Shown here: positions 1 to 64,000 of the stretch, one piece after another
How the letters are laid out: each line of letters starts with the position of its first letter
Position numbering within the stretch: position 1 is the stretch's first letter
Assembly (NCBI RefSeq): GCF_005405405.1
Contig: NZ_BJDZ01000004.1
Span: forward strand, 1 to 64,000
DNA: 64,000 nt
Reading direction: 5' to 3'
Source: Lactiplantibacillus plajomi
GTDB lineage: Bacteria; Bacillota; Bacilli; Lactobacillales; Lactobacillaceae
Position numbers and translations under genes: made by a program
The notes under the pieces: model-generated
What the model was told of the DNA's origin: nothing
The model's database searches: none
Seen by the model: the letters and a program-made list of their open reading frames with translations, nothing else

Positions 1-54
1 TGGTCGACTAGATTGTAGCACAGGACGGTATGTCCTTTTGTTGTGCATAAAAAA

Positions 55-85
55 TGGTGTTGATGGTTTTTATCCATCAACACCA
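55..85. terminator. Hairpin, probable terminator
   Basis: A perfect 12-bp stem (TGGTGTTGATGG and its complement) encloses a 7-nt loop. A run of A residues precedes it at 49-54, so the U-tract is on the minus-strand transcript. On the plus strand it may still end a gene lying upstream of the window. The rest of 86-256 shows no coding signal. Confidence 0.55.
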
Positions 86-219
86 AATATCATAGAGCCG
101 ATTATCACATCACGGGTCCTTTTTTCTGGAATTATTGAAAACAGCACGGTCGCCGACTAAAGCTAGGACGGCACGGTCATAAAAATGCTGGGTAAAACTT
201 TGAAGATTGATTTTTACTA

Positions 220-235
220 ATGAAAGCGCTACCGT
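220..235 (+). promoter_or_regulatory. Candidate cre (CcpA) site
   Basis: ATGAAAGCGCTACCGT matches the catabolite-responsive element consensus WTGNAANCGNWNNCAW except near its 3' end. It lies about 30 bases upstream of the aldo/keto reductase start, where bound CcpA would interfere with transcription. This is inference from motif and position. Confidence 0.45.
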
Positions 236-265
236 ATTTTTAACTAAACGAATGGGATGATTAGG

Positions 266-1282
266 ATGTATCAAGCAGACACAGGCCGTTATGAACAGAT
301 GGTTTATAACCGGGTCGGCGATAGCGGGTTAAAGTTATCGGCGATTGGATTGGGTTTCTGGAATAATTTTGGGAGCGTCGATGCACTTGCCAAGCAGAAA
401 AAGATTGTTCACCAAGCGTTTGATTTGGGAATCACGTATTTCGATTTGGCGAATAATTATGGTCCGGAACCGGGGAGTGCGGAAGAAAACTTTGGCCGCT
501 TGATGGCGAGTGATTTGCGACCGTACCGCGATGAGCTGATAATTGCCAGTAAGGCGGGTTACGCTATGTGGCCGGGCCCGTATGGTAACTGGGGGTCCCG
601 TAAAAGTATCATTGCGAGTGCTGATCAAAGCTTAAAGCGAACGGGGCTCGATTATTTTGACATTTTTTATAGCCACCGACCGGATCCCGAAACCAACGTG
701 GAAGAAACGGCGTTGGCCTTGGATCAGTTAGTGCGTGCAGGAAAGGCACTGTACGTTGGGCTATCGAATTATAGTGCGACTCAAACGGCGACAATGGCTA
801 AAATTTTTAAGGACTTACACACGCCGTACATTATTCACCAGCCGCGCTACAACCTCTTTAATCGTCAGGCGGAAAACGGCTTGTTCGATGAACTGCGCCG
901 TGAACGTAAGGGTGCCGTGACGTTTAGTTCGTTGTCCCAAGGCTTATTGACCGACAAGTATTTAAATGGAATCGCCGCGGATTCGCGGGCGAAAAAGGCG
1001 ACCGTTCCGTTCCTCGGGGTGAATCAGGTTGAGCAGACTCTGACGACGGTTAAGCGGCTTAATGCCGTTGCAGAGCACCGTGGGCAGTCCTTAGCACAGA
1101 TGGCGTTAGCGTGGAATTTACGGCAACCCGCCGTAGCCTGTGTGCTGGTTGGCGCGAGTCGTCCGGAACAGCTAGTTAATAACGTCGCGGCACTAGAGCA
1201 CTTAGACTTCAGTGAAGCCGATTTACAAGCCATTGATCAGATTTTAGACGAACAACCCGCGATTGATTGGGATGTGCGTTGA
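266..1282 (+). CDS. Aldo/keto reductase (YghZ-like)
   Basis: This is an NAD(P)H-dependent aldo/keto reductase of about 338 residues, probably cytoplasmic. The N-terminal half carries the TIM-barrel tetrad: Asp and Tyr in FDLANNYG, Lys in IIASKAGY and His in YSHRPDP. The closest recognisable subgroup is YghZ/GpR, which reduces L-glyceraldehyde 3-phosphate and methylglyoxal-like aldehydes; the substrate here is inferred. Two in-frame ATGs exist, at 257 and 266. The second is preferred because GGGATGATTAGG precedes it, but the first adds only three residues. The gene is monocistronic, ends at a bidirectional hairpin and has a cre-like site upstream. Confidence 0.88.
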   Translation: MYQADTGRYEQMVYNRVGDSGLKLSAIGLGFWNNFGSVDALAKQKKIVHQAFDLGITYFDLANNYGPEPGSAEENFGRLMASDLRPYRDELIIASKAGYAMWPGPYGNWGSRKSIIASADQSLKRTGLDYFDIFYSHRPDPETNVEETALALDQLVRAGKALYVGLSNYSATQTATMAKIFKDLHTPYIIHQPRYNLFNRQAENGLFDELRRERKGAVTFSSLSQGLLTDKYLNGIAADSRAKKATVPFLGVNQVEQTLTTVKRLNAVAEHRGQSLAQMALAWNLRQPAVACVLVGASRPEQLVNNVAALEHLDFSEADLQAIDQILDEQPAIDWDVR

Positions 1283-1291
1283 CCAGATAAA

Positions 1292-1334
1292 AAACGCCGC
1301 GATAACCAGGGGTAACTGGTCATCGCGACGTTTA
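1292..1334. terminator. Bidirectional terminator
   Basis: AACGCCGCGATAACCAG pairs with CTGGTCATCGCGACGTT with few mismatches, with A residues before and T residues after. It separates the convergent aldo/keto reductase and PPOX-fold genes. A second short inverted repeat (TTTAACG/CGTTAAA, then six T) overlaps the end of the minus-strand gene. Confidence 0.7.
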
Positions 1335-1344
1335 ACGTTAAGCG

Positions 1345-1713
1345 TTAAATTTTTTGTTGAATATCATCGATGGTAACGACTAAGATAGCCCGAATCCAGT
1401 CGAACTTGGCCTTCATTTCGTCATAGTGGGTGCCTTCCGTCTCGAAGTGGCCGGTACCGTGAATGTGGTAGCCACAACCAGTACCAGTCGTGCCGGGCAC
1501 TTTGTAGCTACCGACCGTGATCGTTACGTGGTTGTCCGTTGGAAAGTCATTTTCAATGGAGTGCATGCCGGCGGATGGAATCAGCAGGGTGTGGTCGTCG
1601 ACAAGCTGCATGTAGTGACTCCAAGTGTTGACGACGTGTGCCGGATTGGCATTGACCGTCACGATGGTTGCGGGGGTGGTGTCTTTGATAACTTCGAGAA
1701 ATTTTGGATCCAT
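1345..1713 (-). CDS. PPOX-fold flavin-binding family protein
   Basis: The 122-residue product resembles small pyridoxamine 5'-phosphate oxidase-like (FMN-binding split-barrel) proteins: an N-terminal segment ATIVTVNANPAHVVNTWSHY, a middle strand with DNHVTITVGSYKV, and a C-terminal strand that includes GTGHFETEG. Such proteins bind FMN or heme and include many uncharacterised reductases. It is shorter than true PdxH, so pyridoxal synthesis is unlikely. A GAAAGAAG-like ribosome binding site precedes the ATG. The gene stands alone; the AT-rich upstream region to about 1800 contains TATAAT-like boxes and the cre-like word TGTAAGCGGTTTTCA at 1777. Confidence 0.75.
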   Translation of the reverse strand: MDPKFLEVIKDTTPATIVTVNANPAHVVNTWSHYMQLVDDHTLLIPSAGMHSIENDFPTDNHVTITVGSYKVPGTTGTGCGYHIHGTGHFETEGTHYDEMKAKFDWIRAILVVTIDDIQQKI

Positions 1714-1817
1714 TTAGAACGCTTCTTTCACTTAATATTATTATAATATATCATTACCAATACATTATAATAATTGTGTAAGCGGTTTTCAAGTGATGTG
1801 CTTGGCTGCTGCAACGA

Positions 1818-1831
1818 GTTTACTAAAAGTT
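1818..1831. promoter_or_regulatory. Candidate GalR-type operator, upstream copy
   Basis: GTTTACTAAAAGTT resembles the words found in front of galM and galK in this window. Together with the copy at 1895 it would bracket the promoter of the SGNH esterase. Assignment to GalR is inference. Confidence 0.4.
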
Positions 1832-1846
1832 GAAATTGGAAAAAAC

Positions 1847-1875
1847 TTGACAGTGATTGAAACCGGTTACATCAT
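1847..1875 (+). promoter_or_regulatory. Promoter with embedded cre
   Basis: The -35 box TTGACA at 1847-1852 is followed after 17 bases by a weak -10 CATCAT. The spacer contains TGAAACCGGTTACA at 1858-1871, which matches the cre consensus TGWNANCGNTNWCA at every defined position. CcpA binding here should block RNA polymerase, which predicts repression by glucose. Confidence 0.7.
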
Positions 1876-1894
1876 AAGGTGGAACTTAAAAAAT

Positions 1895-1912
1895 GATTTA
1901 CTAAAATTTAAC
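1895..1912. promoter_or_regulatory. Candidate GalR-type operator
   Basis: GATTTACTAAAATTTAAC shares 15 identical bases, on the opposite strand, with the tandem operator in front of galK (18622-18644). It lies between the promoter and the esterase start, a repressing position. Confidence 0.5.
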
Positions 1913-1935
1913 TGTGATTAAAAAGGGGCGTTAAG

Positions 1936-2940
1936 ATGACAATCCAGACAGATTTTAACTATACCAATCCACTGACAGTCGTACCGACACGGGCTAATTT
2001 TTCAAGTTTACCCGGTGTTTATTGTCAGGGACGGTGGTTTGAAGCACAAACGGCGCAGGGGATCGCGGTGACAACGATTACGCAGGGGGCGGCCCTCTTT
2101 TTTCAGTTTGAGGGGTCAACGCTCGCGTTAGACTTTATTGTTCGGCAAACACCTTGCGTCGTTGCCGTTGCGATTGACCAGCGTCCGTACGTCCAATTAC
2201 CGGCTAGTGAGCATTGCGTTGTTGCGACCGGGTTGGATCAAGGTCACCACACGGTAAAGGTGGTGGCAAACGGGATTAAGGAAAATGACGACTTATGGTT
2301 CGGTGGTCGCGGCCTCAGTGTTAAGGCAATCCGGGCGGATGCAGTTCGGGCGGTTAAACCGGTTAATCCGGTTGGCTGGTTTCTCGGGGACTCCATTACG
2401 GCCGGTATTCATGTCAATGGCCACAACGAACCGCTAACTAACAGTTTTGTGCAGTCGTATGGCAGCGTTGCGTCGCAACTATTGAAGGTCAATAACGTTC
2501 CGACCGCGTTCGGTGCGACGGGAATCACCACTGGGGGTTCCGGAGACGTTCCACAAGCAAGCGCCTATTTAAACTTTGCGAAGGACGGGGTTGCGGCCCA
2601 CTTACCACAACCGGATTTCTGCGTCATTAATTACGGAACTAACGACCGTGATAACCGGTCCGCATTTAAACCCGCCTTTACCCGTTACTTGCAACAAGTT
2701 GCCGCCCAGATTCCCAGCGTCCCCATCATTGTTTTACAGCCGTTTATCGGCGGCTTTGTGGCTGAAATGGAGGCGGCCGTCAAGCGGGTGCCAACGGCTC
2801 AGTTTGTGCGGACGGATCGTTGGCCGTTCGAAGGATCGGATCAGTTCCACCCGAGTGCCAGTGGTTCGTTAAAGTTAGGTCGGTGCTTAGCTGAAGCGTT
2901 AGTTGAACGGCTGGGGGAATCGTTTTTTAGCTCTAACTGA
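1936..2940 (+). CDS. Two-domain SGNH/GDSL hydrolase (CE2-like esterase)
   Basis: The 334-residue protein has an N-terminal beta-sandwich of about 130 residues and a C-terminal SGNH hydrolase domain. Catalytic blocks are visible: FLGDSITAG with Ser153, YGTNDRD with Asn236, and DQFHP with Asp302 and His305. The arrangement resembles carbohydrate esterase family 2 and related deacetylases, which remove acetyl groups from sugars. No signal peptide is seen, so it should act inside the cell on imported acetylated sugars. The start has AAAAGGGGCG upstream. It has a TTGACA promoter, a perfect cre and GalR-like operators, which tie it to sugar metabolism. A 323-residue relative lies at 60821. Confidence 0.85.
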   Translation: MTIQTDFNYTNPLTVVPTRANFSSLPGVYCQGRWFEAQTAQGIAVTTITQGAALFFQFEGSTLALDFIVRQTPCVVAVAIDQRPYVQLPASEHCVVATGLDQGHHTVKVVANGIKENDDLWFGGRGLSVKAIRADAVRAVKPVNPVGWFLGDSITAGIHVNGHNEPLTNSFVQSYGSVASQLLKVNNVPTAFGATGITTGGSGDVPQASAYLNFAKDGVAAHLPQPDFCVINYGTNDRDNRSAFKPAFTRYLQQVAAQIPSVPIIVLQPFIGGFVAEMEAAVKRVPTAQFVRTDRWPFEGSDQFHPSASGSLKLGRCLAEALVERLGESFFSSN

Positions 2941-2976
2941 AAATCCTTTTATGATTCTGTACGATAATAATTGAAA

Positions 2977-3014
2977 CGTGGGCCAAAAGTCGGTTAACCG
3001 ACTTTTGGCCCACG
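2977..3014. terminator. Perfect 38-bp palindrome, bidirectional terminator
   Basis: The 38 bases are fully self-complementary (19 + 19, no loop) around GGTTAACC. They separate the convergent esterase and AraC-family genes. The arm word CCAAAAGTCGGTT recurs in other intergenic hairpins in this window (about 17262 and 61862-61973). Confidence 0.75.
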
Positions 3015-3016
3015 CT

Positions 3017-3829
3017 TTATAACTGGATTTGTTTTCGCAACTGGCCGGGGGTCATGCCGAAATACTGCTTAAACTGTTGGACAAAATAAGAGGAATTGGC
3101 AAACCCAACGTTGGTCGCCACTTGTTTAATGGTGAGGTCATCATTAAAGGTCAGGAGCGACTTAGCCATCCGCAGCCGGAAATCGGTTAAGTACTCTAAC
3201 GGGGTCTGGCCGGTCTCGTCGCGAAAGATTTTAGTGGTGTGAGTCACCGAGTAGCCTGCTAATTTACTGAGTTCTTCGTTGGTGATCGTTCGCTGATAAT
3301 TTTTACGGATGTAGGTCATGATGGCGTTGGGAACGGTGTTGGCCGTGAAATTCAGCTGCTTGGTGATGGCATTGTGACGCAGTAACAGGAGAAAATTATA
3401 AATTGCACTTGACTGCTGAAACGTTGCGGCTAAGTCGGTCTTATAAAAAATTGGAAACTTTTGCTGTAAATAGTGTGCGAGTGGTTCGTCTAACTGGTCG
3501 TAAATTTGAAAGTCATTCAAATTTAAAAAGGTTACCATGTCTTCGGCGGCGACACCTTCGAAGGTAAGGAAGGACGTTTTCCACGCCGTTAGACTGGAGT
3601 CGGGGAAAAAGGAGTGCGGAATGTTGGGCCGCATTAAAAAACCCTGGCCGGGTCCCAGCTTGATTTGTTGATTACCGATACTAAGAATCCCCGTCCCCGT
3701 GTCCGTTTGTAGCCAATGAAAGTAGTCAAAGCCATTTGGCCGGTACACTTTATGTTGGTCCCAGTCGGTACCGATATCGTAAAATCGCAGGGGTAAGTTA
3801 GCCGTACCATTATTAAAAATAATTGCCAT
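3017..3829 (-). CDS. AraC-family transcriptional regulator
   Basis: This is a 270-residue sugar-operon regulator. Residues 1-150 form a cupin-like ligand-binding domain (for example GIGPG-like turn in IKLGPGQGFLMRPNIPHSFF). The last 100 residues hold two helix-turn-helix motifs: EELSKLAGYSVTHTTKIF and IKQVATNVGFANSSYFVQQF, followed by the conserved TPGQLRK end. The ATG at 3829 is preferred over the upstream GTG because GAGGTG lies eight bases before it. It is divergent from the GH42 operon across about 220 bases that hold three direct repeats, so it most likely activates that operon in response to a galactoside; the inducer is unknown. Confidence 0.9.
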   Translation of the reverse strand: MAIIFNNGTANLPLRFYDIGTDWDQHKVYRPNGFDYFHWLQTDTGTGILSIGNQQIKLGPGQGFLMRPNIPHSFFPDSSLTAWKTSFLTFEGVAAEDMVTFLNLNDFQIYDQLDEPLAHYLQQKFPIFYKTDLAATFQQSSAIYNFLLLLRHNAITKQLNFTANTVPNAIMTYIRKNYQRTITNEELSKLAGYSVTHTTKIFRDETGQTPLEYLTDFRLRMAKSLLTFNDDLTIKQVATNVGFANSSYFVQQFKQYFGMTPGQLRKQIQL

Positions 3830-3844
3830 GAGCAGCACCTCGAA

Positions 3845-3900
3845 AGTTAAATTACGGGATATTTAGTTAAATTTTGACACATTTTTAGTTAAATTGCGAC
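3845..3900. promoter_or_regulatory. Three direct repeats, likely AraC-family operators
   Basis: AGTTAAATT occurs at 3845, 3865 and 3887. The second and third copies extend to a longer TTTAGTTAAATTNNGACA unit spaced 22 bases apart, two helical turns, which is typical for AraC-family activators. They lie just upstream of the regulator's own start and far upstream of the GH42 gene. Confidence 0.6.
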
Positions 3901-3906
3901 ATAAAA

Positions 3907-3920
3907 ATAAGCGCTTACAT
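3907..3920. promoter_or_regulatory. Candidate cre site
   Basis: AATAAGCGCTTACA matches the cre consensus at 12 of 14 positions, with the first two bases off. It lies between the AraC-type repeats and the GH42 gene and predicts CcpA control of the operon. Confidence 0.5.
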
Positions 3921-4053
3921 TTTACAATAAACGTAATCAAGCCAGCAGAATAATGATCGGTCACTCGGCCGAGTTAACGGTCGATTGTTTGAACGCAACT
4001 TGAAGCATACCGCGGTAGCTTAGTAGATGACATGCTAATTGGAGGCGAATAAG

Positions 4054-6588
4054 TTGAAAATATATTTTCTAAATAATCAGGAAAATATCTTATTAAATTA
4101 TCCGAAATTTGCGGCAGACTTAAAGGCTAAAGCCCAGCTAACCGCAGAACCAACAGTTAAATTTATTTCCACTGCGCAAACCCCCGTCGATCAACTGCCC
4201 GTAACGGCTGATGACGTGGTTGTCCTTGGTTTCGGCCATCGTTTCGACCTTGATTTTGTGCAGGATCAATTACCGCAACAAGTTGCGTTCTTTGAAAAGA
4301 AGGGCGCTCAAATCGTCCTAACCACTGAATTGCGGCGGTTTAACGTTAACGAGACCTACTTTGATAAGTCGACTGACGACCTAGCGATTTATCAGCTGGC
4401 GTTTGACCACCGGCTGAAAGTATTAGACGTTTATAGTTTTGTGAACAGTTGGTACCAGCGAGTTTCGACTGATGCGCGCCGCACTAACCTTGAGGCAGTT
4501 GCTGAAAATCGCTATCAGGTCAAAGCAACCAAGCTCACCGCAATGCTCACCCCGTGGGTCGCTAACTGGATGACCCGCCAACTCTTTCATGACCAGTTCA
4601 TGCAGGACTATAGTTACGGTGCCTGCATGTATCCCGAAGCGTGGGATGATGCGACTAACGAAACGGACATGGCCCACGCTGAGAAGATTGGGATGAACAC
4701 CGTTCGCATCGGTGAATTCTTCTGGGACAAATTGGAACCCCAGGAGGATCATTATACCATGGATTACTTGGTCGATTTACTGACCAAATATCGTGACCAC
4801 GGCTTAAAAGTTATTTTGGGTATCCCGTCACCAACGCCGCCACGGTGGTTTACGGTACACTATCCTGAAGCTAAGCTGGTCAACGTCAACGGTCAGGCCG
4901 AAGAACACGGGTCGCGGCAGCACGTTTGCACGAACAACCCGATTTTTCGGCGTAAGGTCTACCAACTGACGCATGAAATCGCGAAAGTGGCCGCCCAATT
5001 TGATAACGTTATTGGGATTCAAATCGATAACGAATTCAAGTGTCACGTCGATCAGTGCTTCTGTGAAACGTGTCGGCAACTCTGGCCGCGCTGGTTACGG
5101 GCAAAGTACCAAACGATTGATCAGCTAAACGCCGCTTGGGGCACGGACATTTGGAGTGAACGTTACCCTGACTTTGAATCGGTCGTGTTACCAACCAAGA
5201 CGCCATTTGCACACAACTCCGGGTTGGACAACGCCTTTCGGATGTTTACGGCGGATACGGTCAACGATTTCTGTGCGGGAATTGCCCAGATTTTAATCGC
5301 GGAAACCGATATTCCGATTACCCATAACACGTCGCTCAACTTTAACTTGATCAATTACGAGCTCTTTAGCCAGTTAGACGTGGTCGGTTTTGATACTTAC
5401 CCAATGTATAACCAGTATTGGAACTTCCCGATTAACCTTGATTTATGGCGGAATTTGAAAAATGGGACCGAAGTCTTACTGCTAGAAACGGCAACGTCAC
5501 ACGTTGGTTATACGGGCAATTACGTGACACCGCACCCGCACGGTTACTTACCGACCGAGATTTTCATTGGTTACGCCGCCGGGTTAAAGGCCTTCACGTA
5601 CTGGCCGTTCCGCGCCCAACCAAACGGGGTTGAACAGACCCATAGTGCGGTCGTGACCCAGGTTGGGACACCGGACCTCGGTTACGCCGACGTTTTAAAG
5701 GGACAACAACTCTTAGAAAAGTACCGGCCGTTCTTGGATCAAACCGAAGTGACCCGTTCAAAAGTTGCGTTAGTTTATTCCGACAACGCTAAGCGGGAGA
5801 TGCACGTTGAAACCGGTGGCATTTACGAATACCGGAAGAACATTACCGAGGTTTACCGGGCGTTTACGACCCGTGGCATTGCGATCGAAATGGTGCCGGA
5901 AAACGTAGACTTTAATCAGTTTGACTGCGTAATGATTCCGTATGTCCGCAACGTTAACGACCACTTATTGGCAAAAATGAAGGCCTTTGCGAACGCCGGC
6001 GGGCATTTGATCATTGGTCCGATGACCGGTGATCGGACCGCTGATATGGGTTGGATTCGTGGTCATAACGGCCTTGGCCGGATTGGTGAATGGCTGGGTG
6101 TTGAAAATGAAATTCAATACTTATCCGAAGATGAGACCACCCGGGCCTGGGTTAAAGTGGGTGACCAGCAGGATGAATTCGGTGGCTTAGTTACCTTGTT
6201 TGATACCGATAAAGTGATGGATAACGTCACGACCGAAGCGCCGGTAGCGGATACCCGGTCGATTATTTACAAGAATAAAAACGTGATGTACCTTGGCGGG
6301 ATGCCTAAGGACAGTGTGAACAGCCCGCTCTGGGATGAATTGGTCGATCAATTCGTGAAACCGTGTGATGCCGACCACGCCTTTTTGGATACGCCAAACG
6401 GCATTTTCAAGTACCGGCGTGAAAGTGACACCGAAGTTCAGTTCTACGTTGCCAACATGACGTTACAACCGTTGACTTACGACTTACACCAGAGTGGTTG
6501 TGATGCGGATGATCAGCCGCTCGAAGCTGGTCAACAGACGTTAGCAGCATATCAATGTCAACTCGTTAGAATTAAGAAAGTGGGGTAG
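4054..6588 (+). CDS. GH42 beta-galactosidase with N-terminal extension
   Basis: Glycoside hydrolase family 42 enzymes cleave terminal beta-galactosides, and some cleave alpha-arabinopyranosides. The TIM barrel begins near residue 187 (YGACMYPEAW). The acid/base is Glu327 in QIDNEF, the nucleophile is Glu478 in LLLETATS, and a four-Cys zinc-type cluster (KCHVDQCFCETC) follows the acid/base. The trimerisation and C-terminal domains are present. About 185 residues at the N terminus are extra compared with typical GH42 (about 680 residues). The start is TTG at 4054, eight bases after GGAGG; an earlier in-frame TTG at 4039 lies upstream of that site. No signal peptide, so cytoplasmic. First gene of the sugar operon. 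Confidence 0.9.
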   Translation: MKIYFLNNQENILLNYPKFAADLKAKAQLTAEPTVKFISTAQTPVDQLPVTADDVVVLGFGHRFDLDFVQDQLPQQVAFFEKKGAQIVLTTELRRFNVNETYFDKSTDDLAIYQLAFDHRLKVLDVYSFVNSWYQRVSTDARRTNLEAVAENRYQVKATKLTAMLTPWVANWMTRQLFHDQFMQDYSYGACMYPEAWDDATNETDMAHAEKIGMNTVRIGEFFWDKLEPQEDHYTMDYLVDLLTKYRDHGLKVILGIPSPTPPRWFTVHYPEAKLVNVNGQAEEHGSRQHVCTNNPIFRRKVYQLTHEIAKVAAQFDNVIGIQIDNEFKCHVDQCFCETCRQLWPRWLRAKYQTIDQLNAAWGTDIWSERYPDFESVVLPTKTPFAHNSGLDNAFRMFTADTVNDFCAGIAQILIAETDIPITHNTSLNFNLINYELFSQLDVVGFDTYPMYNQYWNFPINLDLWRNLKNGTEVLLLETATSHVGYTGNYVTPHPHGYLPTEIFIGYAAGLKAFTYWPFRAQPNGVEQTHSAVVTQVGTPDLGYADVLKGQQLLEKYRPFLDQTEVTRSKVALVYSDNAKREMHVETGGIYEYRKNITEVYRAFTTRGIAIEMVPENVDFNQFDCVMIPYVRNVNDHLLAKMKAFANAGGHLIIGPMTGDRTADMGWIRGHNGLGRIGEWLGVENEIQYLSEDETTRAWVKVGDQQDEFGGLVTLFDTDKVMDNVTTEAPVADTRSIIYKNKNVMYLGGMPKDSVNSPLWDELVDQFVKPCDADHAFLDTPNGIFKYRRESDTEVQFYVANMTLQPLTYDLHQSGCDADDQPLEAGQQTLAAYQCQLVRIKKVG

Positions 6589-6594
6589 GCAGCA

Positions 6595-8040
6595 ATGTCT
6601 CAAAGTACTGCAGTAAACGGCGGCGAAAGCTTAGCCGTTAAAGCGAACGGCGGGAAACCAATTCCTAAGTTCGGTATGCGCGATAAAATCGGATACGCGT
6701 TTGGTGACGTCGGGACGACCTTCGTCATGGGGGTGCTAGCATCCTTTGAATCGATTTACTTTACCAACGTTTTAGGGATTTCTCCGGCCATTTCTGGGAC
6801 GGTAATTTCGTTGACCACCTTAGTTGGGGCCTTTACCGACGTTACGGTCGGTCGGCTTTCCGATACGCGGAAGCTGGGTAAGAAGGGGCGGTTCCACCCG
6901 TGGATTCGGGTGATGCGCTGGCCACTCGTTTTATCACTATTGATCATGTTCTTCCCGATGGTTCGTAACTTCTCGATGTCGGCTAAAATTACCTACATCA
7001 TCATCGCCAGCATTTTCTACGCGGCCTCCTTATCAGGATTTAACATTCCTTACGGGTCGTTAGCAGCAGCCATTAGTAGTGATCCGGATGACCGGACGTC
7101 GCTATCTATTTACCGGACGGTCGGTTCAACGATTGGTGCCGGTGGGACTGGGTTCATCATTCCTTACATCGTTTACACGACGGCTAAGGATGGTTCGCAG
7201 ATTCTTTCTGGTGACCGGTTGTTCCTTTGCTCAATCGGCTGTGTGATTATTGCCATGATTTGTTATACAATTATGTACACGCTTACAACTGAACGGGTCA
7301 TCGTTGACCACAAGGAAAAGGTTAAAGCGGGTGCGTTGGTCTCGTCATTATTTAAAGATAAAGCGCTGATTTCATTCTTGGTTGCAGAACTAGTGATTGT
7401 TTGCTCAACTAGTTTCACCAGTTTCTTAACGACTTACCTCTTTACCGTTTATTATCATAGTAAGGAAGCCTTGTCGATTGCGCTGTTATTCAACTACGCG
7501 GAAGCCATTTTATTGTCACCATTTGCGAAGGCCTTGTCAAAGAAGTTCGGTAAGAAGGAAGTTGTTTCGATTTCGTTATTTGCCGCATCGGCCATTTATT
7601 TGGTTATTTACTTTGCTAAGGTTTCGAACCCTTGGATTTACTTGGTTCTATCGTTCTTTACGGCGCTATGTTTCTCAATGTTCAACATCATGGTCTGGGC
7701 TTTCATGACCGATATTATCGATTATCACCAATATAGTACCGGGATGCGTGAAGACGGGACGATCTTCAGTGTCAACATGTTTGGCCGGAAGATGGCCCAA
7801 ACGGCAATGGGGATCCTTTCCGGGTTGTCATTGACCTACATCGGCTACCAAGCTTCTTCAACTGGGAGTACGGTTCAGTCACAATCAGTTTTGAACGGGT
7901 TATACTCGTTAGCAACCTTGGTTCCGTTTGTTTTGATGTTAGCCGGTGCGCTGATCTTAACGTTCTGGTTCCCGTTGAGCAAACGCAAGTTAACGGAAGT
8001 TGCTGATAAGTTGAAGGTCTTGAATAAGGTTGATAATTAG
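6595..8040 (+). CDS. GPH-family sugar:cation symporter 1
   Basis: The 481-residue protein belongs to the glycoside-pentoside-hexuronide symporters (MelB/LacS/XynT type) with about 12 membrane segments. Recognisable marks are KIGYAFGDVG near the N terminus, the loop DVTVGRLSDTR, the loop after TM3 with GRFHPWIRVMRW, and MREDGTIFSVNMFGRK in the central region. No C-terminal PTS IIA domain is present, unlike LacS. It starts six bases after the GH42 stop, so it is co-transcribed. It probably imports the galactoside cleaved by GH42. The N-terminal 25 residues are a polar tail. Confidence 0.9.
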   Translation: MSQSTAVNGGESLAVKANGGKPIPKFGMRDKIGYAFGDVGTTFVMGVLASFESIYFTNVLGISPAISGTVISLTTLVGAFTDVTVGRLSDTRKLGKKGRFHPWIRVMRWPLVLSLLIMFFPMVRNFSMSAKITYIIIASIFYAASLSGFNIPYGSLAAAISSDPDDRTSLSIYRTVGSTIGAGGTGFIIPYIVYTTAKDGSQILSGDRLFLCSIGCVIIAMICYTIMYTLTTERVIVDHKEKVKAGALVSSLFKDKALISFLVAELVIVCSTSFTSFLTTYLFTVYYHSKEALSIALLFNYAEAILLSPFAKALSKKFGKKEVVSISLFAASAIYLVIYFAKVSNPWIYLVLSFFTALCFSMFNIMVWAFMTDIIDYHQYSTGMREDGTIFSVNMFGRKMAQTAMGILSGLSLTYIGYQASSTGSTVQSQSVLNGLYSLATLVPFVLMLAGALILTFWFPLSKRKLTEVADKLKVLNKVDN

Positions 8041-8079
8041 AATTTAAAAATACGTTAGCGGGAATCGAGGTGCCCTTCT

Positions 8080-9495
8080 TTGGAAGCTAAACAAGTTCAA
8101 AAGCCATTACCAGCATTTAGCATGAAAGATAAGATCGGCTATATGTTTGGCGACGTTGGGAATTGTTTTTTACTAGGATTAATGAACGCTTTCCTAATGA
8201 TTTACTATACCAACATCTTGGGATTACCAGCTGGATTAGTGGGGACGTTATTTTTTGCCAGCACGATGATCGACGCCTTTGCGGACGTGATTGTCGGTCG
8301 GGTGGCGGACGTCGCTAAAGTTGGTCATGAGGGGCGCTTTCGGCCTTGGATTCGGCGAATGAAGTGGCCGACCTGCCTAACGTTTTTATTAATGTTTTTA
8401 CCGTTTGTTAAACACTTTTCGGAACCGGGAAAAATTGCTTACGTGGTCTTTACCTACATCTTGTTCGGACTGGTCTTTGCCTGCATCAACATTCCGTACG
8501 GCTCGTTGTCGTCAACGATGAGTGCCAATGCGGATGATAAGGCGTCGCTTTCGGTCTTTCGGAGCGTTGGTTCAGCGGTCGGTGCTGGCGGAACTGGCTT
8601 TGCACTATCCCTGATCATTTATACGGAAAACGCTGCGGGTCATAAGATTTTGTCCGAACAACGCTTGTTTTGGAGCGCGATTGGTTGTGCGGTGCTGGCA
8701 TTTATTTCGTACAGTATTTTGTACCACTATACGCACGAACGGATTGCCAGTAACCCGAAACAAAAAGTACGGTTGCATAGTTCGATTAAGGCAATGCTGC
8801 ACGACCGCGGGCTAGTATCCCTGATTATGGCCGATATCGTGGTTACGACCTGCACTAGTTTGAGTGGGATTACGACCACCTACCTATTCAACGATTACTT
8901 TAATAACAACCACGCACTGTCGGTGGCGCTGTTATTCACGTACGGGACCACGATTGCGTTGGCGCCGTTTGCAAAGTGGATCACCGTTAAGTTTGGGAAG
9001 AAGGAAATGTGTGCGACGTCACTGACGGTAACGGCAATGCTGTACGCGATTTTGTACTTCCTGCATATCCAAAACCCGTGGTTATACCTAGTCATTTTAT
9101 TTGTGGCAACGTTAGGCACCTCAACGTTTAGTTTGATGATTTGGGCGTTTATTAATGATGTCAACGATAATCATCAGGTGATTACGGGGATGCGTGAAGA
9201 CGGCACAATTTACGGTATCAATTTCTTTGGCCGTAAAATTGCCCAGGCGTTAGCCAACGGGGTCGGTGGGGTGCTGCTCTCCATCATCGGCTACCAATCC
9301 TCAACTAGCGGCGGCCGGGTTCAGACGCAGGCCGTGCTTGATCATATTTATATGTTGGCCAACCTCGTGCCAGCATTGTTAATGATTACCGCGGCGGCAA
9401 TCCTGGCTTTCTGGTACCCCTTGACGCGACAACGGGTTCGTGAAGTCACTGCCAAGTTAGAGGCAGCGGTTGGAAAGGGTGAAACGAATGAGTAA
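8080..9495 (+). CDS. GPH-family sugar:cation symporter 2
   Basis: This is a second MelB-type symporter of 471 residues, clearly paralogous to its upstream neighbour: KIGYMFGDVGN, DVIVGRVADVAK, GRFRPWIRRMKW and MREDGTIYGINFFGRK align in order. The start is TTG, nine bases after a GAGG box. The two adjacent paralogues suggest a tandem duplication that diverged, perhaps for mono- and oligosaccharide or for plain and acetylated substrates; this is inference. Its last eight bases overlap the start of the SGNH esterase gene, implying translational coupling. Confidence 0.9.
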   Translation: MEAKQVQKPLPAFSMKDKIGYMFGDVGNCFLLGLMNAFLMIYYTNILGLPAGLVGTLFFASTMIDAFADVIVGRVADVAKVGHEGRFRPWIRRMKWPTCLTFLLMFLPFVKHFSEPGKIAYVVFTYILFGLVFACINIPYGSLSSTMSANADDKASLSVFRSVGSAVGAGGTGFALSLIIYTENAAGHKILSEQRLFWSAIGCAVLAFISYSILYHYTHERIASNPKQKVRLHSSIKAMLHDRGLVSLIMADIVVTTCTSLSGITTTYLFNDYFNNNHALSVALLFTYGTTIALAPFAKWITVKFGKKEMCATSLTVTAMLYAILYFLHIQNPWLYLVILFVATLGTSTFSLMIWAFINDVNDNHQVITGMREDGTIYGINFFGRKIAQALANGVGGVLLSIIGYQSSTSGGRVQTQAVLDHIYMLANLVPALLMITAAAILAFWYPLTRQRVREVTAKLEAAVGKGETNE

Positions 9496-10138
9496 GACGT
9501 TACCCCATGCTGGGGAGAAGTTAAGCTGTTTGGGTGATTCCATTACTAACGGTTACGACGGACAGGACCACACTTCGCAAGACTGGTCATGGCCAGCTTA
9601 TATGACGGAATTGTGTGGTTTTAAGGAAGTTACGAATGTTGGTAAGAACGCCGCGACGATTAGCTTGAACGATGATGGCATTAGTCTGGTTGACCGCTGT
9701 CACACGATTCATGATCAGGACTTCATCACTATTTTTGGTGGTGTTAACGACTATGACCAGGGATTACCGGTAGGCGATTTGCAGACGGATGATTTGCGGA
9801 CTGTCAGTGGTGGTTTAAAGTACGTCATCGAAGCCCTAGCCCGGCAGAACCCCGATGCAACGATGGTCGTATTTACCCCGATGAAGGAAAATAAGTTTGT
9901 TCCGACTGGTACGCCCAATGCCGCGGGTTTGTTGGAAATCGACTACGTAGCGGCGATTAAGGCCGTCGCGGATCACTATTCGCTACCCGTGTTGGACCTA
10001 TACGCTTCGGGCAACATTGGTGTTTTTCTCGATCCGTTAGTCGGTCCGGACGGCTATACGGCGGACCGCTTGCACCCAACACCGAAAGGGTACCGCCGGT
10101 TAGCCCGGCAAATTGCTAGTTTTATTAATCAGTTCTAG
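9488..10138 (+). CDS. Small SGNH/GDSL hydrolase
   Basis: The 216-residue, single-domain hydrolase carries CLGDSITNG (Ser18), a block III variant GGVNDYDQG and the C-terminal DRLHP with Asp193 and His196. There is no signal peptide. The ATG at 9488 is chosen over the TTG at 9470 because GAAAGGGTG precedes it. As the last gene of the GH42 operon, co-translated with a symporter, it probably deacylates an imported sugar before or after GH42 cleavage. The exact acyl group cannot be read from sequence. It is not closely similar to the two-domain SGNH proteins at 1936 and 60821. Confidence 0.85.
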   Translation: MSKTLPHAGEKLSCLGDSITNGYDGQDHTSQDWSWPAYMTELCGFKEVTNVGKNAATISLNDDGISLVDRCHTIHDQDFITIFGGVNDYDQGLPVGDLQTDDLRTVSGGLKYVIEALARQNPDATMVVFTPMKENKFVPTGTPNAAGLLEIDYVAAIKAVADHYSLPVLDLYASGNIGVFLDPLVGPDGYTADRLHPTPKGYRRLARQIASFINQF

Positions 10139-10144
10139 TTAGGA

Positions 10145-10184
10145 CCTGGCGGTCAGACATTGTTCTGGCCGCCAGGTTTTTATG
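10145..10184 (+). terminator. Rho-independent terminator of the GH42 operon
   Basis: CCTGGCGGTCAGA pairs with TCTGGCCGCCAGG with one mismatch and is followed by six T. It lies a few bases after the SGNH stop codon. Confidence 0.85.
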
Positions 10185-10185
10185 C

Positions 10186-10880
10186 TACCGTCAAGACGGC
10201 ATTTACATAAATTTATTAAAGGTTGAAAGTTAAATAGTATAGTAAAGAGGTGCGGAAATCTGGGCTTTATTGGACAAAAATAGACACGGGTTACGCCGCA
10301 TCGTATGCTTAAACCACATACAGAGAAGATTCATGTCCATGCCTAAAATACAACGGCCTGATACTTAAATCTACTATTTTTGTAATTATTAAAATTTATC
10401 CACCTTTCTTAATTACTGAAGTGGCTACTGACGGGTTCTTGTGATTGTTTTTTTCCGGATGATAAAGCGGCTCATTTTCCAAAAATAACTGTCTGTAACT
10501 GCCGTAATATTTTTTGGTAGCTGAACCAATAAATTGAAAATGTTCAAGCAACTTGATTGTTGTTCCTTGGCAGCCAAGCATCGGGTGCAAGCACAATATA
10601 AGCTGAATGTCGTTACTTTATAGCTAGTTGATGCTGCCTTTAAGAATAATGGTATCTATGCCTAATACGTGTTCTTCAATGGTTGGTACTTTCAACTTTT
10701 AGTCAGTTTTATGATGACTACCGTTGTTTAACTTGACTACCTAATTGTGAGTGGCTAATCAGTGAGCCTTGTAAATTTGTCGTATAGAAATGTTTGCGTC
10801 TTATTTTTAAGTAGTGTACGCTTTAAACGTAAAATTAAATGGTGATGACGTTCACCGTAACTAATTGATTATCAATTTAA
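10186..10880. other. AT-rich intergenic region, possibly decayed sequence
   Basis: This stretch of about 700 bases has no convincing gene. A 66-codon minus-strand frame at 10396-10596 (start TTG, product rich in Lys, Tyr and Asn) lacks a ribosome binding site and a recognisable domain; it may be a remnant. Stop codons are scattered through all frames elsewhere. Base composition is visibly more AT-rich than the flanking genes, as expected for degraded horizontally acquired DNA. It must contain the eno promoter, but no clean -35/-10 pair was found. Confidence 0.4.
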
Positions 10881-10881
10881 T

Positions 10882-10940
10882 GACGTCTACTACTTCAACG
10901 ACACAACGTGTCCTTGAAGTAGTAGACGTCTTTTCTTTTA
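10882..10940 (+). promoter_or_regulatory. Long hairpin with T-tract in the eno leader
   Basis: A perfect 17-bp stem (GACGTCTACTACTTCAA and its complement) encloses a second small stem (GACAC/GTGTC) and is followed by TTTTCTTTTA. It has the form of a strong intrinsic terminator, yet it ends about 40 bases before the eno start codon with little room for a promoter downstream. It could end an unseen upstream transcript or act as an attenuator. Confidence 0.65.
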
Positions 10941-10970
10941 GGTAACCACAATTTGAAAGGAGTTTTTATA

Positions 10971-12260
10971 ATGGTAGCAGTAATCGATGCAGTAAAGGCA
11001 CGTGAGGTTTTTGATTCACGGGGAAACCCAACAGTTGAAGTCGATGTCGTTTTAACTGACGGGATTCGCGGTCGCGCCGAAGTTCCATCAGGTGCCTCAA
11101 CCGGCGCTAACGAAGCCGTTGAATTACGTGATGGTGGAGACCGGTTACAAGGCAAAGGAGTCGCCAAGGCCGTAAATAACGTCAATACCGAAATTAACGA
11201 TGCATTGCACGATGAGAGTCCGTTTAATCAGGCCAAAGTTGATCAAATCATGATTGACTTGGATGGTACGCCAAATAAATCACGCTTGGGCGCCAACGCC
11301 ATCCTTGGTGTTTCCATGGCCGTTTGCCGGGCCGCTGCAGTTGAAACGTATCAACCACTCTACCGTTATCTTGGCGGGACCGACCTCGAGTTACCACAAA
11401 CGTTTCACAACGTTATTAATGGCGGAGAACATGCGGATAACGGAATCGATATTCAAGAATTCTTGATTACTGCCGTCGAACGGACCAGCTTTCGGGATGG
11501 TTTTGAAAAGATTACCAACACTTACCACACGTTAAAGACAGTTGTTGAAAAAGCGGGTTACACGACCGGTTTAGGTGATGAAGGAGGCTTCGCGCCCGAC
11601 TTAAACAACTCCGAAGAAGCTTTACAGATGCTACATGATGCAATCATTGCAGCCGGCTACGTTCCGGGAAAGGAAATCGCCATTGCCTTTGATGCCGCTG
11701 CTTCATACTTTTACAACACCGAGACTAAGCAATATGACTTTGAAGGCAAACACTTATCACCAGTCGAATTAGGTGAATACTACGTTGGCTTACTAGACAA
11801 GTTTCCAGAAATTGTCTCCGTTGAAGATCCGTACAGTGAAGACGACTGGGAGAACTTCGCGACCTTTACTAAGGAGTATGGTAATCGCGTTCAGATTATT
11901 ACCGATGATAATGTCTGTACCAACCCGAAGTTATTTGCTAAAGCCATTAGGATGGGTATGGCCAACGCTTTTCTGATTAAGTTGAACCAAATTGGAACGG
12001 TTACTGAAACAATCACCGCGATCCGGTTAGCCCGCAAGAATGGTTACGCAACGATGATGTCTCATCGTTCAGGTGAAACTGGTGACACGTTTTTGGCCGA
12101 TTTCACGGTTGCAACCAAGACAGCGCAATTGAAGTCTGGTGCGCCCGCACGTTCTGAACGGGTTGAAAAGTACAATCAATTATTACGGATTGAAGAAGAA
12201 CTCGGTGAAGAAGGGACCCGCTTAGCCCACTTTCCTGACAGTGTGGACTATGACCTATAA
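10971..12260 (+). CDS. eno: Enolase, divergent stand-alone copy
   Basis: Enolase converts 2-phosphoglycerate to phosphoenolpyruvate. The 429-residue product is full length, with catalytic Glu204 (GDEGGFAP) and Lys337 (FLIKLNQIGTVTET), metal ligands Asp241, Glu285 and Asp312, and SHRSGET at 364-370. Several blocks differ from the usual housekeeping form: HNVINGGEHADN where most have MNVLNGGAHADN or similar, and IITDDNVCTNPK where most have GDDLFVTNT. It is not in the gap-pgk-tpi-eno operon, which suggests a second, paralogous enolase. The ATG at 10971 follows AAAGGAG by nine bases. The catalytic set is complete, so the enzyme should be active. Confidence 0.92.
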   Translation: MVAVIDAVKAREVFDSRGNPTVEVDVVLTDGIRGRAEVPSGASTGANEAVELRDGGDRLQGKGVAKAVNNVNTEINDALHDESPFNQAKVDQIMIDLDGTPNKSRLGANAILGVSMAVCRAAAVETYQPLYRYLGGTDLELPQTFHNVINGGEHADNGIDIQEFLITAVERTSFRDGFEKITNTYHTLKTVVEKAGYTTGLGDEGGFAPDLNNSEEALQMLHDAIIAAGYVPGKEIAIAFDAAASYFYNTETKQYDFEGKHLSPVELGEYYVGLLDKFPEIVSVEDPYSEDDWENFATFTKEYGNRVQIITDDNVCTNPKLFAKAIRMGMANAFLIKLNQIGTVTETITAIRLARKNGYATMMSHRSGETGDTFLADFTVATKTAQLKSGAPARSERVEKYNQLLRIEEELGEEGTRLAHFPDSVDYDL

Positions 12261-12299
12261 TCCAGGCCAATAAATGTCAACTCTGGAGAGGTGATCAAA

Positions 12300-14570
12300 A
12301 TGCAAACATCCTCGGATATGCTGATTGGGCTGACCCAGCACGAAGCTGAGGAACAACTAAAGAAGTTTGGTCCTAACGTCGTGCCGCAACCAGAATTTAA
12401 CTTTCCAAAAGCGCTTGGTTCCCGACTCTGGGAACCATCCGCTTGGATTCTTGAAGGCGCCCTAATTGTTGAATTGCTACTTGGTAAGGGTATTCAGGCG
12501 GGCTTCATCCTCCTGATGCTGTTATTCTCAGCAGTCGCCGGCGCGATTCAGGCCCGCCGCACTAATAACGTTCTCAGCGCACTGACTGAGCAATTAACAT
12601 TAACCGTTGCCGTTAAGCGGGATGGTCGCTGGCAGCAATTATCTGCTGATCAAATCGTTCCTGACGACCTGATTAGTCTCAATCGCGGTGACCTGCTTCC
12701 AGCAGACATTCAATTACTCGATGGTACCGTTGAAGTTGATGAAAGTAGTATTACTGGTGAATCGGTTACCGTTCGTCATCAAAATGGCGAAAGTGTCTTT
12801 GCCGGAACCGAAATTGTCAGCGGTCATGGACTGGCGGTTGTCACCAAGACCGGTCGTCACAGTCGTTCTGGTAAAACTATTAGTCTGATCAATAAATCGT
12901 CAGCGCCCGGTCAATTGCAGAAACTGTTAAGTAAAATTATTGGTTATCTTGCGCTGCTCGACACCATCTTAGCAGTTATTTTAATCATCACCGCCCTGAT
13001 TTGTGGCGTAAATCTCATCAGTATGTTACCATTTTTGGCCATGCTCTTCATCGCAACTATTCCAATTGCAATGCCGTCCAGTTTCGCAGTTGCCAATTCA
13101 GTTGAGGCCAAGCAGTTGGGTCGACAACAAATTTTAGTCAGCGACTTATCGGGGATTCAAGCCGCCGCCAACTTAAACTTGTTGTTAATCGATAAAACTG
13201 GCACAATTACCACGAACCAGCCCCGAGTTGTGAAATTGTATAATTTCTCCGAGTGGTCAGATCAAGAATTAATCCAGTGGGCTACCAGCGCCACGAACCA
13301 GCAAAATCCCAGTGTGATCGACGGGGCGTTGCTCGACTATGCTCATCAAAATGCCGTTACCGTCGTTACGCCGCTTCACCTGGAACCCTTTAATTCCGAG
13401 CAAGAATTTTCAGAAGCTCTGTTCCCCGGTAAGCAGCCATTAGACGTGAAACTGGGGGCGTTGCAGCGATTAAGCCACCTTGACGCAGCCGCCGCTCAGT
13501 CCGTTGCTGGTGTTGATTTTAGTAGTGGCCGAAGTGTCGCAATTATGACCAACGATCGCTTGGCCGGGCTCTTCATTATCGAGGATCAGCCCCGCTCCGA
13601 TAGCGCTCAAGCCATTCAAGATTTACAGGCTCGGGGTGTTCGGGTCGTTATGTTGACTGGTGATAATCAAAAGACGGCCGCTGCTGTTGCCAAACAAGTC
13701 GGCTTAACGGGCGTCGTAACGGCGTTTACTGATTTGTCAGCCACGACCACAGCCACCCAGCTCGCAGGTATTGCTGAAGTGGTCCCGGAAAACAAGTTGG
13801 CCATCGTCAAACATTTCCAGTCTGCCGGTTACGTTGTCGGTATGACTGGTGACGGAGTTAACGACGCTCCCGCACTCAAACAAGCGGATGTTGGCATCGC
13901 TGTCCAAAACGCGGTCGATCTTGCCAAACGTTCGGCTAAATTGGTTCTACTATCACCCGGCTTAACGCCTATCATCAATATTCTTGATAGCGGTCACCGC
14001 GTTTACCAGCGGATGATGACGTGGACAGTCACCAAGCTTTCTCGGACAGCCGAACTCACTATGTTACTAACCTTCGGCTATCTCTGGTGGCGATTCATTC
14101 CACTAACACTGAACGCCATGATTTTGGTCGCCATCTTAAACGACTGTGTTACTCTAGTTCTAGGGACGGACAATACGACCATTACGCATTCACCTGAGCA
14201 TTGGGACTTGGGTCGCTTAAGCTGGGTTGCCGGAGTGTTAGCCGTCGGATGGACGTTAGTAGGGATGGGATACTTGTTCTGGGCGCTCAATCAAGGCTTA
14301 TTAGTAAGTCAAATTAGTACCGTACTCTATTGTTACTTAATTTTCAGCGCCATGCTGACGATTCTAATTACCAGGACCGAACAATCGTTTTGGCAAAGTG
14401 TTCCGAGTCGGTCTGTTATGATTGCTGTGGGTAGTAACTGCGTTTTAACGATGATTTTGGCGCTAACCGGTGTAGGTGTTGCAAAAATTAGTCTTGCCTT
14501 GTTAGGATTGACGTTGATCATTGTTTTAGTGATGGGTTTTTTATTGACCTTGATTCAGCGGCACCATTAA
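12300..14570 (+). CDS. P3A-type plasma-membrane H+-ATPase
   Basis: This is a P-type ATPase of 756 residues. TGES of the actuator domain lies near residue 152-155, the phosphorylated Asp298 is in DKTGT, and GDGVND lies in the hinge. It lacks metal-binding CPx or HMA motifs. The cation N-terminal segment (LTQHEAEEQLKKFGPN), the WEPSAWILEGA first membrane segment and overall length fit subfamily IIIA proton pumps, which acidify outside and help keep cytoplasmic pH. The ATG at 12300 is used because GGAGAGG lies nine bases upstream. It begins 40 bases after eno and may be co-transcribed with it. Confidence 0.85.
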   Translation: MQTSSDMLIGLTQHEAEEQLKKFGPNVVPQPEFNFPKALGSRLWEPSAWILEGALIVELLLGKGIQAGFILLMLLFSAVAGAIQARRTNNVLSALTEQLTLTVAVKRDGRWQQLSADQIVPDDLISLNRGDLLPADIQLLDGTVEVDESSITGESVTVRHQNGESVFAGTEIVSGHGLAVVTKTGRHSRSGKTISLINKSSAPGQLQKLLSKIIGYLALLDTILAVILIITALICGVNLISMLPFLAMLFIATIPIAMPSSFAVANSVEAKQLGRQQILVSDLSGIQAAANLNLLLIDKTGTITTNQPRVVKLYNFSEWSDQELIQWATSATNQQNPSVIDGALLDYAHQNAVTVVTPLHLEPFNSEQEFSEALFPGKQPLDVKLGALQRLSHLDAAAAQSVAGVDFSSGRSVAIMTNDRLAGLFIIEDQPRSDSAQAIQDLQARGVRVVMLTGDNQKTAAAVAKQVGLTGVVTAFTDLSATTTATQLAGIAEVVPENKLAIVKHFQSAGYVVGMTGDGVNDAPALKQADVGIAVQNAVDLAKRSAKLVLLSPGLTPIINILDSGHRVYQRMMTWTVTKLSRTAELTMLLTFGYLWWRFIPLTLNAMILVAILNDCVTLVLGTDNTTITHSPEHWDLGRLSWVAGVLAVGWTLVGMGYLFWALNQGLLVSQISTVLYCYLIFSAMLTILITRTEQSFWQSVPSRSVMIAVGSNCVLTMILALTGVGVAKISLALLGLTLIIVLVMGFLLTLIQRHH

Positions 14571-14581
14571 TGTGATATTAA

Positions 14582-14629
14582 AAGGGGGGGATAACCGTGA
14601 TAAGTTAACGGTTATCCCCCCCTTTTTTT
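14582..14629 (+). terminator. Strong rho-independent terminator
   Basis: GGGGGGGATAACCGT pairs with ACGGTTATCCCCCCC and is followed by seven T. It directly follows the P-type ATPase stop codon. Confidence 0.92.
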
Positions 14630-14985
14630 AACTGTACTTTTAACGAATCTTTAACGAAAATCCCTGTATTTTAGCCAGGGGATGAGTAGCCGCCCACCAT
14701 GGTGTAATACCATATCACTATGGGGTTAAAGTTCGGGTGTTGCCGTCTACGCGACAAAAACTTGTTATCAAACTTAACAGCAATGAATACAAACGCTGGG
14801 ACAAAGCTTAAAACGACCGTTAACTGGGATTTCAAACGTAGTTAGCCAAATTCATATTGGAACTGTAACGTTTAAAATGGATGCTATTAGGCGTTATTAC
14901 GTATCCTTTCAATTGGCGGCAACTGAATCGAATCATTTGTTGAACCACTAGCTAGACTGGACTCGGTAATCACAAGTTTCTGACT
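14630..14985. other. Intergenic region without recognisable genes
   Basis: No frame of useful length has a ribosome binding site. Short imperfect inverted repeats occur (around CCCTGTATTTTAGCCAGGGG at 14661 and near 14700). The region separates the ATPase terminator from the 3' end of a minus-strand gene and may be decayed mobile DNA. Confidence 0.35.
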
Positions 14986-15582
14986 TTAGTCGGAAGTGGT
15001 TGACCTTTGCAACGCGTCCGCAACCTTGGCTTGTAGAACTGGTATGACCGCTGTTTCAAACCAGGGATTGCGCTTTTGCCAACCGTAGTTCAGTGGGGAC
15101 GGGTGTACGAGCGGGAAGTAAGCTGGCAGGTAGTCTTGGTAGTGTTGAACGGTGGCCGTTAGCGTTTTTTGTCGGCTTTTACCCAAGTACGTTTTGATAG
15201 CGTACTGCCCCACCAGAATGGTTAGCTGGATATTGGGCATTAAGTCCAGTAACGGTTGGTGCCACTTAGCCGCAAAGTCCTTACGTGGGGGTAAGTCGCC
15301 ACTCTTTCCCTTACCGGGGTAGTAAAAATCGATCGGCATGATGGCAACTTGGTCGTTGTAAAATTGGTCACGGGTGACCCCCATCCAGTCGCGTAACCGG
15401 TTGCCACTAGCGTCGTCAAAGGATTTGTTGGCGGCCTGCGCGACTCGGCCGGGGGCTTGACTGATAATTAGAATTTTGGCTGCTGGTGCGACCTGAATTA
15501 AGGGTTGCCAGCCCTTAGCCGTAAACCCCGCGTTTTCGGGGTCCGTCATGATAGCCTGCTTGATAGTTTCAATGTTATTCAC
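14986..15582 (-). CDS. Uracil-DNA glycosylase family protein
   Basis: The product belongs to the uracil-DNA glycosylase superfamily. The N-terminal motif is ISQAPGRVAQAANKSFDDASG and the C-terminal motif is PLVHPSPLN. These correspond to the water-activating loop and the leucine-loop region of the fold. The form resembles the small family found in Firmicutes whose substrate has not been settled, and it lacks the canonical GQDPYH of family 1 Ung. Repair of uracil or another base in DNA is inferred. The start is uncertain: GTG at 15582 gives 198 residues and fits family length; GTG at 15621 adds 13 residues without a good ribosome binding site. Confidence 0.75.
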   Translation of the reverse strand: MNNIETIKQAIMTDPENAGFTAKGWQPLIQVAPAAKILIISQAPGRVAQAANKSFDDASGNRLRDWMGVTRDQFYNDQVAIMPIDFYYPGKGKSGDLPPRKDFAAKWHQPLLDLMPNIQLTILVGQYAIKTYLGKSRQKTLTATVQHYQDYLPAYFPLVHPSPLNYGWQKRNPWFETAVIPVLQAKVADALQRSTTSD

Positions 15583-15718
15583 CGTGTAAACCCACTTTCT
15601 AATTAGTTTTTTGGAAAGCACATAAATCCGTGCGCTGGTTAATTGTTAATCTTGTGTTGCAAAATAACATTTATTATTATATAAATATGGTAATGATGAG
15701 TTTTTGGAGGAGGAAGTT

Positions 15719-17239
15719 ATGTTGAAAAGATGGGGAAAATTAGTACTATGTGCGCTGGTAGCGCTATGTAGCGTTTTAGTCGTTACGGTCCAACCCGCGG
15801 CAGCTAAGAAAACTTACACGCGAACACCGACGACCAAGGTTAGTCGCAAGACCTACTACTCCACGAGTACGACCGCGTACACGTATAAAGCCAATGGTAA
15901 TTATAAGCGTTGGACGTTTAACCGCAACCACGCGCTTAAGAACTATCGTAACACGATTTGGACCCGGAGTTCCAAAACGTATATTCGTAAGAATGGCAAA
16001 AATGTCCTGTACTACTACGTTCGTAATAGTAAAAATGGGGCCAGTGGTTGGGTCTGGAGTGGCTATTTAAAACCAATCAAAACGTACCACCGGACGCCGA
16101 CGACTAAGGTCAGTGCCAAGACCTACTATTCAACGAGTACGACTGCCCATACGTATAAGGCGAATAGAAACTATAACTATTGGACATTCAAACGTAATCA
16201 CGATTTAAAAAACTATCGGAATACGATCTGGACTCGAAGTTCAAAAACGTATATTAATAAAAACGGTAAAAACGTGCTGTATTACTATGTTCACAACAGT
16301 AAGAACGGTGCCAGTGGCTGGGTCTGGAGTGGCTATTTAAAACCAATCAAAACGTACCACCGGACGCCGACGACCAAGGTCAGTGCCAAGAAATACTATT
16401 CGACGAGTACCACCGCGTACACTTATAAAGCGAATGGTGATTATAATAACTGGACGTTTAAGCGTAACCACGCGTTGAAAAATTATCGTAATACGGTGTG
16501 GACGCGCAGCTCTAAGACGTACATTAACAAAAACGGTAAAAACGTGTTGTACTACTACGTTCGTAATAGTAAGAATGGGGCCAGTGGCTGGGTCTGGAAC
16601 GGCTACTTAAAGCCGGTCAAGGCGACGCCGAAGCCAAAATCAGAAGCAACGTTGGTTGCACAAAGTAAAGTGGCTAAAAAGGCTCAACAAATCGTCACGG
16701 TCGTGCAAAACGGTAGTTCGACGGCCACGTTACACCTGTGGCAAAAGCAGGGGAGTACTTGGCGTCAAAAGTTGAGTGCGGCTAGTCGGATTGGTAGTCG
16801 TGGTATCGGACAATCACGTGAAGGAAGTAGTACGACCCCAATCGGTGCCTACCATCTGAGCTTTGCGTTCGGGAAAGCTCGTAACGCCCAGACAGCCGGG
16901 ATGCCGTACCGGCAGATTAAGTCGACTTCGTACTGGATTTCAGACTTGAATGACCGCCAGTATAATACTTGGCAAGAGCGTCGGTCGGCTAACAGTAAGA
17001 ACGAGCACCTGATCGATTATACGAAGGCCGCCCCGCATAACCAGTACGAGTTAGCGGTCGTCATGGATAATCACGGTCAAAATAACGGTTCCGGGTTCTT
17101 TATCCACGTTAAAAATCAGTGGGCAACGGCTGGGTGTGTTTCAATCGACCTGAATCAAATGCGCCAGCTTACCCGTCAACTGGGGACTAAGGCCTACGTA
17201 ATCAACGTTCAAAAAGTGGCCCAGTTAGCAAATTATTAG
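15719..17239 (+). CDS. Secreted L,D-transpeptidase-like protein with three 90-residue repeats
   Basis: The 506-residue precursor starts with a signal peptide ending QPAAA-KK near residue 30. Three nearly identical 90-residue modules follow (residues 32-301), rich in Tyr, Lys, Thr and Trp, with a shared end GASGWVW-GYLKP; they look like SH3-type cell-wall-binding repeats. The C-terminal part resembles a YkuD L,D-transpeptidase domain, with His463 and Cys473 in IHVKNQWATAGCVS. It should act on peptidoglycan outside the cell, or bind the wall. The ATG at 15719 follows GGAGGAGG; the upstream TTG at 15704 lies within that site. Monocistronic. Confidence 0.85.
   Translation: MLKRWGKLVLCALVALCSVLVVTVQPAAAKKTYTRTPTTKVSRKTYYSTSTTAYTYKANGNYKRWTFNRNHALKNYRNTIWTRSSKTYIRKNGKNVLYYYVRNSKNGASGWVWSGYLKPIKTYHRTPTTKVSAKTYYSTSTTAHTYKANRNYNYWTFKRNHDLKNYRNTIWTRSSKTYINKNGKNVLYYYVHNSKNGASGWVWSGYLKPIKTYHRTPTTKVSAKKYYSTSTTAYTYKANGDYNNWTFKRNHALKNYRNTVWTRSSKTYINKNGKNVLYYYVRNSKNGASGWVWNGYLKPVKATPKPKSEATLVAQSKVAKKAQQIVTVVQNGSSTATLHLWQKQGSTWRQKLSAASRIGSRGIGQSREGSSTTPIGAYHLSFAFGKARNAQTAGMPYRQIKSTSYWISDLNDRQYNTWQERRSANSKNEHLIDYTKAAPHNQYELAVVMDNHGQNNGSGFFIHVKNQWATAGCVSIDLNQMRQLTRQLGTKAYVINVQKVAQLANY
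15812..16621 (+). repeat. Three tandem 270-bp coding repeats
   Basis: Units occupy 15812-16081, 16082-16351 and 16352-16621 in frame. They differ mostly at silent or conservative positions, which indicates recent duplication or gene conversion. Each encodes one wall-binding-like module of the transpeptidase-like protein. Unequal crossing over could change the copy number between strains. Confidence 0.92.
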
Positions 17240-17319
17240 TTAGGGATCAATTCAGGAGAATGGGCCCAAAGCCAGCTGACTTTTGGCGTCTGTTCTGACG
17301 ATTATCAGATAGAGACGGA

Positions 17320-17350
17320 AAGTAGGTGCTTGCCCGCACCTACTTTTTTA
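17320..17350 (+). terminator. Rho-independent terminator
   Basis: AAGTAGGTGC pairs with GCACCTACTT, followed by TTTTTA. It ends the transpeptidase-like gene. The preceding bases around 17262-17280 carry CCCAAAGCCAGCTGACTTTTGG, a short palindrome related to other intergenic hairpins of this window. Confidence 0.85.
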
Positions 17351-17362
17351 TTGCGTTCAAAC

Positions 17363-17427
17363 GGTTACTAAAAAGTTTTACTTGTTTTACTAGAATTTAA
17401 GGTATAATTATTTATGAAAGCGGTTTA
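17363..17427 (+). promoter_or_regulatory. galM promoter region with GalR-like and cre-like sites
   Basis: Two operator-like words lie here: GGTTACTAAAAAGTT at 17363 and GTTTTACTAGAATTTAA at 17384. A TATAAT -10 box is at 17403-17408; the -35 is poor (TTGTTT at 17382, 15-base spacer). TGAAAGCGGTTTAT at 17414-17427, just after the start site, matches cre at 12 of 14 positions. Confidence 0.55.
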
Positions 17428-17446
17428 TTACTTGGAGGTGCGAGTT

Positions 17447-18478
17447 ATGAAAGTGAAAGAGGAAGTTTTTGGCAAGGTTGATGGGGAGCGGGTCAGCCGC
17501 TATACTTTAACGAATAACCATCAGACCCGGGTCGCCGTGATTAGTTTAGGGGCCACGTTACAGGAGTTTGTTGTCAACGAAAACGGGACGGCGCGACCGT
17601 TAACGATTGGCCTGAAAACGCTGGCGGATTATCAAAATAATGGTTTTAATATTAGCCAGACGATCGGTCGGGTTGCGGGGCGCATCGGTGGTGCCCAGTT
17701 TGAACTGGACGGGCAAACTTATAAGGTGGATATGAACGAAGAGACGCATTCGTTGCACGGCGGTTACCACGGTTTCACTAAGATTAACTTTGCCGGTCAG
17801 CTTGAAAAGACCGATGACACGGCTAGCGTTGTGTTAACCCACCACGTGAAGGCCACTGATGATCATTACCCGGGAAATATTGCATTGATCGTCAAGTTCA
17901 CCCTCGATGATCAAGACCAATTGAGTATTGATTTTAGTGCTCAGACAGATGCGCCAACGTTGTTTAACCCGACCAATCACGTTTATTGGAACGTTTCGGA
18001 TGGCCAGGAAGGGTTGGATCAACAGTGGTTACAAATTCATAGTGATCAACAATTGGAATTTGACGCGGAGAAGGTACCGACCGGACGACGGTTACCGGTT
18101 GAAAAAACCGCCTACGACTTTAACCAGCCCCGGAACTTACAGCGAGCGTTGGATGAGCTGGCTGTCGAAAACGGTAAGGTTGAATTTGACGACGCTTACG
18201 AAGTGACCCCGAGCCTGAACGAACCGGTGGCTTCGCTGGGCGATGTCGGCGGTAAACGTCGGGTTGATGTTTATTCTGACCGGAACGGGTTAGTGATTTT
18301 TACGGCTGATCCGGTTAACGGGGCCAAGCAGGACGCCCACCAGTATAATTCGGTGGCGACTGAAGCCCAGACGTTGCCGGACGCCATTAACCATCCGGGC
18401 TTTGGTGACATTACGTTACGCCCGAATTACCCGGCAACCTACCACATTATGTTTGCTTATCAGTATCTAGGCGAGTAA
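17447..18478 (+). CDS. galM: Aldose 1-epimerase (mutarotase)
   Basis: GalM interconverts alpha- and beta-galactose so that the product of beta-galactosidase can feed GalK. The 343-residue protein shows the family pattern: SLGATLQEFVV near the start, TIGRVAGRIGGAQF, HSLHGGYHGF with the catalytic-region His, FNPTNHVYWNV with the second His, and ATEAQTLPDAIN containing the C-terminal Glu. The ATG at 17447 is chosen because CTTGGAGGTG precedes it; an earlier ATG at 17414 lacks a ribosome binding site and lies inside the cre-like word. It has its own promoter and lies upstream of galK in the same orientation. Confidence 0.93.
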   Translation: MKVKEEVFGKVDGERVSRYTLTNNHQTRVAVISLGATLQEFVVNENGTARPLTIGLKTLADYQNNGFNISQTIGRVAGRIGGAQFELDGQTYKVDMNEETHSLHGGYHGFTKINFAGQLEKTDDTASVVLTHHVKATDDHYPGNIALIVKFTLDDQDQLSIDFSAQTDAPTLFNPTNHVYWNVSDGQEGLDQQWLQIHSDQQLEFDAEKVPTGRRLPVEKTAYDFNQPRNLQRALDELAVENGKVEFDDAYEVTPSLNEPVASLGDVGGKRRVDVYSDRNGLVIFTADPVNGAKQDAHQYNSVATEAQTLPDAINHPGFGDITLRPNYPATYHIMFAYQYLGE

Positions 18479-18514
18479 AAAGTAAGGGCCGCATCCGAAG
18501 ATGCGGCCCTTACT
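18476..18514. terminator. Hairpin between galM and galK
   Basis: A perfect 15-bp stem (AGTAAGGGCCGCATC and its complement) with a short loop follows the galM stop. A run of A precedes it but no T-run follows, so termination on the plus strand may be partial. galK has its own promoter after it. Confidence 0.65.
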
Positions 18515-18590
18515 GTACCTAATAGTTACTGTTAGTGTACCACAATATAAATATATTTGTAATAAAAGCTAAAGAAGCACCCGATTTTAG

Positions 18591-18644
18591 TTGACAAACG
18601 GACTGGAAAGGCTTACATTATGTTTAGTAAAATTTTAGTAAATC
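18591..18644 (+). promoter_or_regulatory. galKETR promoter with tandem operator
   Basis: TTGACA at 18591-18596 and TACATT at 18614-18619 are 17 bases apart. Directly downstream are two direct copies of TTTAGTAAA at 18623 and 18634, 11 bases apart, in GTTTAGTAAAATTTTAGTAAATC. This position, near the start site, suits repression by the LacI-type GalR encoded in the operon. TGGAAAGGCTTACA at 18604-18617 resembles cre at 12 of 14 positions. Confidence 0.7.
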
Positions 18645-18663
18645 GATGATGGAGGTTCCGACA

Positions 18664-19839
18664 ATGGAAATCGCTAACTTACAAAAAGAATTCAAAGAAA
18701 CCTTTAACCGTGATTCAGAACGGGTCTTTTTCTCACCCGGACGAATTAACTTAATTGGGGAACATACCGACTATAATGGTGGCCACGTTTTTCCTTGTGC
18801 AATCAGCATTGGGACGTACGGCGTTTACGCAGCCCGGACGGATCAGACGGTGCGGATGTTTTCCGCCAACATTCCGGATCAGGGGATCGTGAGCTTTGAC
18901 GTGAATGACTTGGCGTACCAGAAGGCGGCCGGGTGGACGAACTATCCGAAGGGCATGATGTACGAGTTAGCTAAGGCCGGTGCGAGTTTTGACCACGGCT
19001 TTGACCTATTCGTTCACGGCAACTTACCCGACGGTGCTGGCTTATCTTCCTCGGCCTCAATCGAACTTTTGATGGGAACGATTTTGCGCAGCACTTTCAA
19101 CTTAACGGTCGGGCAATTGGAATTAGTCAAGCTCGGCCAAAAGGTTGAAAACGACTATATCGGGGTTAACTCGGGAATTATGGACCAGTTTGCGGTCGGG
19201 ATGGGTAAAAAAGACCAAGCGATTTTACTGGATACCAATACGATGGCTTACGATTACGCGCCGGTCAACTTGGGCGATAACGTGATTGTGATTATGAACA
19301 CCAATAAACGGCGGGAACTGCAGGACTCCAAGTATAATGAGCGGCGTTCGGAATGTGAAGCGGCCCTGACCCGGTTACAGACCGCGCTACCAATCAAATC
19401 ATTGGGTGACTTAAATGAGGATCAATTTGACCGGGCCGCCTACCTGATTAACGATGACACCCTAATTCGCCGGGCCCGCCACGCCGTCTTTGAAAACCGG
19501 CGGACGATTCGGGCGACCGAAGCCTTGGCAGACAACGACCTGGACACCTTTGGCCAGTTAATGACCGCGTCGCACGTCTCATTGCATTTCGATTACGCCG
19601 TGACCGGGCAAGAATTGGATACCTTGGCTGAAACGGCCTGGGCACAACCCGGGGTGCTGGGTGCCCGGATGACCGGCGCTGGTTTCGGGGGCTGTGCGAT
19701 TGCAATCGTGGCCAAGGACCAAGTGGCTAACTTTAAGAAGAACGTTGGCCGGGTTTACGCGGAAACGGTCGGTTACGAAGCTGACTTTTACATTGCGGAA
19801 ATCGCGGACGGACCGCGCGAATTGACGGTGGAAGCTTAA
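18664..19839 (+). CDS. galK: Galactokinase
   Basis: GalK phosphorylates alpha-galactose to galactose 1-phosphate with ATP, the first committed Leloir step. The 391-residue GHMP kinase carries the galactokinase signature [15 protein letters not shown] near residue 30, the ATP loop [14 protein letters not shown], and the C-terminal [15 protein letters not shown]. The start at 18664 is nine bases after GGAGG; the upstream ATG at 18646 overlaps that box. It is the first gene of galK-galE-galT-galR, which is read from the TTGACA promoter just upstream. Confidence 0.97.
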
Positions 19840-19862
19840 GTCGAATTAACGGAGGTAATAAA

Positions 19863-20864
19863 ATGGCAGTGTTAGTTTTAGGGGGCGCCGGCTACATCGG
19901 CTCCCACATGGTTGATCGGTTAATTACGAAGGGTTATGACGTGGCGGTCGTTGATAATTTAGTGACCGGCCACCAAGCCGCGATTAATGCCAAGGCCCGC
20001 TTTTACGAAGGCGACGTCCGCGACCGCGACTTCATGAACTCGGTTTTTGATCAGGAAGACGTAGAGGGGGTCATCCACTTTGCCGCCTTTTCAATCGTTC
20101 CCGAATCGATGAAAAATCCGCTCAAGTATTTTGACAATAATACGGCGGGGATGGTCGCGTTACTAGAAGTGATGGCAAAACACGACGTTAAGCGAATTGT
20201 CTTCTCGTCAACCGCCGCAACGTACGGCGAACCAGAACGGGTGCCGATCGAGGAGGGCGACCCGCAAGTACCAACCAACCCGTACGGTGAAAGTAAGTTG
20301 GCGATGGAAAAAATCATGCACTGGTCAGACCTGGCTTACGGGATTAAATTCGTCGCCTTACGGTACTTTAACGTTGCCGGCGCGAAGGCGGACGGGAGTA
20401 TCGGTGAAGACCACCACCCGGAAACCCACCTCGTACCGATTATTTTACAAGTGGCGGCTGGTGAACGTGACCAACTCCAAATTTTTGGCGACGATTACCC
20501 GACGCCGGACGGCACCAACGTGCGCGATTACGTGCATGTCGTTGATTTAGCCGACGCCCACATCTTGGCGCTGGAATACTTAAAGCAGGGGCATGATAGT
20601 GACGCCTTCAACCTCGGCTCGTCAACCGGCTTTTCAAATAAGCAAATGTTGGAAGCGGCCCGCGAAGTGACCGGTCAACCAATTCCGACCGTTATGGCAC
20701 CGCGCCGGGCAGGGGATCCAAGTACGCTGATTGCGGCTAGCACGAAGGCGCGGAAAGTGTTGAACTGGCAACCGCAGTACGACGACGTTAAAGAAATTAT
20801 TCGGACCGCTTGGAATTGGAAACAACGTCATCCTAAGGGGTACGCCGATCGGGAGGATAAGTAA
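19863..20864 (+). CDS. galE: UDP-glucose 4-epimerase
   Basis: GalE interconverts UDP-galactose and UDP-glucose using bound NAD. The 333-residue short-chain dehydrogenase fold begins with the NAD motif [12 protein letters not shown]. Catalytic Ser-Ser-Thr in [11 protein letters not shown] and the YxxxK motif in [12 protein letters not shown] are visible, as is RYFNVAGA. It starts 23 bases after galK with a GGAGG box. It also supplies UDP-galactose for cell-wall and exopolysaccharide synthesis. Confidence 0.97.
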
Positions 20865-20865
20865 C

Positions 20866-23353
<2,488 letters not shown>

Positions 23354-23361
23354 GTTGTTTT

Positions 23362-23397
23362 TACTCCGTCAGTTTAGCGGCTGGCGGGGTCTTTTTT
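23362..23397 (+). terminator. Terminator of the gal operon
   Basis: ACTCCGTCAG pairs, with two G-U pairs, with CTGGCGGGGT, followed by CTTTTTT. Confidence 0.65.
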
Positions 23398-23471
23398 GCA
23401 GGTGAGGTTACGGGGAAGATTGACCCACCTGATTTTTTAATGACATGTTTGTGTAGAAAGGAAATTTGTTC

Positions 23472-23732
23472 ATGACAAAAATGAAGTATCATGATTATTT
23501 ATCAACTAAGACGGACGTTCCAACAACGGCGCAGGACGTGACCTTCGCCAGTGCACGGGCGGTGACCCGGGCGCGTGAACGAACCGGCTTGACACAACGC
23601 CAATTGGCCGACTTGGCCGAAATGCCGCAATCAACGATCTCGCGGATCGAACGCGGGGCCAATACCAGCGTTGACACGCTATCTAAGTTAGCGGCGGCAC
23701 TGGGTAAGACGCTAAAAATTAGTTTTGAATAG
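23472..23732 (+). CDS. Orphan HigA-like XRE-family protein
   Basis: The 86-residue protein has one XRE helix-turn-helix in its C-terminal two thirds (RERTGLTQRQLADLAEMPQSTISRIERG). It resembles HigA antitoxins, and the nearby HigBA antitoxin at 55437 shares the pattern QSTI-RIE-G and the LKISFE-type end. No toxin gene is adjacent: 118 bases separate it from galR, and a terminator follows directly. It may be an antitoxin that lost its partner, or a small regulator. ATG at 23472 follows AAGGAAA. Confidence 0.75.
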   Translation: MTKMKYHDYLSTKTDVPTTAQDVTFASARAVTRARERTGLTQRQLADLAEMPQSTISRIERGANTSVDTLSKLAAALGKTLKISFE

Positions 23733-23740
23733 ATTGTAAT

Positions 23741-23783
23741 TGAAAACGGGTGACCCGCAAAAAGTGCGGGTCACCCGTTTTAT
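23741..23783. terminator. Bidirectional terminator
   Basis: AAAACGGGTGACCCGCA pairs perfectly with TGCGGGTCACCCGTTTT. It separates the convergent XRE and ROK genes. Confidence 0.9.
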
Positions 23784-23800
23784 TTATGAAGTAAAAGTAA

Positions 23801-25018
23801 TTAGGCTAGCGTAATCTGTTCGTAGGCCGGACTTTGAATGACCTTGGAAAAGGCTACGAGTGCGCAGGCACCCAGCGCCCCACGAGTTTGTTCATACGGT
23901 AAGATTTGAACCTCAGTGTTTTTCTTAGTCGGAATGAATTGGAGCTGGTTAGCAATCGTGGCGCTGATTCGCTGATTGAACTCGTGACGTTGAAGGATCC
24001 GGCTATTGATGTAAATAGCGTCTGCGTCACACATCATTAGTAGGTTGGCGACCGAAATGCCCAAATATTCGATGCCCTGATCCAAAATATCGGTCATGTA
24101 CTGGTCACCTAGTTCGTAGGCGGCGAGCACCGTTTTTAAGTCGATCTCATCGGCGCTGTTTACCAGCGAATGGATCAGCGAGGCTTCGGACAGCTCGAAT
24201 AACTGCTTGGCCCGTTTGATCAGCCAAGTTTCCGAAATAAAGGTTTGTAAGCAACCGCGTTTACCACATTCACACTGGGTCCCGCGGGGGTTGACGACCG
24301 TGTGCCCGATTTCGCCGATGTAGTAATTTTGCTTCGGGTGGAGGCTGTTCGGTTCGATAAATGAACAGAATAGCCCGAACCCGACCTGCAGAAAGAGGAA
24401 CTTTTCGGGCGTTGTTTCCGCGTTGAATAGGTAGCGTGCGAGTGCCATCGCTTCGACGTTGTTATCGGCCAGTACCGGGAAATCAACTTGTTGACGGACG
24501 ATTTCCAAGTCGAAGTCGTTCCACATCGGGTTGTTCGAAATAATCGTGTGCTTGTCGATGTCGTAGTGCCCCGGAATTGACAGCCCCAGTCCGAGTAAGT
24601 TGAGGTCGGGATTGTTAGCCTGCATGGTCTGAACGAGCCCGACGATCGTTTCGTTAATTGGGTGAGCCGCCACTTGGTCGTACGGAATGCTCTGGTGGTC
24701 GATCAAGGTGCCCGTAATGGTTGTAATGACAGCGGTCATCCCGGCCAGTGTAAAGTCGATGCCCATTAAAGCCCCGTAATCGGGATTGAGTGAAATGACC
24801 TTTTGCTTTCGGCCGGAGCCCTTAGTCTTCGTGACTTCCGCGCCGGTTTCAATGACGAGGTCGTCGGCAATCAGCGCCGTAACGGTTTGCGAAACGGTCG
24901 CGGGGGTCATCGCGGTCCCCTGGTAAATTTCCGTTCGCGTTGCCCGCGGATGGCGGTATAAAAATTGGATGGTGCGGGTGTAGTTACTGCGATTAATTTG
25001 TTCGTTTTTCATCTTCAT
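23801..25018 (-). CDS. ROK-family transcriptional regulator (NagC/XylR type)
   Basis: The N-terminal 80 residues form a winged helix (RTEIYQGTAMTPATVSQTVTALIADDLV). The rest is a ROK sugar-kinase-like domain with the zinc motif GTQCECGKRGC near residue 250. Proteins of this kind sense a sugar and release a repressed operon. It is divergent from the EIIC-DUF4838 operon and probably controls it. The start is uncertain among GTG 25021, ATG 25018 and ATG 25009; none has a strong ribosome binding site. Confidence 0.88.
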   Translation of the reverse strand: MKMKNEQINRSNYTRTIQFLYRHPRATRTEIYQGTAMTPATVSQTVTALIADDLVIETGAEVTKTKGSGRKQKVISLNPDYGALMGIDFTLAGMTAVITTITGTLIDHQSIPYDQVAAHPINETIVGLVQTMQANNPDLNLLGLGLSIPGHYDIDKHTIISNNPMWNDFDLEIVRQQVDFPVLADNNVEAMALARYLFNAETTPEKFLFLQVGFGLFCSFIEPNSLHPKQNYYIGEIGHTVVNPRGTQCECGKRGCLQTFISETWLIKRAKQLFELSEASLIHSLVNSADEIDLKTVLAAYELGDQYMTDILDQGIEYLGISVANLLMMCDADAIYINSRILQRHEFNQRISATIANQLQFIPTKKNTEVQILPYEQTRGALGACALVAFSKVIQSPAYEQITLA

Positions 25019-25021
25019 CAC

Positions 25022-25222
25022 CAGTTTTAATTATAATTTAAAAATAAAAGGGAAACAAGCGCTAGTTTTAACCAAGAGAAGTATAGAATCCGGCTAATAA
25101 GCGAATGTGAGCGTCATCAAATGAGCGATTTTATTTATTATATATAAAAAAAGGCTTGATTATCCGGTGAAACATGTTATTATTATTTTTGAAATATAAA
25201 TAAAGAAGAGGAGATGTTACGG
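25022..25222. promoter_or_regulatory. Divergent promoter region, ROK and EIIC genes
   Basis: The region is AT-rich. AACAAGCGCTAGTT at about 25053 resembles cre in its core. TTGATT at 25156 and a TATTAT -10-like element near 25180 could drive the EIIC operon. No clear inverted repeat for the ROK protein was recognised. Confidence 0.4.
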
Positions 25223-26530
25223 ATGCACGGATTCATGAACTTCCTACAAAATAAGTTAGCCCCAGTCGGCGAACGTATTAGCAAACAGCGCCACTTAAAA
25301 GCACTGCGTGAAGGTTTCATGCTAGCAATGCCCCTAATTCTCGTTGGGTCGATTTTTCAATTATTAGTCAGTTTTCCCATTACCAGCTATACCAATTGGT
25401 TAGCAAAGACGGGAATTGGTGACGTTTTAAACCGGATGGTCAATAACAGTTTTGGTCTGATTGCGTTACTCACCACTTTCGGGATTGCCTACCGGTTGGC
25501 ACAATCTTACGATACCGAAGGGTTACCAGCCGGGGCCCTCTCGTTAGCCAGCTTTCTTTTAGCCACACCGTCAATTGCGGATAAAACCGGGGTTGCCGGG
25601 ATTCCTTACAGCGGAATCGGTGGTCAAGGGCTCTTTTCAGCCATTGTGATCGCGTTCATTACGGCGGAAATTTATCGTTGGTTTATCCAAAAGAACATTA
25701 CCATCAAGATGCCGGATAGTGTGCCGGCCGTCGTGGGGCAATCGTTCATGGCGTTAGTTCCCGGTGCGGTCATTTTAATTTTCTTCGCGTTAGTTAACGC
25801 GGGATTGAAAGCGCTTAATATCACGAGCTTAAACGCCCTGTTAGCAATTATTGTGGGTAAGCCACTGAGCTTGATCGGTGGGAGCTTAATCGGGGCCTTC
25901 GTTGCGATCCTACTTAACTCACTGTTCTGGTTCTGCGGGGTCAACGGTGGCCAAGTGGTCAACACGGTGATGCAACCAATCTGGTTACAATTTACCGATG
26001 AAAACCGGGTGGCCTTACAAGCCGGTGCGGAACACTTACCAAACATCATCACGCAACCATTCATTGACTTATTCGTCTATGCCGGTGGTGGCGGTGCTAC
26101 GATTGGTTTAGCACTCTGCTTGATGTTCTTTAGTCGCAGTAAGGAATACAAAACGTTAGGGAAGATTTCCGGGATTCCAGCGCTGTTTAACATTAATACC
26201 GCCATCCTGTTCACGTTCCCGACGGTCTTGAACCCAATCATGATGATTCCATTCTTGTTGGCACCGATTGCAAACGCTGCCATTACGTACTTTGCCATGG
26301 TACTCGGGTGGGTACCGTTGACGACCGGGGTAACCTTGCCGTGGACCACGCCGCCAATTATCGGTGGGTTCTTAGCAACGGGTGGTAGCTGGGCAGCAGC
26401 CTTGTTACAAGCGCTCTGCGTTGTCCTGTCGTTCTTTATTTACTACCCATTCTTCAAGGTTGCGGACCGTGCCCACGTTAAGCAGGAAAAAGAAGACGTG
26501 ACAACCAAAGCAACTACCGAACAAGCATAG
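25223..26530 (+). CDS. PTS EIIC component, lactose/cellobiose family
   Basis: The 435-residue membrane protein matches CelB-type EIIC subunits: an amphipathic start followed by LREGFMLAMPLILVGSIFQLL, about ten membrane segments, the central GAFVAILLNSLFWFCGVNGGQVVN and the GHP-like loop region before TM9 (TTGVTLPWTTPPIIGGFLATGG). It moves a beta-diglycoside-type sugar while EIIB and EIIA phosphorylate it; neither is encoded here, so they must come from elsewhere. ATG at 25223 has GAGGAG nine bases upstream. It is co-transcribed with the DUF4838 gene. Confidence 0.9.
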   Translation: MHGFMNFLQNKLAPVGERISKQRHLKALREGFMLAMPLILVGSIFQLLVSFPITSYTNWLAKTGIGDVLNRMVNNSFGLIALLTTFGIAYRLAQSYDTEGLPAGALSLASFLLATPSIADKTGVAGIPYSGIGGQGLFSAIVIAFITAEIYRWFIQKNITIKMPDSVPAVVGQSFMALVPGAVILIFFALVNAGLKALNITSLNALLAIIVGKPLSLIGGSLIGAFVAILLNSLFWFCGVNGGQVVNTVMQPIWLQFTDENRVALQAGAEHLPNIITQPFIDLFVYAGGGGATIGLALCLMFFSRSKEYKTLGKISGIPALFNINTAILFTFPTVLNPIMMIPFLLAPIANAAITYFAMVLGWVPLTTGVTLPWTTPPIIGGFLATGGSWAAALLQALCVVLSFFIYYPFFKVADRAHVKQEKEDVTTKATTEQA

Positions 26531-26542
26531 GAGGAGATTAGC

Positions 26543-28444
26543 GTGTTAATTTCAATTGCAACTAATCGGGCGGATCAAACCTTACAGTTTGCCGCCGAAG
26601 AATTACAAGCTCATTTAACCAAAATGACGCCGGCGAAAATCACGCTGGTCGGCGACACGCCGAACGCCACCATTCGGGTCAACTGGGTTGCAGATGACGA
26701 AACGCTGGACCATGTGGTGATCGACCAACGGGACGGCCGTTGCGCCATTACGGGGAACCGCCCGGTCGCAGCCTTAATCGGGGTGTACGAATATTTACAC
26801 CATCTGGGGGCCCGTTTCCTGCGCCCAGACAAGGCGCACGACCTATTACCAGCCGTCAGCGCGGAATTTCTCTTGGATGATTACCACTACGACCACGTGG
26901 CGAGTTATAAGCACCGCGGCGTCTGCATCGAAGGGGCGGATTCCGTTGAAAACATTGTTGATTTCATCGATTGGTTACCTAAAAACGGGTACAACAGTTT
27001 CTTCGTTCAGTTCGAGAATTCGTACACGTTCTTGAAGCGGTGGTACGACCACGAATCAAATAACTATTTGGAACGGGAAGCACTCTCAACGGCCACCATT
27101 ACGGCGATGAACAATGCCATTGACCAAGCTATTCAGGTTCGCGGGCTGCACCATCACCGGGTCGGCCACGGTTGGACCGGTGAAGTGCTCGGGTACTCAT
27201 CCAAGTTTGGGTGGGAATCCGGCGTGACCCTGCCGAAGGAAAAGGAGCCGTTGGTGGCACTAGTCAACGGTAAACGGGCCTTGATCAACGATACGCCGAT
27301 CTTTACGAGTCTGGACTTTGCTAATCCGGAAGTTAATGAAAAGATGGCACGGGTGATCGTGGATTACGCGGCAACCCACCAAAACGTTGATTACTTGCAC
27401 GTTTGGCTATCGGACGCAAATAATAACATTTGTGAGTGTGACATTTGCCAAAAGACGACGCCGTCAGACCAATACGTTGAATTCTTAAACTTATTGGATG
27501 AAAAGTTGACCGCTGCCGACCTTGATACCAAAATTTGTTTCTTACTTTACCATGAATTACTATTTGCACCGCAACACGCGAAGATCAAGCATCCGGATCG
27601 TTTCACCATGATGTTTGCCCCAATCAGCCGGACGTTTGAAAAGAGTTACGCGGACGTTGACTACGAACACGGGATTCCCGCCGCGACACCGTACGTTCGA
27701 AATGACATTACCTTGCCGAATTCACTGGAAGCCAACCTGGCCTTCTTATTCGACTGGCAAAAGCAGTTTAACGGCGACAGTTTCGTTTACGACTACCCGC
27801 TTGGCCGGGCCCATTACGGTGATTTAGGTTACATGCGGATCAGCGAGATTATTTCCCGCGACATTAAGTTCTTGGATCAGCTCCACCTAAATGGTTATAT
27901 TAGCTGTCAGGAATTACGTTCCGGCTTACCGACGACCTTACCAAACTACGTGATGGGGCGGACGTTGTGGGACAAGTCAGCCGATTACAACGACCTGTGT
28001 GACGAGTACTTCACGGCGGCCTTCGGTGACCAGGGTGGCCAAGTTCGCGCGTACCTTCAAGCGATTTCGGATCATTCTAGCAGTGACTACTTCAATGCGA
28101 TCGGCCCGCGGCATAATCCTGAAATGGGCCAACGGTTCGAAAAAATCGTTTCGTTGACGACCGACTTTTTAGCCACGGTTAACCAGGCGTTACCCGAAAC
28201 GACCGGCGTGCAACGGCAAAATTGGCGGGTGCTGGATTATCACCGCCAAGCTTACGGCCAGTTAGCCCTGGCGCTGGCGGACATTGCCAACGACCAGACC
28301 AGCTTAGCCGAAGCTGAATGGCGCGGGTTCGTTGACTTCATTAAGTTACACGAATCCCAGTTCCAACCATACCTTGACGTTTACCGAATCATTGAAGTTG
28401 CGACTAATTATGCGGGTTTTCAATATAAAGACCCGGTTAAGTAA
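26543..28444 (+). CDS. DUF4838 domain protein, putative glycoside hydrolase
   Basis: The 633-residue protein has an N-terminal domain like that of beta-hexosaminidases (residues 1-110, GVYEYLHHLGARFLRP near 78-93) and a large DUF4838-type TIM-barrel region. A Cys cluster NNICECDICQK sits near residue 300. Acidic residues typical of glycosidases are present, but the catalytic pair cannot be assigned from sequence. It has no signal peptide. Its place 12 bases after an EIIC gene suggests that it hydrolyses the phosphorylated sugar brought in by that transporter. Function is not established; this is inference from operon context. GTG start with GGAGGAG upstream. Confidence 0.8.
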   Translation: MLISIATNRADQTLQFAAEELQAHLTKMTPAKITLVGDTPNATIRVNWVADDETLDHVVIDQRDGRCAITGNRPVAALIGVYEYLHHLGARFLRPDKAHDLLPAVSAEFLLDDYHYDHVASYKHRGVCIEGADSVENIVDFIDWLPKNGYNSFFVQFENSYTFLKRWYDHESNNYLEREALSTATITAMNNAIDQAIQVRGLHHHRVGHGWTGEVLGYSSKFGWESGVTLPKEKEPLVALVNGKRALINDTPIFTSLDFANPEVNEKMARVIVDYAATHQNVDYLHVWLSDANNNICECDICQKTTPSDQYVEFLNLLDEKLTAADLDTKICFLLYHELLFAPQHAKIKHPDRFTMMFAPISRTFEKSYADVDYEHGIPAATPYVRNDITLPNSLEANLAFLFDWQKQFNGDSFVYDYPLGRAHYGDLGYMRISEIISRDIKFLDQLHLNGYISCQELRSGLPTTLPNYVMGRTLWDKSADYNDLCDEYFTAAFGDQGGQVRAYLQAISDHSSSDYFNAIGPRHNPEMGQRFEKIVSLTTDFLATVNQALPETTGVQRQNWRVLDYHRQAYGQLALALADIANDQTSLAEAEWRGFVDFIKLHESQFQPYLDVYRIIEVATNYAGFQYKDPVK

Positions 28445-28485
28445 GAGTTAACCCCCAATAGCGCCTTACTTAATATTTCCCCCAA

Positions 28486-28535
28486 TAAACTAGGACTCGA
28501 GTTCTGTAAAAGTGAACTTGAGCCCTAGTTTTTGT
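28486..28535 (+). terminator. Terminator of the EIIC-DUF4838 operon
   Basis: AAACTAGG-CTCGAGTTC pairs with GAACTTGAG-CCTAGTTTTT, with a small internal loop and a T-tract. Confidence 0.8.
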
Positions 28536-28633
28536 GATTGGTATTTTTATCATAAATCCAACACTAGTTCGTGCGAATTCTCCAGGATTGTTAGATAATG
28601 GAAAGAAGAGCGCACCGGTGAGGAGGCCTAAAA

Positions 28634-30382
28634 GTGGCACAAGCGGAGCAAACCACAACTGAACAGCCAAAATTACAGAAAAGCCAAAACCGGCATACCC
28701 GTTTTCGAACGATTGTGAGCGTGTTGCGGCGGTATAACGTTTTGAGTAACCTCGCACGCCAAAAGCACCCTGAGCAGGTGCGGGCCGCCTTCGAGGAACT
28801 CGGACCGACCTTTATTAAAGTGGGCCAAATTTTATCCTCGCGAACCGACATCGTCAAGCCAGAGTTTGCGAACGAGTTTAAGCGGCTGCAAGATAACGTT
28901 AAAGCGGACGACTTTAGCGTGGTCCGGCAAACGATTGAACGTCAAACTGGTAAGCAACTCGAGGAGATTTTTGCGGATTTTGATCCGCAACCGTTCGCGT
29001 CGGCCTCGATGGGGCAGACCCACCACGCAACTTTACTGAACGGTCAAAAAGTTGTGGTAAAGGTGCAGCACCCGGGCATTGACGCCGAAGTTGCGCTCGA
29101 CATTTCGCTGTTTGAGCGGGCGTTACCGTTGCTACGCTACATTCCGGAATCTTCGGTTGTCGATTTACGCGAAATGGTGGCGGAAATCAAGCGGTCCCTG
29201 TTCAACGAACTGGACACCAACATTGAAGTCCAAAACGGGACCCGCTTTTACCAGTTAAATGATCACAGTGACATTATCCGGGTGCCACGGGTGTACGCGA
29301 AATACAGTACGCAAAAGGTGCTGGTCAACCAGTACATGGCAGGGACTAGCATTCAGCACTTTATGGCGCAGGTTCGCGCGGCGGATCAAGCTAACGACCA
29401 TCAATTAGACGATGTGCGGCAGTATTTAGCTCGGGCGCTGGTCCAAAACTTTTTGAAACAAGTTTTTGAAGACGGCTTTTTCCACGCTGATCCGCACCCC
29501 GGCAACATCTTATTACGCCAGTTACGACCGGGCGACGTTGATTTTGACGAAGCGGTTCCGCAACGGACGGGTAAGATTGGTAAACGGCGCTTGCCGCCGT
29601 ACCGCTTGGTCTACTTAGACTTCGGGATGATGGGTGAAATCAGCCCGGCGTTAATGAGCGGCATTGCCAACGTGGTGATCGCGGTTACGACCGAAAATAC
29701 TCGCCAGGTCGGTAAAGCAATTTTGGCGATTTCAAACCGTACCGGTACGGTCGATGAAGAGGCCTTTTTTAGTGAATTAGCACCGTTTTTAAGCCAGTAT
29801 TATAACTCTGGTCTTGGCGACATTGACTTTCAAGGCTTATTATTTGAAATGGTCAAGGTTTGCCGTAACAACAATATTCAGATGAACCCAGCCGTCACCA
29901 TGCTGGGCAAGGCTTTTGGGACCATCGAGGGAATCGTGGAAACGCTCGACCCAACCTTGTCGATGATGGACGTCGCTCGGCCGTTTGCTCGCAAGTATAT
30001 GCGCGAACACCTGAACTTGCGCAACGAGCTAGAAGACGGCTTGTTAGCCACTCTAAAAGGGTTACAGGACGCTCCTAAGTTACCGTCGCGGCTATTAGCC
30101 GCCTTGGATACGTTTGATAACGGGCAAGCGCGGGTCAACCTGGTGTTCGCACACCGCAAGCAGTTTTTGGACCGGATTGATGCCATGGTCAATAAACTTG
30201 TTTTAGCGGTCGTTTTGGCCGCCCTGATCGTGGGGTCGTCACTGCTCGTGCAGAGCCATTCCGATAATAGTTGGATTACTAACATCGGGATTTTCGGCTA
30301 CGTAACGGCCGTGTTAGTCATTATTGGCTTGATTATTCGGACGTTGCACCGCTGGTATCAGCGCTGGCGCGGCAAACTATAA
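28634..30382 (+). CDS. UbiB/ABC1/AarF-family atypical kinase
   Basis: The 582-residue protein is of the UbiB kinase-like family. Hallmarks are the KxGQ motif in FIKVGQILSSR near residue 65, the Ala-rich loop in FASASMGQTHHA, the catalytic-type FHADPHPGN and LDFGMMGE. Two C-terminal hydrophobic segments anchor it in the membrane. In other bacteria the family supports quinone lipid biosynthesis; its role in lactic acid bacteria is not known. Start is GTG at 28634 with AGGAGG upstream. It is the only such gene in the window; menG also lies here. Confidence 0.88.
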   Translation: MAQAEQTTTEQPKLQKSQNRHTRFRTIVSVLRRYNVLSNLARQKHPEQVRAAFEELGPTFIKVGQILSSRTDIVKPEFANEFKRLQDNVKADDFSVVRQTIERQTGKQLEEIFADFDPQPFASASMGQTHHATLLNGQKVVVKVQHPGIDAEVALDISLFERALPLLRYIPESSVVDLREMVAEIKRSLFNELDTNIEVQNGTRFYQLNDHSDIIRVPRVYAKYSTQKVLVNQYMAGTSIQHFMAQVRAADQANDHQLDDVRQYLARALVQNFLKQVFEDGFFHADPHPGNILLRQLRPGDVDFDEAVPQRTGKIGKRRLPPYRLVYLDFGMMGEISPALMSGIANVVIAVTTENTRQVGKAILAISNRTGTVDEEAFFSELAPFLSQYYNSGLGDIDFQGLLFEMVKVCRNNNIQMNPAVTMLGKAFGTIEGIVETLDPTLSMMDVARPFARKYMREHLNLRNELEDGLLATLKGLQDAPKLPSRLLAALDTFDNGQARVNLVFAHRKQFLDRIDAMVNKLVLAVVLAALIVGSSLLVQSHSDNSWITNIGIFGYVTAVLVIIGLIIRTLHRWYQRWRGKL

Positions 30383-30428
30383 CGGACTAGGTAGTAAAAA
30401 TAAATTTAATTAAGGATGATTATACGGG

Positions 30429-30755
30429 ATGGCAAAAGAGATTAAAGCACAATTAACGCAACTTTCGATGTACGAACGGGCAATTTTGATGTATTGCCTA
30501 CACGCTTACTTTAAAAGTGGTAACTATACCACCAAACTACCGTTAGGCGAGATGCTCCCGGACCTTGCCATGATGTATACCACTAGTTCAAAAATTGACC
30601 CGCTCCCTAATTTAACCCAGTTGAGCACGCCGGTTTTGGCCGCCGACGTGGCGGTTTTTGACCAGCTGCGCTTCGAACCGGCCAAGCAACAATTAGTGGC
30701 CACCTTAAACCGCCAAGCAAACTTGAACGGCCTCTTGAAAATCGTTGACGATTAA
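30429..30755 (+). CDS. Hypothetical protein
   Basis: A 108-residue, mostly helical, soluble product with no signal peptide and no domain I recognise. AAGGATG precedes its ATG. The gene lies about 50 bases after the UbiB-like kinase and before a small HxlR-type regulator, so co-transcription with either is possible. No function can be assigned. Confidence 0.6.
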   Translation: MAKEIKAQLTQLSMYERAILMYCLHAYFKSGNYTTKLPLGEMLPDLAMMYTTSSKIDPLPNLTQLSTPVLAADVAVFDQLRFEPAKQQLVATLNRQANLNGLLKIVDD

Positions 30756-30836
30756 GGCTGAGCGAACCGATTAGTCGCAATCGCGCACCCCGTTCGCTAA
30801 AATGAAAGTCTAATTTGAGTTGAAGGGGTCGATAAC

Positions 30837-31139
30837 GTGGTGATGCGTGATTTGAACATTGGAACAAAGTTGGGACTGGCCGTCCTGAGCGACCGTTGGT
30901 ACGGGTTGGTACTCTGTAATTTAACCGCAACGCCCGCGGATTTTATGACGTTGCGCAGGCGAGTGCGGGGGATCGGCACGCTCGAGTTACTGACGGTCCT
31001 CGCTAAGATGAACGGCTTGCAGTTAGTGACGGAAAGCGACCACTACCGTTACCAGCTGACGCCAACTGGACTAGCTTTACAACAGTCGTTACGGGCGCTT
31101 GAAAGTTGGGGCGACCAGATGATCGTGGGCATGCACTGA
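30837..31139 (+). CDS. HxlR-like winged-helix protein
   Basis: The 100-residue protein has the layout of HxlR family regulators: a helical start (LGLAVLSDRWYGLVLCNL), a winged helix with MTLRRRVRGIGTLELLTVLAKM, then YQLTPTGLALQQSLRALESWG. Unlike oxidation-sensing members it lacks the usual N-terminal Cys before the helix, and its only Cys is Cys27 in LVLCNL. Start is GTG, or the in-frame GTG three bases later. AAGGGG lies nine bases upstream. Confidence 0.75.
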   Translation: MVMRDLNIGTKLGLAVLSDRWYGLVLCNLTATPADFMTLRRRVRGIGTLELLTVLAKMNGLQLVTESDHYRYQLTPTGLALQQSLRALESWGDQMIVGMH

Positions 31140-31179
31140 ACGCAGGCAATAGTGGGCTAACTGGCTTTGGACGCGGGTT

Positions 31180-31246
31180 GCGACAATTACGATAGCGACA
31201 ATTACGATAGCGACAATTACGATAGCGACAATTACGATAGCGACAA
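31180..31246. repeat. 15-bp tandem repeat, about 4.5 copies
   Basis: GCGACAATTACGATA occurs four times exactly (31180, 31195, 31210, 31225) and a fifth partial copy follows. It lies in a non-coding gap just before a terminator. Its length is a multiple of three, so the minus strand encodes a shadow Arg-Tyr-Arg-Asn-Cys repeat, probably not translated. Confidence 0.95.
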
Positions 31247-31248
31247 AA

Positions 31249-31280
31249 AATAAGCTGTGACTTTTTAGTCACAGCTTATT
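31249..31280. terminator. Bidirectional terminator
   Basis: AATAAGCTGTGAC pairs perfectly with GTCACAGCTTATT, with a T-rich loop. It serves the convergent HxlR-like and aquaporin genes. Confidence 0.85.
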
Positions 31281-31295
31281 TGCTGACATGGAATC

Positions 31296-31946
31296 TTATT
31301 CTTCGGAACCTAAAACGCGGGCACAGAAGGCGGCTAAAATGGCCCCAACTTCTGGCGCAACGATGTAGACCCACAGGTGTGATAAGGCACTACCACCGGC
31401 GAAGATGGCTGGTCCGATCGACCGGGCCGGATTTAAGGACCCACCGGTTAAGTTCAGGGTAACGATAATTAAGAAAGCTAACGTAATCCCGATGACTAAA
31501 CCAGCGAAGTCGCCGTTGCCGTGGTCCTTACTGGTGACGTTCAAGATGACCATCAAGAACAGGAAGGTGATCAGGGCTTCAACGAAGAAGGCCATACCGG
31601 CGCCGATTTTTGGAAAATCGGTTTGGCCCAGCGAGTTAGTGGCTAAGCCGAGGGCACTAACAAAGCTGCGAACGGCGGCTGAGGCAACGATGGCCCCCAC
31701 AATTTGGGCGATCACGTAGCCGATGGCATCGGCTACGTCAATCCGCCGGTTGATCAGCATTGCGGTCGTGACGGCCGGGTTGAAATGCCCGCCTGAAATG
31801 CCACCGAACGCGTAGGCGGAAACGGTGATGGCTAACCCGAAGGCTAACCCAATGGCGAGGACGTCGCCCTTAGCAATGACGACGGTTGCGGTCCCTAAGA
31901 AGACCAGCATGAATGTGCCGAGAAATTCGGCTAAATATTTGCGCAT
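31296..31946 (-). CDS. Aquaporin / MIP-family channel
   Basis: The 216-residue protein has six membrane segments and both half-helix boxes: FNPAV near residue 56 and LNPARS near residue 174. GGISGGHFNPA and GGSLNPARSIGPAIF are characteristic. Short length without extra loops is closer to AqpZ-type water channels than to long glycerol facilitators, but selectivity cannot be told from this reading. GGAGTG precedes the ATG. Confidence 0.93.
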   Translation of the reverse strand: MRKYLAEFLGTFMLVFLGTATVVIAKGDVLAIGLAFGLAITVSAYAFGGISGGHFNPAVTTAMLINRRIDVADAIGYVIAQIVGAIVASAAVRSFVSALGLATNSLGQTDFPKIGAGMAFFVEALITFLFLMVILNVTSKDHGNGDFAGLVIGITLAFLIIVTLNLTGGSLNPARSIGPAIFAGGSALSHLWVYIVAPEVGAILAAFCARVLGSEE

Positions 31947-32273
31947 AATTAACGCACTCCTTTATAAAAAATTGCTACATAAGTTATCTTACAATACTTT
32001 TCGCTTGGTGGCGCCAAAAAAACGATAGATAAATGATAATATCAATAATCTTTGCACAATTATATTAATCAAGTAAATAATTGAAATTGTTCAATTATAT
32101 TGGACTTGGAAGCTTGTCAGAATAAGTTTCCTAATTTTTTTCACGAAAAAAAGGAGGTTTGATCCAAGGTAAGTTCAACGTTCAAACTGGTGGGAAACGT
32201 GGTGAAACACCGCGGTTCGCTGACGGGCGAAACTGTTTTATAATGGGAGTATTGAAGAGAAGGGGGCAACAAC
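31947..32273. promoter_or_regulatory. Divergent intergenic region, aqp and sbcD
   Basis: This 327-base, AT-rich stretch holds both promoters. TATAAT at 32239-32244 with a weak -35 TTCGCT 17 bases upstream can serve sbcD. An AAAGGAGG-like box at about 32149 has no open frame after it. No other structure was recognised. Confidence 0.45.
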
Positions 32274-33392
32274 ATGCGATTTTTACACACGGCCGATTGG
32301 CATATCGGTAAGAAACTCCACGGCTTTGACTTAACGGCGGAACAGCAGGATGCTTACGAACAAATTCGGCAAATTGCGCTGGATGAGCGGGTCGACGCCG
32401 TTGTGATTGCTGGTGACTTGTACGACCGCAGTGTGCCGAACGAAAAGTCGGTCACCCAGTTGGACGCCATGCTACAAGACTTGAACCTGACCCACCAACT
32501 ACCGGTACTCGCGATTAGTGGTAACCATGATAGTGCCCCGCGGTTGCGTACCGGGAGTCCGTGGTTTACCGCAACTAATTTTTATTTACATACTAAGCTC
32601 AGTCAGGCGTTTACGCCGGTCACGCTTGGTGATACCCAGTTCTTTTTACTGCCCTACTTCGAACCGTTCGAAGCCCGGCGGTACTTTGACGACCCCGAAA
32701 TTACGACCGTCCAAGCCGCGATGGTCAAAATTGTGGCGACGATGAAGTCAACGTTTGATCCGGCTAAAAAGCACGTCTTAGTGGCGCACTTTTTTGCGGC
32801 CGGCAGTTCGCACGTTGATTCGGAAACGCAGGTGATGGTCGGCGGGCTTAACGTAATTCCGGTCAGCGACCTGGCCGACTTTGACTACGTGGCGCTAGGC
32901 CACTTACACGGTAAGGACGCGTTGCACGCCGAACGGGTTCGGTATAGCGGCTCGCCGTTGAAATTCTCGGTTTCGGAAGCCGACCAGCAAAAGGGCGTCT
33001 GGATCGTGGATACCGACCCGTTTACGCTGACGTTTAAGCCACTAACGCCGTTGCGCGACGTTCGGATTTTAAAGGGGGCCTTCGATGACTTAACGGCGCC
33101 CGACTTTTACCGTCAGCAGCAAGTCGACGACTACCTTGCGATTCAGTTAACCGATCAACGAGTGATCCCCAACGTGATGCAGGCGTTACGGGAAATTTAT
33201 CCGAACGTCATTGAGTTGGGTCGCGCGGACGGGCCGGTTAAGTTGGCAGAAGAACTGACCCCGGTCGACCCGCACTTAAATCCGAGTGAGTTATTCGATC
33301 AATTCTTTGAAGAGACTACCGGTAGTGCACTGACCGAGCAACAGTGCAAGTGGGCGCAAACCGCACTGACCGCAGCCAACAAGGAGGACTAA
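32274..33392 (+). CDS. sbcD: Exonuclease subunit SbcD
   Basis: SbcD is the Mre11-like nuclease that processes hairpin and blocked DNA ends together with SbcC. The 372-residue protein shows the calcineurin-type metal motifs in order: TADWHIGKKL, GDLYDR, ISGNHDS and LGHLHGKD. AGAAGGGGGC lies upstream of the ATG. The stop is two bases before sbcC, the usual operon. Confidence 0.96.
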   Translation: MRFLHTADWHIGKKLHGFDLTAEQQDAYEQIRQIALDERVDAVVIAGDLYDRSVPNEKSVTQLDAMLQDLNLTHQLPVLAISGNHDSAPRLRTGSPWFTATNFYLHTKLSQAFTPVTLGDTQFFLLPYFEPFEARRYFDDPEITTVQAAMVKIVATMKSTFDPAKKHVLVAHFFAAGSSHVDSETQVMVGGLNVIPVSDLADFDYVALGHLHGKDALHAERVRYSGSPLKFSVSEADQQKGVWIVDTDPFTLTFKPLTPLRDVRILKGAFDDLTAPDFYRQQQVDDYLAIQLTDQRVIPNVMQALREIYPNVIELGRADGPVKLAEELTPVDPHLNPSELFDQFFEETTGSALTEQQCKWAQTALTAANKED

Positions 33393-33393
33393 A

Positions 33394-36300
33394 ATGCGAC
33401 CGTTAACCTTAACTTTAAATTACTTTGGTCCGTTTCGGCACCAGACGGTGGACTTCACCGCCTTTAGTGACTTTCCGGTTTTTTTGATCAGCGGTAAGAC
33501 CGGGGCTGGGAAGACGACGATTTTTGACGGTATGTGCTTTGCTCTGTTCGGCGGGACGTCGGGCGGCGATCGGCAGGTCAAGCAAATGCGGTCGGACTTC
33601 GCCACTTTTGACGACCAGACTGAAGTGACCTTCACTTTCGAACACCAGGACCAGACGTTTAAAATTATCCGCTCACCGGAACAGAAAGTTGCTAAGAAAC
33701 GCGGGAGTGGCACCCATTTACAAAAGGCGGCCGTAGAACTTACGGTTTTTGACGCGAACGGTCAGGAAGTCGACCAGTTAAAAAAGGTCAACGCCGTTCA
33801 AACGTACATTCACGAGTTGTTACAGCTGACCCGCGAGCAGTTTTCACAAATCGTGCTGTTACCGCAGGGCCAGTTTCGCCAATTCTTAATGGCTAATAGT
33901 GATGATAAAGAAAAAGTCCTGCGTGACATTTTCGGGACGAGCCTGTACAGCCGCTGGGCGCAACAGTTGAAGGCCCAACTAAAAGCCCAACAAGAAGCCA
34001 ACCGTGACGTGACGAGCCGGTTAACGACGTTACAAAGTCAGTTACAGTGGCAACACCCCGAAGACGCCGAAGGGTTAACGCCGCAAGCGGCGGTCGATGC
34101 CCAGAGTCAGGAACAAGCTGAATTATGCACCCAATTGGCCGCCCGCAAGCAGGCCCTCGATGCGGCCGACACGGCGCTGACCAGCGCGCGAACGGCGCAA
34201 ACGGCCGGTGAAACGTTACAACACCATTATCAACGCCAGACCCACCTGCAAGCTGAGCTGGGCGAACTCACGTCTAAGGCCGCTAAAATTGACGCCCAGC
34301 GCCAGCAAGTGGCGGCACTAGAAAGCGTTCAAGCGATGGCGCCCGCTTACCAGCAACGCCAGGACGTTCAGCACCGAATTGAAATTTTAACGCAACAAGT
34401 TAGCGAATTAACTGACCGGGCGACGACACTAACGACCCAAGAAAAGCAGCGTGCTCATCAGCTCCAGGCGTTAACGGCTAAAAAAGTGGCGGCCGACGCG
34501 CGCCAAGCGCAGATTACCACCTTAACTGCTCAACGACCAGTGTACGAACAATTAGCACACACCCAAGCGGGTCATGCGCGAGCCCAGCAGCGGTTACAAG
34601 AACAGCAACACGCGGTCAGTTACGTTAATAAGCAGCTCGCAACGGTGACGGCAGAGCGGGAACGGCTTACGCCGGTCGCCGCGGATCTGAGTGCGGCGTT
34701 GACTCAGCAACGGGAGTTAGACCAACGGCGACAAAGTTTACGTGAACTGACCCAACAAGCGGCACTAGTTCGCGACCAGCAACGCCAGCTTGACCAGTTA
34801 GCCGCCACGGTGACGGCGCAGACGGCTACCGTAGCAACTTGTCGGCAAACGGCGCAGACCAAGTTGGCGGCCTACCAGCAGTTAGATAGCCGCTGGGCCA
34901 GCGCCCAAATTGCCATTTTGAGCAAACGGTTGTTGCCCGGGCAGGCCTGCCCGGTTTGCGGCTCGCCGGAACACCCGCACCCCGCCCCAACTGACCAACT
35001 AACGGTCACCGAAGACGAGGTCAAAGCGGCGCAACGGGTCAGCACGGATGCTGGTCAACAGTTGGCGGCGGCGGAAAATCAACTCAGTGCCGACCAAACC
35101 CAGTTAGCGACGGCACAAACGGCACTCAATCGGGCCACGACTGAACTGACTACGGCGATGACCGAATCGCTGGGAACCCCGAACACGCCGGCAACCGTGA
35201 TGCAGCAGTTAGCCACGGCTAGTCAGCAGTTAAAACGCGAAATTCAGAAAAGTGAACAGCGGGTCGTGGCGGCTAAGGATGCGCAGCGGCAACTCGAAAC
35301 ACTAACGGAGCAGCAGCAAGAAGTCAGTGACCAAGTCACGCAAACCACCGCAACCTTAACGAGTTATAAGGAAGAAACCTTAAAATTAGCGACCCGTTTG
35401 AATGATTTGGAACAACAGCGGTCGGCCGAATATCCGGACCTGAACAGCTTAAATGATCAGATTGAAAAATTAGGGCGTGAGCAACGGGCGTTCCAGGACG
35501 CTTACCAACTCGCCACTGATACGTTGACTAACGTTCAACGGCAGTTAGCCGCGACCCACGCACAACTGACGACCATTCAGGCCCAGTTGGCTACGGCCCA
35601 ACAAAATGAGCGCCAGCAAACCGACGACTTAACGGCCGCCATGCAGACGAATTGGCAGGCGGTCGATTTTGACCGCTTGACACAGTTAATGGCGCAACTG
35701 CATAATTTAGCACCGCTACGACAGGCGATTAGCAATTACGAGCAACGTCAAAGTTCGTTAACCGGTCAACTAAAAGCGGTTCAACGAGAAATTGGTCACC
35801 AAGCGCAACCAGACCTAGAAAAGCTGGCCGCGGCCGTTACAGCCGCCAATACGGCCAAACAAGCGGCCCAGCAGGCTTATTCAGAATTAGACCAGTTGTT
35901 AACGGCTAATCAACGCTTAGTTGAACAAATGCAGGCGACCCTGGCCACCGCTCGCAAGCAACAGACCCAGCTCGCCGAAATGGCACAACTGGCGAACGTG
36001 GCTAACGGGAGCGGCCCGCAAAAGTTAAGCTTAGAACGTTTTGTCTTACAAACATACCTGCAAAAGGTCCTGCAGACCGGTAATCAGCGACTGCAACAGC
36101 TGACCCGCGGGCGCTACCGTTTCCAACTGGATCAGCAGCAGGGGACGTACCGTAACGGCACCGGCTTGGAAATCAACGTTTACGATGATAACGCCGGTAA
36201 GGTCCGCAGTGTGCACACCTTATCGGGTGGTGAAAGCTTCGTGGCGGCGCTATCGTTGGCGTTAGCTTTGGCAACGGTCATTCAGGAACAGTCCGGTGGA

Positions 36301-36522
36301 ATTAAAATCGACGCGCTGTTTATTGACGAGGGGTTTGGCTCGTTAGATGAAGAAGCACTCGACATGGCGATGGAAACCCTCCAACGGGTGGAGGGCCAAT
36401 CACGGATGATTGGGATTATTAGCCACGTTAGCGAGTTGGAGGAACAGTTGCCGGCGCAGTTACAAGTAATTCCGCAGGGTAATGGTGAAAGTGTTGTGAA
36501 ATATCAGCTTGGATTTGCATAA
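33394..36522 (+). CDS. sbcC: ATPase subunit SbcC
   Basis: SbcC is a Rad50-type SMC-like ATPase that works with SbcD. The 1042-residue protein has Walker A at 34-41 (GKTGAGKT), long coiled coils rich in Gln and Ala, a zinc hook CPVCGS with Cys519 and Cys522 at the middle, and the C-terminal signature LSGGESF and Walker B LFIDEGFGSLDEE. Overall length is typical. The Gln-rich coiled coils are notable but common in lactobacilli. Confidence 0.96.
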   Translation: MRPLTLTLNYFGPFRHQTVDFTAFSDFPVFLISGKTGAGKTTIFDGMCFALFGGTSGGDRQVKQMRSDFATFDDQTEVTFTFEHQDQTFKIIRSPEQKVAKKRGSGTHLQKAAVELTVFDANGQEVDQLKKVNAVQTYIHELLQLTREQFSQIVLLPQGQFRQFLMANSDDKEKVLRDIFGTSLYSRWAQQLKAQLKAQQEANRDVTSRLTTLQSQLQWQHPEDAEGLTPQAAVDAQSQEQAELCTQLAARKQALDAADTALTSARTAQTAGETLQHHYQRQTHLQAELGELTSKAAKIDAQRQQVAALESVQAMAPAYQQRQDVQHRIEILTQQVSELTDRATTLTTQEKQRAHQLQALTAKKVAADARQAQITTLTAQRPVYEQLAHTQAGHARAQQRLQEQQHAVSYVNKQLATVTAERERLTPVAADLSAALTQQRELDQRRQSLRELTQQAALVRDQQRQLDQLAATVTAQTATVATCRQTAQTKLAAYQQLDSRWASAQIAILSKRLLPGQACPVCGSPEHPHPAPTDQLTVTEDEVKAAQRVSTDAGQQLAAAENQLSADQTQLATAQTALNRATTELTTAMTESLGTPNTPATVMQQLATASQQLKREIQKSEQRVVAAKDAQRQLETLTEQQQEVSDQVTQTTATLTSYKEETLKLATRLNDLEQQRSAEYPDLNSLNDQIEKLGREQRAFQDAYQLATDTLTNVQRQLAATHAQLTTIQAQLATAQQNERQQTDDLTAAMQTNWQAVDFDRLTQLMAQLHNLAPLRQAISNYEQRQSSLTGQLKAVQREIGHQAQPDLEKLAAAVTAANTAKQAAQQAYSELDQLLTANQRLVEQMQATLATARKQQTQLAEMAQLANVANGSGPQKLSLERFVLQTYLQKVLQTGNQRLQQLTRGRYRFQLDQQQGTYRNGTGLEINVYDDNAGKVRSVHTLSGGESFVAALSLALALATVIQEQSGGIKIDALFIDEGFGSLDEEALDMAMETLQRVEGQSRMIGIISHVSELEEQLPAQLQVIPQGNGESVVKYQLGFA

Positions 36523-36557
36523 ATGTTTCACGTGAAACAGGAAGGTTGGATGAAGTT

Positions 36558-37751
36558 ATGGCGTTATCGTATCAGGCACTGTTAACGGCGGTACCGGTAG
36601 TTTTGAAAGCGGGCAACGTCCCGAACATTGTCGGCGAGGCCGGTATCGGTAAGTCGGCCCTGGTGGCGGACGTAGCGCAACAGTTACACGCAAAGTTGTT
36701 TACGACCGTCGTCAGTCTGTCCGAAAAGGGGGATTTAGCGATTCCGGTGCCCCCGCTAACTAGCGAATCGTTTGTCCAAACGGATGCGTACGGGAGCTTG
36801 GCGGACGTTCAGTTCGGTTACGCCCATACGTTGATCGAAATTATTCAGTACGCGGAGGCCCACCCGGAACAACCAATCTTGTGGTTTTTAGACGAATTTA
36901 ACCGCGGGAGTCAGGCGGTGCAAAGCGAACTGATGAACTTGGTGTTGCAACGAACGATCAATACCTTGAAACTGCCGGCACAGGTCCAACTGATTTTGGC
37001 CGAAAATCCGGATGCTAGTATGACCGGCTTTGAAAGTAGTACTTACGGGGTGGTTGCCGGCGATAACGCCATTAAGGACCGCACCGTGCGGCTGGTGATG
37101 CGCAGTGATGCCGCCGACTGGTTACGCTGGGCGGCGACGACTGATTCGCAGCGGCAACGGCCCCGGATTCACCCGTTAGTACAACGGTTTATTAGTGAGG
37201 ACGTGACCCGTTTGAACCAGGCCGACCCGCAGGAAGACCTGGTCGCCACCCCGCGGGCTTGGGAACGGGTCTCGGCGAACCTTTATCAGTTGGAACAACT
37301 GCCACCGGTAACCCGGGAAACGGTGGCATTGGACATCTTTCAGGGCGACGTCGGCGCCGACTTAGGGCGGAGCTTTGAAACCTTCTTGGAACAACAGGCG
37401 ATTCATTTGACGCCCCAGGAGCTGTATACGAGTCAACCGGTCGGGGCGGTCGTACCGGCACCGATCCTGAAACAATTTCAAGTGATGAGTGAGGTGCAAA
37501 AGGCCCAAGTACTACGGAGCTGTTTGCAGTTAACGCGCGATTACCCGTTGACCGATGAACGGAACGCCGGTCGCTTCCTACAATTGATGCAGACCCTTAG
37601 TCAAGACGGCCAATTTGCACTGGTCCAGACGATTGGGCAGAACCGCGAGTTATTAAAGCAGCTATACACGGTCAACGTGGCCAAGCAACAACCCTACGTA
37701 ACGGCGTTGTACCAATATTTACAACAAGTCGCTAGTTGGTCGAACCAGTAA
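36558..37751 (+). CDS. MoxR-type AAA+ ATPase
   Basis: A 397-residue AAA+ protein with Walker A GEAGIGKSA near residue 25 and Walker B WFLDEFNRG near 115, followed by sensor I LILAENPDAS. MoxR-type ATPases usually pair with a VWA protein and act as metal-insertion or complex-assembly chaperones. The next gene is such a VWA protein. The ATG at 36558 is chosen; an upstream in-frame TTG at 36546 is possible. It follows sbcC by about 35 bases. Confidence 0.85.
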   Translation: MALSYQALLTAVPVVLKAGNVPNIVGEAGIGKSALVADVAQQLHAKLFTTVVSLSEKGDLAIPVPPLTSESFVQTDAYGSLADVQFGYAHTLIEIIQYAEAHPEQPILWFLDEFNRGSQAVQSELMNLVLQRTINTLKLPAQVQLILAENPDASMTGFESSTYGVVAGDNAIKDRTVRLVMRSDAADWLRWAATTDSQRQRPRIHPLVQRFISEDVTRLNQADPQEDLVATPRAWERVSANLYQLEQLPPVTRETVALDIFQGDVGADLGRSFETFLEQQAIHLTPQELYTSQPVGAVVPAPILKQFQVMSEVQKAQVLRSCLQLTRDYPLTDERNAGRFLQLMQTLSQDGQFALVQTIGQNRELLKQLYTVNVAKQQPYVTALYQYLQQVASWSNQ

Positions 37752-37771
37752 GCTAGAAAGGAGTGGTCGCG

Positions 37772-39106
37772 ATGATTAATCACGCGGCGGAATACGCACA
37801 GTGGCGGCAAGCCACACTGACAACGCGGAGCGGGGACGTGACCGCCGGCTTGACGATGGTGACGCGAGCCGTTATTGATTTGTTAGCACGCGACCAGTTT
37901 TACGGGGAGTTACTGACTCGGCTGCCACGGGAGTTGGCGGTCAACCAAACGGCGCCGTTTGCGCTCGCTTGGCGCGATAATCGGCTGGTCTTAAAGTTGG
38001 CCCCGAACGCGATCGCAGCGGCCTTTCCCCGCTTTGACAGCTTGCAGGCGGGGTTGAAACACGTGGCGTTGCACGTTGTTTGGCAACACCCGCTCCGCTA
38101 CCGTCAGCGGGTGTTGCGCCAACCCGAATTAGTACGGTTGGCGACTGATTTGGCCGTTAACCAGTACGTTACGGGGTTACCGGCGGGGATGACCGGTCTG
38201 GCGACGGTGCAACCGTTAGTGGCGACCCGCCTACCATTAAAGGCCGATTCGGGGACCTATTTGAAATTGTTACAACGGCAACAAACGTCCCCGCAGCCCT
38301 CGCAAGCCGGAAAAGCGCCGCAACCATCGGACAAGCAGCAGTCCCAAGTGAGTACGGGGCACCAACCGCTCAGCGTTATCGACGACCCGCAACCGTGGGC
38401 CGAACAGGCGGGGGGGCTAACGAACCCAAACTTGGCGGCCAGCCGGACCACCCAACTGACCCACGATGCCTGGGCGGCGACTAACGAAGCCGGCCGCGGC
38501 CTGGTTGCGGGAAAGGTGGTTGCAACGCTGAAACGGCAAAGTACGCCGGCTCAAATCGACTGGCGCCAGTGGTTAGTTCGCGGGTTGGGCCGTCAACCAG
38601 CGGGTAAACGCCCGTCGCGGGCCCGCTTTAACCGCCGTCAGCCGGCCCGGATGGAGTTGCCGGGGCAGGTCAGTGACCAGCGCCTGGATCTTCAAGTTTA
38701 TGTGGATAATTCCGGATCGATCAGTGACCAGACGTTACGGGCGTTGTTGGCCCAGGTGGCCGCCCTAACGCGGTTGGTGGCTAGCACCATTACCGTTAAG
38801 CCGTTTGACGCAATCGTCCAACCGGGGCAACGCTACCAAGCACAATTACCGCAGCAGGTACGCTTTAACCGTCGCGGTGGTGGTGGCACCGTTTATCAAA
38901 GTATCTTTGACGACTTGGCTGCCGAACACCGGACCAACGCGACGACGCTAGCACTGATTCTAACTGACGGCCGGGGGGAACGCACCGTGGCTTGCCACCA
39001 CTTCACCAACGTGATTTGGCTACTCGCCAAGCCGAGTGACCAGTTGTCGGTTCAGCCGGTCGTTGGTCGGGTCGTGCATCTAAATGGAGGGGACGCGGAT
39101 GGGTGA
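37772..39106 (+). CDS. VWA-like protein with DUF2201-type N-terminus
   Basis: The 444-residue partner of the AAA+ ATPase. The N-terminal 150 residues resemble the putative metallopeptidase domain of DUF2201 (HVALHVVWQHP, then ATDLAVNQYVTG), although the classic HExxH is not intact. A low-complexity Gln/Pro/Ser linker lies near 170-200. The C-terminal third is VWA-like, with a MIDAS-type DNSGS motif in VYVDNSGSISDQ. ATG at 37772 follows AAAGGAG; the upstream GTG is inside that box. Confidence 0.85.
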   Translation: MINHAAEYAQWRQATLTTRSGDVTAGLTMVTRAVIDLLARDQFYGELLTRLPRELAVNQTAPFALAWRDNRLVLKLAPNAIAAAFPRFDSLQAGLKHVALHVVWQHPLRYRQRVLRQPELVRLATDLAVNQYVTGLPAGMTGLATVQPLVATRLPLKADSGTYLKLLQRQQTSPQPSQAGKAPQPSDKQQSQVSTGHQPLSVIDDPQPWAEQAGGLTNPNLAASRTTQLTHDAWAATNEAGRGLVAGKVVATLKRQSTPAQIDWRQWLVRGLGRQPAGKRPSRARFNRRQPARMELPGQVSDQRLDLQVYVDNSGSISDQTLRALLAQVAALTRLVASTITVKPFDAIVQPGQRYQAQLPQQVRFNRRGGGGTVYQSIFDDLAAEHRTNATTLALILTDGRGERTVACHHFTNVIWLLAKPSDQLSVQPVVGRVVHLNGGDADG

Positions 39107-39398
39107 ACCGTTAAAGCCACGGGATATGCAGTCGCTACTAACGCACGACCGGCGTTACCAGCGGGCGGCCGCCGTGCTGAATGACCAGTGGCAACTAATC
39201 ATAGCTGACGAAGACTTGCCGTACCGCCAGCAGATTACGGCCGATGACCTGCAATTCGCCCAGGCGTTGTTGCGCAGTCAGACGCTCACTAGTCGTTGGG
39301 ACTTTGAAAGTTACGCCGGGGTGCAACAAATTTGTCAGCACTTTGGTAGTCAGTTGAGTCCGGCCGCCCAGCGGTGGTTGGTGCGACCGTACTTATAA
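39099..39398 (+). CDS. Hypothetical protein linked to MoxR/VWA pair
   Basis: A 99-residue soluble product with no domain I recognise. It overlaps the end of the VWA gene by eight bases, with GGAGGGG inside that gene as ribosome binding site, so it belongs to the same operon and may be a third component of the chaperone module. The operon ends at the hairpin at 39415. Confidence 0.7.
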   Translation: MGEPLKPRDMQSLLTHDRRYQRAAAVLNDQWQLIIADEDLPYRQQITADDLQFAQALLRSQTLTSRWDFESYAGVQQICQHFGSQLSPAAQRWLVRPYL

Positions 39399-39414
39399 TT
39401 CATGTGAAATCGAC

Positions 39415-39450
39415 AAAAAGAAGCCGTGACGTGCGTCACGGCTTCTTTTT
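39415..39450. terminator. Bidirectional terminator
   Basis: AAAAAGAAGCCGTGAC pairs perfectly with GTCACGGCTTCTTTTT, 4-base loop. It separates the convergent sbc-moxR operon and the TetR gene. Confidence 0.95.
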
Positions 39451-39469
39451 GCGTCTCCTTGGTTTTAAA

Positions 39470-40054
39470 TCAGGCTTTTAAGAAAGCGAGCCAAACTTGT
39501 TGCTGCTGGGCAACGTCGATTTGACTACCAAGTCGCAGCCGGGTTTGTAACCCAATGCGGGCGTCCAGTAAGCTTTGGGCCAGCGCCATACTAGATTGCT
39601 GGGTGGTGACTTGCTGGCTGGCTTGACCTTTTAAAATCGCCGCGGCGATCAAGGTCAGGTAGTCGTCGTAGAACCAGGTAACGGCGCGCTGGACGTCGGC
39701 ATCGCTGGCACCAAATTCTGCAACGGCGTTCGCCATCAAGTCGCCTTGCGGTTGCGCGTCAGTTTTCAAACCGCGGCTAAAGAGCATGCCCAGGACGGTC
39801 AGGGCGGATTCACCGGCCCGTTCGAGTTTTTGCATGTTGCGGGCGCAGGCCGTTAACGTCTGTTGGTGGTAGCGGGATAACGCTTTTAAATAGAGGGTAT
39901 GTTTATCGCCCAGTGCATTATAGAGACTTTGCTTTTTGACACCACTGGTCGTGACGATGTCGTCCATCGACGTGTGGTAGTAACCCTGTTTCCAAAACAG
40001 GTGCATGATTTTTTCAACGACCTGGTCGTCATTGAAGGTTTTTTTAGCAGGCAA
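39470..40054 (-). CDS. TetR-family transcriptional regulator
   Basis: The 194-residue repressor-type protein has an N-terminal helix-turn-helix (MDDIVTTSGVKKQSLYNALGDKHTLYLKAL) and an all-helical ligand domain resembling the TetR_C subgroup of AcrR-like regulators with GTQ-type Gln clusters at the C terminus. The start is TTG at 40054, seven bases after GGAGGG; an upstream TTG at 40072 lies before that box. No adjacent efflux gene is seen; its target is unknown. It is divergent from the WxL cluster with 600 bases between. Confidence 0.85.
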   Translation of the reverse strand: MPAKKTFNDDQVVEKIMHLFWKQGYYHTSMDDIVTTSGVKKQSLYNALGDKHTLYLKALSRYHQQTLTACARNMQKLERAGESALTVLGMLFSRGLKTDAQPQGDLMANAVAEFGASDADVQRAVTWFYDDYLTLIAAAILKGQASQQVTTQQSSMALAQSLLDARIGLQTRLRLGSQIDVAQQQQVWLAFLKA

Positions 40055-40655
40055 GAAACGCCCTCCTTTCAAGTTGAAGTGGTGTTGTCAGTATACCATA
40101 CCGCGCGAGCCGGTCGGATTGGGGCAACGGATTGCACGACTTACGGGGTTACTAGCGAATTTTAATGTTCTAAAAGATGAACATAATATGATTTAATTTT
40201 AGCACGCTGAATTGCGCTAAAGATAATTATTTTTTATATAGTAGTGCTTGATATAACAAGCTTATGTTATTTTGATGATGTAATATGATATTTTAATTAT
40301 TGCCAAAATCACGAAATTTTTATCTCATCTAAATTTAATTTAAATATAATGAATGAAAGTAGTTTTATTAATCGGTGCAAGCGCTTTGCATTCTTCACAA
40401 ACTCCGAGATAACGGAATCCCTTATTTATAAACTGATTGGAACAGGTTAAACTGATGCAGTTCGCAAACTCAAAAATTATAAAATTCTCATAGCCACGTT
40501 AAAATAAGTTTGCCCATAGATAATTAACCCCTCGAATCAATTGACAGGGCTTTCAATTCCGTGTTATATTCTCGTTGCTGATAGGGCAGGACACTATTGG
40601 TAACCAAGAATGAAAGGTCGGCAAGGGAGTTTTGAACCAATTAGGGAGTGATCGG
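40055..40655. promoter_or_regulatory. Long AT-rich region upstream of the WxL cluster
   Basis: No gene is seen in these 600 bases. TGCAAGCGCTTTGCA at 40376-40390 is a cre-like palindrome. A strong promoter for the WxL cluster is visible: TTGACA at 40541-40546 and TTATAT/TATATT at 40564-40570, 17-18 bases apart. The size hints at further regulation. Confidence 0.6.
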
Positions 40656-40946
40656 ATGCGCTGGCAGCTCAGTTTAATAAGCGGGGTTTTCTGGCTACTG
40701 GGACCGTTGCTAACGACCGTGCGAGCGGACGTCCAGACGGGTCATTACCAGCTCGTCGTCGAAACGGCGGGTCGGGGTAGTGGTACGCCGGCAGCACCCG
40801 GACCACTCAACGGGGTGCTACCACAGTTAAATGCTGCGCAGCAGTGGTGGCTACTCCTGTTAGGCTTGGTCGGATTTACTTTGTTGATTTTTCTAACAAT
40901 CATCTGTTGGCGTCATCGTCAAACAATAAAGGAGCAACCAAAATGA
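40656..40946 (+). CDS. Small CscD-like surface protein with degenerate sorting motif
   Basis: The 96-residue product has a signal peptide (WQLSLISGVFWLLGPLLTTVRA), a short exposed stretch rich in Gly and Pro, and the C-terminal VLPQLNAAQQWW followed by a hydrophobic span and RHRQTIK tail. Position and form match the small LPXTG-type protein (CscD) of WxL clusters in lactobacilli, but Thr of LPXTG is Leu here. It may therefore stay in the membrane and not be sorted. The ATG at 40656 is chosen with GGGAGTG upstream. Overlaps the next gene by four bases (ATGA). Confidence 0.75.
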   Translation: MRWQLSLISGVFWLLGPLLTTVRADVQTGHYQLVVETAGRGSGTPAAPGPLNGVLPQLNAAQQWWLLLLGLVGFTLLIFLTIICWRHRQTIKEQPK

Positions 40947-41512
40947 AAAAAACCATCGGAACTTTAATTGCTGGAGTCACTTTAATGGCCGGATTACCAC
41001 TGGCTGCCCAGGCTGCGGATGTCACTAAGGATACGCAGGCTGAAGTTGAATTGACTCAGGACGAAACTAACAAGGATATTGAGTTAACGCAAGTTCCCGG
41101 CGTGAACCTTGGGAGCCACATTAACAAGAATGAAACGACGACTTATACGGCCGACACGATCGACGGTGCCATTAAGGTCACGAACCCTGGTAACACTGAC
41201 GGGTGGAAGGTTCAAGTTCAAGGTACCGACTTTAGTGACGGTTCCAAGACGTTACGGGGGGCCAAATTAACATTCGCAAACGGGCAAACGACTGCGGATG
41301 ATACGCAAAACGCGTCCGAATTACCAACGAGTCCAACGGTTACAATTAACAATCAGAACCAAACCATCGTGACGGCGGCCGTAAACGAAGGGATCGGGCT
41401 GTTTACGACCACCCACACGACCGATAACGTGTCACTGTTAGTACCTGCCGGGAACGCGGCTGGTGCTTACCAATCGACCTTAACTTGGACGCTCAGTAAC
41501 GCCCCAAGCTAA
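40943..41512 (+). CDS. WxL-domain surface protein 1
   Basis: The 189-residue protein is secreted (signal peptide ending AQA-ADV) and consists of one WxL domain, which attaches proteins to peptidoglycan without covalent bonds. The two Trp-containing motifs are visible: GWKVQVQG and the terminal LTWTLSNAPS. AAAGGAG lies upstream of the ATG at 40943, which overlaps the preceding stop. Probably a component of a surface complex together with the following genes. Confidence 0.9.
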   Translation: MKKTIGTLIAGVTLMAGLPLAAQAADVTKDTQAEVELTQDETNKDIELTQVPGVNLGSHINKNETTTYTADTIDGAIKVTNPGNTDGWKVQVQGTDFSDGSKTLRGAKLTFANGQTTADDTQNASELPTSPTVTINNQNQTIVTAAVNEGIGLFTTTHTTDNVSLLVPAGNAAGAYQSTLTWTLSNAPS

Positions 41513-41542
41513 GCCGAGTCGCTAAAAGACTGAGGTGGCAGC

Positions 41543-42220
41543 ATGACTAAGGGAATCTTTCGCACGGGCCGGTTAGTGTTGACGACACTTGCATTGATAC
41601 TGATTGGGACTCCCGTCGTTAGTCAGGCGGCGCGCCGGTCACAAGTGCAGGTCAACCTGACACCGACGGATGATAATACGGCTGTTCAACCAGTCGACCC
41701 GGATCAACCGGGTCAGCCGTATCCGGGTGATTCAGCGGATCCGGATAACGTCACCGGTACCGGTTCGACCGATACGTTAAGTATTGATTATGTTAGTAAC
41801 TTAAAGTTTAGTGCTACGGCTGCTAACGGTCCGTTAGAACTGGCCGCCCGTAATCAGCGGGCGATGATTCAAATTACGGACCGGCGTGGAACGGGCGCCG
41901 GCTGGACCTTACAGGTCACACCTAGCCCGTTACGCAGTGCGCAAACGACGTTGTCGACAACGCTCACGCTTGGCTCAATCCAACTCCAAGCTGGTAGTGG
42001 CAACGTTAGTGCGGCGCCGCAAATCGTCAACACCGGACCGCTAATGCCGGGTGTGGCGAATAACGTGGCGGTCGCTAACGCCAACGCGGGTCTCGGAACT
42101 TGGTTATTTATTTTTAATCGCGGCGCCACCCCCACGACGCTCAAAATCAATAACCGCCAGCTAACCACTGGCAACTATACCGGGACGTTAGCGTGGTCGT
42201 TAACTAACGCACCCCACTAA
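41543..42220 (+). CDS. WxL-domain surface protein 2
   Basis: A second secreted WxL protein of 225 residues, signal peptide ending VSQA. After a Pro/Asp-rich linker (near residues 50-70) comes the WxL domain with GWTLQVTPS and the C-terminal LAWSLTNAPH. It starts 30 bases after WxL protein 1, with GAGGTGG upstream. Confidence 0.9.
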   Translation: MTKGIFRTGRLVLTTLALILIGTPVVSQAARRSQVQVNLTPTDDNTAVQPVDPDQPGQPYPGDSADPDNVTGTGSTDTLSIDYVSNLKFSATAANGPLELAARNQRAMIQITDRRGTGAGWTLQVTPSPLRSAQTTLSTTLTLGSIQLQAGSGNVSAAPQIVNTGPLMPGVANNVAVANANAGLGTWLFIFNRGATPTTLKINNRQLTTGNYTGTLAWSLTNAPH

Positions 42221-42238
42221 GCATGATGATCAACGCAC

Positions 42239-42268
42239 GAGCTGCCGGCGATTTTTTACCGGCGGCTC
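42239..42268 (+). other. Intergenic hairpin inside the WxL operon
   Basis: GAGCTGCCGG pairs with CCGGCGGCTC across a T-rich loop, with one mismatch. There is no T-run after it, so it more likely tunes mRNA stability or partial readthrough than ends transcription. Confidence 0.5.
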
Positions 42269-42317
42269 TGTTACATAGTCCACTGTGGACAAACTGTTGA
42301 AAGGGAAGGAATGGCTC

Positions 42318-43334
42318 ATGAAAAAAATAATTTGGCAAGTAATGTTGGTAGTGGGGTTGTTCGTTAGTGGGCTAGCGATCACCGCTAGTGCGGATAATCT
42401 TAATTACACGGTTAAAGCGGAGCTACCTTCCAACCAGGTCAATCAGGACGTCTCCTACTTCGATCTGAAAGTGAAACCCGGCCAACGTCAAAATTTAACC
42501 GTTACCATTACGAACAACGACAAGCGTGACCACCAGTACACGGTTTCACCTAACTTAGCGGTGACCAACGATAACGGGGTCATCGACTATAGCCAGTCCA
42601 AGGCCAAGGCAGATTCATCGTTAAAATTCAACGTTAAGTCGGCGTTATCGGGTAAACAAACCGTGACGGTCGCGGCGAAGTCGAGTAAGCGGGTCACCGT
42701 CAAGCTGACGGTGCCGGCAAAACGGTTCAGTGGGACGGCACTGGGCGGCATTAACGTGGTCCAAGCGAAGACTAGCCAACGTAAGAAGCAAAGCGGTATG
42801 GCAATCGATAACCAGTACGCCTACGTTTTAGGCGTACAGTTACGTGAGAACGTAACGAGTAAGTCAAAACCGCGGATGAAGTTGCACCAAATTAAAGCGG
42901 CCCAGTTAAACTACCGGAATTACGTGACGGCTAACTTGCAAAACGACCAGCCCGCGATTATGCATAATTTGAAGATCAATAGTTACATTACGAAACGCGG
43001 CGGGAAAAAGCAGTTAATGGTCACTAAAAAGGACAACTTGGCGATGGCACCAAACAGTAACTTCAACTTCGCGATGGGTGATGGCGAAGCGCCACTTAAA
43101 GCTGGTAAGTACACCTTACACTTAAAGGCCAAGGCCGATGAGGGTCATTGGCAGTTTACCCGCGACTTTACCATTAGTAGTAAGGACGCGGATCAGTTGA
43201 ACGAGACGGCGGTCGGCGATCAGGCCCAACCGAACTACTTCTGGTGGTTCGTGGCTCTCGGTGTGATCATCATTGCGTTGCTGGCCGTTGTCATCTGGTT
43301 GGTATTGAAAAATAAGTGTCGGCAGGACGATTAA
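42318..43334 (+). CDS. DUF916/DUF3324 protein (WxL-interacting, CscA-like)
   Basis: The 338-residue membrane-anchored protein has a signal peptide (ending TASA-DN), a DUF916 domain (LNYTVKAELPSNQVNQDVSYFDLKV is its typical start), a DUF3324 domain, and a C-terminal membrane span followed by KNKCRQDD. In characterised systems this protein binds WxL proteins and peptidoglycan. ATG at 42318 follows AAGGAATGG; the upstream in-frame start at 42285 would put polar residues before the signal. Confidence 0.9.
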   Translation: MKKIIWQVMLVVGLFVSGLAITASADNLNYTVKAELPSNQVNQDVSYFDLKVKPGQRQNLTVTITNNDKRDHQYTVSPNLAVTNDNGVIDYSQSKAKADSSLKFNVKSALSGKQTVTVAAKSSKRVTVKLTVPAKRFSGTALGGINVVQAKTSQRKKQSGMAIDNQYAYVLGVQLRENVTSKSKPRMKLHQIKAAQLNYRNYVTANLQNDQPAIMHNLKINSYITKRGGKKQLMVTKKDNLAMAPNSNFNFAMGDGEAPLKAGKYTLHLKAKADEGHWQFTRDFTISSKDADQLNETAVGDQAQPNYFWWFVALGVIIIALLAVVIWLVLKNKCRQDD

Positions 43335-43358
43335 TGATTGAGGAAAGGAGTGGTCAGC

Positions 43359-45515
43359 GTGCGTAAGTGGAAGAAGGGACTCGTACTAGCAGTGGTAGTG
43401 GGCCTCGGTTTATGGGGTGGGGCCCTCCGCAGCTCAGCCGCCGATGACGGTGACGCCATGTCACTCGCGACCGCGCCGTCCGGGTTAGATCAGCTGGACA
43501 AGATTTTTACCGTCCCGTCCGTGTTTAGCAACGGTAGTACCAACAAGGCTAAAATCTCGGACGTGACAAACGCTGCGGCACCGAACACCCAGGCCGTGGA
43601 ACTGGTTAATGCAAAAAATCAGGTAGCGGGCGTCTGGTCCAACGATGCGAACCGCTTTAACTTAAATGAAGACACTACCTTAAAGGCCTGGGTTTATTTA
43701 GGTAGTCAAAGTAGTGCTTCTAAGGCGGGCGCCGGGATGACGTTCGTGTTGCAAAACGACGCAAACGGGGTCAGCGCGGCGGCGCAAGTTAATCCATCTA
43801 AAATTTTGGCGGAAACGATGGCGACCTGGGGTGTGGATTCCGACAACAAGCAGCAGGACCCGCAAGTGATTGCTGGCACCGCGATTCAAAATAGTTGGGC
43901 GTTGGAATTTGACACTTACGCGCATAAGGAAACGTCATACGGCAACGCGGGGAATGGCTTGTCCTTTGATAAGGGGATTAAGACCCAGCATATGGCGACC
44001 GGCTATCCGGGCAACGCGGCCACGTATGCTAGCCAATCCGTAAAGAGTTGGGATTTAACGGGGGTTTTATTGGGAACCCGGTATTACTTTAGCCAAAATC
44101 ATACTAACTTAGTCGACGGGCTGGCACTAGGTAACGGCAAGTGGCACCACCTGGTTTTGGACTGGCACGCAGCCAGCCGGACGATGACCTACACGTTTGA
44201 TGACGTTAATCCGGACGGGAGCGAAAATACCGCCGGCTTCACTAAGAGCGAAGTCATTGATACCAGTCAGTTCCACAGCGCGGACGGACTCGTACGCTGG
44301 GGGTTCATGGCGGCCACTGGGAGCAACAGTAGTAGCAACATGGTCGTGATTGAAAGTGCCCCGAACATGGTCAAAGCCGCTGCCAGCGTTAAGGTGACCG
44401 ACACAACCAAGAACCGGGTCGTCAATGCTGGTGACAAGGTCAAGGCCAAGCACGGGTTGCAGTACGACTACACGGTTAATTATCAGGGCGGTAGTCAGGA
44501 CTGGAATAACGTGAAGGCTGACCTGAAATTACCGGAAAACGTGACCTTTAAAACCGCTGCGATTCAATACGCCGACGGTTCGAAGCAAATTTTAACCGCG
44601 CCGGAAGCGGGAGCCAAAGAAGTTAGTTATCAATTGGGAAAGGCGTTGTACGCGACCAACGCAACGGCAACAATTACGTTGACCGGGACGGCTGACGACG
44701 TCAAAATTAATAGTAATACCACCACGACGACCAGTACGTTTAAGAATAAGACCTTCTCAACGACTGCCGATTCGCCAGACTACGTGATTACCGTCGATCA
44801 ACCAATTTCACTGTACATCATGAAGTCGAATTACCCAGTCAATAAGGGTGAGGACGTCAAGGTCAGTGGGTTGGTGATTGCGGAAGACTCTGAGCAGTTA
44901 AAAAATAGTAGCATTACGGTTCACCCGACGCTTAATGGGGAAAAACTAGCTAGTTTTCAAATGAGTGATGACGATGAATCGGGGTACTACGCGTTAACGA
45001 TTAAAGCGGACCAGCTGAAGGTTGGTAAAAATACGCTGACGCTGTGGGCGGCCGATATGGATGACAACGAGTCCCCAGAAGCCAGCGCCACGATCACGGT
45101 TAGCGGCGGTGAACTCGGGTTCAAGAGCGTGGCGGCGACCAGCCGTTTTCAACCGATTACGCTCGACGGTAAGGCCCAGGAAACTGGCCGCCAAGATGAT
45201 TGGCAAGTCGTCGTTAGTGATGAACGCGGTAAGGGCTCGAACTGGCAATTACAGGCCAAGGTGGGCGACTTTACCGACGCAGCCGGCAAAAAATTGCCCG
45301 GCCAATTACTGTTCAAGCAGGCCGGTGAAACGACCGTTCTGAATGATCAGGGAACGGTGATCGACCAGCACGAAACGACCAGTGATACCGACGAATACGA
45401 CGTCACTAAGGATTGGTCTGATCAAACTGGCCTGTTTTATAAGTCCAACGCGGCGGCGACCCCCGGCAACTACGGTGGCAAAATTACCTGGACGTTGACC
45501 AACGCGCCGAGTTAA
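43359..45515 (+). CDS. L-type-lectin-like WxL surface protein
   Basis: The 718-residue secreted protein has a signal peptide ending SSA-ADD, an N-terminal legume-lectin-like domain of about 290 residues (LDQLDKIFTVPSVF to VVIESAPN, including WALEFDTY and GKWHHLVLDWHAASRTMTY), a DUF11-like repeat, an Ig-like module and a C-terminal WxL domain (NWQLQAKVGDF and KITWTLTNAPS). It may bind plant or host glycans and is held on the wall by WxL. GTG start at 43359 follows AAAGGAG by eight bases. It ends the five-gene cluster. Confidence 0.9.
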   Translation: MRKWKKGLVLAVVVGLGLWGGALRSSAADDGDAMSLATAPSGLDQLDKIFTVPSVFSNGSTNKAKISDVTNAAAPNTQAVELVNAKNQVAGVWSNDANRFNLNEDTTLKAWVYLGSQSSASKAGAGMTFVLQNDANGVSAAAQVNPSKILAETMATWGVDSDNKQQDPQVIAGTAIQNSWALEFDTYAHKETSYGNAGNGLSFDKGIKTQHMATGYPGNAATYASQSVKSWDLTGVLLGTRYYFSQNHTNLVDGLALGNGKWHHLVLDWHAASRTMTYTFDDVNPDGSENTAGFTKSEVIDTSQFHSADGLVRWGFMAATGSNSSSNMVVIESAPNMVKAAASVKVTDTTKNRVVNAGDKVKAKHGLQYDYTVNYQGGSQDWNNVKADLKLPENVTFKTAAIQYADGSKQILTAPEAGAKEVSYQLGKALYATNATATITLTGTADDVKINSNTTTTTSTFKNKTFSTTADSPDYVITVDQPISLYIMKSNYPVNKGEDVKVSGLVIAEDSEQLKNSSITVHPTLNGEKLASFQMSDDDESGYYALTIKADQLKVGKNTLTLWAADMDDNESPEASATITVSGGELGFKSVAATSRFQPITLDGKAQETGRQDDWQVVVSDERGKGSNWQLQAKVGDFTDAAGKKLPGQLLFKQAGETTVLNDQGTVIDQHETTSDTDEYDVTKDWSDQTGLFYKSNAAATPGNYGGKITWTLTNAPS

Positions 45516-45550
45516 AGTGACCGCAATGACTTTTGGGTTAACGGATGAGT

Positions 45551-45593
45551 AAAAAAATATGGTTACCGGTTTTGGCCGGTAACCATATTTTTG
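45551..45593 (+). terminator. Terminator of the WxL cluster
   Basis: AAATATGGTTACCGG pairs with CCGGTAACCATATTT, with A-run before and TTTTT after. Confidence 0.9.
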
Positions 45594-45713
45594 ATGGCCA
45601 CTGACAATTAGCGGTTCGGCCACTTTTGAAAAATGACGAACCAGCGGTACAATGGCAAGGGACGGCCTTGCTTTTGCAATGACCGCCGAAAATAGAGAGA
45701 GTAGTGAGTATTG

Positions 45714-46874
45714 ATGAAAACGCGGCTGTATACGCCCAACGTGAAACTGGTCTTAGTTGCCAGCTTTTTCTTTTTAATGAGTCCGATGCTGATCAACCCG
45801 GTGATTGCGGGGTTTGTTCGTGAAATCGGGGCGAGTTCGGTTTTTGCGGGGGTCATCGCTGGCTTAACCAACCTGACGTCGCTGGTGTTACGACCGCTGG
45901 CGGGTAACTTGACGGACCGGGTGTCCAAGTACCACCTAACGCTAATCGGTGGGTGCCTATTACTAGCCGCCAGTCTGGGTTATAGTTTAACGACCAACGT
46001 TGCACTGATTACGGCGTTTCGGGTCTTGAACGGGGTCGGCTACACCCTATGTTCCGTTTGCATGGCGACTTGGATGGCCAGCTTGTTATCACCCGACCGC
46101 ATTGGTTCCGGGATGGGGATTTACGGGCTGGCCAATGCGCTGGGGATGGCCTGTGGTCCGGCAATTAGCGTGTTCTTGTACCAACATGATAGTTACCAAA
46201 GTGTGTTTTGGTTAGCGGCCGTTTGCAGCGGACTCCTAGTTTTGATGATTCAGTTCGTTACTGACCGCGGCGTGCCGGTAAAACGGCCGGAGCGGCCGGC
46301 CGGGGCACCGCACCGGATTCGAATCGTGCAACCGAAAGTGTTACCGGTAGCGGCAATTTTGTTACTGTTTTCCTTGCCGTACTTTGCGACCCAGACTTAC
46401 ATTGTGACTTACGTTGCGGCCCGCCACTTCCACGTTGCCGCCGGGTTATTTTTCCCGGTGTACGCGGTGATTTTACTCGTCTTGCGCCTGGTTTTACGCG
46501 ACTTGTTTGACCGAGTCCCGTTTCGCCGGTTTGTCTGGATTTGCCTGATATTCAACGTGATCGGTCTGTTAGGACTGACCGACATGACGAACTGGGTCAT
46601 GATGGCGATTGCCGCCCTCGGGTTGGCGGCCGGTTACGGCTTAATGTTCTCGATTTGTCAGGCCAAGGCGATGATGTTGGTGCCGGAAGCCGACCATGGC
46701 TTGGCCAACAGTACCTTTTACATTGGGGTCGACCTGGGAATGTCACTGGGACCGATTATCGGTGGGATTATCAGCAGTGCGTTACCGATGGGCTGGTTCT
46801 ATCCGGTGATGCTGGGGCTGACGGTACCGTTGATTGTGGTGGTTTACTTAGCGAACCGCCGGACGTTAGCTTAA
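45714..46874 (+). CDS. MFS transporter
   Basis: The 386-residue protein has about 12 membrane segments and the MFS signature after TM2 (LRPLAGNLTDRVSKY). It resembles drug or small-molecule exporters, but the substrate is not evident. TTG at 45711 precedes the ATG at 45714; either is possible. GAGAG-like boxes lie upstream. Monocistronic, between two terminators. Confidence 0.85.
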   Translation: MKTRLYTPNVKLVLVASFFFLMSPMLINPVIAGFVREIGASSVFAGVIAGLTNLTSLVLRPLAGNLTDRVSKYHLTLIGGCLLLAASLGYSLTTNVALITAFRVLNGVGYTLCSVCMATWMASLLSPDRIGSGMGIYGLANALGMACGPAISVFLYQHDSYQSVFWLAAVCSGLLVLMIQFVTDRGVPVKRPERPAGAPHRIRIVQPKVLPVAAILLLFSLPYFATQTYIVTYVAARHFHVAAGLFFPVYAVILLVLRLVLRDLFDRVPFRRFVWICLIFNVIGLLGLTDMTNWVMMAIAALGLAAGYGLMFSICQAKAMMLVPEADHGLANSTFYIGVDLGMSLGPIIGGIISSALPMGWFYPVMLGLTVPLIVVVYLANRRTLA

Positions 46875-46881
46875 TAAAAAG

Positions 46882-46932
46882 TAAAACGACGAGCGCTCAA
46901 CCTGATTGTTAGGTTGGGCGCTCGCCGTTTTA
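46882..46932. terminator. Bidirectional terminator
   Basis: AAAACGACGAGCGCTCAACCT pairs with AGGTTGGGCGCTCGCCGTTTT, one mismatch. It lies between the convergent MFS and nox genes. Confidence 0.92.
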
Positions 46933-46945
46933 GTTAGTAATTAAA

Positions 46946-48292
46946 TTAAGCTTGTTGGTCAGCGTGCGCAATGGCTGCTTGACCCAGTAAGTTCAAGTAG
47001 TTGAATGGCCGGTCGTAGATTGGTTGGAAGAACATGTCGACGAAGCCGAGGTCGTCGATCGTGTTTTCGTTTTGAATCATGATCGAGATGGCGTTAGCGG
47101 ATTGCGAAACGTCGTGTTCACTCATGAACTGCGCACCCAGAATGACGCGGGTTTCGGGGTTGTAAACTAACTTCATCAGCACCGGTTTCGTGGTTGGCAT
47201 GAATTCTGGCCGGTAGTTGTCTTCAAACGTCACGGCTTCGGCCGGGACGTTTTCTGCCGCGGCGTGTTCGACCGTCATTCCGGAAGAAACGATGGTTTTG
47301 CCGAATAACATTAAGCCGGAAGTGGCCTGGGTACCCATGTACTTACGGGTTGGCTTGAAAATGTTCAGCCCAACCAGGGTCCCCTGGCGAACGGCGTTGG
47401 TGGCCAACGGAATGTAGGCATCGCTGTGGGTCGGGTTGTAGTGAACGGCCACGGAATCACCGGCACCGTAAATGTCCGGGTCGGAAGTCTGCATGTAGTC
47501 GTTGGTCTTGATTGACCCGTTCTTGTTCATGTCGACCTTTCCCTTTAAGAGCCCGGTGTTTGGCCGGAAACCAACGCACATAATTGCCATGTCGGCGGTG
47601 TAGCTGCCCTTATCGGTCGTTACGGTGACTTCTTTACCGTCGTCGCTAAAGCCTTTGACCATTTGTCCGAGTGCTAACTTGATGCCGTGGTTAACGAAGT
47701 CCTGTTCGATCTTGTCGGTAAATTCGGCGTCCAGGTACTTGTTTAAAATTCGCGGTAACCCGTCGATCAAGGTCACGTCCTTACCTTGTTGTTGGTAAGC
47801 CTCAACGAGTTCAGTCCCGATGTAACCACCACCGATAACGATGACCCGCTTAGCTGGCTTGGCCGCTTCCCATAATTTTTGAGCGTGACCCCAGTTCTTG
47901 CACAGGTAGACGTTCGGGCTATCAATACCGTCGATTGGCGGGATAACGGGCCATGAACCGGTCGTCATCACTAACTTATCGTAGTGGTCGGTTTTAACTT
48001 CACCGCTTTGCAAGTCGGTTACCGTTACTTGGTGTTTGTCCGTGTCAATGTCGGTTACGTCGTGTTGCATCCGGACCGTGGCGCCGAGTTCGGCTAGTTT
48101 TTCCGGACTGGAGTAGAAGAGGCCTTGAGGATCGGCGATTTCGCCGCCTAGGTACAGGGCAATCCCACAGGAGAGAAACGAGACGTTATCGTTCCGTTCG
48201 TAAACCGTGATTTCGGTACTTGGATCAGACGCTAAGATTTGATTAACGGCGGCGGTGCCGGCGTGGGTACAACCAATAACAATAACTTTCAT
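46946..48292 (-). CDS. nox: NADH oxidase, water-forming
   Basis: This FAD-dependent enzyme reduces O2 to water with NADH and regenerates NAD. The 448-residue protein has the N-terminal FAD motif IGCTHAGTAA, the redox-active Cys42 in SFLSCGIALY, the NAD-binding GGGYIGTELVEAY at mid-protein and the dimer domain with GAQFMSEHDVSQSANAISIMIQ. The single Cys and length distinguish it from peroxide-forming forms. AAGGGAG precedes the ATG. It helps aerobic metabolism in lactic acid bacteria. Confidence 0.93.
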   Translation of the reverse strand: MKVIVIGCTHAGTAAVNQILASDPSTEITVYERNDNVSFLSCGIALYLGGEIADPQGLFYSSPEKLAELGATVRMQHDVTDIDTDKHQVTVTDLQSGEVKTDHYDKLVMTTGSWPVIPPIDGIDSPNVYLCKNWGHAQKLWEAAKPAKRVIVIGGGYIGTELVEAYQQQGKDVTLIDGLPRILNKYLDAEFTDKIEQDFVNHGIKLALGQMVKGFSDDGKEVTVTTDKGSYTADMAIMCVGFRPNTGLLKGKVDMNKNGSIKTNDYMQTSDPDIYGAGDSVAVHYNPTHSDAYIPLATNAVRQGTLVGLNIFKPTRKYMGTQATSGLMLFGKTIVSSGMTVEHAAAENVPAEAVTFEDNYRPEFMPTTKPVLMKLVYNPETRVILGAQFMSEHDVSQSANAISIMIQNENTIDDLGFVDMFFQPIYDRPFNYLNLLGQAAIAHADQQA

Positions 48293-48566
48293 GCAAAACA
48301 GCTCCCTTTAATGTGTTAGTTTTCACAAAAACGATTGTGTATCATGCTTTCGATAACAATTTCATTGTACTAGATTAAAAAGAAAACGCAACCATTTTTG
48401 GCGAAAAAAGGGGACTTTTTCACTAATCAAACGATAACTAACCGCGTCATTAAGGCGATTCGCGTACAATAAGCGGGCCTAAAGTCAATGATATCAGGCA
48501 TTAATCATTAAACATTACAATTTTTATAAGAAAAAAGTTCTGGCAAAAATAAGTTCTCACAAACAA
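48293..48566. promoter_or_regulatory. Upstream region of nox
   Basis: About 270 bases upstream of nox carry no gene. AT-rich sequence with possible -10 elements on the minus strand near 48350. No convincing operator was found. Confidence 0.35.
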
Positions 48567-48619
48567 AAAAACTGGGTGGCAACGTCCTAATGGTTAATTA
48601 GGAAATTGTCACCCAGTGC
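48567..48619. terminator. Terminator of the pepO-GNAT region
   Basis: ACTGGGTGGCAA-CGTCCTAA pairs with TTAGGAAATTGTCACCCAGT. Flanking A residues give a U-tract on the minus-strand transcript. Confidence 0.75.
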
Positions 48620-48627
48620 TAGATGTC

Positions 48628-49098
48628 TTAACGCTGATACTGATAAGTTTGTTGGTTCAGTCGCTGGAACCCTAACGCGGTTAAAATCTCAGCGGTCGGG
48701 TCATCGACGTGCTGCACCGTTAACGTTGTCAGCTTCAGTTCGGCGGTTCCGAACGCGACGAGCCGTTGGTAGAGTTCTTGCAACGTGACGGCCGTTTGAT
48801 AATCGGGGCACACGCTGACTTGTAAGGTTGCTTGGTGCGTCGTCATATCGATTGGGTCGAAACCGACCTGACCAACGAAGGCGTCACTGGTGCGGTCACT
48901 GACGCCCCAAACGAGTTTTTGATTACGGAAAATGGCGCGCATCGTTTGGTTGATGGTCGTGGCCACCGCCGTAATCGGGACGGGGACGTTAGCGTTGTTG
49001 GCGTAGAGCCGTTGCACGTCAATTGCCCGGGCCTTTGTGAGCCAATCTAACGCGTAGTGTGGCGTTAAGATTGGGTGATACTTTTCAAATTGTGCCAT
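48628..49098 (-). CDS. GNAT-family N-acetyltransferase
   Basis: The 156-residue protein has the GNAT shape: a middle strand with WGVSDRTSDAFVGQVGFDPID and the acetyl-CoA region around VCPDYQTAVTLQELYQRLVAFG, then ILTALGFQRL near the end. RimJ/RimL-like. The substrate is not evident. AAGGAAG lies upstream. It lies just downstream of pepO on the same strand and may be co-transcribed. Confidence 0.8.
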   Translation of the reverse strand: MAQFEKYHPILTPHYALDWLTKARAIDVQRLYANNANVPVPITAVATTINQTMRAIFRNQKLVWGVSDRTSDAFVGQVGFDPIDMTTHQATLQVSVCPDYQTAVTLQELYQRLVAFGTAELKLTTLTVQHVDDPTAEILTALGFQRLNQQTYQYQR

Positions 49099-49119
49099 AC
49101 TAACTTCCTTTACGTAGGG

Positions 49120-51036
49120 TTACCAGATTTTGACCCGCTTTTCAGGGGCGAGGTACATGGCGTCACCGGGTTGAATGGCGAAGGTCGAGTAAAAGTCGTC
49201 CAGGTTTTGTGGCTGAACGTTGGCCCGTAACTTAGCTGGCGCGTGAACGTCAATTGATAGTAAGAGTTGCATGTACTGCTTGGTGGCTTTCATCCGCCAG
49301 ATCATTGCCCAGTTGGTGAAGAAGGCGTGCAGGTCAACGTCACTTTCGCCCTTGGCCGCTTCTTCGGCACAACTCAAACCACCGGCATCGGCGATGTTTT
49401 CAGAAACGGTCAGGGTCCCGTTGACCTTGGCACCGGCGAAGTCAATGCCGTCGAATTCGGTAATCATTGATTTGGCTAATTCCTTAAAGTGGGCGGAATC
49501 GGCTTCGGTCCACCAGTTGTTCAGATTTCCGAATTCATCGAACAGGGCACCGTTGTTATCGAAAGCGTGCGAAATTTCGTGGGCAATTACCGCACCGATG
49601 CCACCGTAGTTCGCGCTGGAAGACTGTTTCAGACTGTAAAACGGTGCTTGTAAAATCGCCGCCGGGAACACGATGATGTTCATGAACGGGTGGTAATAAG
49701 CGTTGACCGTGTCGGCACTCATTTCCCAACGGGTCCGGTCGGTCGGTTGGTTCCACTTGGCGAACATGTCCTTGCGGGCGATGCGCCCGAAGTTTAAGAC
49801 GTTACTGAGGACGCTGCCGCCTTCTTCGGCGGTGTGGGTCTTGAATTGTTTGTAAACCGGTTCGAGTTGGTCGGGGTAGCCGACTTGAATCCCGAGGTGG
49901 TTCAGTTTGGTGACCGCTTTTTCACGGGTGGCAGCACTCAGCCAGTCGTTAGCTTCCAACCGGCGTTTGTAAACGTCAATCATCTTTTCGACCATGTGGT
50001 GAACGTCGGCTTTGGCAGCTTCCCCGAAGTATTTGTGGCCGTAATATAAGCCTACAACTTGGTCAAAGGTGTTGGCAGCTAAGTAGTAAGCACTTTTAGC
50101 CCGACTACGCGGCTGCTTTTGCCCGGACAACGTCCGTGAGTAAGTGGTTGCTAGCGTCCGCATGTCGTCACTGAGGTAGGCGCTCAGCCGTTGAACCAGC
50201 TTGGTCTTCATCCAGTTCTTCATGATGGTGAAGTTATCAGGATTAACGACTTCGTTGAAGTGGTCGAAGTAGGCCGGTTCCGGCAAAATAACGGTGGTTG
50301 GGTCACCGTCGATTACGGCGTAGGTGATGGCGGCTAAGTCCAAGTAACGACTATCGTTAGTGAACTGCTTGAAGTCGCGCGGATTGTACATCTTACTGTA
50401 ATCGGCGGCTTCTTCGGAACTCTTGACCCACGGCACGATCAAGCGGTCGAATTTCAACGCGTCGTCAACGGTTTGTTGCGCATCGGCGTCGTCGTAACCG
50501 GCCTTTTGGAACAGCTCGGTCATCATTTTCGCGTAAACGGCTAATAGCTTAGGCCCCGCTTGATTGCCTTCATCATAGTAGGTTTTGTCCGGTAAGATCG
50601 TGTTGGGTGCCTGGGCGAAAAGGGTGTTGACCTTGGTGTTCTTCATGTCAGCGTCGACGTCCAAGCTGAATGGTAATGGCAAGCCATCGTAAATCCAATC
50701 CGGCATCCGCGTTTGTAAATCCGCTAAGTCGGACAGGCTATCGATTTGCTTGAGGCACGACTGGAGTGGTTGGGCTTCCGCAGCGTCGCGTTGCTTGAAA
50801 TCCTTAGTTAAACGGTAAAATTTAATGAACTCGGCTAACTGCGGATTGTCGATTGCAACGTCGCCCGCGGCCATTGCATCGAAATCGTGCATCAACGTCT
50901 TTTCAATTGTGTCGACTAAGTCCATGAAGCCCCCGGTTGACGCGTGGTCATCGGGGATTTCGGCGGTCTTGAGCCAGTCACCGTTGACGGCGTCGTACAG
51001 GTCTTCCTTCACTGCTGCTTGATTAATGGTTGCCAT
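49120..51036 (-). CDS. pepO: M13-family endopeptidase PepO
   Basis: PepO is a neprilysin-type zinc endopeptidase that digests oligopeptides in the cytoplasm. The 638-residue protein has the zinc motif VIAHEISHAFD with His486 and His490, the downstream ENIADAGGLS carrying the third ligand Glu, and NAYYHPFMNIIVFPAAI. No signal peptide. ATG at 51036 is eight bases after AAGGAG; GTG at 51045 lies closer to that box. Confidence 0.95.
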   Translation of the reverse strand: MATINQAAVKEDLYDAVNGDWLKTAEIPDDHASTGGFMDLVDTIEKTLMHDFDAMAAGDVAIDNPQLAEFIKFYRLTKDFKQRDAAEAQPLQSCLKQIDSLSDLADLQTRMPDWIYDGLPLPFSLDVDADMKNTKVNTLFAQAPNTILPDKTYYDEGNQAGPKLLAVYAKMMTELFQKAGYDDADAQQTVDDALKFDRLIVPWVKSSEEAADYSKMYNPRDFKQFTNDSRYLDLAAITYAVIDGDPTTVILPEPAYFDHFNEVVNPDNFTIMKNWMKTKLVQRLSAYLSDDMRTLATTYSRTLSGQKQPRSRAKSAYYLAANTFDQVVGLYYGHKYFGEAAKADVHHMVEKMIDVYKRRLEANDWLSAATREKAVTKLNHLGIQVGYPDQLEPVYKQFKTHTAEEGGSVLSNVLNFGRIARKDMFAKWNQPTDRTRWEMSADTVNAYYHPFMNIIVFPAAILQAPFYSLKQSSSANYGGIGAVIAHEISHAFDNNGALFDEFGNLNNWWTEADSAHFKELAKSMITEFDGIDFAGAKVNGTLTVSENIADAGGLSCAEEAAKGESDVDLHAFFTNWAMIWRMKATKQYMQLLLSIDVHAPAKLRANVQPQNLDDFYSTFAIQPGDAMYLAPEKRVKIW

Positions 51037-51195
51037 TAAATCCACTCCTTAATAAATTATCGAATACTAATTTTATTATACCCTAGACGCTTGGTGGGGA
51101 CACGTTTTGACCTTGTGGAATAATGCCGGTACTGATAAAAAGTGAAAAAATCGCAGGCAAATAGTTATCATCGTGTATGGCATATGGAGTGCAAT

Positions 51196-51498
51196 ATGAT
51201 TATGAAAAGACTGAAAATGATGCCTCATAAAGTTGTTAGTGCAAAAATCAATCCGCGCATTGATCCGGAAATTAAAGAACGGGCGCAGAAACAATTAGCG
51301 CAGCACGGTTTAACGATGTCCGAATTTATGCGAGTTATGGTAACGACCATTGCTAATCAGGGCTTACAGCGGTATTACGGTTTCCCCAATGAACAGGTGA
51401 TTAAATCAGTTAACGAAGTTAAGGATGATTTGGCTGGGACTAAGCCCTTAGAAGGTGCGGGTGATAAAGCCACGCTGGAGAAATTATTAAATGAGTAG
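51196..51498 (+). CDS. RelB/DinJ-type antitoxin, orphan
   Basis: The 100-residue product has a ribbon-helix-helix start (SAKINPRIDPEIKERAQKQLAQHGLTMSEFMRVMVTT) typical for RelB/DinJ antitoxins. ATG at 51196 is preceded by GGAG; the ATG at 51142 lacks such a site. No full toxin gene follows. A 19-codon frame starts with the overlapping ATG at 51491, as toxin genes often do, but stops at 51550. It may be an antitoxin whose partner has decayed. Confidence 0.8.
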   Translation: MIMKRLKMMPHKVVSAKINPRIDPEIKERAQKQLAQHGLTMSEFMRVMVTTIANQGLQRYYGFPNEQVIKSVNEVKDDLAGTKPLEGAGDKATLEKLLNE

Positions 51499-51550
51499 AC
51501 TGACACCGACGACTCAGTCTTTGCGTCAGCTCTCGACAATGTTTATTTAG
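51491..51550 (+). pseudogene. Possible truncated toxin remnant
   Basis: ATG at 51491 overlaps the antitoxin stop by eight bases, as in TA operons. The frame of 19 codons ends at TAG 51548-51550. Its sequence (SRLTPTTQSLRQLSTMFI) does not resemble RelE/YafQ. The call rests on position only. Confidence 0.25.
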
Positions 51551-51897
51551 TTGCAATTGGCAGGCATACTGATTTGTTTTGAATCCAAGAAATAAATTGC
51601 CCCTTCAGAATTAGACGAAACCGTCAATTTTGAAGGGGCGTTCAATTTAATTCATTCGTGGCGGAAATCGCCTGACTTTAGTTGGGGGATGGTTGACTGA
51701 GTAAGCGTTATTGGTCATGCGAAGGTTGACGCTATTAGGCACATTAACTAATTATTTGTGAGTGTTTTTTAACAATATAACTAGCCAAGACACAGATTTT
51801 TGGATAGTATCCACGCTTTTTTGACTTAAAAAAGAATCGTTAAACTTTGGGTCATTAAAGCTTTTCAAATGTATGAGATATTTTAGAGATGCCAAGT
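51499..51897. other. Low-GC intergenic region
   Basis: Apart from the truncated frame at 51491 and the hairpin at 51592, no gene is seen. GC content is lower than in flanking genes, which, with the orphan antitoxin, suggests a recombination-prone or acquired zone. Confidence 0.4.
51592..51648 (+). terminator. Hairpin, probable terminator
   Basis: AATTGCCCCTTCA-AATT pairs with AATTTTGAAGGGGCG. It ends with TTCAATTT, a moderate T-tract. Confidence 0.6.
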
Positions 51898-51903
51898 TAT
51901 AAT
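51898..51903 (+). promoter_or_regulatory. Candidate -10 box
   Basis: TATAAT matches the sigma-A -10 consensus and lies 35 bases before the CTG of the small secreted peptide. No good -35 was recognised. Confidence 0.4.
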
Positions 51904-51937
51904 ATGCACTATTAAGAAAGAGAGTAGGCGAATAGGC

Positions 51938-52144
51938 CTGAAGAAGATTACGACAATGCTTTTGTTAACAGTGATGGCTGGCCTTTTTGCCATTAATTTT
52001 AACGAAGTTTCAGCGGCAGCCGCTAACACTGAGACTAATGGAACTCAGATGTTTTACGAACCTGGTGGCAATCCCGATTTAATTAGTGATTTAGTTAGTT
52101 ACTTGAAAAACGGAGATTATCTAAATGGTCCCGGAAATGGTTAG
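51938..52144 (+). CDS. Small secreted peptide of unknown function
   Basis: Reading from CTG 51938 gives 68 residues beginning (M)KKITTMLLLTVMAGLF, a classic signal peptide with cleavage near EVSA-AA. The mature peptide of about 43 residues contains TETNGTQMFYEPGGNPDL and a Gly/Asn-rich end. An ATG start at 51956 would remove the positive residues, so the non-standard CTG start is favoured but unproven. Followed by a membrane protein gene after a 23-base gap. I recognise no family. Candidates are a bacteriocin-like or signalling peptide. Confidence 0.5.
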   Translation: MKKITTMLLLTVMAGLFAINFNEVSAAAANTETNGTQMFYEPGGNPDLISDLVSYLKNGDYLNGPGNG

Positions 52145-52167
52145 CTTTTGTCCTTGGGAGGGGTTAT

Positions 52168-52626
52168 ATGAAAATAGTAAAAGGTGTCATAACTTCCTAT
52201 CTACACGGGATATTGATTTACGTATTAGTATTTTACCTAGTGTCCGCCAATCCGGACGGTACGTTGCCATTGAGGTGGAACGTGCTTAATGCAATTTGGA
52301 CGATTTCATTTCTATTTTTTTATCCAGTTTTAAGACTACGGTTACTAAAGCGAACAACATTGAGTGTCCATATGACGTCACTTACAACTAAAGCATTGAG
52401 TTTTAATAACGAAAGTAATCATAATACTTCAAAGTTGTATCATGATTCAATCAATCCAGTCATGAATAAACTTGACTTGAAGGGACATAGTAACAATCGG
52501 GATGACGGCTTTAGTTTGATTGTTGATTTTTTATTCAATGGGGTTCTTATTCTAATTTCGATCCCAGCTGGCTTATTTTTTAGTTTGAGAAGACTGTTTA
52601 AGTATTTTATTTCTAAAGTACATTAG
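52168..52626 (+). CDS. Small membrane protein of unknown function
   Basis: The 152-residue protein has hydrophobic segments near residues 8-27, 37-55 and 115-138, with a polar loop of about 55 residues (Ser/Asn/His-rich) between the second and third. GGGAGGGG gives a strong ribosome binding site. Low GC. It follows the secreted-peptide gene directly. It could be an immunity, receptor or export partner, but no domain is recognised. Confidence 0.65.
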   Translation: MKIVKGVITSYLHGILIYVLVFYLVSANPDGTLPLRWNVLNAIWTISFLFFYPVLRLRLLKRTTLSVHMTSLTTKALSFNNESNHNTSKLYHDSINPVMNKLDLKGHSNNRDDGFSLIVDFLFNGVLILISIPAGLFFSLRRLFKYFISKVH

Positions 52627-52960
52627 ATTTTTACATATGAGATATTTACTTTCGATAGATTATTCCGTACAAAGTGAATTCGTGTAAGGTAATCGCTGAA
52701 CTCGCTGTGATTGTCTTTTTATTTGCAGCAAGTTATGACGGGCTTACCACAATAAAAAAATACTAAGTTTAGCAGCATAGAAGCACCCCGTTGGATAACT
52801 GCTATGCCGCTAAGCTTAGTACTTTTACTACTGTTCAAATGAATTAATGGTTACACAAGATCCTTTATCCGCCCTAAAATCCCCTTAAAGTTGGTAGATG
52901 AATCATCGTTTTTCATCTGTCAACCTTAGGGGGCTATCGTAAGTATGTTTTGGAAGAAAA
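52627..52960. other. Intergenic region with two hairpins
   Basis: No gene. TACTAAGTTTAGCAGCATAG (52761) pairs with CTATGCCGCTAAGCTTAGTA (52802) and is followed by CTTTTAC; it probably ends the membrane-protein transcript. The second hairpin is a dispersed repeat described separately. Confidence 0.6.
52875..52936 (-). repeat. 62-nt dispersed hairpin repeat, copy 1
   Basis: On the minus strand this reads with CTAAGG at the start, TGAAAAACGAT in the loop and AACTTTAAGGGGATTTTA at the end. About 85% identity to the plus-strand copy at 55131-55192. It lies in the 3' region of the Crp/Fnr gene and could act as its terminator. Confidence 0.8.
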
Positions 52961-53626
52961 TTATTCCGTTAATAACAACTGATCCGCATCGTTAATTTGA
53001 ATCACTTTACCGGCTTTCTGGGTAATAAGGCCGAGTTGCTCAAAGCGGGTCAGCTTGCGGCTAATCGTTTCGGGCGTCGTCCCGAGGAAGGTTGCGAGAT
53101 CCTTTTTCTTAAGCGGTAATTTGAAAGTATTGGTGTTCAACGAGGCGGCCGTTTCGGTGAGGTAGTTGGCGAGCCGGGCTTCAACCGATTCGGTAGCGGT
53201 ACTGGTCGTTTGTCGTTCCAACTGCGTTAGTCGTTTGCCGAAAACGTTCAGGACGTTAATGCTGATACTTGGGTATTGTTGCATCAAGTTCTGGAAGTCT
53301 TCGCGGCGAATGCTGCAAACGTCGGTGGGAACCAGCGCTTCACCAAAGGATGTTCGCCGCTGATTTTCGAAGAGGGCGGCCTCACCGTCGATTTCACCGG
53401 ACTGTAATAGGTAGAGTAATTGCTCACGACCGTTGGCAGCCAGCTGATAAACCTTGACCTGACCGGCGGAAACAATCATTAACTGGTCGAGCGGATCGTC
53501 GGCGCTAAAAATCGTTTCGCCGGCTTGGTAATGGTGGTGGCGAACGATTGATTCGATGGTATCAAGTTGTGGTTCGGCAAGTTCCTGAAAAATTGGGACG
53601 AGTTGCACACATTCGTGGATTGCCAT
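52961..53626 (-). CDS. Crp/Fnr-family transcriptional regulator
   Basis: The 221-residue protein has an N-terminal cyclic-nucleotide-binding-type beta barrel (around YQAGETIFSADDPLDQLMIVSAGQVKVY) and a C-terminal winged helix (LKKKDLATFLGTTPETISRKLTRFEQLGLI) of the Fnr type. Cys residues include Cys6 and Cys103, with no FNR four-Cys iron-sulfur cluster. ATG at 53626 follows AAGGAGG. Divergent from the HMA-Dps operon. A TTGACGGCCGTCAA palindrome in front of that operon is its likely target. Activating ligand unknown (redox or metal). Confidence 0.9.
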   Translation of the reverse strand: MAIHECVQLVPIFQELAEPQLDTIESIVRHHHYQAGETIFSADDPLDQLMIVSAGQVKVYQLAANGREQLLYLLQSGEIDGEAALFENQRRTSFGEALVPTDVCSIRREDFQNLMQQYPSISINVLNVFGKRLTQLERQTTSTATESVEARLANYLTETAASLNTNTFKLPLKKKDLATFLGTTPETISRKLTRFEQLGLITQKAGKVIQINDADQLLLTE

Positions 53627-53742
53627 AAAAAAGACCTCCTTAAAGGATTTCACTAATAGGATAGCAGATTTAACGTTAAAATAACGGTTTGCGGTTTATT
53701 TTTCTATACCTTGTAGTTTACTCGAAAAACTTTTTTGATTTC

Positions 53743-53784
53743 TTGACGGCCGTCAATTTTTTAACCCCGGTTTCTCGTTATGAT
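53743..53784 (+). promoter_or_regulatory. Fnr-type operator and promoter of HMA-Dps operon
   Basis: TTGACGGCCGTCAA at 53743-53756 is a perfect palindrome of the TTGAN6TCAA type. The -10 TATGAT is at 53779-53784, the -35 region is poor. The operator centre lies 34.5 bases from the end of the -10 box, near -41.5 of the start site, the class II activation position. The same distance occurs at 60732-60773. Confidence 0.75.
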
Positions 53785-53819
53785 AGAACCATCAAATGAA
53801 GCAATGGAGGTTATTAATT

Positions 53820-54038
53820 ATGAAAAGTATTATGAAATTAGGAACGTTGACTTGCCCATCTTGCATGACCAAGATTGAAAAGGCCGTGGCGAACCACGAC
53901 GGCGTTGAAGACGTAAAAGTGTTATTTAACGCAAGTAAGGTTAAAGCTAATTTTGATCCCGAGGTAACCAACGCCGATGAATTATCGGACATTGTTACTG
54001 GTTTAGGTTACGAAGTCGAAAGCGTTAAGGTTAAGTAG
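53820..54038 (+). CDS. HMA-domain metallochaperone
   Basis: The 72-residue CopZ-like protein has the heavy-metal motif TCPSCMTKIEKAV near residue 10 (two Cys, CxxC variant GMxCxxC without Met before it: LTCPSCM). It should carry a soft metal ion to a P-type ATPase. GGAGG precedes the ATG. First gene of the operon, 13 bases before the Dps-like gene. Confidence 0.88.
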   Translation: MKSIMKLGTLTCPSCMTKIEKAVANHDGVEDVKVLFNASKVKANFDPEVTNADELSDIVTGLGYEVESVKVK

Positions 54039-54051
54039 GAGGAATTTAGTA

Positions 54052-54609
54052 ATGAGCGAATTAACAATCGAAGAACAATACCAAGCAGAATTAAAGCAAA
54101 GTGACATTGACCACCACGTCCCAACGGCCGGTGCCATGACCAATCACATTTTATCGAACTTAATGGTGGCGTACGTCAAGTTGGGCCAAGCTAAGTGGTA
54201 CGTTAAGGGCCCGCAATCCTTTAACTTACGGGGCGAATTCCAACGGCTGTTGGACCAAAACGTCCGTCAGTTCGCGGAATTAGGTGACTTATTGTTGGAC
54301 GAAAACCAAAAACCTTCCTCAACGACGGCCGAATTGATCAAGTATTCAATGTTGGAAGAAAACGGTGCGTTCAAGTACCAGGACGCCGCAACGACGGTAG
54401 CCGCAATCGTTAAGGATTACGATACGGAAAACTTATTCGTCGACCGGGCAATCAAGTTAGCTGAAAAGGAAGAACGACCAGCCTTAGCCGCTTGGTTGGC
54501 GGATTACCGCGGTAGTAACAACCGCAACATCCGTGAATTACAAGCCTACCTAGGTAACGACGCCCGGACCGGCTTAGATGAAGAAGACGACGATGACGAC
54601 GAGGATTAA
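54052..54609 (+). CDS. Dps/ferritin-like protein with acidic tail
   Basis: The 185-residue protein has the Dps/ferritin four-helix bundle: NHILSNLMVAYVKLGQAKWYVKGP at the first helix, with ferroxidase-type His and Asp in the following (GEFQRLLDQNVRQFAELGD). The C-terminal tail (LDEEDDDDDED) is unusually acidic. Dps proteins store iron and protect DNA from peroxide. AGGAGG precedes the ATG. Cotranscribed with HMA. Confidence 0.88.
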   Translation: MSELTIEEQYQAELKQSDIDHHVPTAGAMTNHILSNLMVAYVKLGQAKWYVKGPQSFNLRGEFQRLLDQNVRQFAELGDLLLDENQKPSSTTAELIKYSMLEENGAFKYQDAATTVAAIVKDYDTENLFVDRAIKLAEKEERPALAAWLADYRGSNNRNIRELQAYLGNDARTGLDEEDDDDDED

Positions 54610-54636
54610 TCACCTCCGTCAGTGATTCCCAATCTG

Positions 54637-54689
54637 GAACCACCCGCGACCGTGCTGTGTGGGCACGCGGTTGCGGGTGGTTCTTTGTG
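54637..54689 (+). terminator. Terminator of the HMA-Dps operon
   Basis: GAACCACCCGCGACCGTGC pairs with GCACGCGGTTGCGGGTGGTTC (one bulge), followed by TTTG. Confidence 0.85.
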
Positions 54690-54741
54690 TTTCGGTGAAG
54701 CCTGCGCTATACTAACGACAATTAGAAATGGGGGCTGACCG

Positions 54742-54939
54742 ATGTCAATTAGTACCATTATCATGTGGACGCTGGTCTTCATCATCGCGACCGGTTTCGT
54801 CACAATTGTTTCGACGGCGGTGCTGTTAAAACGGGCGAAGAAACGCCCGCAGGACCCAAAGCAGTCGGATAACGACGATGACTGGCATAAAGACGATTGG
54901 AACCAGGATGACTGGAAAAAGGGCGACTGGAAAGACTAG
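54742..54939 (+). CDS. Small membrane protein with DDW-rich tail
   Basis: The 65-residue protein has one N-terminal membrane segment (IIMWTLVFIIATGFVTIVSTAVLL), followed by positive residues and a tail of acidic/Trp repeats (DDWHKDDWNQDDWKKGDWKD). GGGGG precedes the ATG. No family recognised. It sits in tandem with the next small gene. Confidence 0.6.
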   Translation: MSISTIIMWTLVFIIATGFVTIVSTAVLLKRAKKRPQDPKQSDNDDDWHKDDWNQDDWKKGDWKD

Positions 54940-54965
54940 CCTGAATAATTCAGAAGGAAATCGTT

Positions 54966-55103
54966 ATGGATAAGCAAAATTTTGACGTTACTAAACTCAG
55001 TGCCAAGGCGCAGGCGAAACTAGAAGAAATTCGCCAACAGCATCAGTTAGCGACCTTGGCGGAAGCGGCACAGTACTTACTGACCGTGACTAAAGCAAAA
55101 TAA
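54966..55103 (+). CDS. Small unrecognised protein, 45 residues
   Basis: ATG at 54966 has AGAAGGAAATCG upstream. The product (DKQNFDVTKLSAKAQAKL and further helical, Gln/Ala-rich) is hydrophilic and probably all helical. It lies 26 bases after the DDW-tail protein and is read from the same transcript. It is shorter than the usual gene-prediction cut-off. Confidence 0.55.
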   Translation: MDKQNFDVTKLSAKAQAKLEEIRQQHQLATLAEAAQYLLTVTKAK

Positions 55104-55436
55104 TATAATATTGGATTAGCGCTACTAAAATAGTCCTCTTAAGGCTGACAGCTGAAAAACGATAATTATCTGTTAACTTTAAGGGGATTTTACTGTGCTT
55201 AGAACGCGGCTGGAATTTGTCAACATAATCGAAGCTGGGATTTACTATTTCGATTACGTTGGTCCTACGATATAAAAAGGGCCTCACCGCAAAATAATTT
55301 TACGATGAAGCCGCTTAAGAACCGTCCAAAAATCAGCTTATTTTTGGATTGGTACCCATAGTGGGTGGTTATTATTTAGTTATATCAGATTATTTACCCT
55401 GATTTTGTAAGTGAATAATGGGAAAGATGTCATCAG
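55104..55436. other. Intergenic region with hairpin repeat
   Basis: Contains dispersed repeat copy 2 at 55131 and a small hairpin (TCCAAAAAT / ATTTTTGGA) at about 55325. A 65-codon minus-strand frame exists at 55090-55287 without a ribosome binding site and crosses the repeat; it is not taken as a gene. Possible remnant of mobile DNA. Confidence 0.4.
55131..55192 (+). repeat. 62-nt dispersed hairpin repeat, copy 2
   Basis: Reads TAAGGCTGACAG, TGAAAAACGAT, and AACTTTAAGGGGATTTTA. About 85% identical to the inverted copy at 52875-52936. Can fold into a stem-loop by itself. Confidence 0.8.
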
Positions 55437-55724
55437 TTAAGCGGTCGCCGGCTCAAATTTAACCGTCAATTTTTGATTAGTGGCGTCAGCAATTTCATTT
55501 AACACGTTAATAGAAACATTCATTTTACCACTTTCAATTCTGGCGATAGTCGATTGTGGTTTCTTAACTAGTTGAGCAAACTCTCGTTGACTCATGCCAA
55601 GCCTGTCACGGAGATTACGAACTTCAACCGCGACCTGTAACTGTTGGTTTTCTTCTTGATATTTCTGAGCAAAATTGGCACTCAGTTGACTACGTTTAGC
55701 AATGTATTCATCAATCTTACTCAT
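55437..55724 (-). CDS. higA: HigA-type antitoxin
   Basis: The 95-residue protein has the XRE helix-turn-helix LRDRLGMSQREFAQLVKKPQSTIARIESG in its C-terminal half. The ATG at 55724 follows GAAGGGAGATG and overlaps the stop of the toxin gene upstream by eight bases. It neutralises HigB and represses the operon, as known for the family. Confidence 0.85.
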   Translation of the reverse strand: MSKIDEYIAKRSQLSANFAQKYQEENQQLQVAVEVRNLRDRLGMSQREFAQLVKKPQSTIARIESGKMNVSINVLNEIADATNQKLTVKFEPATA

Positions 55725-56067
55725 GATGGCATCTCCCTTCATAAATGTCACGCCGACGTAGGCCCTTCTTAATTTCACGTTGAGGTGTTTTTTCGGCCTT
55801 TTTCGGAAATCCGTGCGTAATAATGTACTTATTATTTTCCCATTGAAAATATATTGCCCGCTGAATATTGGAGGCTTGTTTAGACCGGATTTCATAAAGA
55901 TTTGGCGCTAACTTTTTGACCCACTTTTGGCGTTTAGCAATCGTTAATCCTTGCTCGTCAATATTATTAATAACTGCTAGTAATTTAGCAGCATCTTTAT
56001 CCGGTAAACGGTCTAAATAAGTCGTAAATTCATTCCAGTCATAATAATCGAACACTACTACTTTCAT
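55717..56067 (-). CDS. higB: HigB/RelE-superfamily toxin
   Basis: The 116-residue protein resembles the phage Gp49/HigB-like RelE family: VKKLAPNLYEIRSKQASNIQRAIYFQWENNKYIITHGFPKKAEKTPQREI is typical, with Arg and Lys on the last strands. It should cleave mRNA at ribosomes. Toxin precedes antitoxin, the higBA order. The start at 56067 is chosen by family length; no clear ribosome binding site is visible, while an ATG lies upstream at 56103. Confidence 0.85.
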   Translation of the reverse strand: MKVVVFDYYDWNEFTTYLDRLPDKDAAKLLAVINNIDEQGLTIAKRQKWVKKLAPNLYEIRSKQASNIQRAIYFQWENNKYIITHGFPKKAEKTPQREIKKGLRRRDIYEGRCHHE

Positions 56068-56156
56068 ATTGTTGATGATAGCAGGTTGGCTATCAGAATT
56101 CAATTATTTGCGCTGTTTCATTATAAAAGAAAAAGCACCACCATAATGGTTAAGGC

Positions 56157-56268
56157 GGCGCCAAAAGTTAGCTGAACCCGCCTAATTCTGTAAGATGAAT
56201 AACTCAAGCCCAGGCTTATGCATCCTGTACCGTCAGTACTTCCCGGCACTCCAAATTTGAGCGCACGC
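56157..56268 (+). repeat. Dispersed palindromic element, copy B
   Basis: Starts GCGCCAAAAGTTAGCTG, has CAAGCCCAGG at the centre and ends near TTTGAGCGC. Its arms are partly complementary. It aligns along most of its length with copy A at 61862-61973. It lies between higBA and the CstR-like gene. Confidence 0.65.
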
Positions 56269-56274
56269 GCGTCA

Positions 56275-56544
56275 CTTAGTTTTTAACAGTAAATCGAGGG
56301 CGTGTTCAAGCTCACTGGGGTCGGGCGTTGACGCGTCATCAACGCAATTATTAATGTTACGCGCGATAACTAGCTTCATTGCCTTATCGACGCTGGATTT
56401 AACGGCTGAGAGTTGAACCAGCACGTCTTCACACGAGCGTCCCGCTTCCATCATCCGTAAAACCGCGTCAAGTTGGCCAGCGGAACGCTTTAGCCGGCTC
56501 GTGATTTGTTTGCTGGTTACGTAGCCCGAATCGGTGGTCGTCAT
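56275..56544 (-). CDS. CsoR/CstR-family regulator, His-less
   Basis: The 89-residue all-helical DUF156 protein has Cys38 (RSCEDVLVQLSAVKS) and Cys67 (NNCVDD). Copper-sensing CsoR has Cys-His-Cys; the His position is Asn63 here, as in CstR, which senses persulfides. It starts one base after the thioredoxin stop, so translation is coupled. Likely represses its own operon through TATACCCCCATAGGTATA upstream of trxA. Sulfide or redox sensing is inference. Confidence 0.85.
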
Positions 56545-56545
56545 G

Positions 56546-56869
56546 TTAATCAACCAGGGCTTTCTTCAATTCGGCTTCAAACGCTGGCTTGGGCCGCGCG
56601 CCAACGAGGTGGTTGACGACCTGGCCGTCTTTTTTGATCAAGAAGGTCGGGATTCCCTGAACTTGAAATTGGCTGGCGATTTGCTGATCGTTATCGACGT
56701 TCAACGAAACAAAGTTGACCCGGTCCTTGTAGGCGGGGTCTTCTGAAAGTGATTTTAAAATCGGGTCCATCATCCGGCATGGCGGGCACCAGTCGGCCCG
56801 AAAGTCGACAACGGCGACGCCTGTATCGGTTTCTTTAGCAAAGTCTTGATCGTGAATTTCTTTAATCAT
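56546..56869 (-). CDS. trxA: Thioredoxin
   Basis: The 107-residue protein has the thioredoxin fold with active site WCPPC (Cys28, Cys31), a variant of WCGPC, the cis-Pro loop GIPTF and a FRADW start. It reduces disulfides or persulfides. ATG at 56869 follows AGGAGGAA; upstream in-frame starts lie in the promoter region. Operon with the CstR-like regulator. Confidence 0.92.
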   Translation of the reverse strand: MIKEIHDQDFAKETDTGVAVVDFRADWCPPCRMMDPILKSLSEDPAYKDRVNFVSLNVDNDQQIASQFQVQGIPTFLIKKDGQVVNHLVGARPKPAFEAELKKALVD

Positions 56870-56904
56870 GGTAAGTTCCTCCTGTAAGTTAATGAATAAT
56901 TTAA

Positions 56905-56924
56905 ATATACCCCCATAGGTATAT
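56905..56924. promoter_or_regulatory. CsoR/CstR-type operator
   Basis: ATATACCCCCATAGGTATAT is an imperfect palindrome with a C-run/G-run like known CsoR and CstR operators. It lies about 35-55 bases upstream of trxA and suggests autoregulation. Confidence 0.7.
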
Positions 56925-57058
56925 TGGTGCAACTATTTTGCTCGTGGTTCGGTTAACTTCCGAACAATCCGAATCAATAAAAGGATAGTGTACAAACGTG
57001 GTATCTTTTGGGTGTGGGCAAAAAAGTCCGCGATTATCTTTAACGAGGAGGCATCGGC

Positions 57059-58729
57059 ATGCGGAAAATTTGGCAATGGTTATTGACGGCCATTGTGGGC
57101 ATGACCTTTATATTGATTAGTCCACCCCTTCTTAGTCAAGCACGGGAAATCACCCAGGCAACCGGCTTGGATGAGGCGAGTGCCGTGATTCAGGATGCGG
57201 ATGGCAACATTTTATCGCACGACGCGGTGTTACCCGAAAGCTCGGAGTACACCGTAAATTATAAGTGGGCCATTCCGAACGGGGTTTTGGTGTTCAGTGG
57301 TGATACGATGACCGTGCAGGTTCCAACTAACGTAAAAATCCCGGCGGATGACCGCTTCACAATGACAAATACGTCCAGTGGTAAATCTATCGGGACGTTC
57401 TTCATTGCGGCGGGGTCGCACACCGGGACGGTGACGTTAAATAGCACGTTTACTTTTTATCCGTTAAACCGGCAGGGGTATATTCACTTAGCAGTTACGG
57501 GGACGGAACCGAATGTCCCGGACCCAATTCCGGATGTCCCGATTACAGTGTCTAAAACTGCGGCGTGGGCGGATTCAACGACCCAAACGCACATTAATTG
57601 GGGGATCGACATTGCGGCCAACGGGAACGTTTTAACTAGTCCGGTCATTACCGATACGTTGAGCGTTAACCAGACGTACGTGCCGGACAGTGCGAAGCTA
57701 ACCGATGAATACGGCAACGTCGTTTCAGTTGAGCCGACAATCAGTGGCTCGGTACTTACTTTTAATATTAACGGTTCGTTCGTTAATCAATTGAAGTTAA
57801 CTTACCAGACGACGACCAATGAGCCGGCCGGAACCGCGGTGTTTAAGAACCAGGCCGATTATAAGGACAGTGCTGGCAACAGTGGTTCGGCTAGTGCGAC
57901 CATAGAACGCATTGACTCAACGCCGGACGGGTCCAATGAGAACGATACGCCGACAACGACGCCGGAACAGCCGGGCACGACCGAACCGGAGCAGCCGGGT
58001 ACGACTGAACCGGAAGAACCGGGAACCACTGAACCGGAGCAGCCGGGCACGACCGAACCAGAAGCACCTAGCACGACTGAACCAGAGCAGCCGGGTACGA
58101 CTGAACCGGAGCAGCCGGGTACGACCGAACCAGAAGTACCTAGTACAACTGAACCGGAGCAACCGGGTACGACTGAACCAGAAGAACCGGGAACGACGGA
58201 GCCAGAACAGCCAAGTACGACCGAACCGGAAGAACCAGGAACGACTGAACCAGAACAGCCTGGTACAACTGAACCGGAAGTGCCTAGCACGACTGAACCA
58301 GAGCAGCCAGGAACAACTGAACCAGAAAATGATCAGCCAAGTGGTCCCGTGCAATCTGGTTCTGACGGGACGGAAGGCAGCGCTGGCAGTCAACCGGCCC
58401 CGGCTGGTACGACCAGTGGCACCGGTACTGCACCAACGGCTCCCGCTGAGCCATCTACTCAACCCGGTGGTGCACCAGGAACGTTACCGCTAACGCCAGT
58501 GTTTGAAAGTGGAACGGGCAGTCAGACGCCGGCGCCAGCTAGCGGGATTCAAGCACCACTACCGGTCAACGCAACGGCCGCGTTACTAGCGCCGACCGGC
58601 CAGAACGGGCAAACGCCAGCAACGTTGCCACAAACGAATGAACAGGCGACCAAGTCATTGGTTTGGATCGGCTTAGCAGTCCTCGGACTAACCGTAGCGG
58701 GTTGTTTGATCCGACGGCGGCGTAGCTAA
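57059..58729 (+). CDS. LPXTG-anchored adhesin-like protein
   Basis: The 556-residue protein has a signal peptide ending SQA, two Ig-like adhesion domains of about 280 residues (fibrinogen/collagen-binding type: YKWAIPNGVLVFSGDTMTVQVPTNV, and TQTHINWGIDIAANGN), a long Pro/Thr/Glu repeat region, and the sorting signal LPQTN followed by a membrane span and RRRRS. Sortase would link it to peptidoglycan. GAGGAGG precedes the ATG. Monocistronic. Confidence 0.88.
   Translation: MRKIWQWLLTAIVGMTFILISPPLLSQAREITQATGLDEASAVIQDADGNILSHDAVLPESSEYTVNYKWAIPNGVLVFSGDTMTVQVPTNVKIPADDRFTMTNTSSGKSIGTFFIAAGSHTGTVTLNSTFTFYPLNRQGYIHLAVTGTEPNVPDPIPDVPITVSKTAAWADSTTQTHINWGIDIAANGNVLTSPVITDTLSVNQTYVPDSAKLTDEYGNVVSVEPTISGSVLTFNINGSFVNQLKLTYQTTTNEPAGTAVFKNQADYKDSAGNSGSASATIERIDSTPDGSNENDTPTTTPEQPGTTEPEQPGTTEPEEPGTTEPEQPGTTEPEAPSTTEPEQPGTTEPEQPGTTEPEVPSTTEPEQPGTTEPEEPGTTEPEQPSTTEPEEPGTTEPEQPGTTEPEVPSTTEPEQPGTTEPENDQPSGPVQSGSDGTEGSAGSQPAPAGTTSGTGTAPTAPAEPSTQPGGAPGTLPLTPVFESGTGSQTPAPASGIQAPLPVNATAALLAPTGQNGQTPATLPQTNEQATKSLVWIGLAVLGLTVAGCLIRRRRS
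57971..58330 (+). repeat. Fifteen 24-bp coding repeats (PGTTEPEx)
   Basis: Fifteen in-frame units encode P-G/S-TTEPE-Q/E/A/V/N. Synonymous variation keeps units distinguishable. They form the wall-spanning stalk of the adhesin. Copy number is likely to vary between strains. Confidence 0.95.
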
Positions 58730-58739
58730 CCAGTCATGA

Positions 58740-58786
58740 GCTAAAAAAATAGGCTCCTACCTTAATTTGGTAGGAGTCTATTTTAA
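58740..58786. terminator. Bidirectional terminator
   Basis: AAAATAGGCTCCTACC pairs with GGTAGGAGTCTATTTT, with flanking A and T. It separates the convergent adhesin and metal ATPase genes. Confidence 0.9.
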
Positions 58787-58791
58787 TGCCG

Positions 58792-60696
58792 TTAAGCCGT
58801 AACGGCTGCGGTGGTCGTCGCTGGTTGGCGTTTGTCAAACTTGGTCTTGAAACGAATTAGGCGCATTGCGTTGAAGATAACGACTAGGATGCTAGCTTCG
58901 TGAACGAACATCCCGCTGGCCATGTAGATGTAACCAAAGACCAGACCAATTAACAGGAAGGCGACGGTTGCAATCGCGATGAAGATGTTTTCGCGGGTGT
59001 TCAACACGGTCTTCTTAGCGAGGCCGTGGGCGTGAACGAGGGCTGGAAAACTTGATTGCATGAGGACCACGTCGGACGTATCGATTGCGACGTCGGTCCC
59101 GCTACCCATGGCAATGCCGATATCAGCGGTGGCAATCGACGGGCTGTCGTTAATCCCGTCACCGATAAAGGCGACCGTGTTTCCTTCGGCCTTTAACTGC
59201 TTGACGTAGTCGACCTTTTCTTCTGGAAGCAGGTTAGCGTGCACTTCGTCGAGGTTCAGTTCCTTGGCAACGGCTTCGGCAGTTAACTGGTTATCACCGG
59301 TTAACATGATTGTTCGCTTGATGCCCTGAGCCTTCAAAGCGGCGAGTGAATCCTTGACTTCGGGCCGGATGGTGTCGGCAATGCCGAACATTAATTGGAC
59401 CTTGCCGTCAACGGCCATGATGACCGTTGATTGACCGGCGGCTTGTAAGCCGTTTAGATCCGTGGCTTGTTGGCTGGTTAAGTCGATGTGGTGAGCGCTC
59501 ATCATTTTTTGGTTCCCGATAACGACGGTTTTACCCGCTACTTTGGCGCAAATGCCTTGGCCCTTAACGGTTTCGGTGTCGTCCAGGGTTGGTGCGGCAG
59601 TCGTCTTGTGTTGGTCGGCGTAGGTGATGATGGCTTGACCAAGTGGGTGGTCGGAAACGCCTTCGATGGCGGCGGCTAACCCGAGTTGTTCAGCAACGTT
59701 GTCGGTGTACTGGTGCATAGTTGTCACGGCGGTCTTCCCTTCCGTCAACGTCCCGGTCTTATCGAAGACTAGCGTGTCGACTTTGGAGAAGGTGTCGATG
59801 ACTTCGCCACCCTTAATTAGGATCCCGCGCTTGGCACCGTTCCCAATCCCGGCAACGTTTGAAACGGGCGCGCCGATAACCAGAGCACCGGGGCAACCGA
59901 GCACGAGGACGGTAATCGCTAAGCGAAAATCGAGTGAGAAAGCGTAGACGATGGCGGCGAAAACGATGACGGCTGGCGTATAATATTGAGCGAAGCGGTC
60001 GATGAATTTTTCGGCCTTGGACTTGGTATCTTGCGCTTCTTCGACTAACTCAATGATTTTAGCAAAGGTGGTGTCGTCACCGACCTGGGTCGCTTTGACC
60101 TTAATATAGCCGTTTTCGACAATCGTACCGGAATAGACGCTATCGTCCTTTTGCTTATTGATTTGGCGGGATTCACCGGTAATGGAAGCTTCGTTCAAAT
60201 AACCGCTACCTTCAACGACTTGGCCGTCAACCGGGACTTGACCACCGGTTTTAACTAATACGACGTCGCCTTCATCGACGTCATCGACGTCAACTTCTTC
60301 GGTGCCGGTGTCCGTGACCAAGGTTGCGGTCGTAGGGGACATGTCGGTCAGCCCCTTAATGGCTGTCCGGGTCTTTTGCAAGGTTTTACTTTCAAGGTAG
60401 GACCCGAACAGAAAGAGGAAGGTCACGATGGCGGATTCGTTGAATTCACCAATGATAAAGGCCCCAATCACGGCGATTGAAACTAGTAGTTCGATACTAA
60501 AGACCTTGTTACGTAACGCACTGAACGCCCGCACGGCAATCGGGACGGCCGCGATGATTGAAGCCACCGCCAGCACGACTTGATAACCTAACGTAAAGTT
60601 AAGTGCGTATTTACTGAGTTCGCCAAGGACGATCAGAATCCCCGTAATAAGGGTAATCTGGTTCGTATGCTTGGTTAAAAAGATTTGAAATTTCAT
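58792..60696 (-). CDS. P1B-type heavy-metal ATPase with CPG motif
   Basis: The 634-residue ATPase has the actuator TGES at 173-176, DKTGT with Asp312, the HP locus SDHPLGQ and GDGINDSP. The TM6 metal motif reads CPG (268-270) where CPC, CPH or SPC is usual. No N-terminal HMA domain is present; the separate HMA protein at 53820 could deliver metal. It probably exports Zn, Cd, Co or Fe(II), inferred. AAGGAG precedes the ATG. An Fnr-type site lies in its promoter. Confidence 0.88.
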   Translation of the reverse strand: MKFQIFLTKHTNQITLITGILIVLGELSKYALNFTLGYQVVLAVASIIAAVPIAVRAFSALRNKVFSIELLVSIAVIGAFIIGEFNESAIVTFLFLFGSYLESKTLQKTRTAIKGLTDMSPTTATLVTDTGTEEVDVDDVDEGDVVLVKTGGQVPVDGQVVEGSGYLNEASITGESRQINKQKDDSVYSGTIVENGYIKVKATQVGDDTTFAKIIELVEEAQDTKSKAEKFIDRFAQYYTPAVIVFAAIVYAFSLDFRLAITVLVLGCPGALVIGAPVSNVAGIGNGAKRGILIKGGEVIDTFSKVDTLVFDKTGTLTEGKTAVTTMHQYTDNVAEQLGLAAAIEGVSDHPLGQAIITYADQHKTTAAPTLDDTETVKGQGICAKVAGKTVVIGNQKMMSAHHIDLTSQQATDLNGLQAAGQSTVIMAVDGKVQLMFGIADTIRPEVKDSLAALKAQGIKRTIMLTGDNQLTAEAVAKELNLDEVHANLLPEEKVDYVKQLKAEGNTVAFIGDGINDSPSIATADIGIAMGSGTDVAIDTSDVVLMQSSFPALVHAHGLAKKTVLNTRENIFIAIATVAFLLIGLVFGYIYMASGMFVHEASILVVIFNAMRLIRFKTKFDKRQPATTTAAVTA

Positions 60697-60731
60697 AACG
60701 GGATTCGCTCCTTAATTGATTTGATGACCCT

Positions 60732-60773
60732 AGTATAGTCAGGAAAAGCCCACCCCGACTTGATAGCCGTCAA
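60732..60773 (-). promoter_or_regulatory. Fnr-type operator and promoter of metal ATPase
   Basis: TTGATAGCCGTCAA at 60760-60773 and, reading the minus strand, the -10 TATACT at 60737-60732. The operator centre to -10 end distance is 34.5 bases, the same as at 53743-53784, again near -41.5. The site also lies upstream of the divergent SGNH gene. Confidence 0.75.
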
Positions 60774-60820
60774 GTTTTGTCAAGAAACCAGAAAAGTTTT
60801 GTAAACGGAGGAAGTTTAAC

Positions 60821-61792
60821 ATGAATTATGAACGCGTGACCGCCAACCAGGCGCTATTTCCAGCCTACTTTCAGGGACGCTGGGTCGAACGGCGGCTTGG
60901 CGCCACCCCGGTCCTCTATAGTACGAACCTGGGTGCCGAGTTCGACGTATTAGTTGAAGGTGCGGGCTGGCTCGCCATTGAACTAGTCCCGCGGCAAGTG
61001 GCGTTACCGAACTGGTTGGCGGTCCAGATCGACGGGTTACCGTACCAGCGGTTCCCAATTACGGCTGCAACGATTCGCTTAACGTTGGACCGGCAGCCGC
61101 ACGTTATTCGGGTCGTCATGAGCGGCAATACCGACGGCGACCCGGTCTGGGCCGGCCACGCCGGTTTCGCGGTTAAGGGGGTGCGCAGTGATGGGCAGTT
61201 GACGCCGGTTCGCTTGGGACGGCGGGAAATCACCTTTATTGGCGATTCAATCACGGCCGGTTGCTGGGTCACGGGCCGTCAGCCGGGTGAAGATTACCGC
61301 GCGGAAACGAACTACGCCGCCGTTGCCAGTGACGCGCTGAACGCCCGTAATGTCCGCATCGCTTACAGTGCGGCCGGGTTGAGTCGGGGTGGCACTGGCG
61401 GGGTGCCGCCACTGGGGGCCGTGCTGACGGCCATCGACGGCGCAACGCCGTGGCAGCCAGCGGCTACTGATTTAGTGGTCGTCAACGTTGGCACCAACGA
61501 CGGGGGCCAATCCGGAGATGAATTTGCCGTAACGTTGCGCACCTTTTTAAACCAAGTGCTGGATTTGTATCCCGCCACGCCGTTAGCGGTTGTAATCCCG
61601 TTTAATCAGCGCTTTGACCGGACGATTCGCCGGGTCATGGCCGCAATGCCGGTTGGTCAATTAATTGAAACCGCCTACTGGCAACCTAGTCTGACCGATC
61701 AGGTGCACCCCGACTTGGCCGGTTCGCGGATTGCCGGGCAACGGTTAGCAGCCGCGTTACGGCAACGGTACCCGCAATTGTTTGATGATTAG
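60821..61792 (+). CDS. Two-domain SGNH/GDSL hydrolase 2
   Basis: The 323-residue protein parallels the one at 1936: N-terminal beta-sandwich, then SGNH domain with FIGDSITAG (Ser143), VGTNDG (Asn226) and DQVHP (Asp293, His296). No signal peptide. Probably a carbohydrate deacetylase. GGAGG precedes the ATG. It is divergent from the metal ATPase and has no sugar genes nearby, so it is less clearly tied to the gal system. Confidence 0.85.
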   Translation: MNYERVTANQALFPAYFQGRWVERRLGATPVLYSTNLGAEFDVLVEGAGWLAIELVPRQVALPNWLAVQIDGLPYQRFPITAATIRLTLDRQPHVIRVVMSGNTDGDPVWAGHAGFAVKGVRSDGQLTPVRLGRREITFIGDSITAGCWVTGRQPGEDYRAETNYAAVASDALNARNVRIAYSAAGLSRGGTGGVPPLGAVLTAIDGATPWQPAATDLVVVNVGTNDGGQSGDEFAVTLRTFLNQVLDLYPATPLAVVIPFNQRFDRTIRRVMAAMPVGQLIETAYWQPSLTDQVHPDLAGSRIAGQRLAAALRQRYPQLFDD

Positions 61793-61802
61793 AATACCGA
61801 AA

Positions 61803-61832
61803 AGGAGGCTGTGACATTAGTCACAGCCTCCT
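61803..61832 (+). terminator. Hairpin after SGNH gene
   Basis: AGGAGGCTGTGA pairs perfectly with TCACAGCCTCCT; no T-tract. May be a weak terminator. Confidence 0.55.
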
Positions 61833-61861
61833 GCGTGTCTCCGAATATTAATAGCCAAAAC

Positions 61862-61973
61862 GTGCGTCAAAAGTCAGTTGGCTCCGCTTAACCCCGTAAG
61901 TCCAACAATCCAAGCCCAGGATTATTCGCCTTACGCCGTTAATGCTCACCAACTAACCGACTTTTGACACACT
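61862..61973 (+). repeat. Dispersed palindromic element, copy A
   Basis: Starts GTGCGTCAAAAGTCAGTTGG, has CAAGCCCAGG at the centre and ends CCAACTAACCGACTTTTGACACAC, so the ends are inverted repeats. Similar to copy B at 56157. Its arm resembles half of the perfect palindrome at 2977-3014. Lies between convergent genes and may terminate both. Confidence 0.7.
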
Positions 61974-61983
61974 CTGTTTGCGG

Positions 61984-62673
61984 TTAGCGTCGCCGGTCAA
62001 GCGCTTGCTGATTTAACTGTTGGTAGGCCGTGATTACGTCGCTGGGGACGTCGACGTGGTCGATGAAATGGCGACCAAGCGGACCGTAACCGGTCGGCGT
62101 GTCGATCAGGCGTTGGCACTCGCCGAGGACCAGTTCGGTAAAGTAGCCGGCGTCCCAGGTCAGCTTATCAAAGGTTACCTGGTCGGTTGGTAGTTGGTCT
62201 AGCGTTAGTGACTGCGGCTGGTAGTAAGTGAACGTCACCGTTGTCGGCCACTGGTGTTGAAAAGTAAGCGCAGTGCGGCGGGCGAGCAGCGGGTCTTGAA
62301 CCAGTAAAACGTGGTGCCAGCTATTGGGTGCCAGCTGGCGTGCGTTAGTCGCGTTACTGCCAGAGTTGGTGGAAGTGTGGTCTAAGTGCAACTGGCCCAA
62401 GTAGCCGGCCTGGCGCACGAGTAAGGTCATTAGGGCGGCTTCGCTCAGGCCGTTTTCAATGTTCAGGTTTTGGCGCAAATACTTAGTGGCGTGACCGACC
62501 CCGCCGGCAATGATCATTGCCGGTAAGTCGTAGCGTTGGGCTAGTTCGCCCGCCATACGAGCCGTGACGGGGAGACTATTACCGCACAGAACGATGCCGT
62601 CGACCGTGGTGGGTAACGGTTGGGCGGCGGTCAGCCAGTTCAGACAGCGGTTAAGTTGCGTTAATGCGGTCAT
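61984..62673 (-). CDS. YdcF-family (DUF218) protein
   Basis: The 229-residue protein matches the YdcF family: VDGIVLCGNSLPVTARMAGELAQ, then AMIIAGGVGHAT and STNSGSNATNARQL. YdcF of E. coli binds SAM; enzymatic function is unknown. Its ATG overlaps the menG stop by four bases, so it is co-translated. Ends before the palindromic element. Confidence 0.85.
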   Translation of the reverse strand: MTALTQLNRCLNWLTAAQPLPTTVDGIVLCGNSLPVTARMAGELAQRYDLPAMIIAGGVGHATKYLRQNLNIENGLSEAALMTLLVRQAGYLGQLHLDHTSTNSGSNATNARQLAPNSWHHVLLVQDPLLARRTALTFQHQWPTTVTFTYYQPQSLTLDQLPTDQVTFDKLTWDAGYFTELVLGECQRLIDTPTGYGPLGRHFIDHVDVPSDVITAYQQLNQQALDRRR

Positions 62674-63386
62674 TTAGCCACCGCCTTCGTACCAAAGTGG
62701 GCGGCCGCCGCGCCGAAGTTGAAGCGTTGGAAGTGGACGTCCTGAAAGCCAGCTTGTTGAAACATTGTGGCGAGTTGGCGGTAACTAGCGAAGTGGCGGG
62801 TGGTTTCCTGCAAGTACGAATATTCTTGGTACTGGTGCGCAAACAGCCGGCCCAAAAACGGGACGACCTTGGTGAAGTACCACTGCCAGACTGGTTTGAT
62901 CACTGGCAAGTCGGGTTGGGAGGTTTCAAGGCAAACCAACCGTGCGCCCGGCTTTAGTACCCGATAAATTTCGGCGAGGGCGGCCGGTTTGTCCGGTAAG
63001 TTGCGTAAGCCGAAACCAATCGTAACTAAATCGAAGGTGTTGTCGTGAAACGGCAGGTGCATGGCGTTCCCGCGTCGTAGCCAAACGCGGTCTTGTAAGT
63101 GCGCCCGTGCCACCTTTTGTTCGGCAATCGTGAGCATCGGTGCCGAAAAGTCGAGGCCGATGACTTCGCCTTTACTAGAAATTGTTTGGGCCAGGGCAAT
63201 CGTCCAGTCGCCGGTACCGCAACAGAGGTCGAGGGCGTGGGCGGTGTCGTTCAAGTGAATGTGACGCATTGTTTGTTTGCGCCAGTGCCGATGGGTGCCT
63301 AAGCTAATGATATTGTTCATCCGGTCGTAATTAGGGGCGATGGTGTCAAAGAGCCCACGAACGTTATGTAAGTAACGGTTTGCCAT
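62670..63386 (-). CDS. menG: Demethylmenaquinone methyltransferase
   Basis: MenG/UbiE adds the methyl group to demethylmenaquinone with SAM in the last step of menaquinone synthesis. The 238-residue protein has the SAM motif LDLCCGTGDWT near residue 53, the signature YDRMNNIISLGTHRHWR, and GFGLRNLPDKPAALAEIYRVLKPG. ATG at 63386 follows AGGAGG. The presence of menG, a UbiB-like kinase and DyP suggests some quinone- or heme-related metabolism. Confidence 0.92.
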   Translation of the reverse strand: MANRYLHNVRGLFDTIAPNYDRMNNIISLGTHRHWRKQTMRHIHLNDTAHALDLCCGTGDWTIALAQTISSKGEVIGLDFSAPMLTIAEQKVARAHLQDRVWLRRGNAMHLPFHDNTFDLVTIGFGLRNLPDKPAALAEIYRVLKPGARLVCLETSQPDLPVIKPVWQWYFTKVVPFLGRLFAHQYQEYSYLQETTRHFASYRQLATMFQQAGFQDVHFQRFNFGAAAAHFGTKAVAK

Positions 63387-63449
63387 AAAAATTCCTCCTA
63401 CCTGAAGCGTTAAGTTCACTATAGCAGACTGGCGCTAAAAAAGGACGCA

Positions 63450-63490
63450 AAAAACGGACCGTTAGCGGATTTTCCGCCACGGTCCGTTTA
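63450..63490. terminator. Bidirectional terminator-like hairpin
   Basis: AAAACGGACCGT-AGCGG pairs with CCGCCACGGTCCGTTT, with A before and T after. Between the DyP gene end and menG start; terminates the upstream minus-strand DyP gene. Confidence 0.75.
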
Positions 63491-63503
63491 AAGTTAAGTC
63501 ACA

Positions 63504-64000
63504 TTAGTGAAACTCGTCGTCGGCAATTTTTGCCAATAAATCGCGGGACGGGATGAAGTAGACCTGTCCGGATAAAATCTTGGAGAACGTCAGCAGGAAG
63601 TCGGATTGGGCAAGCATGTTCTTAAGCATTCCCTTGGTGACGGTCCAGTGACGGGCGTAACCGATGAAGTAGGTCCCGGTATTACCGGCCGCTGGGTTGG
63701 AGAACGGCACGTTCATCCGCACGATTTTTTGTTCAACACCGTCGACTTCAAATTGTGACGCGACGTTATGGGCGTTCTTGAACTTATCTTCGTCGGCCAG
63801 TTCGAAGTCGCTGAACTTCTCACGTCCAACCGCTTTTTCTTGGTTTTCGGTGGACATGTGTTCCCAAACCGGCATGTCGTGTTGCCATTTTTGGGCGAAG
63901 GCGTAGGAGCCGTTTTCAAATGTCGGGTCTTCGTCACCGACGAGCGCGTAATCGGCGGCGTCTTCCACGGCAGGGGCTTCGGTCCCGTCGATAAAGCCGA
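63504..64000 (-). CDS. DyP-type peroxidase, C-terminal part (cut by window)
   Basis: The frame runs off the window end. The DyP signature GFIDGTE is encoded in the last bases (about 63976-64000), followed by GSYAFAQKWQHDMPVWE and GTYFIGYARHW near the C terminus; the heme-ligand His lies in this part. DyP peroxidases oxidise dyes and other substrates with H2O2 and need heme. The N-terminal part lies outside the window, so the start and any signal are unknown. Confidence 0.88.
   Translation of the reverse strand, partial: GFIDGTEAPAVEDAADYALVGDEDPTFENGSYAFAQKWQHDMPVWEHMSTENQEKAVGREKFSDFELADEDKFKNAHNVASQFEVDGVEQKIVRMNVPFSNPAAGNTGTYFIGYARHWTVTKGMLKNMLAQSDFLLTFSKILSGQVYFIPSRDLLAKIADDEFH

Follow-up and report, generated by a model that had tools for sequence, protein, structure and literature searches.

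Positions 23801-28444 of the window, by which we mean the whole 64,000-nucleotide stretch of Lactiplantibacillus plajomi DNA analyzed here, carry a compact cassette composed of a divergently transcribed ROK regulator gene, a gene for a lone Lac-family EIIC permease and a gene for a cytoplasmic DUF4838 protein (Table 1). An earlier note on this DNA had placed EIIC and DUF4838 reading frames under a ROK regulator, and both the coordinates and the Pfam and TIGR00410 matches agree with this arrangement. The nearest NCBIfam equivalogs of the ROK protein are Mlc (100 bits) and NagC (95 bits), both far under their cut-offs, and the GEIGH and CxCGxxGC motifs are retained in its translation as read by eye; the protein would function as a repressor. 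The divergent promoter region harbors the palindrome AAACAAGCGCTAGTTT (25053-25068), possibly an operator or a catabolite-response site. A scan for promoters and terminators returned sites no more numerous than in shuffled sequences.

The true start of the EIIC is more likely ATG 25223 than ATG 25214, because the latter falls within a GGAG ribosome site and a relative (L008) starts at the equivalent Met. The DUF4838 gene begins with GTG 12 nt past the EIIC stop and possesses an AGGAGG ribosome site; it is a genuine gene and not a chance open reading frame, since other genera and another family show the three genes in this order too. The G+C content of the cassette genes (49-52%) resembles that of their surroundings, and base composition thus gives no sign of horizontal transfer. 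Gal genes stand upstream of the cassette; the NCBIfam matches of galK, galE and galT lie over their cut-offs, those of galM and the LacI-type regulator under theirs.

Table 1. Features of the cassette and of its upstream neighborhood (window coordinates).
Feature	Position	Strand	Basis
Context genes: galM-like, galK, galE, galT, LacI-type regulator	17414..23353	+	NCBIfam matches
ROK-family transcriptional regulator (NagC/Mlc type), divergent from the cassette	23801..25021	-	PF00480, 127.4 bits
Divergent promoter region, A+T-rich (27.6% G+C)	25022..25213		Composition
Lac/cellobiose-family PTS EIIC permease lacking both conserved 6-OH-site residues	25214..26530	+	TIGR00410; 3qnq alignment; residue survey
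Codon of N244 (aligned with H250 of B. cereus ChbC)	25943..25945	+	3qnq alignment
Codon of T329 (aligned with E334 of B. cereus ChbC)	26198..26200	+	3qnq alignment
GH185-type glycoside hydrolase (Pfam DUF4838), 633 aa	26543..28444	+	PF16126; S. pneumoniae homologue; tree; model; PDB fold
Codon of D291, end of barrel strand 4, candidate acid/base (by position)	27413..27415	+	84-row comparison; strand limits of the model
Codon of R422, loop after barrel strand 7, candidate C6-sulfate/phosphate contact	27806..27808	+	Row comparison

Kinship and candidate residues of the DUF4838 protein

The DUF4838 protein matches PF16126 over residues 240-505 (49.3 bits, cut-off 26.6), a match that fits both CAZy families spanned by this Pfam entry, GH163 and GH185. 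A weak match to NAGLU_N was obtained (17.5 bits, cut-off 28.3), no Pfam match to GH20 was reported, and neither a signal peptide nor a membrane helix was seen (highest 19-residue Kyte-Doolittle mean 0.97), in keeping with the proposed cytoplasmic location. Sequence and profile searches for a solved close relative found none, the best profile match being the GH67 N-terminal domain (E 0.066). The predicted structure (pLDDT 81.7, pTM 0.88) comprises an N-terminal GH20b-like domain, a TIM barrel and a C-terminal helical domain, and its fold matches in the PDB are GH115, GH138, GH20, GH84 and GH67 structures (Z 15-19). The suggestion that the protein is a TIM-barrel glycosidase with a hexosaminidase-like N-terminus from a little-known family is borne out by these data. 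The likeness to GH20 and GH84 holds for the fold, but the adjacent Asp-Glu pair that GH20 6-sulfo-β-GlcNAcases possess at the end of barrel strand 4 is absent and Ser290-Asp291 is found there instead, an equivalence drawn by eye.

GH185 comprises 6-sulfo-β-N-acetylglucosaminidases, with the pneumococcal protein SP_0475 as the founding member. In the founding GH185 paper of 2023, Bains et al. reportedly observed that 6-sulfo-GlcNAc is preferred very strongly to plain GlcNAc, and the mechanism is said to be substrate-assisted with residues unlike those of GH20. The window enzyme is identical in 337 of 627 aligned residues (53.7%) to the protein from L029, a locus of a record named S. pneumoniae that stands in for SP_0475 by its operon order and not by the TIGR4 sequence itself; all 16 hand-picked conserved residues are identical as well. 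Both proteins fall into one clade of our tree (23 rows, SH-aLRT 99), which omitted L040 (frame broken) as well as L008, L009 and L016 (same genomes as L022, L021 and L036) and in which L083 was cut to 640 aa. The window enzyme is almost certainly of the GH185 type and, by analogy with SP_0475, reported as a GH185 6-sulfo-β-GlcNAcase in passages of PMC11659886, it is probably a 6-sulfo-β-N-acetylglucosaminidase.

Alternatively, the enzyme might cut a neutral GlcNAc-β bond in the manner of an endo-β-N-acetylglucosaminidase, the group at C6 being irrelevant. DUF4838 proteins are also annotated as GH163 (table in PMC9870897), and a GH163 enzyme from B. thetaiotaomicron cuts the GlcNAc-β-1,2-Man bond of N-glycans, as stated in passages of PMC10154615. 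Yet this characterized member, compared with ours by description and not by sequence, is a surface-located endo-enzyme acting on large glycans (same passages), whereas the window protein is cytoplasmic and stands behind a disaccharide-type permease. Its nearness to the SP_0475 type (54% identity along 627 positions, same clade) likewise argues against a GH163-like activity. We dropped this idea once SP_0475 turned up and hold it to be very unlikely.

Position 291 is Asp in all 84 rows compared, with Ser, Ala or Leu at position 290 (L094, a long branch, and L040 were omitted from the residue comparison), and by its position in the model D291 is a candidate acid/base. R422, which is Arg in all 79 GH185-type rows and in none of the five distant DUF4838 rows, is placed in the strand-7 loop by the model and may contact a C6-sulfate (or phosphate). 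This candidate sulfate Arg stands four residues after a conserved Tyr, the same spacing as in the motif of the GH20 enzyme Bt4394 (passages of PMC11659886; by eye), whose structure with 6S-GlcNAc (7dva) has the same overall fold as the model (Z 15.2, 398 residues, rmsd 4.5).

The EIIC permease and its 6-OH site

The permease is a member of the Lac/cellobiose family (TIGR00410, 432.8 bits, cut-off 236; PF02378 PTS_EIIC, 217.9 bits) and aligns along its whole length with B. cereus ChbC (3qnq; 342 bits, residues 8-429). In canonical EIICs, a conserved Glu and a conserved His hold the sugar 6-OH, which is the phosphorylation site. Both are missing from the window protein, where N244 replaces H250 and T329 replaces E334 (ChbC numbering). 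According to passages of PMC11393339, the glucose 6-OH is coordinated by E298 in E. coli IICGlc, and of the ChbC sugar contacts, only E334 and H250 are conserved with IICGlc.

Asn and Thr occupy these two sites in 23 of the 24 EIICs encoded next upstream of a GH185 gene, and the His is replaced, by Asn each time, in all 24. This set, which takes in the EIIC of L040, where the GH185 gene is frame-broken, consists of 22 Asn/Thr rows, L041 from a Bifidobacterium (also Asn/Thr) and the sole exception, L035 from Romboutsia (Asn and Glu); it is one lineage including five near-identical streptococcal copies, and 23 of 24 does not mean 23 independent events. Among the 38 other Lac-family EIICs of this first survey (nine from the loci, among which five streptococcal copies are nearly identical; the 27 best Lactobacillaceae matches; two from the own genome), His and Glu are present in 36 and Glu is kept in 37, the linked and other labels having been assigned by hand from gene order. 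In a second sample, all four Asn/Thr EIICs adjoin a GH185 gene, one of them (L168) belonging to the Streptococcus gallolyticus genome counted before, and none of the 20 His/Glu EIICs has such a gene within 1.5 kb. The replacement of Glu by Thr and of His by Asn is thus a signature that sets apart 23 of the 24 linked EIICs in the first survey and all four in the second. When these are pooled, Glu is kept in 57 of 58 other Lac-family EIICs, a set made up of the top-scoring matches of the window EIIC in the two samples and of the EIICs in the loci, and thus not drawn at random. The Romboutsia exception, whose GH185 gene lies 464 bp behind the Glu-keeping EIIC with an EIIA nearby, is not excused by this distance, because the S. 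gallolyticus pair is about equally far apart (440 bp) and nevertheless carries an Asn/Thr EIIC.

Judged from these residues, it is reasonably likely that the EIIC does not phosphorylate its substrate. In a classical PTS, the EIIC would instead cooperate with EIIB and EIIA from elsewhere to phosphorylate GlcNAc at C6, the enzyme would be a 6-phospho-β-N-acetylglucosaminidase, and 6-sulfo activity would reflect phosphate mimicry. Such a route is described for diacetylchitobiose in Lacticaseibacillus paracasei, involving GH170 and backed by genetic evidence (passages of PMC12791066), and GlcNAc-6-P would need housekeeping NagA/NagB only, which would explain the minimal cassette. Potential partners for the EIIC exist as well. 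While the EIIC is lone as the earlier note had it, with no Lac-type EIIA or EIIB found on the window's contig C4 in a genome-wide marker search and none in its operon, in contrast to Lac-family EIICs such as ChbC, the sole EIIA match of the genome lies on contig C30 and six EIIB matches lie on C20, C23, C25 and C30. On C30, a Lac-type EIIB-EIIA pair is accompanied by two GH1-like genes (by eye), with no EIIC beside it. The lack of EIIA and EIIB next to the lone EIIC is unremarkable, since this one EIIA, beside an EIIB on another contig, faces three Lac-family EIIC matches in the genome, one of them under the family cut-off. The Glu retained in Romboutsia would also suit a phosphorylating system, as would His337 of the enzyme, fixed in the EIIC clade (22/22) versus Gln in the sulfonate-context clade (41/41); R422, however, is common to clades in sulfonate or sulfatase contexts, and the residue survey itself runs counter to phosphorylation. 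We lowered the 6-phospho-GlcNAcase idea after that survey and now regard it as unlikely.

The pairing of a glycosidase with a transporter, as envisaged by the earlier note, stands; its suggestion of a specific phosphorylated glycoside is probably wrong, because the EIIC lacks Glu and His, as do 23 of the 24 linked proteins, and because passages of PMC11659886 give SP_0475, the closest characterized relative, as a 6-sulfo-β-GlcNAcase. An unphosphorylated, C6-sulfated substrate fits these data better, and we consider it quite likely that the substrate is sulfated rather than phosphorylated.

The EIIC could also be a sensor that signals to the ROK regulator and transports nothing, the substrate entering otherwise, for example through the ABC transporter of some loci. 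Its phosphorylation-site residues are gone, and an ABC permease gene is present in 9 of 22 EIIC loci, but no ABC transporter gene was found in the window locus or in the Lactobacillaceae loci L019-L022. The full-length alignment with ChbC and the 55-78% identity that the linked EIICs retain across genera and families further render a mere sensor highly improbable.

Distribution and comparison with pneumococcal loci

The enzyme gene is rare among the Lactobacillaceae (3 of 301 genomes), and all three genomes carry the same cassette; EIICs at least 75% identical to that of the window are confined to these three genomes of the 301, the next best reaching 49%. The cassette is found in Lacticaseibacillus hegangensis (L008/L022) and Schleiferilactobacillus perolens (L009/L021), and also in S. 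gallolyticus BI02 (L016/L036). A single-sequence search of genome contigs with the enzyme returned no relative, nor did a plasmid search; a profile search of the contigs yielded 444 relatives, of which the best 80 were used. Among these best 80 of 444 loci, GH185-type genes occur with sulfonate-type ABC transporters in 39, with TauE exporters in 17 and with sulfatases in seven. This sulfur context derives from sister clades, because a marker search saw SsuA, NagA, NagB, TauE, LarA or sulfatase genes in none of the 22 EIIC loci. It did detect a Lac-type EIIA in eight of the 22, a finding that fits a phosphorylating system and counts against the sulfated-sugar reading; seven of these eight loci also carry a GH1 gene of the 6-phospho-β-galactosidase type. 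A clear soluble sugar sulfatase was not found in the L. plajomi genome, where three PF00884 matches lie in frames of 714, 736 and 968 aa.

SP_0473-SP_0474-SP_0475 of S. pneumoniae (ROK, EIIC, GH185) correspond to the window in genes, order and orientation, and Asn and Thr likewise replace His and Glu in the EIIC of the S. pneumoniae type. Behind the DUF4838 gene, however, L029 and L031 of S. pneumoniae continue with EIIA, 6-phospho-β-galactosidase and EIIBC, whereas the window cassette ends at the enzyme and stands behind a gal operon. Their gene order is that published for SP0473-SP0478 in passages of PMC3302838, which also report a growth phenotype on mannose for SP0476-8 in a double mutant, an effect that the sulfated-sugar reading does not predict. 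The same passages describe SPH1925-6-7-9, a Lac-type PTS with an extra EIIC through which its authors think that sulfated mucin sugars enter, and their proposal includes the removal of sulfite and an exporter of the TauE type within the operon; in contrast, no TauE match lies within 7 kb of the window cassette.

Proposed route and chromosomal setting

With moderate confidence, we read the cassette as an accessory uptake-and-cleavage unit for a β-glycoside of 6-O-sulfo-N-acetylglucosamine, built from a non-phosphorylating EIIC and a cytoplasmic GH185 enzyme. The EIIC would import a sulfated disaccharide without phosphorylating it, because C6 is already sulfated and neither of the two 6-OH-holding residues is left. 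The GH185 enzyme would then, as judged from SP_0475, cleave the β bond in the cytoplasm to yield 6-sulfo-GlcNAc and the other sugar. Most likely, 6-sulfo-GlcNAc is joined to galactose in the substrate, an arrangement that occurs in sulfated mucin glycans and in keratan sulfate, and galactose, if it is the partner sugar, an assignment that we make tentatively, would pass to the adjacent Leloir (gal) operon. The glycans of mucin and of keratan sulfate often carry sulfated GlcNAc as a cap.

The passages of PMC11659886 on known 6-sulfo-GlcNAcases name enzymes and no transporter, and the cassette supplies a candidate transporter for sulfated GlcNAc sugars. This transporter without both residues is the new element of our analysis, the literature search not having been aimed at non-phosphorylating EIICs as such. 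Even odds attach to the broader proposal that the EIIC lineage has left the PTS, its members being stand-alone, non-phosphorylating carriers of C6-sulfated sugars that work with GH185 enzymes, with the C6 sulfate in place of the PTS phosphate, and being spread over Lactobacillaceae, Streptococcaceae, Clostridia and a Bifidobacterium. If our reading of the cassette is right, both the uptake of intact sulfated disaccharides by bacteria and a natural PTS permease uncoupled from phosphorylation become testable, and pneumococcal SP_0474, now annotated as part of a cellobiose/lactose PTS, would be renamed a carrier of sulfated sugars.

The chromosomal setting was followed by synteny in seven relatives. 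In two, the end at the LacI gene is rearranged or outside coverage; in the remaining five, the stretch from the LacI-gene relative (60-81% identical) to UbiB is spanned and the cassette is absent. Other genes, or a transporter gene only, are found there, and translations read by eye point to a GH42-like galactosidase, a BrnQ-like transporter or a PTS module.

Identity of the enzyme and setting of its cassette

The ROK, EIIC and DUF4838 genes form a compact unit by their ORF reading; the DUF4838 gene begins with a GTG codon 12 nt past the EIIC stop and is preceded by a good ribosome site. The genome carrying the window measures 2.76 Mb. Wherever it was readable in relatives from the genus (five of the seven fetched), the slot between the LacI-type and UbiB genes held other content, and the cassette is consequently an accessory unit, located behind the gal operon at a position where gene content varies. 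Counting the window's own genome each time, the DUF4838 protein was present in 1 genome of 21 at genus level, in 3 of 301 at family level and in 4 of 398 in a phylum sample; the Pfam model gave 4 matches in the 246 genomes of the order sample, 3 of them above cut-off. Both family relatives, Lacticaseibacillus hegangensis and Schleiferilactobacillus perolens (Lactobacillaceae), possess the same ROK-EIIC-DUF4838 unit, as does Streptococcus gallolyticus BI02.

Features of the cassette and of related loci (L numbers denote fetched loci)
Feature	Position	Strand	Remarks
ROK regulator	23801-25021	-	divergent; Pfam ROK 127.4 bits
Lac-family EIIC	25214-26530	+	Pfam PTS_EIIC 217.9 bits; TIGR00410 (lactose/cellobiose family) 432.8 bits
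DUF4838 protein	26543-28444	+	Pfam DUF4838 49.3 bits
Tandem repeat	31180-31246		perfect, 15 bp, 4.5 copies, intergenic
Divergent DUF4838 proteins	L017:7085-9704; L018:7053-9679		behind GntR/UTRA regulator, no EIIC
EIIC, Romboutsia weinsteinii	L035:5221-6537		keeps Glu; EIIA close by
Schleiferilactobacillus perolens genes	L009:796-6148		GH3-like gene (by eye), second lone Lac-family EIIC, GH123; directly adjoin GH185 cassette
Surface-type beta-helix proteins	L016:1210-4905; L020:12506-15394; L023		S. gallolyticus; L. colini; S. azizii
EIIA-EIIB, contig C30 of the window's genome	L127:5374-9168		only Lac-type EIIA of the genome; no EIIC

One published table equates DUF4838 with GH163 (PMC9870897). 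Our named relatives are the best 80 of the 444 loci from a profile scan, and these include S. pneumoniae records whose protein is 54% identical to the window enzyme. Their gene order equals that described for SP0473-SP0478: an opposite-strand ROK gene, a lactose-type EIIC, a hypothetical protein, and then EIIA, 6-phospho-beta-galactosidase and EIIBC (PMC3302838). SP_0475, the hypothetical protein in that order, is a 6-sulfo-beta-GlcNAcase of family GH185 according to PMC11659886. In a quick 85-row tree, with SH-aLRT support and no bootstrap, the window protein shares a clade of 23 rows (SH-aLRT 99) with the S. pneumoniae type and lies next to Lactobacillus colini. The divergent proteins of L017 and L018 lack R363 and R422 and may belong to a different family.

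The AlphaFold model of the enzyme (pLDDT 81.7, pTM 0.88; 9 sequences) resembles solved structures of GH115, GH138, GH20, GH84 and GH67 at Z 15-19, the GH20 sulfoglycosidase Bt4394 among them; its barrel loops are partly ill-predicted (residues 210-227 below pLDDT 50). In a by-eye alignment of strand 4, Ser290-Asp291 occupies the place of the GH20 Asp-Glu pair, so that the catalytic residues differ from those of GH20. The earlier note's reading of the protein as a TIM-barrel glycosidase is supported. R422 follows strand 7; all 79 GH185-type rows have Arg there and none of the five distant ones does, and we regard it as a candidate contact for the C6 anion.

EIIC residues at the sugar 6-OH site

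The window EIIC aligns end to end with the solved B. cereus ChbC (3qnq; 342 bits), with Asn (N244) replacing ChbC H250 and Thr (T329) replacing E334. In E. coli IICGlc the 6-OH of glucose is coordinated by E298, the equivalent of E334; of the residues with which ChbC contacts its sugar, only E334 and H250 are described as conserved in IICGlc (PMC11393339). Because these 6-OH contacts are replaced in the window EIIC, we surveyed both sites more widely. Of 24 EIICs whose gene immediately precedes that of a GH185 enzyme, 23 have Asn/Thr: 22 rows, and the EIIC of L041 in Bifidobacterium dolichotidis. The exception, Asn/Glu in Romboutsia, is either a replacement or else a phosphorylating variant. 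Among 38 other Lac-family EIICs, 36 carry His/Glu, one Asn/Glu and one Phe/Gly; the Phe/Gly protein is encoded in the genome carrying the window and is a poor match that scores under the family cut-off.

A second sample comprised 24 EIIC loci drawn from 395 Lactobacillales genomes, with a neighbour limit of 1.5 kb. GH185 adjoined all four Asn/Thr EIICs (one of them, S. gallolyticus, counted before), and all 20 His/Glu EIICs were without GH185 within that distance. Schleiferilactobacillus perolens provides an internal control: its second lone EIIC, likewise paired with a hexosaminidase-type enzyme (GH123), has the canonical His/Glu, whereas the cassette EIIC a few kb off has Asn/Thr. Since the GH185-linked EIICs are one lineage, these counts show that the trait is nearly fixed; they do not show that it evolved repeatedly.

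Import and fate of the sugar

As the EIIC no longer holds a free 6-OH, and the characterised relative of the enzyme is a 6-sulfo-GlcNAcase, these sequences fit a model in which the cassette EIIC would import a C6-sulfated disaccharide without phosphorylating it. Bidossi et al. proposed that sulfated sugars are taken up by a different Lac-type PTS of pneumococcus, one that has an additional EIIC (PMC3302838). The main rival is a classical PTS route, physically possible because the genome encodes just one Lac-type EIIA, whose neighbour on contig C30 is an EIIB, and has two further matches to Lac-family EIICs. This EIIA-EIIB pair, which has two GH1-like genes next to it and a GntR-like regulator in front (both read by eye), is apparently a shared EIIBA supply. 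Already published are the GH185 family and the order of the pneumococcal genes. We add the EIIC residue signature, the finding that it is closely tied to GH185, and the inferred non-phosphorylation; part of this may already be in the founding GH185 paper.

The placement of the cassette behind galK-galE-galT suggests galactose as the sugar gained. In S. gallolyticus BI02, the gene following the cassette encodes a surface protein that partially matches both a sortase-anchor family and LnbX (lacto-N-biosidase; 130.9 bits, far under cut-off). Mutually related surface-type beta-helix proteins, one of them partly LnbX-like, occur in 3 of the 22 EIIC loci and are possible extracellular suppliers of the disaccharide.

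The sister clades of the enzyme have another setting: among the best 80 of 444 loci, 39 contain SsuA (sulfonate-type ABC transporter), 32 NagB-like, 28 NagA, 18 each PFK-like and LarA-like, 17 TauE and 7 sulfatase genes. SsuA, NagA, NagB, TauE, LarA and sulfatase genes were found in none of the 22 EIIC loci among these 80. In Oscillospiraceae/Lachnospiraceae, the GH185-type gene recurs in a cluster with an SsuABC-type transporter, NagA, a LarA homologue, a TauE exporter, a PPi-type PFK, a divergent NagB, a divergent TIM and a divergent class II aldolase. The gene set resembles a sulfoglycolysis-type pathway that would degrade 6-sulfo-GlcNAc without ever removing the sulfur group; our literature search, judged in part by the titles listed, found no paper on such a cluster. 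Its full membership is present in L047, L054 and L065, and most members in L044, L056, L064, L079, L096 and other loci of these families.
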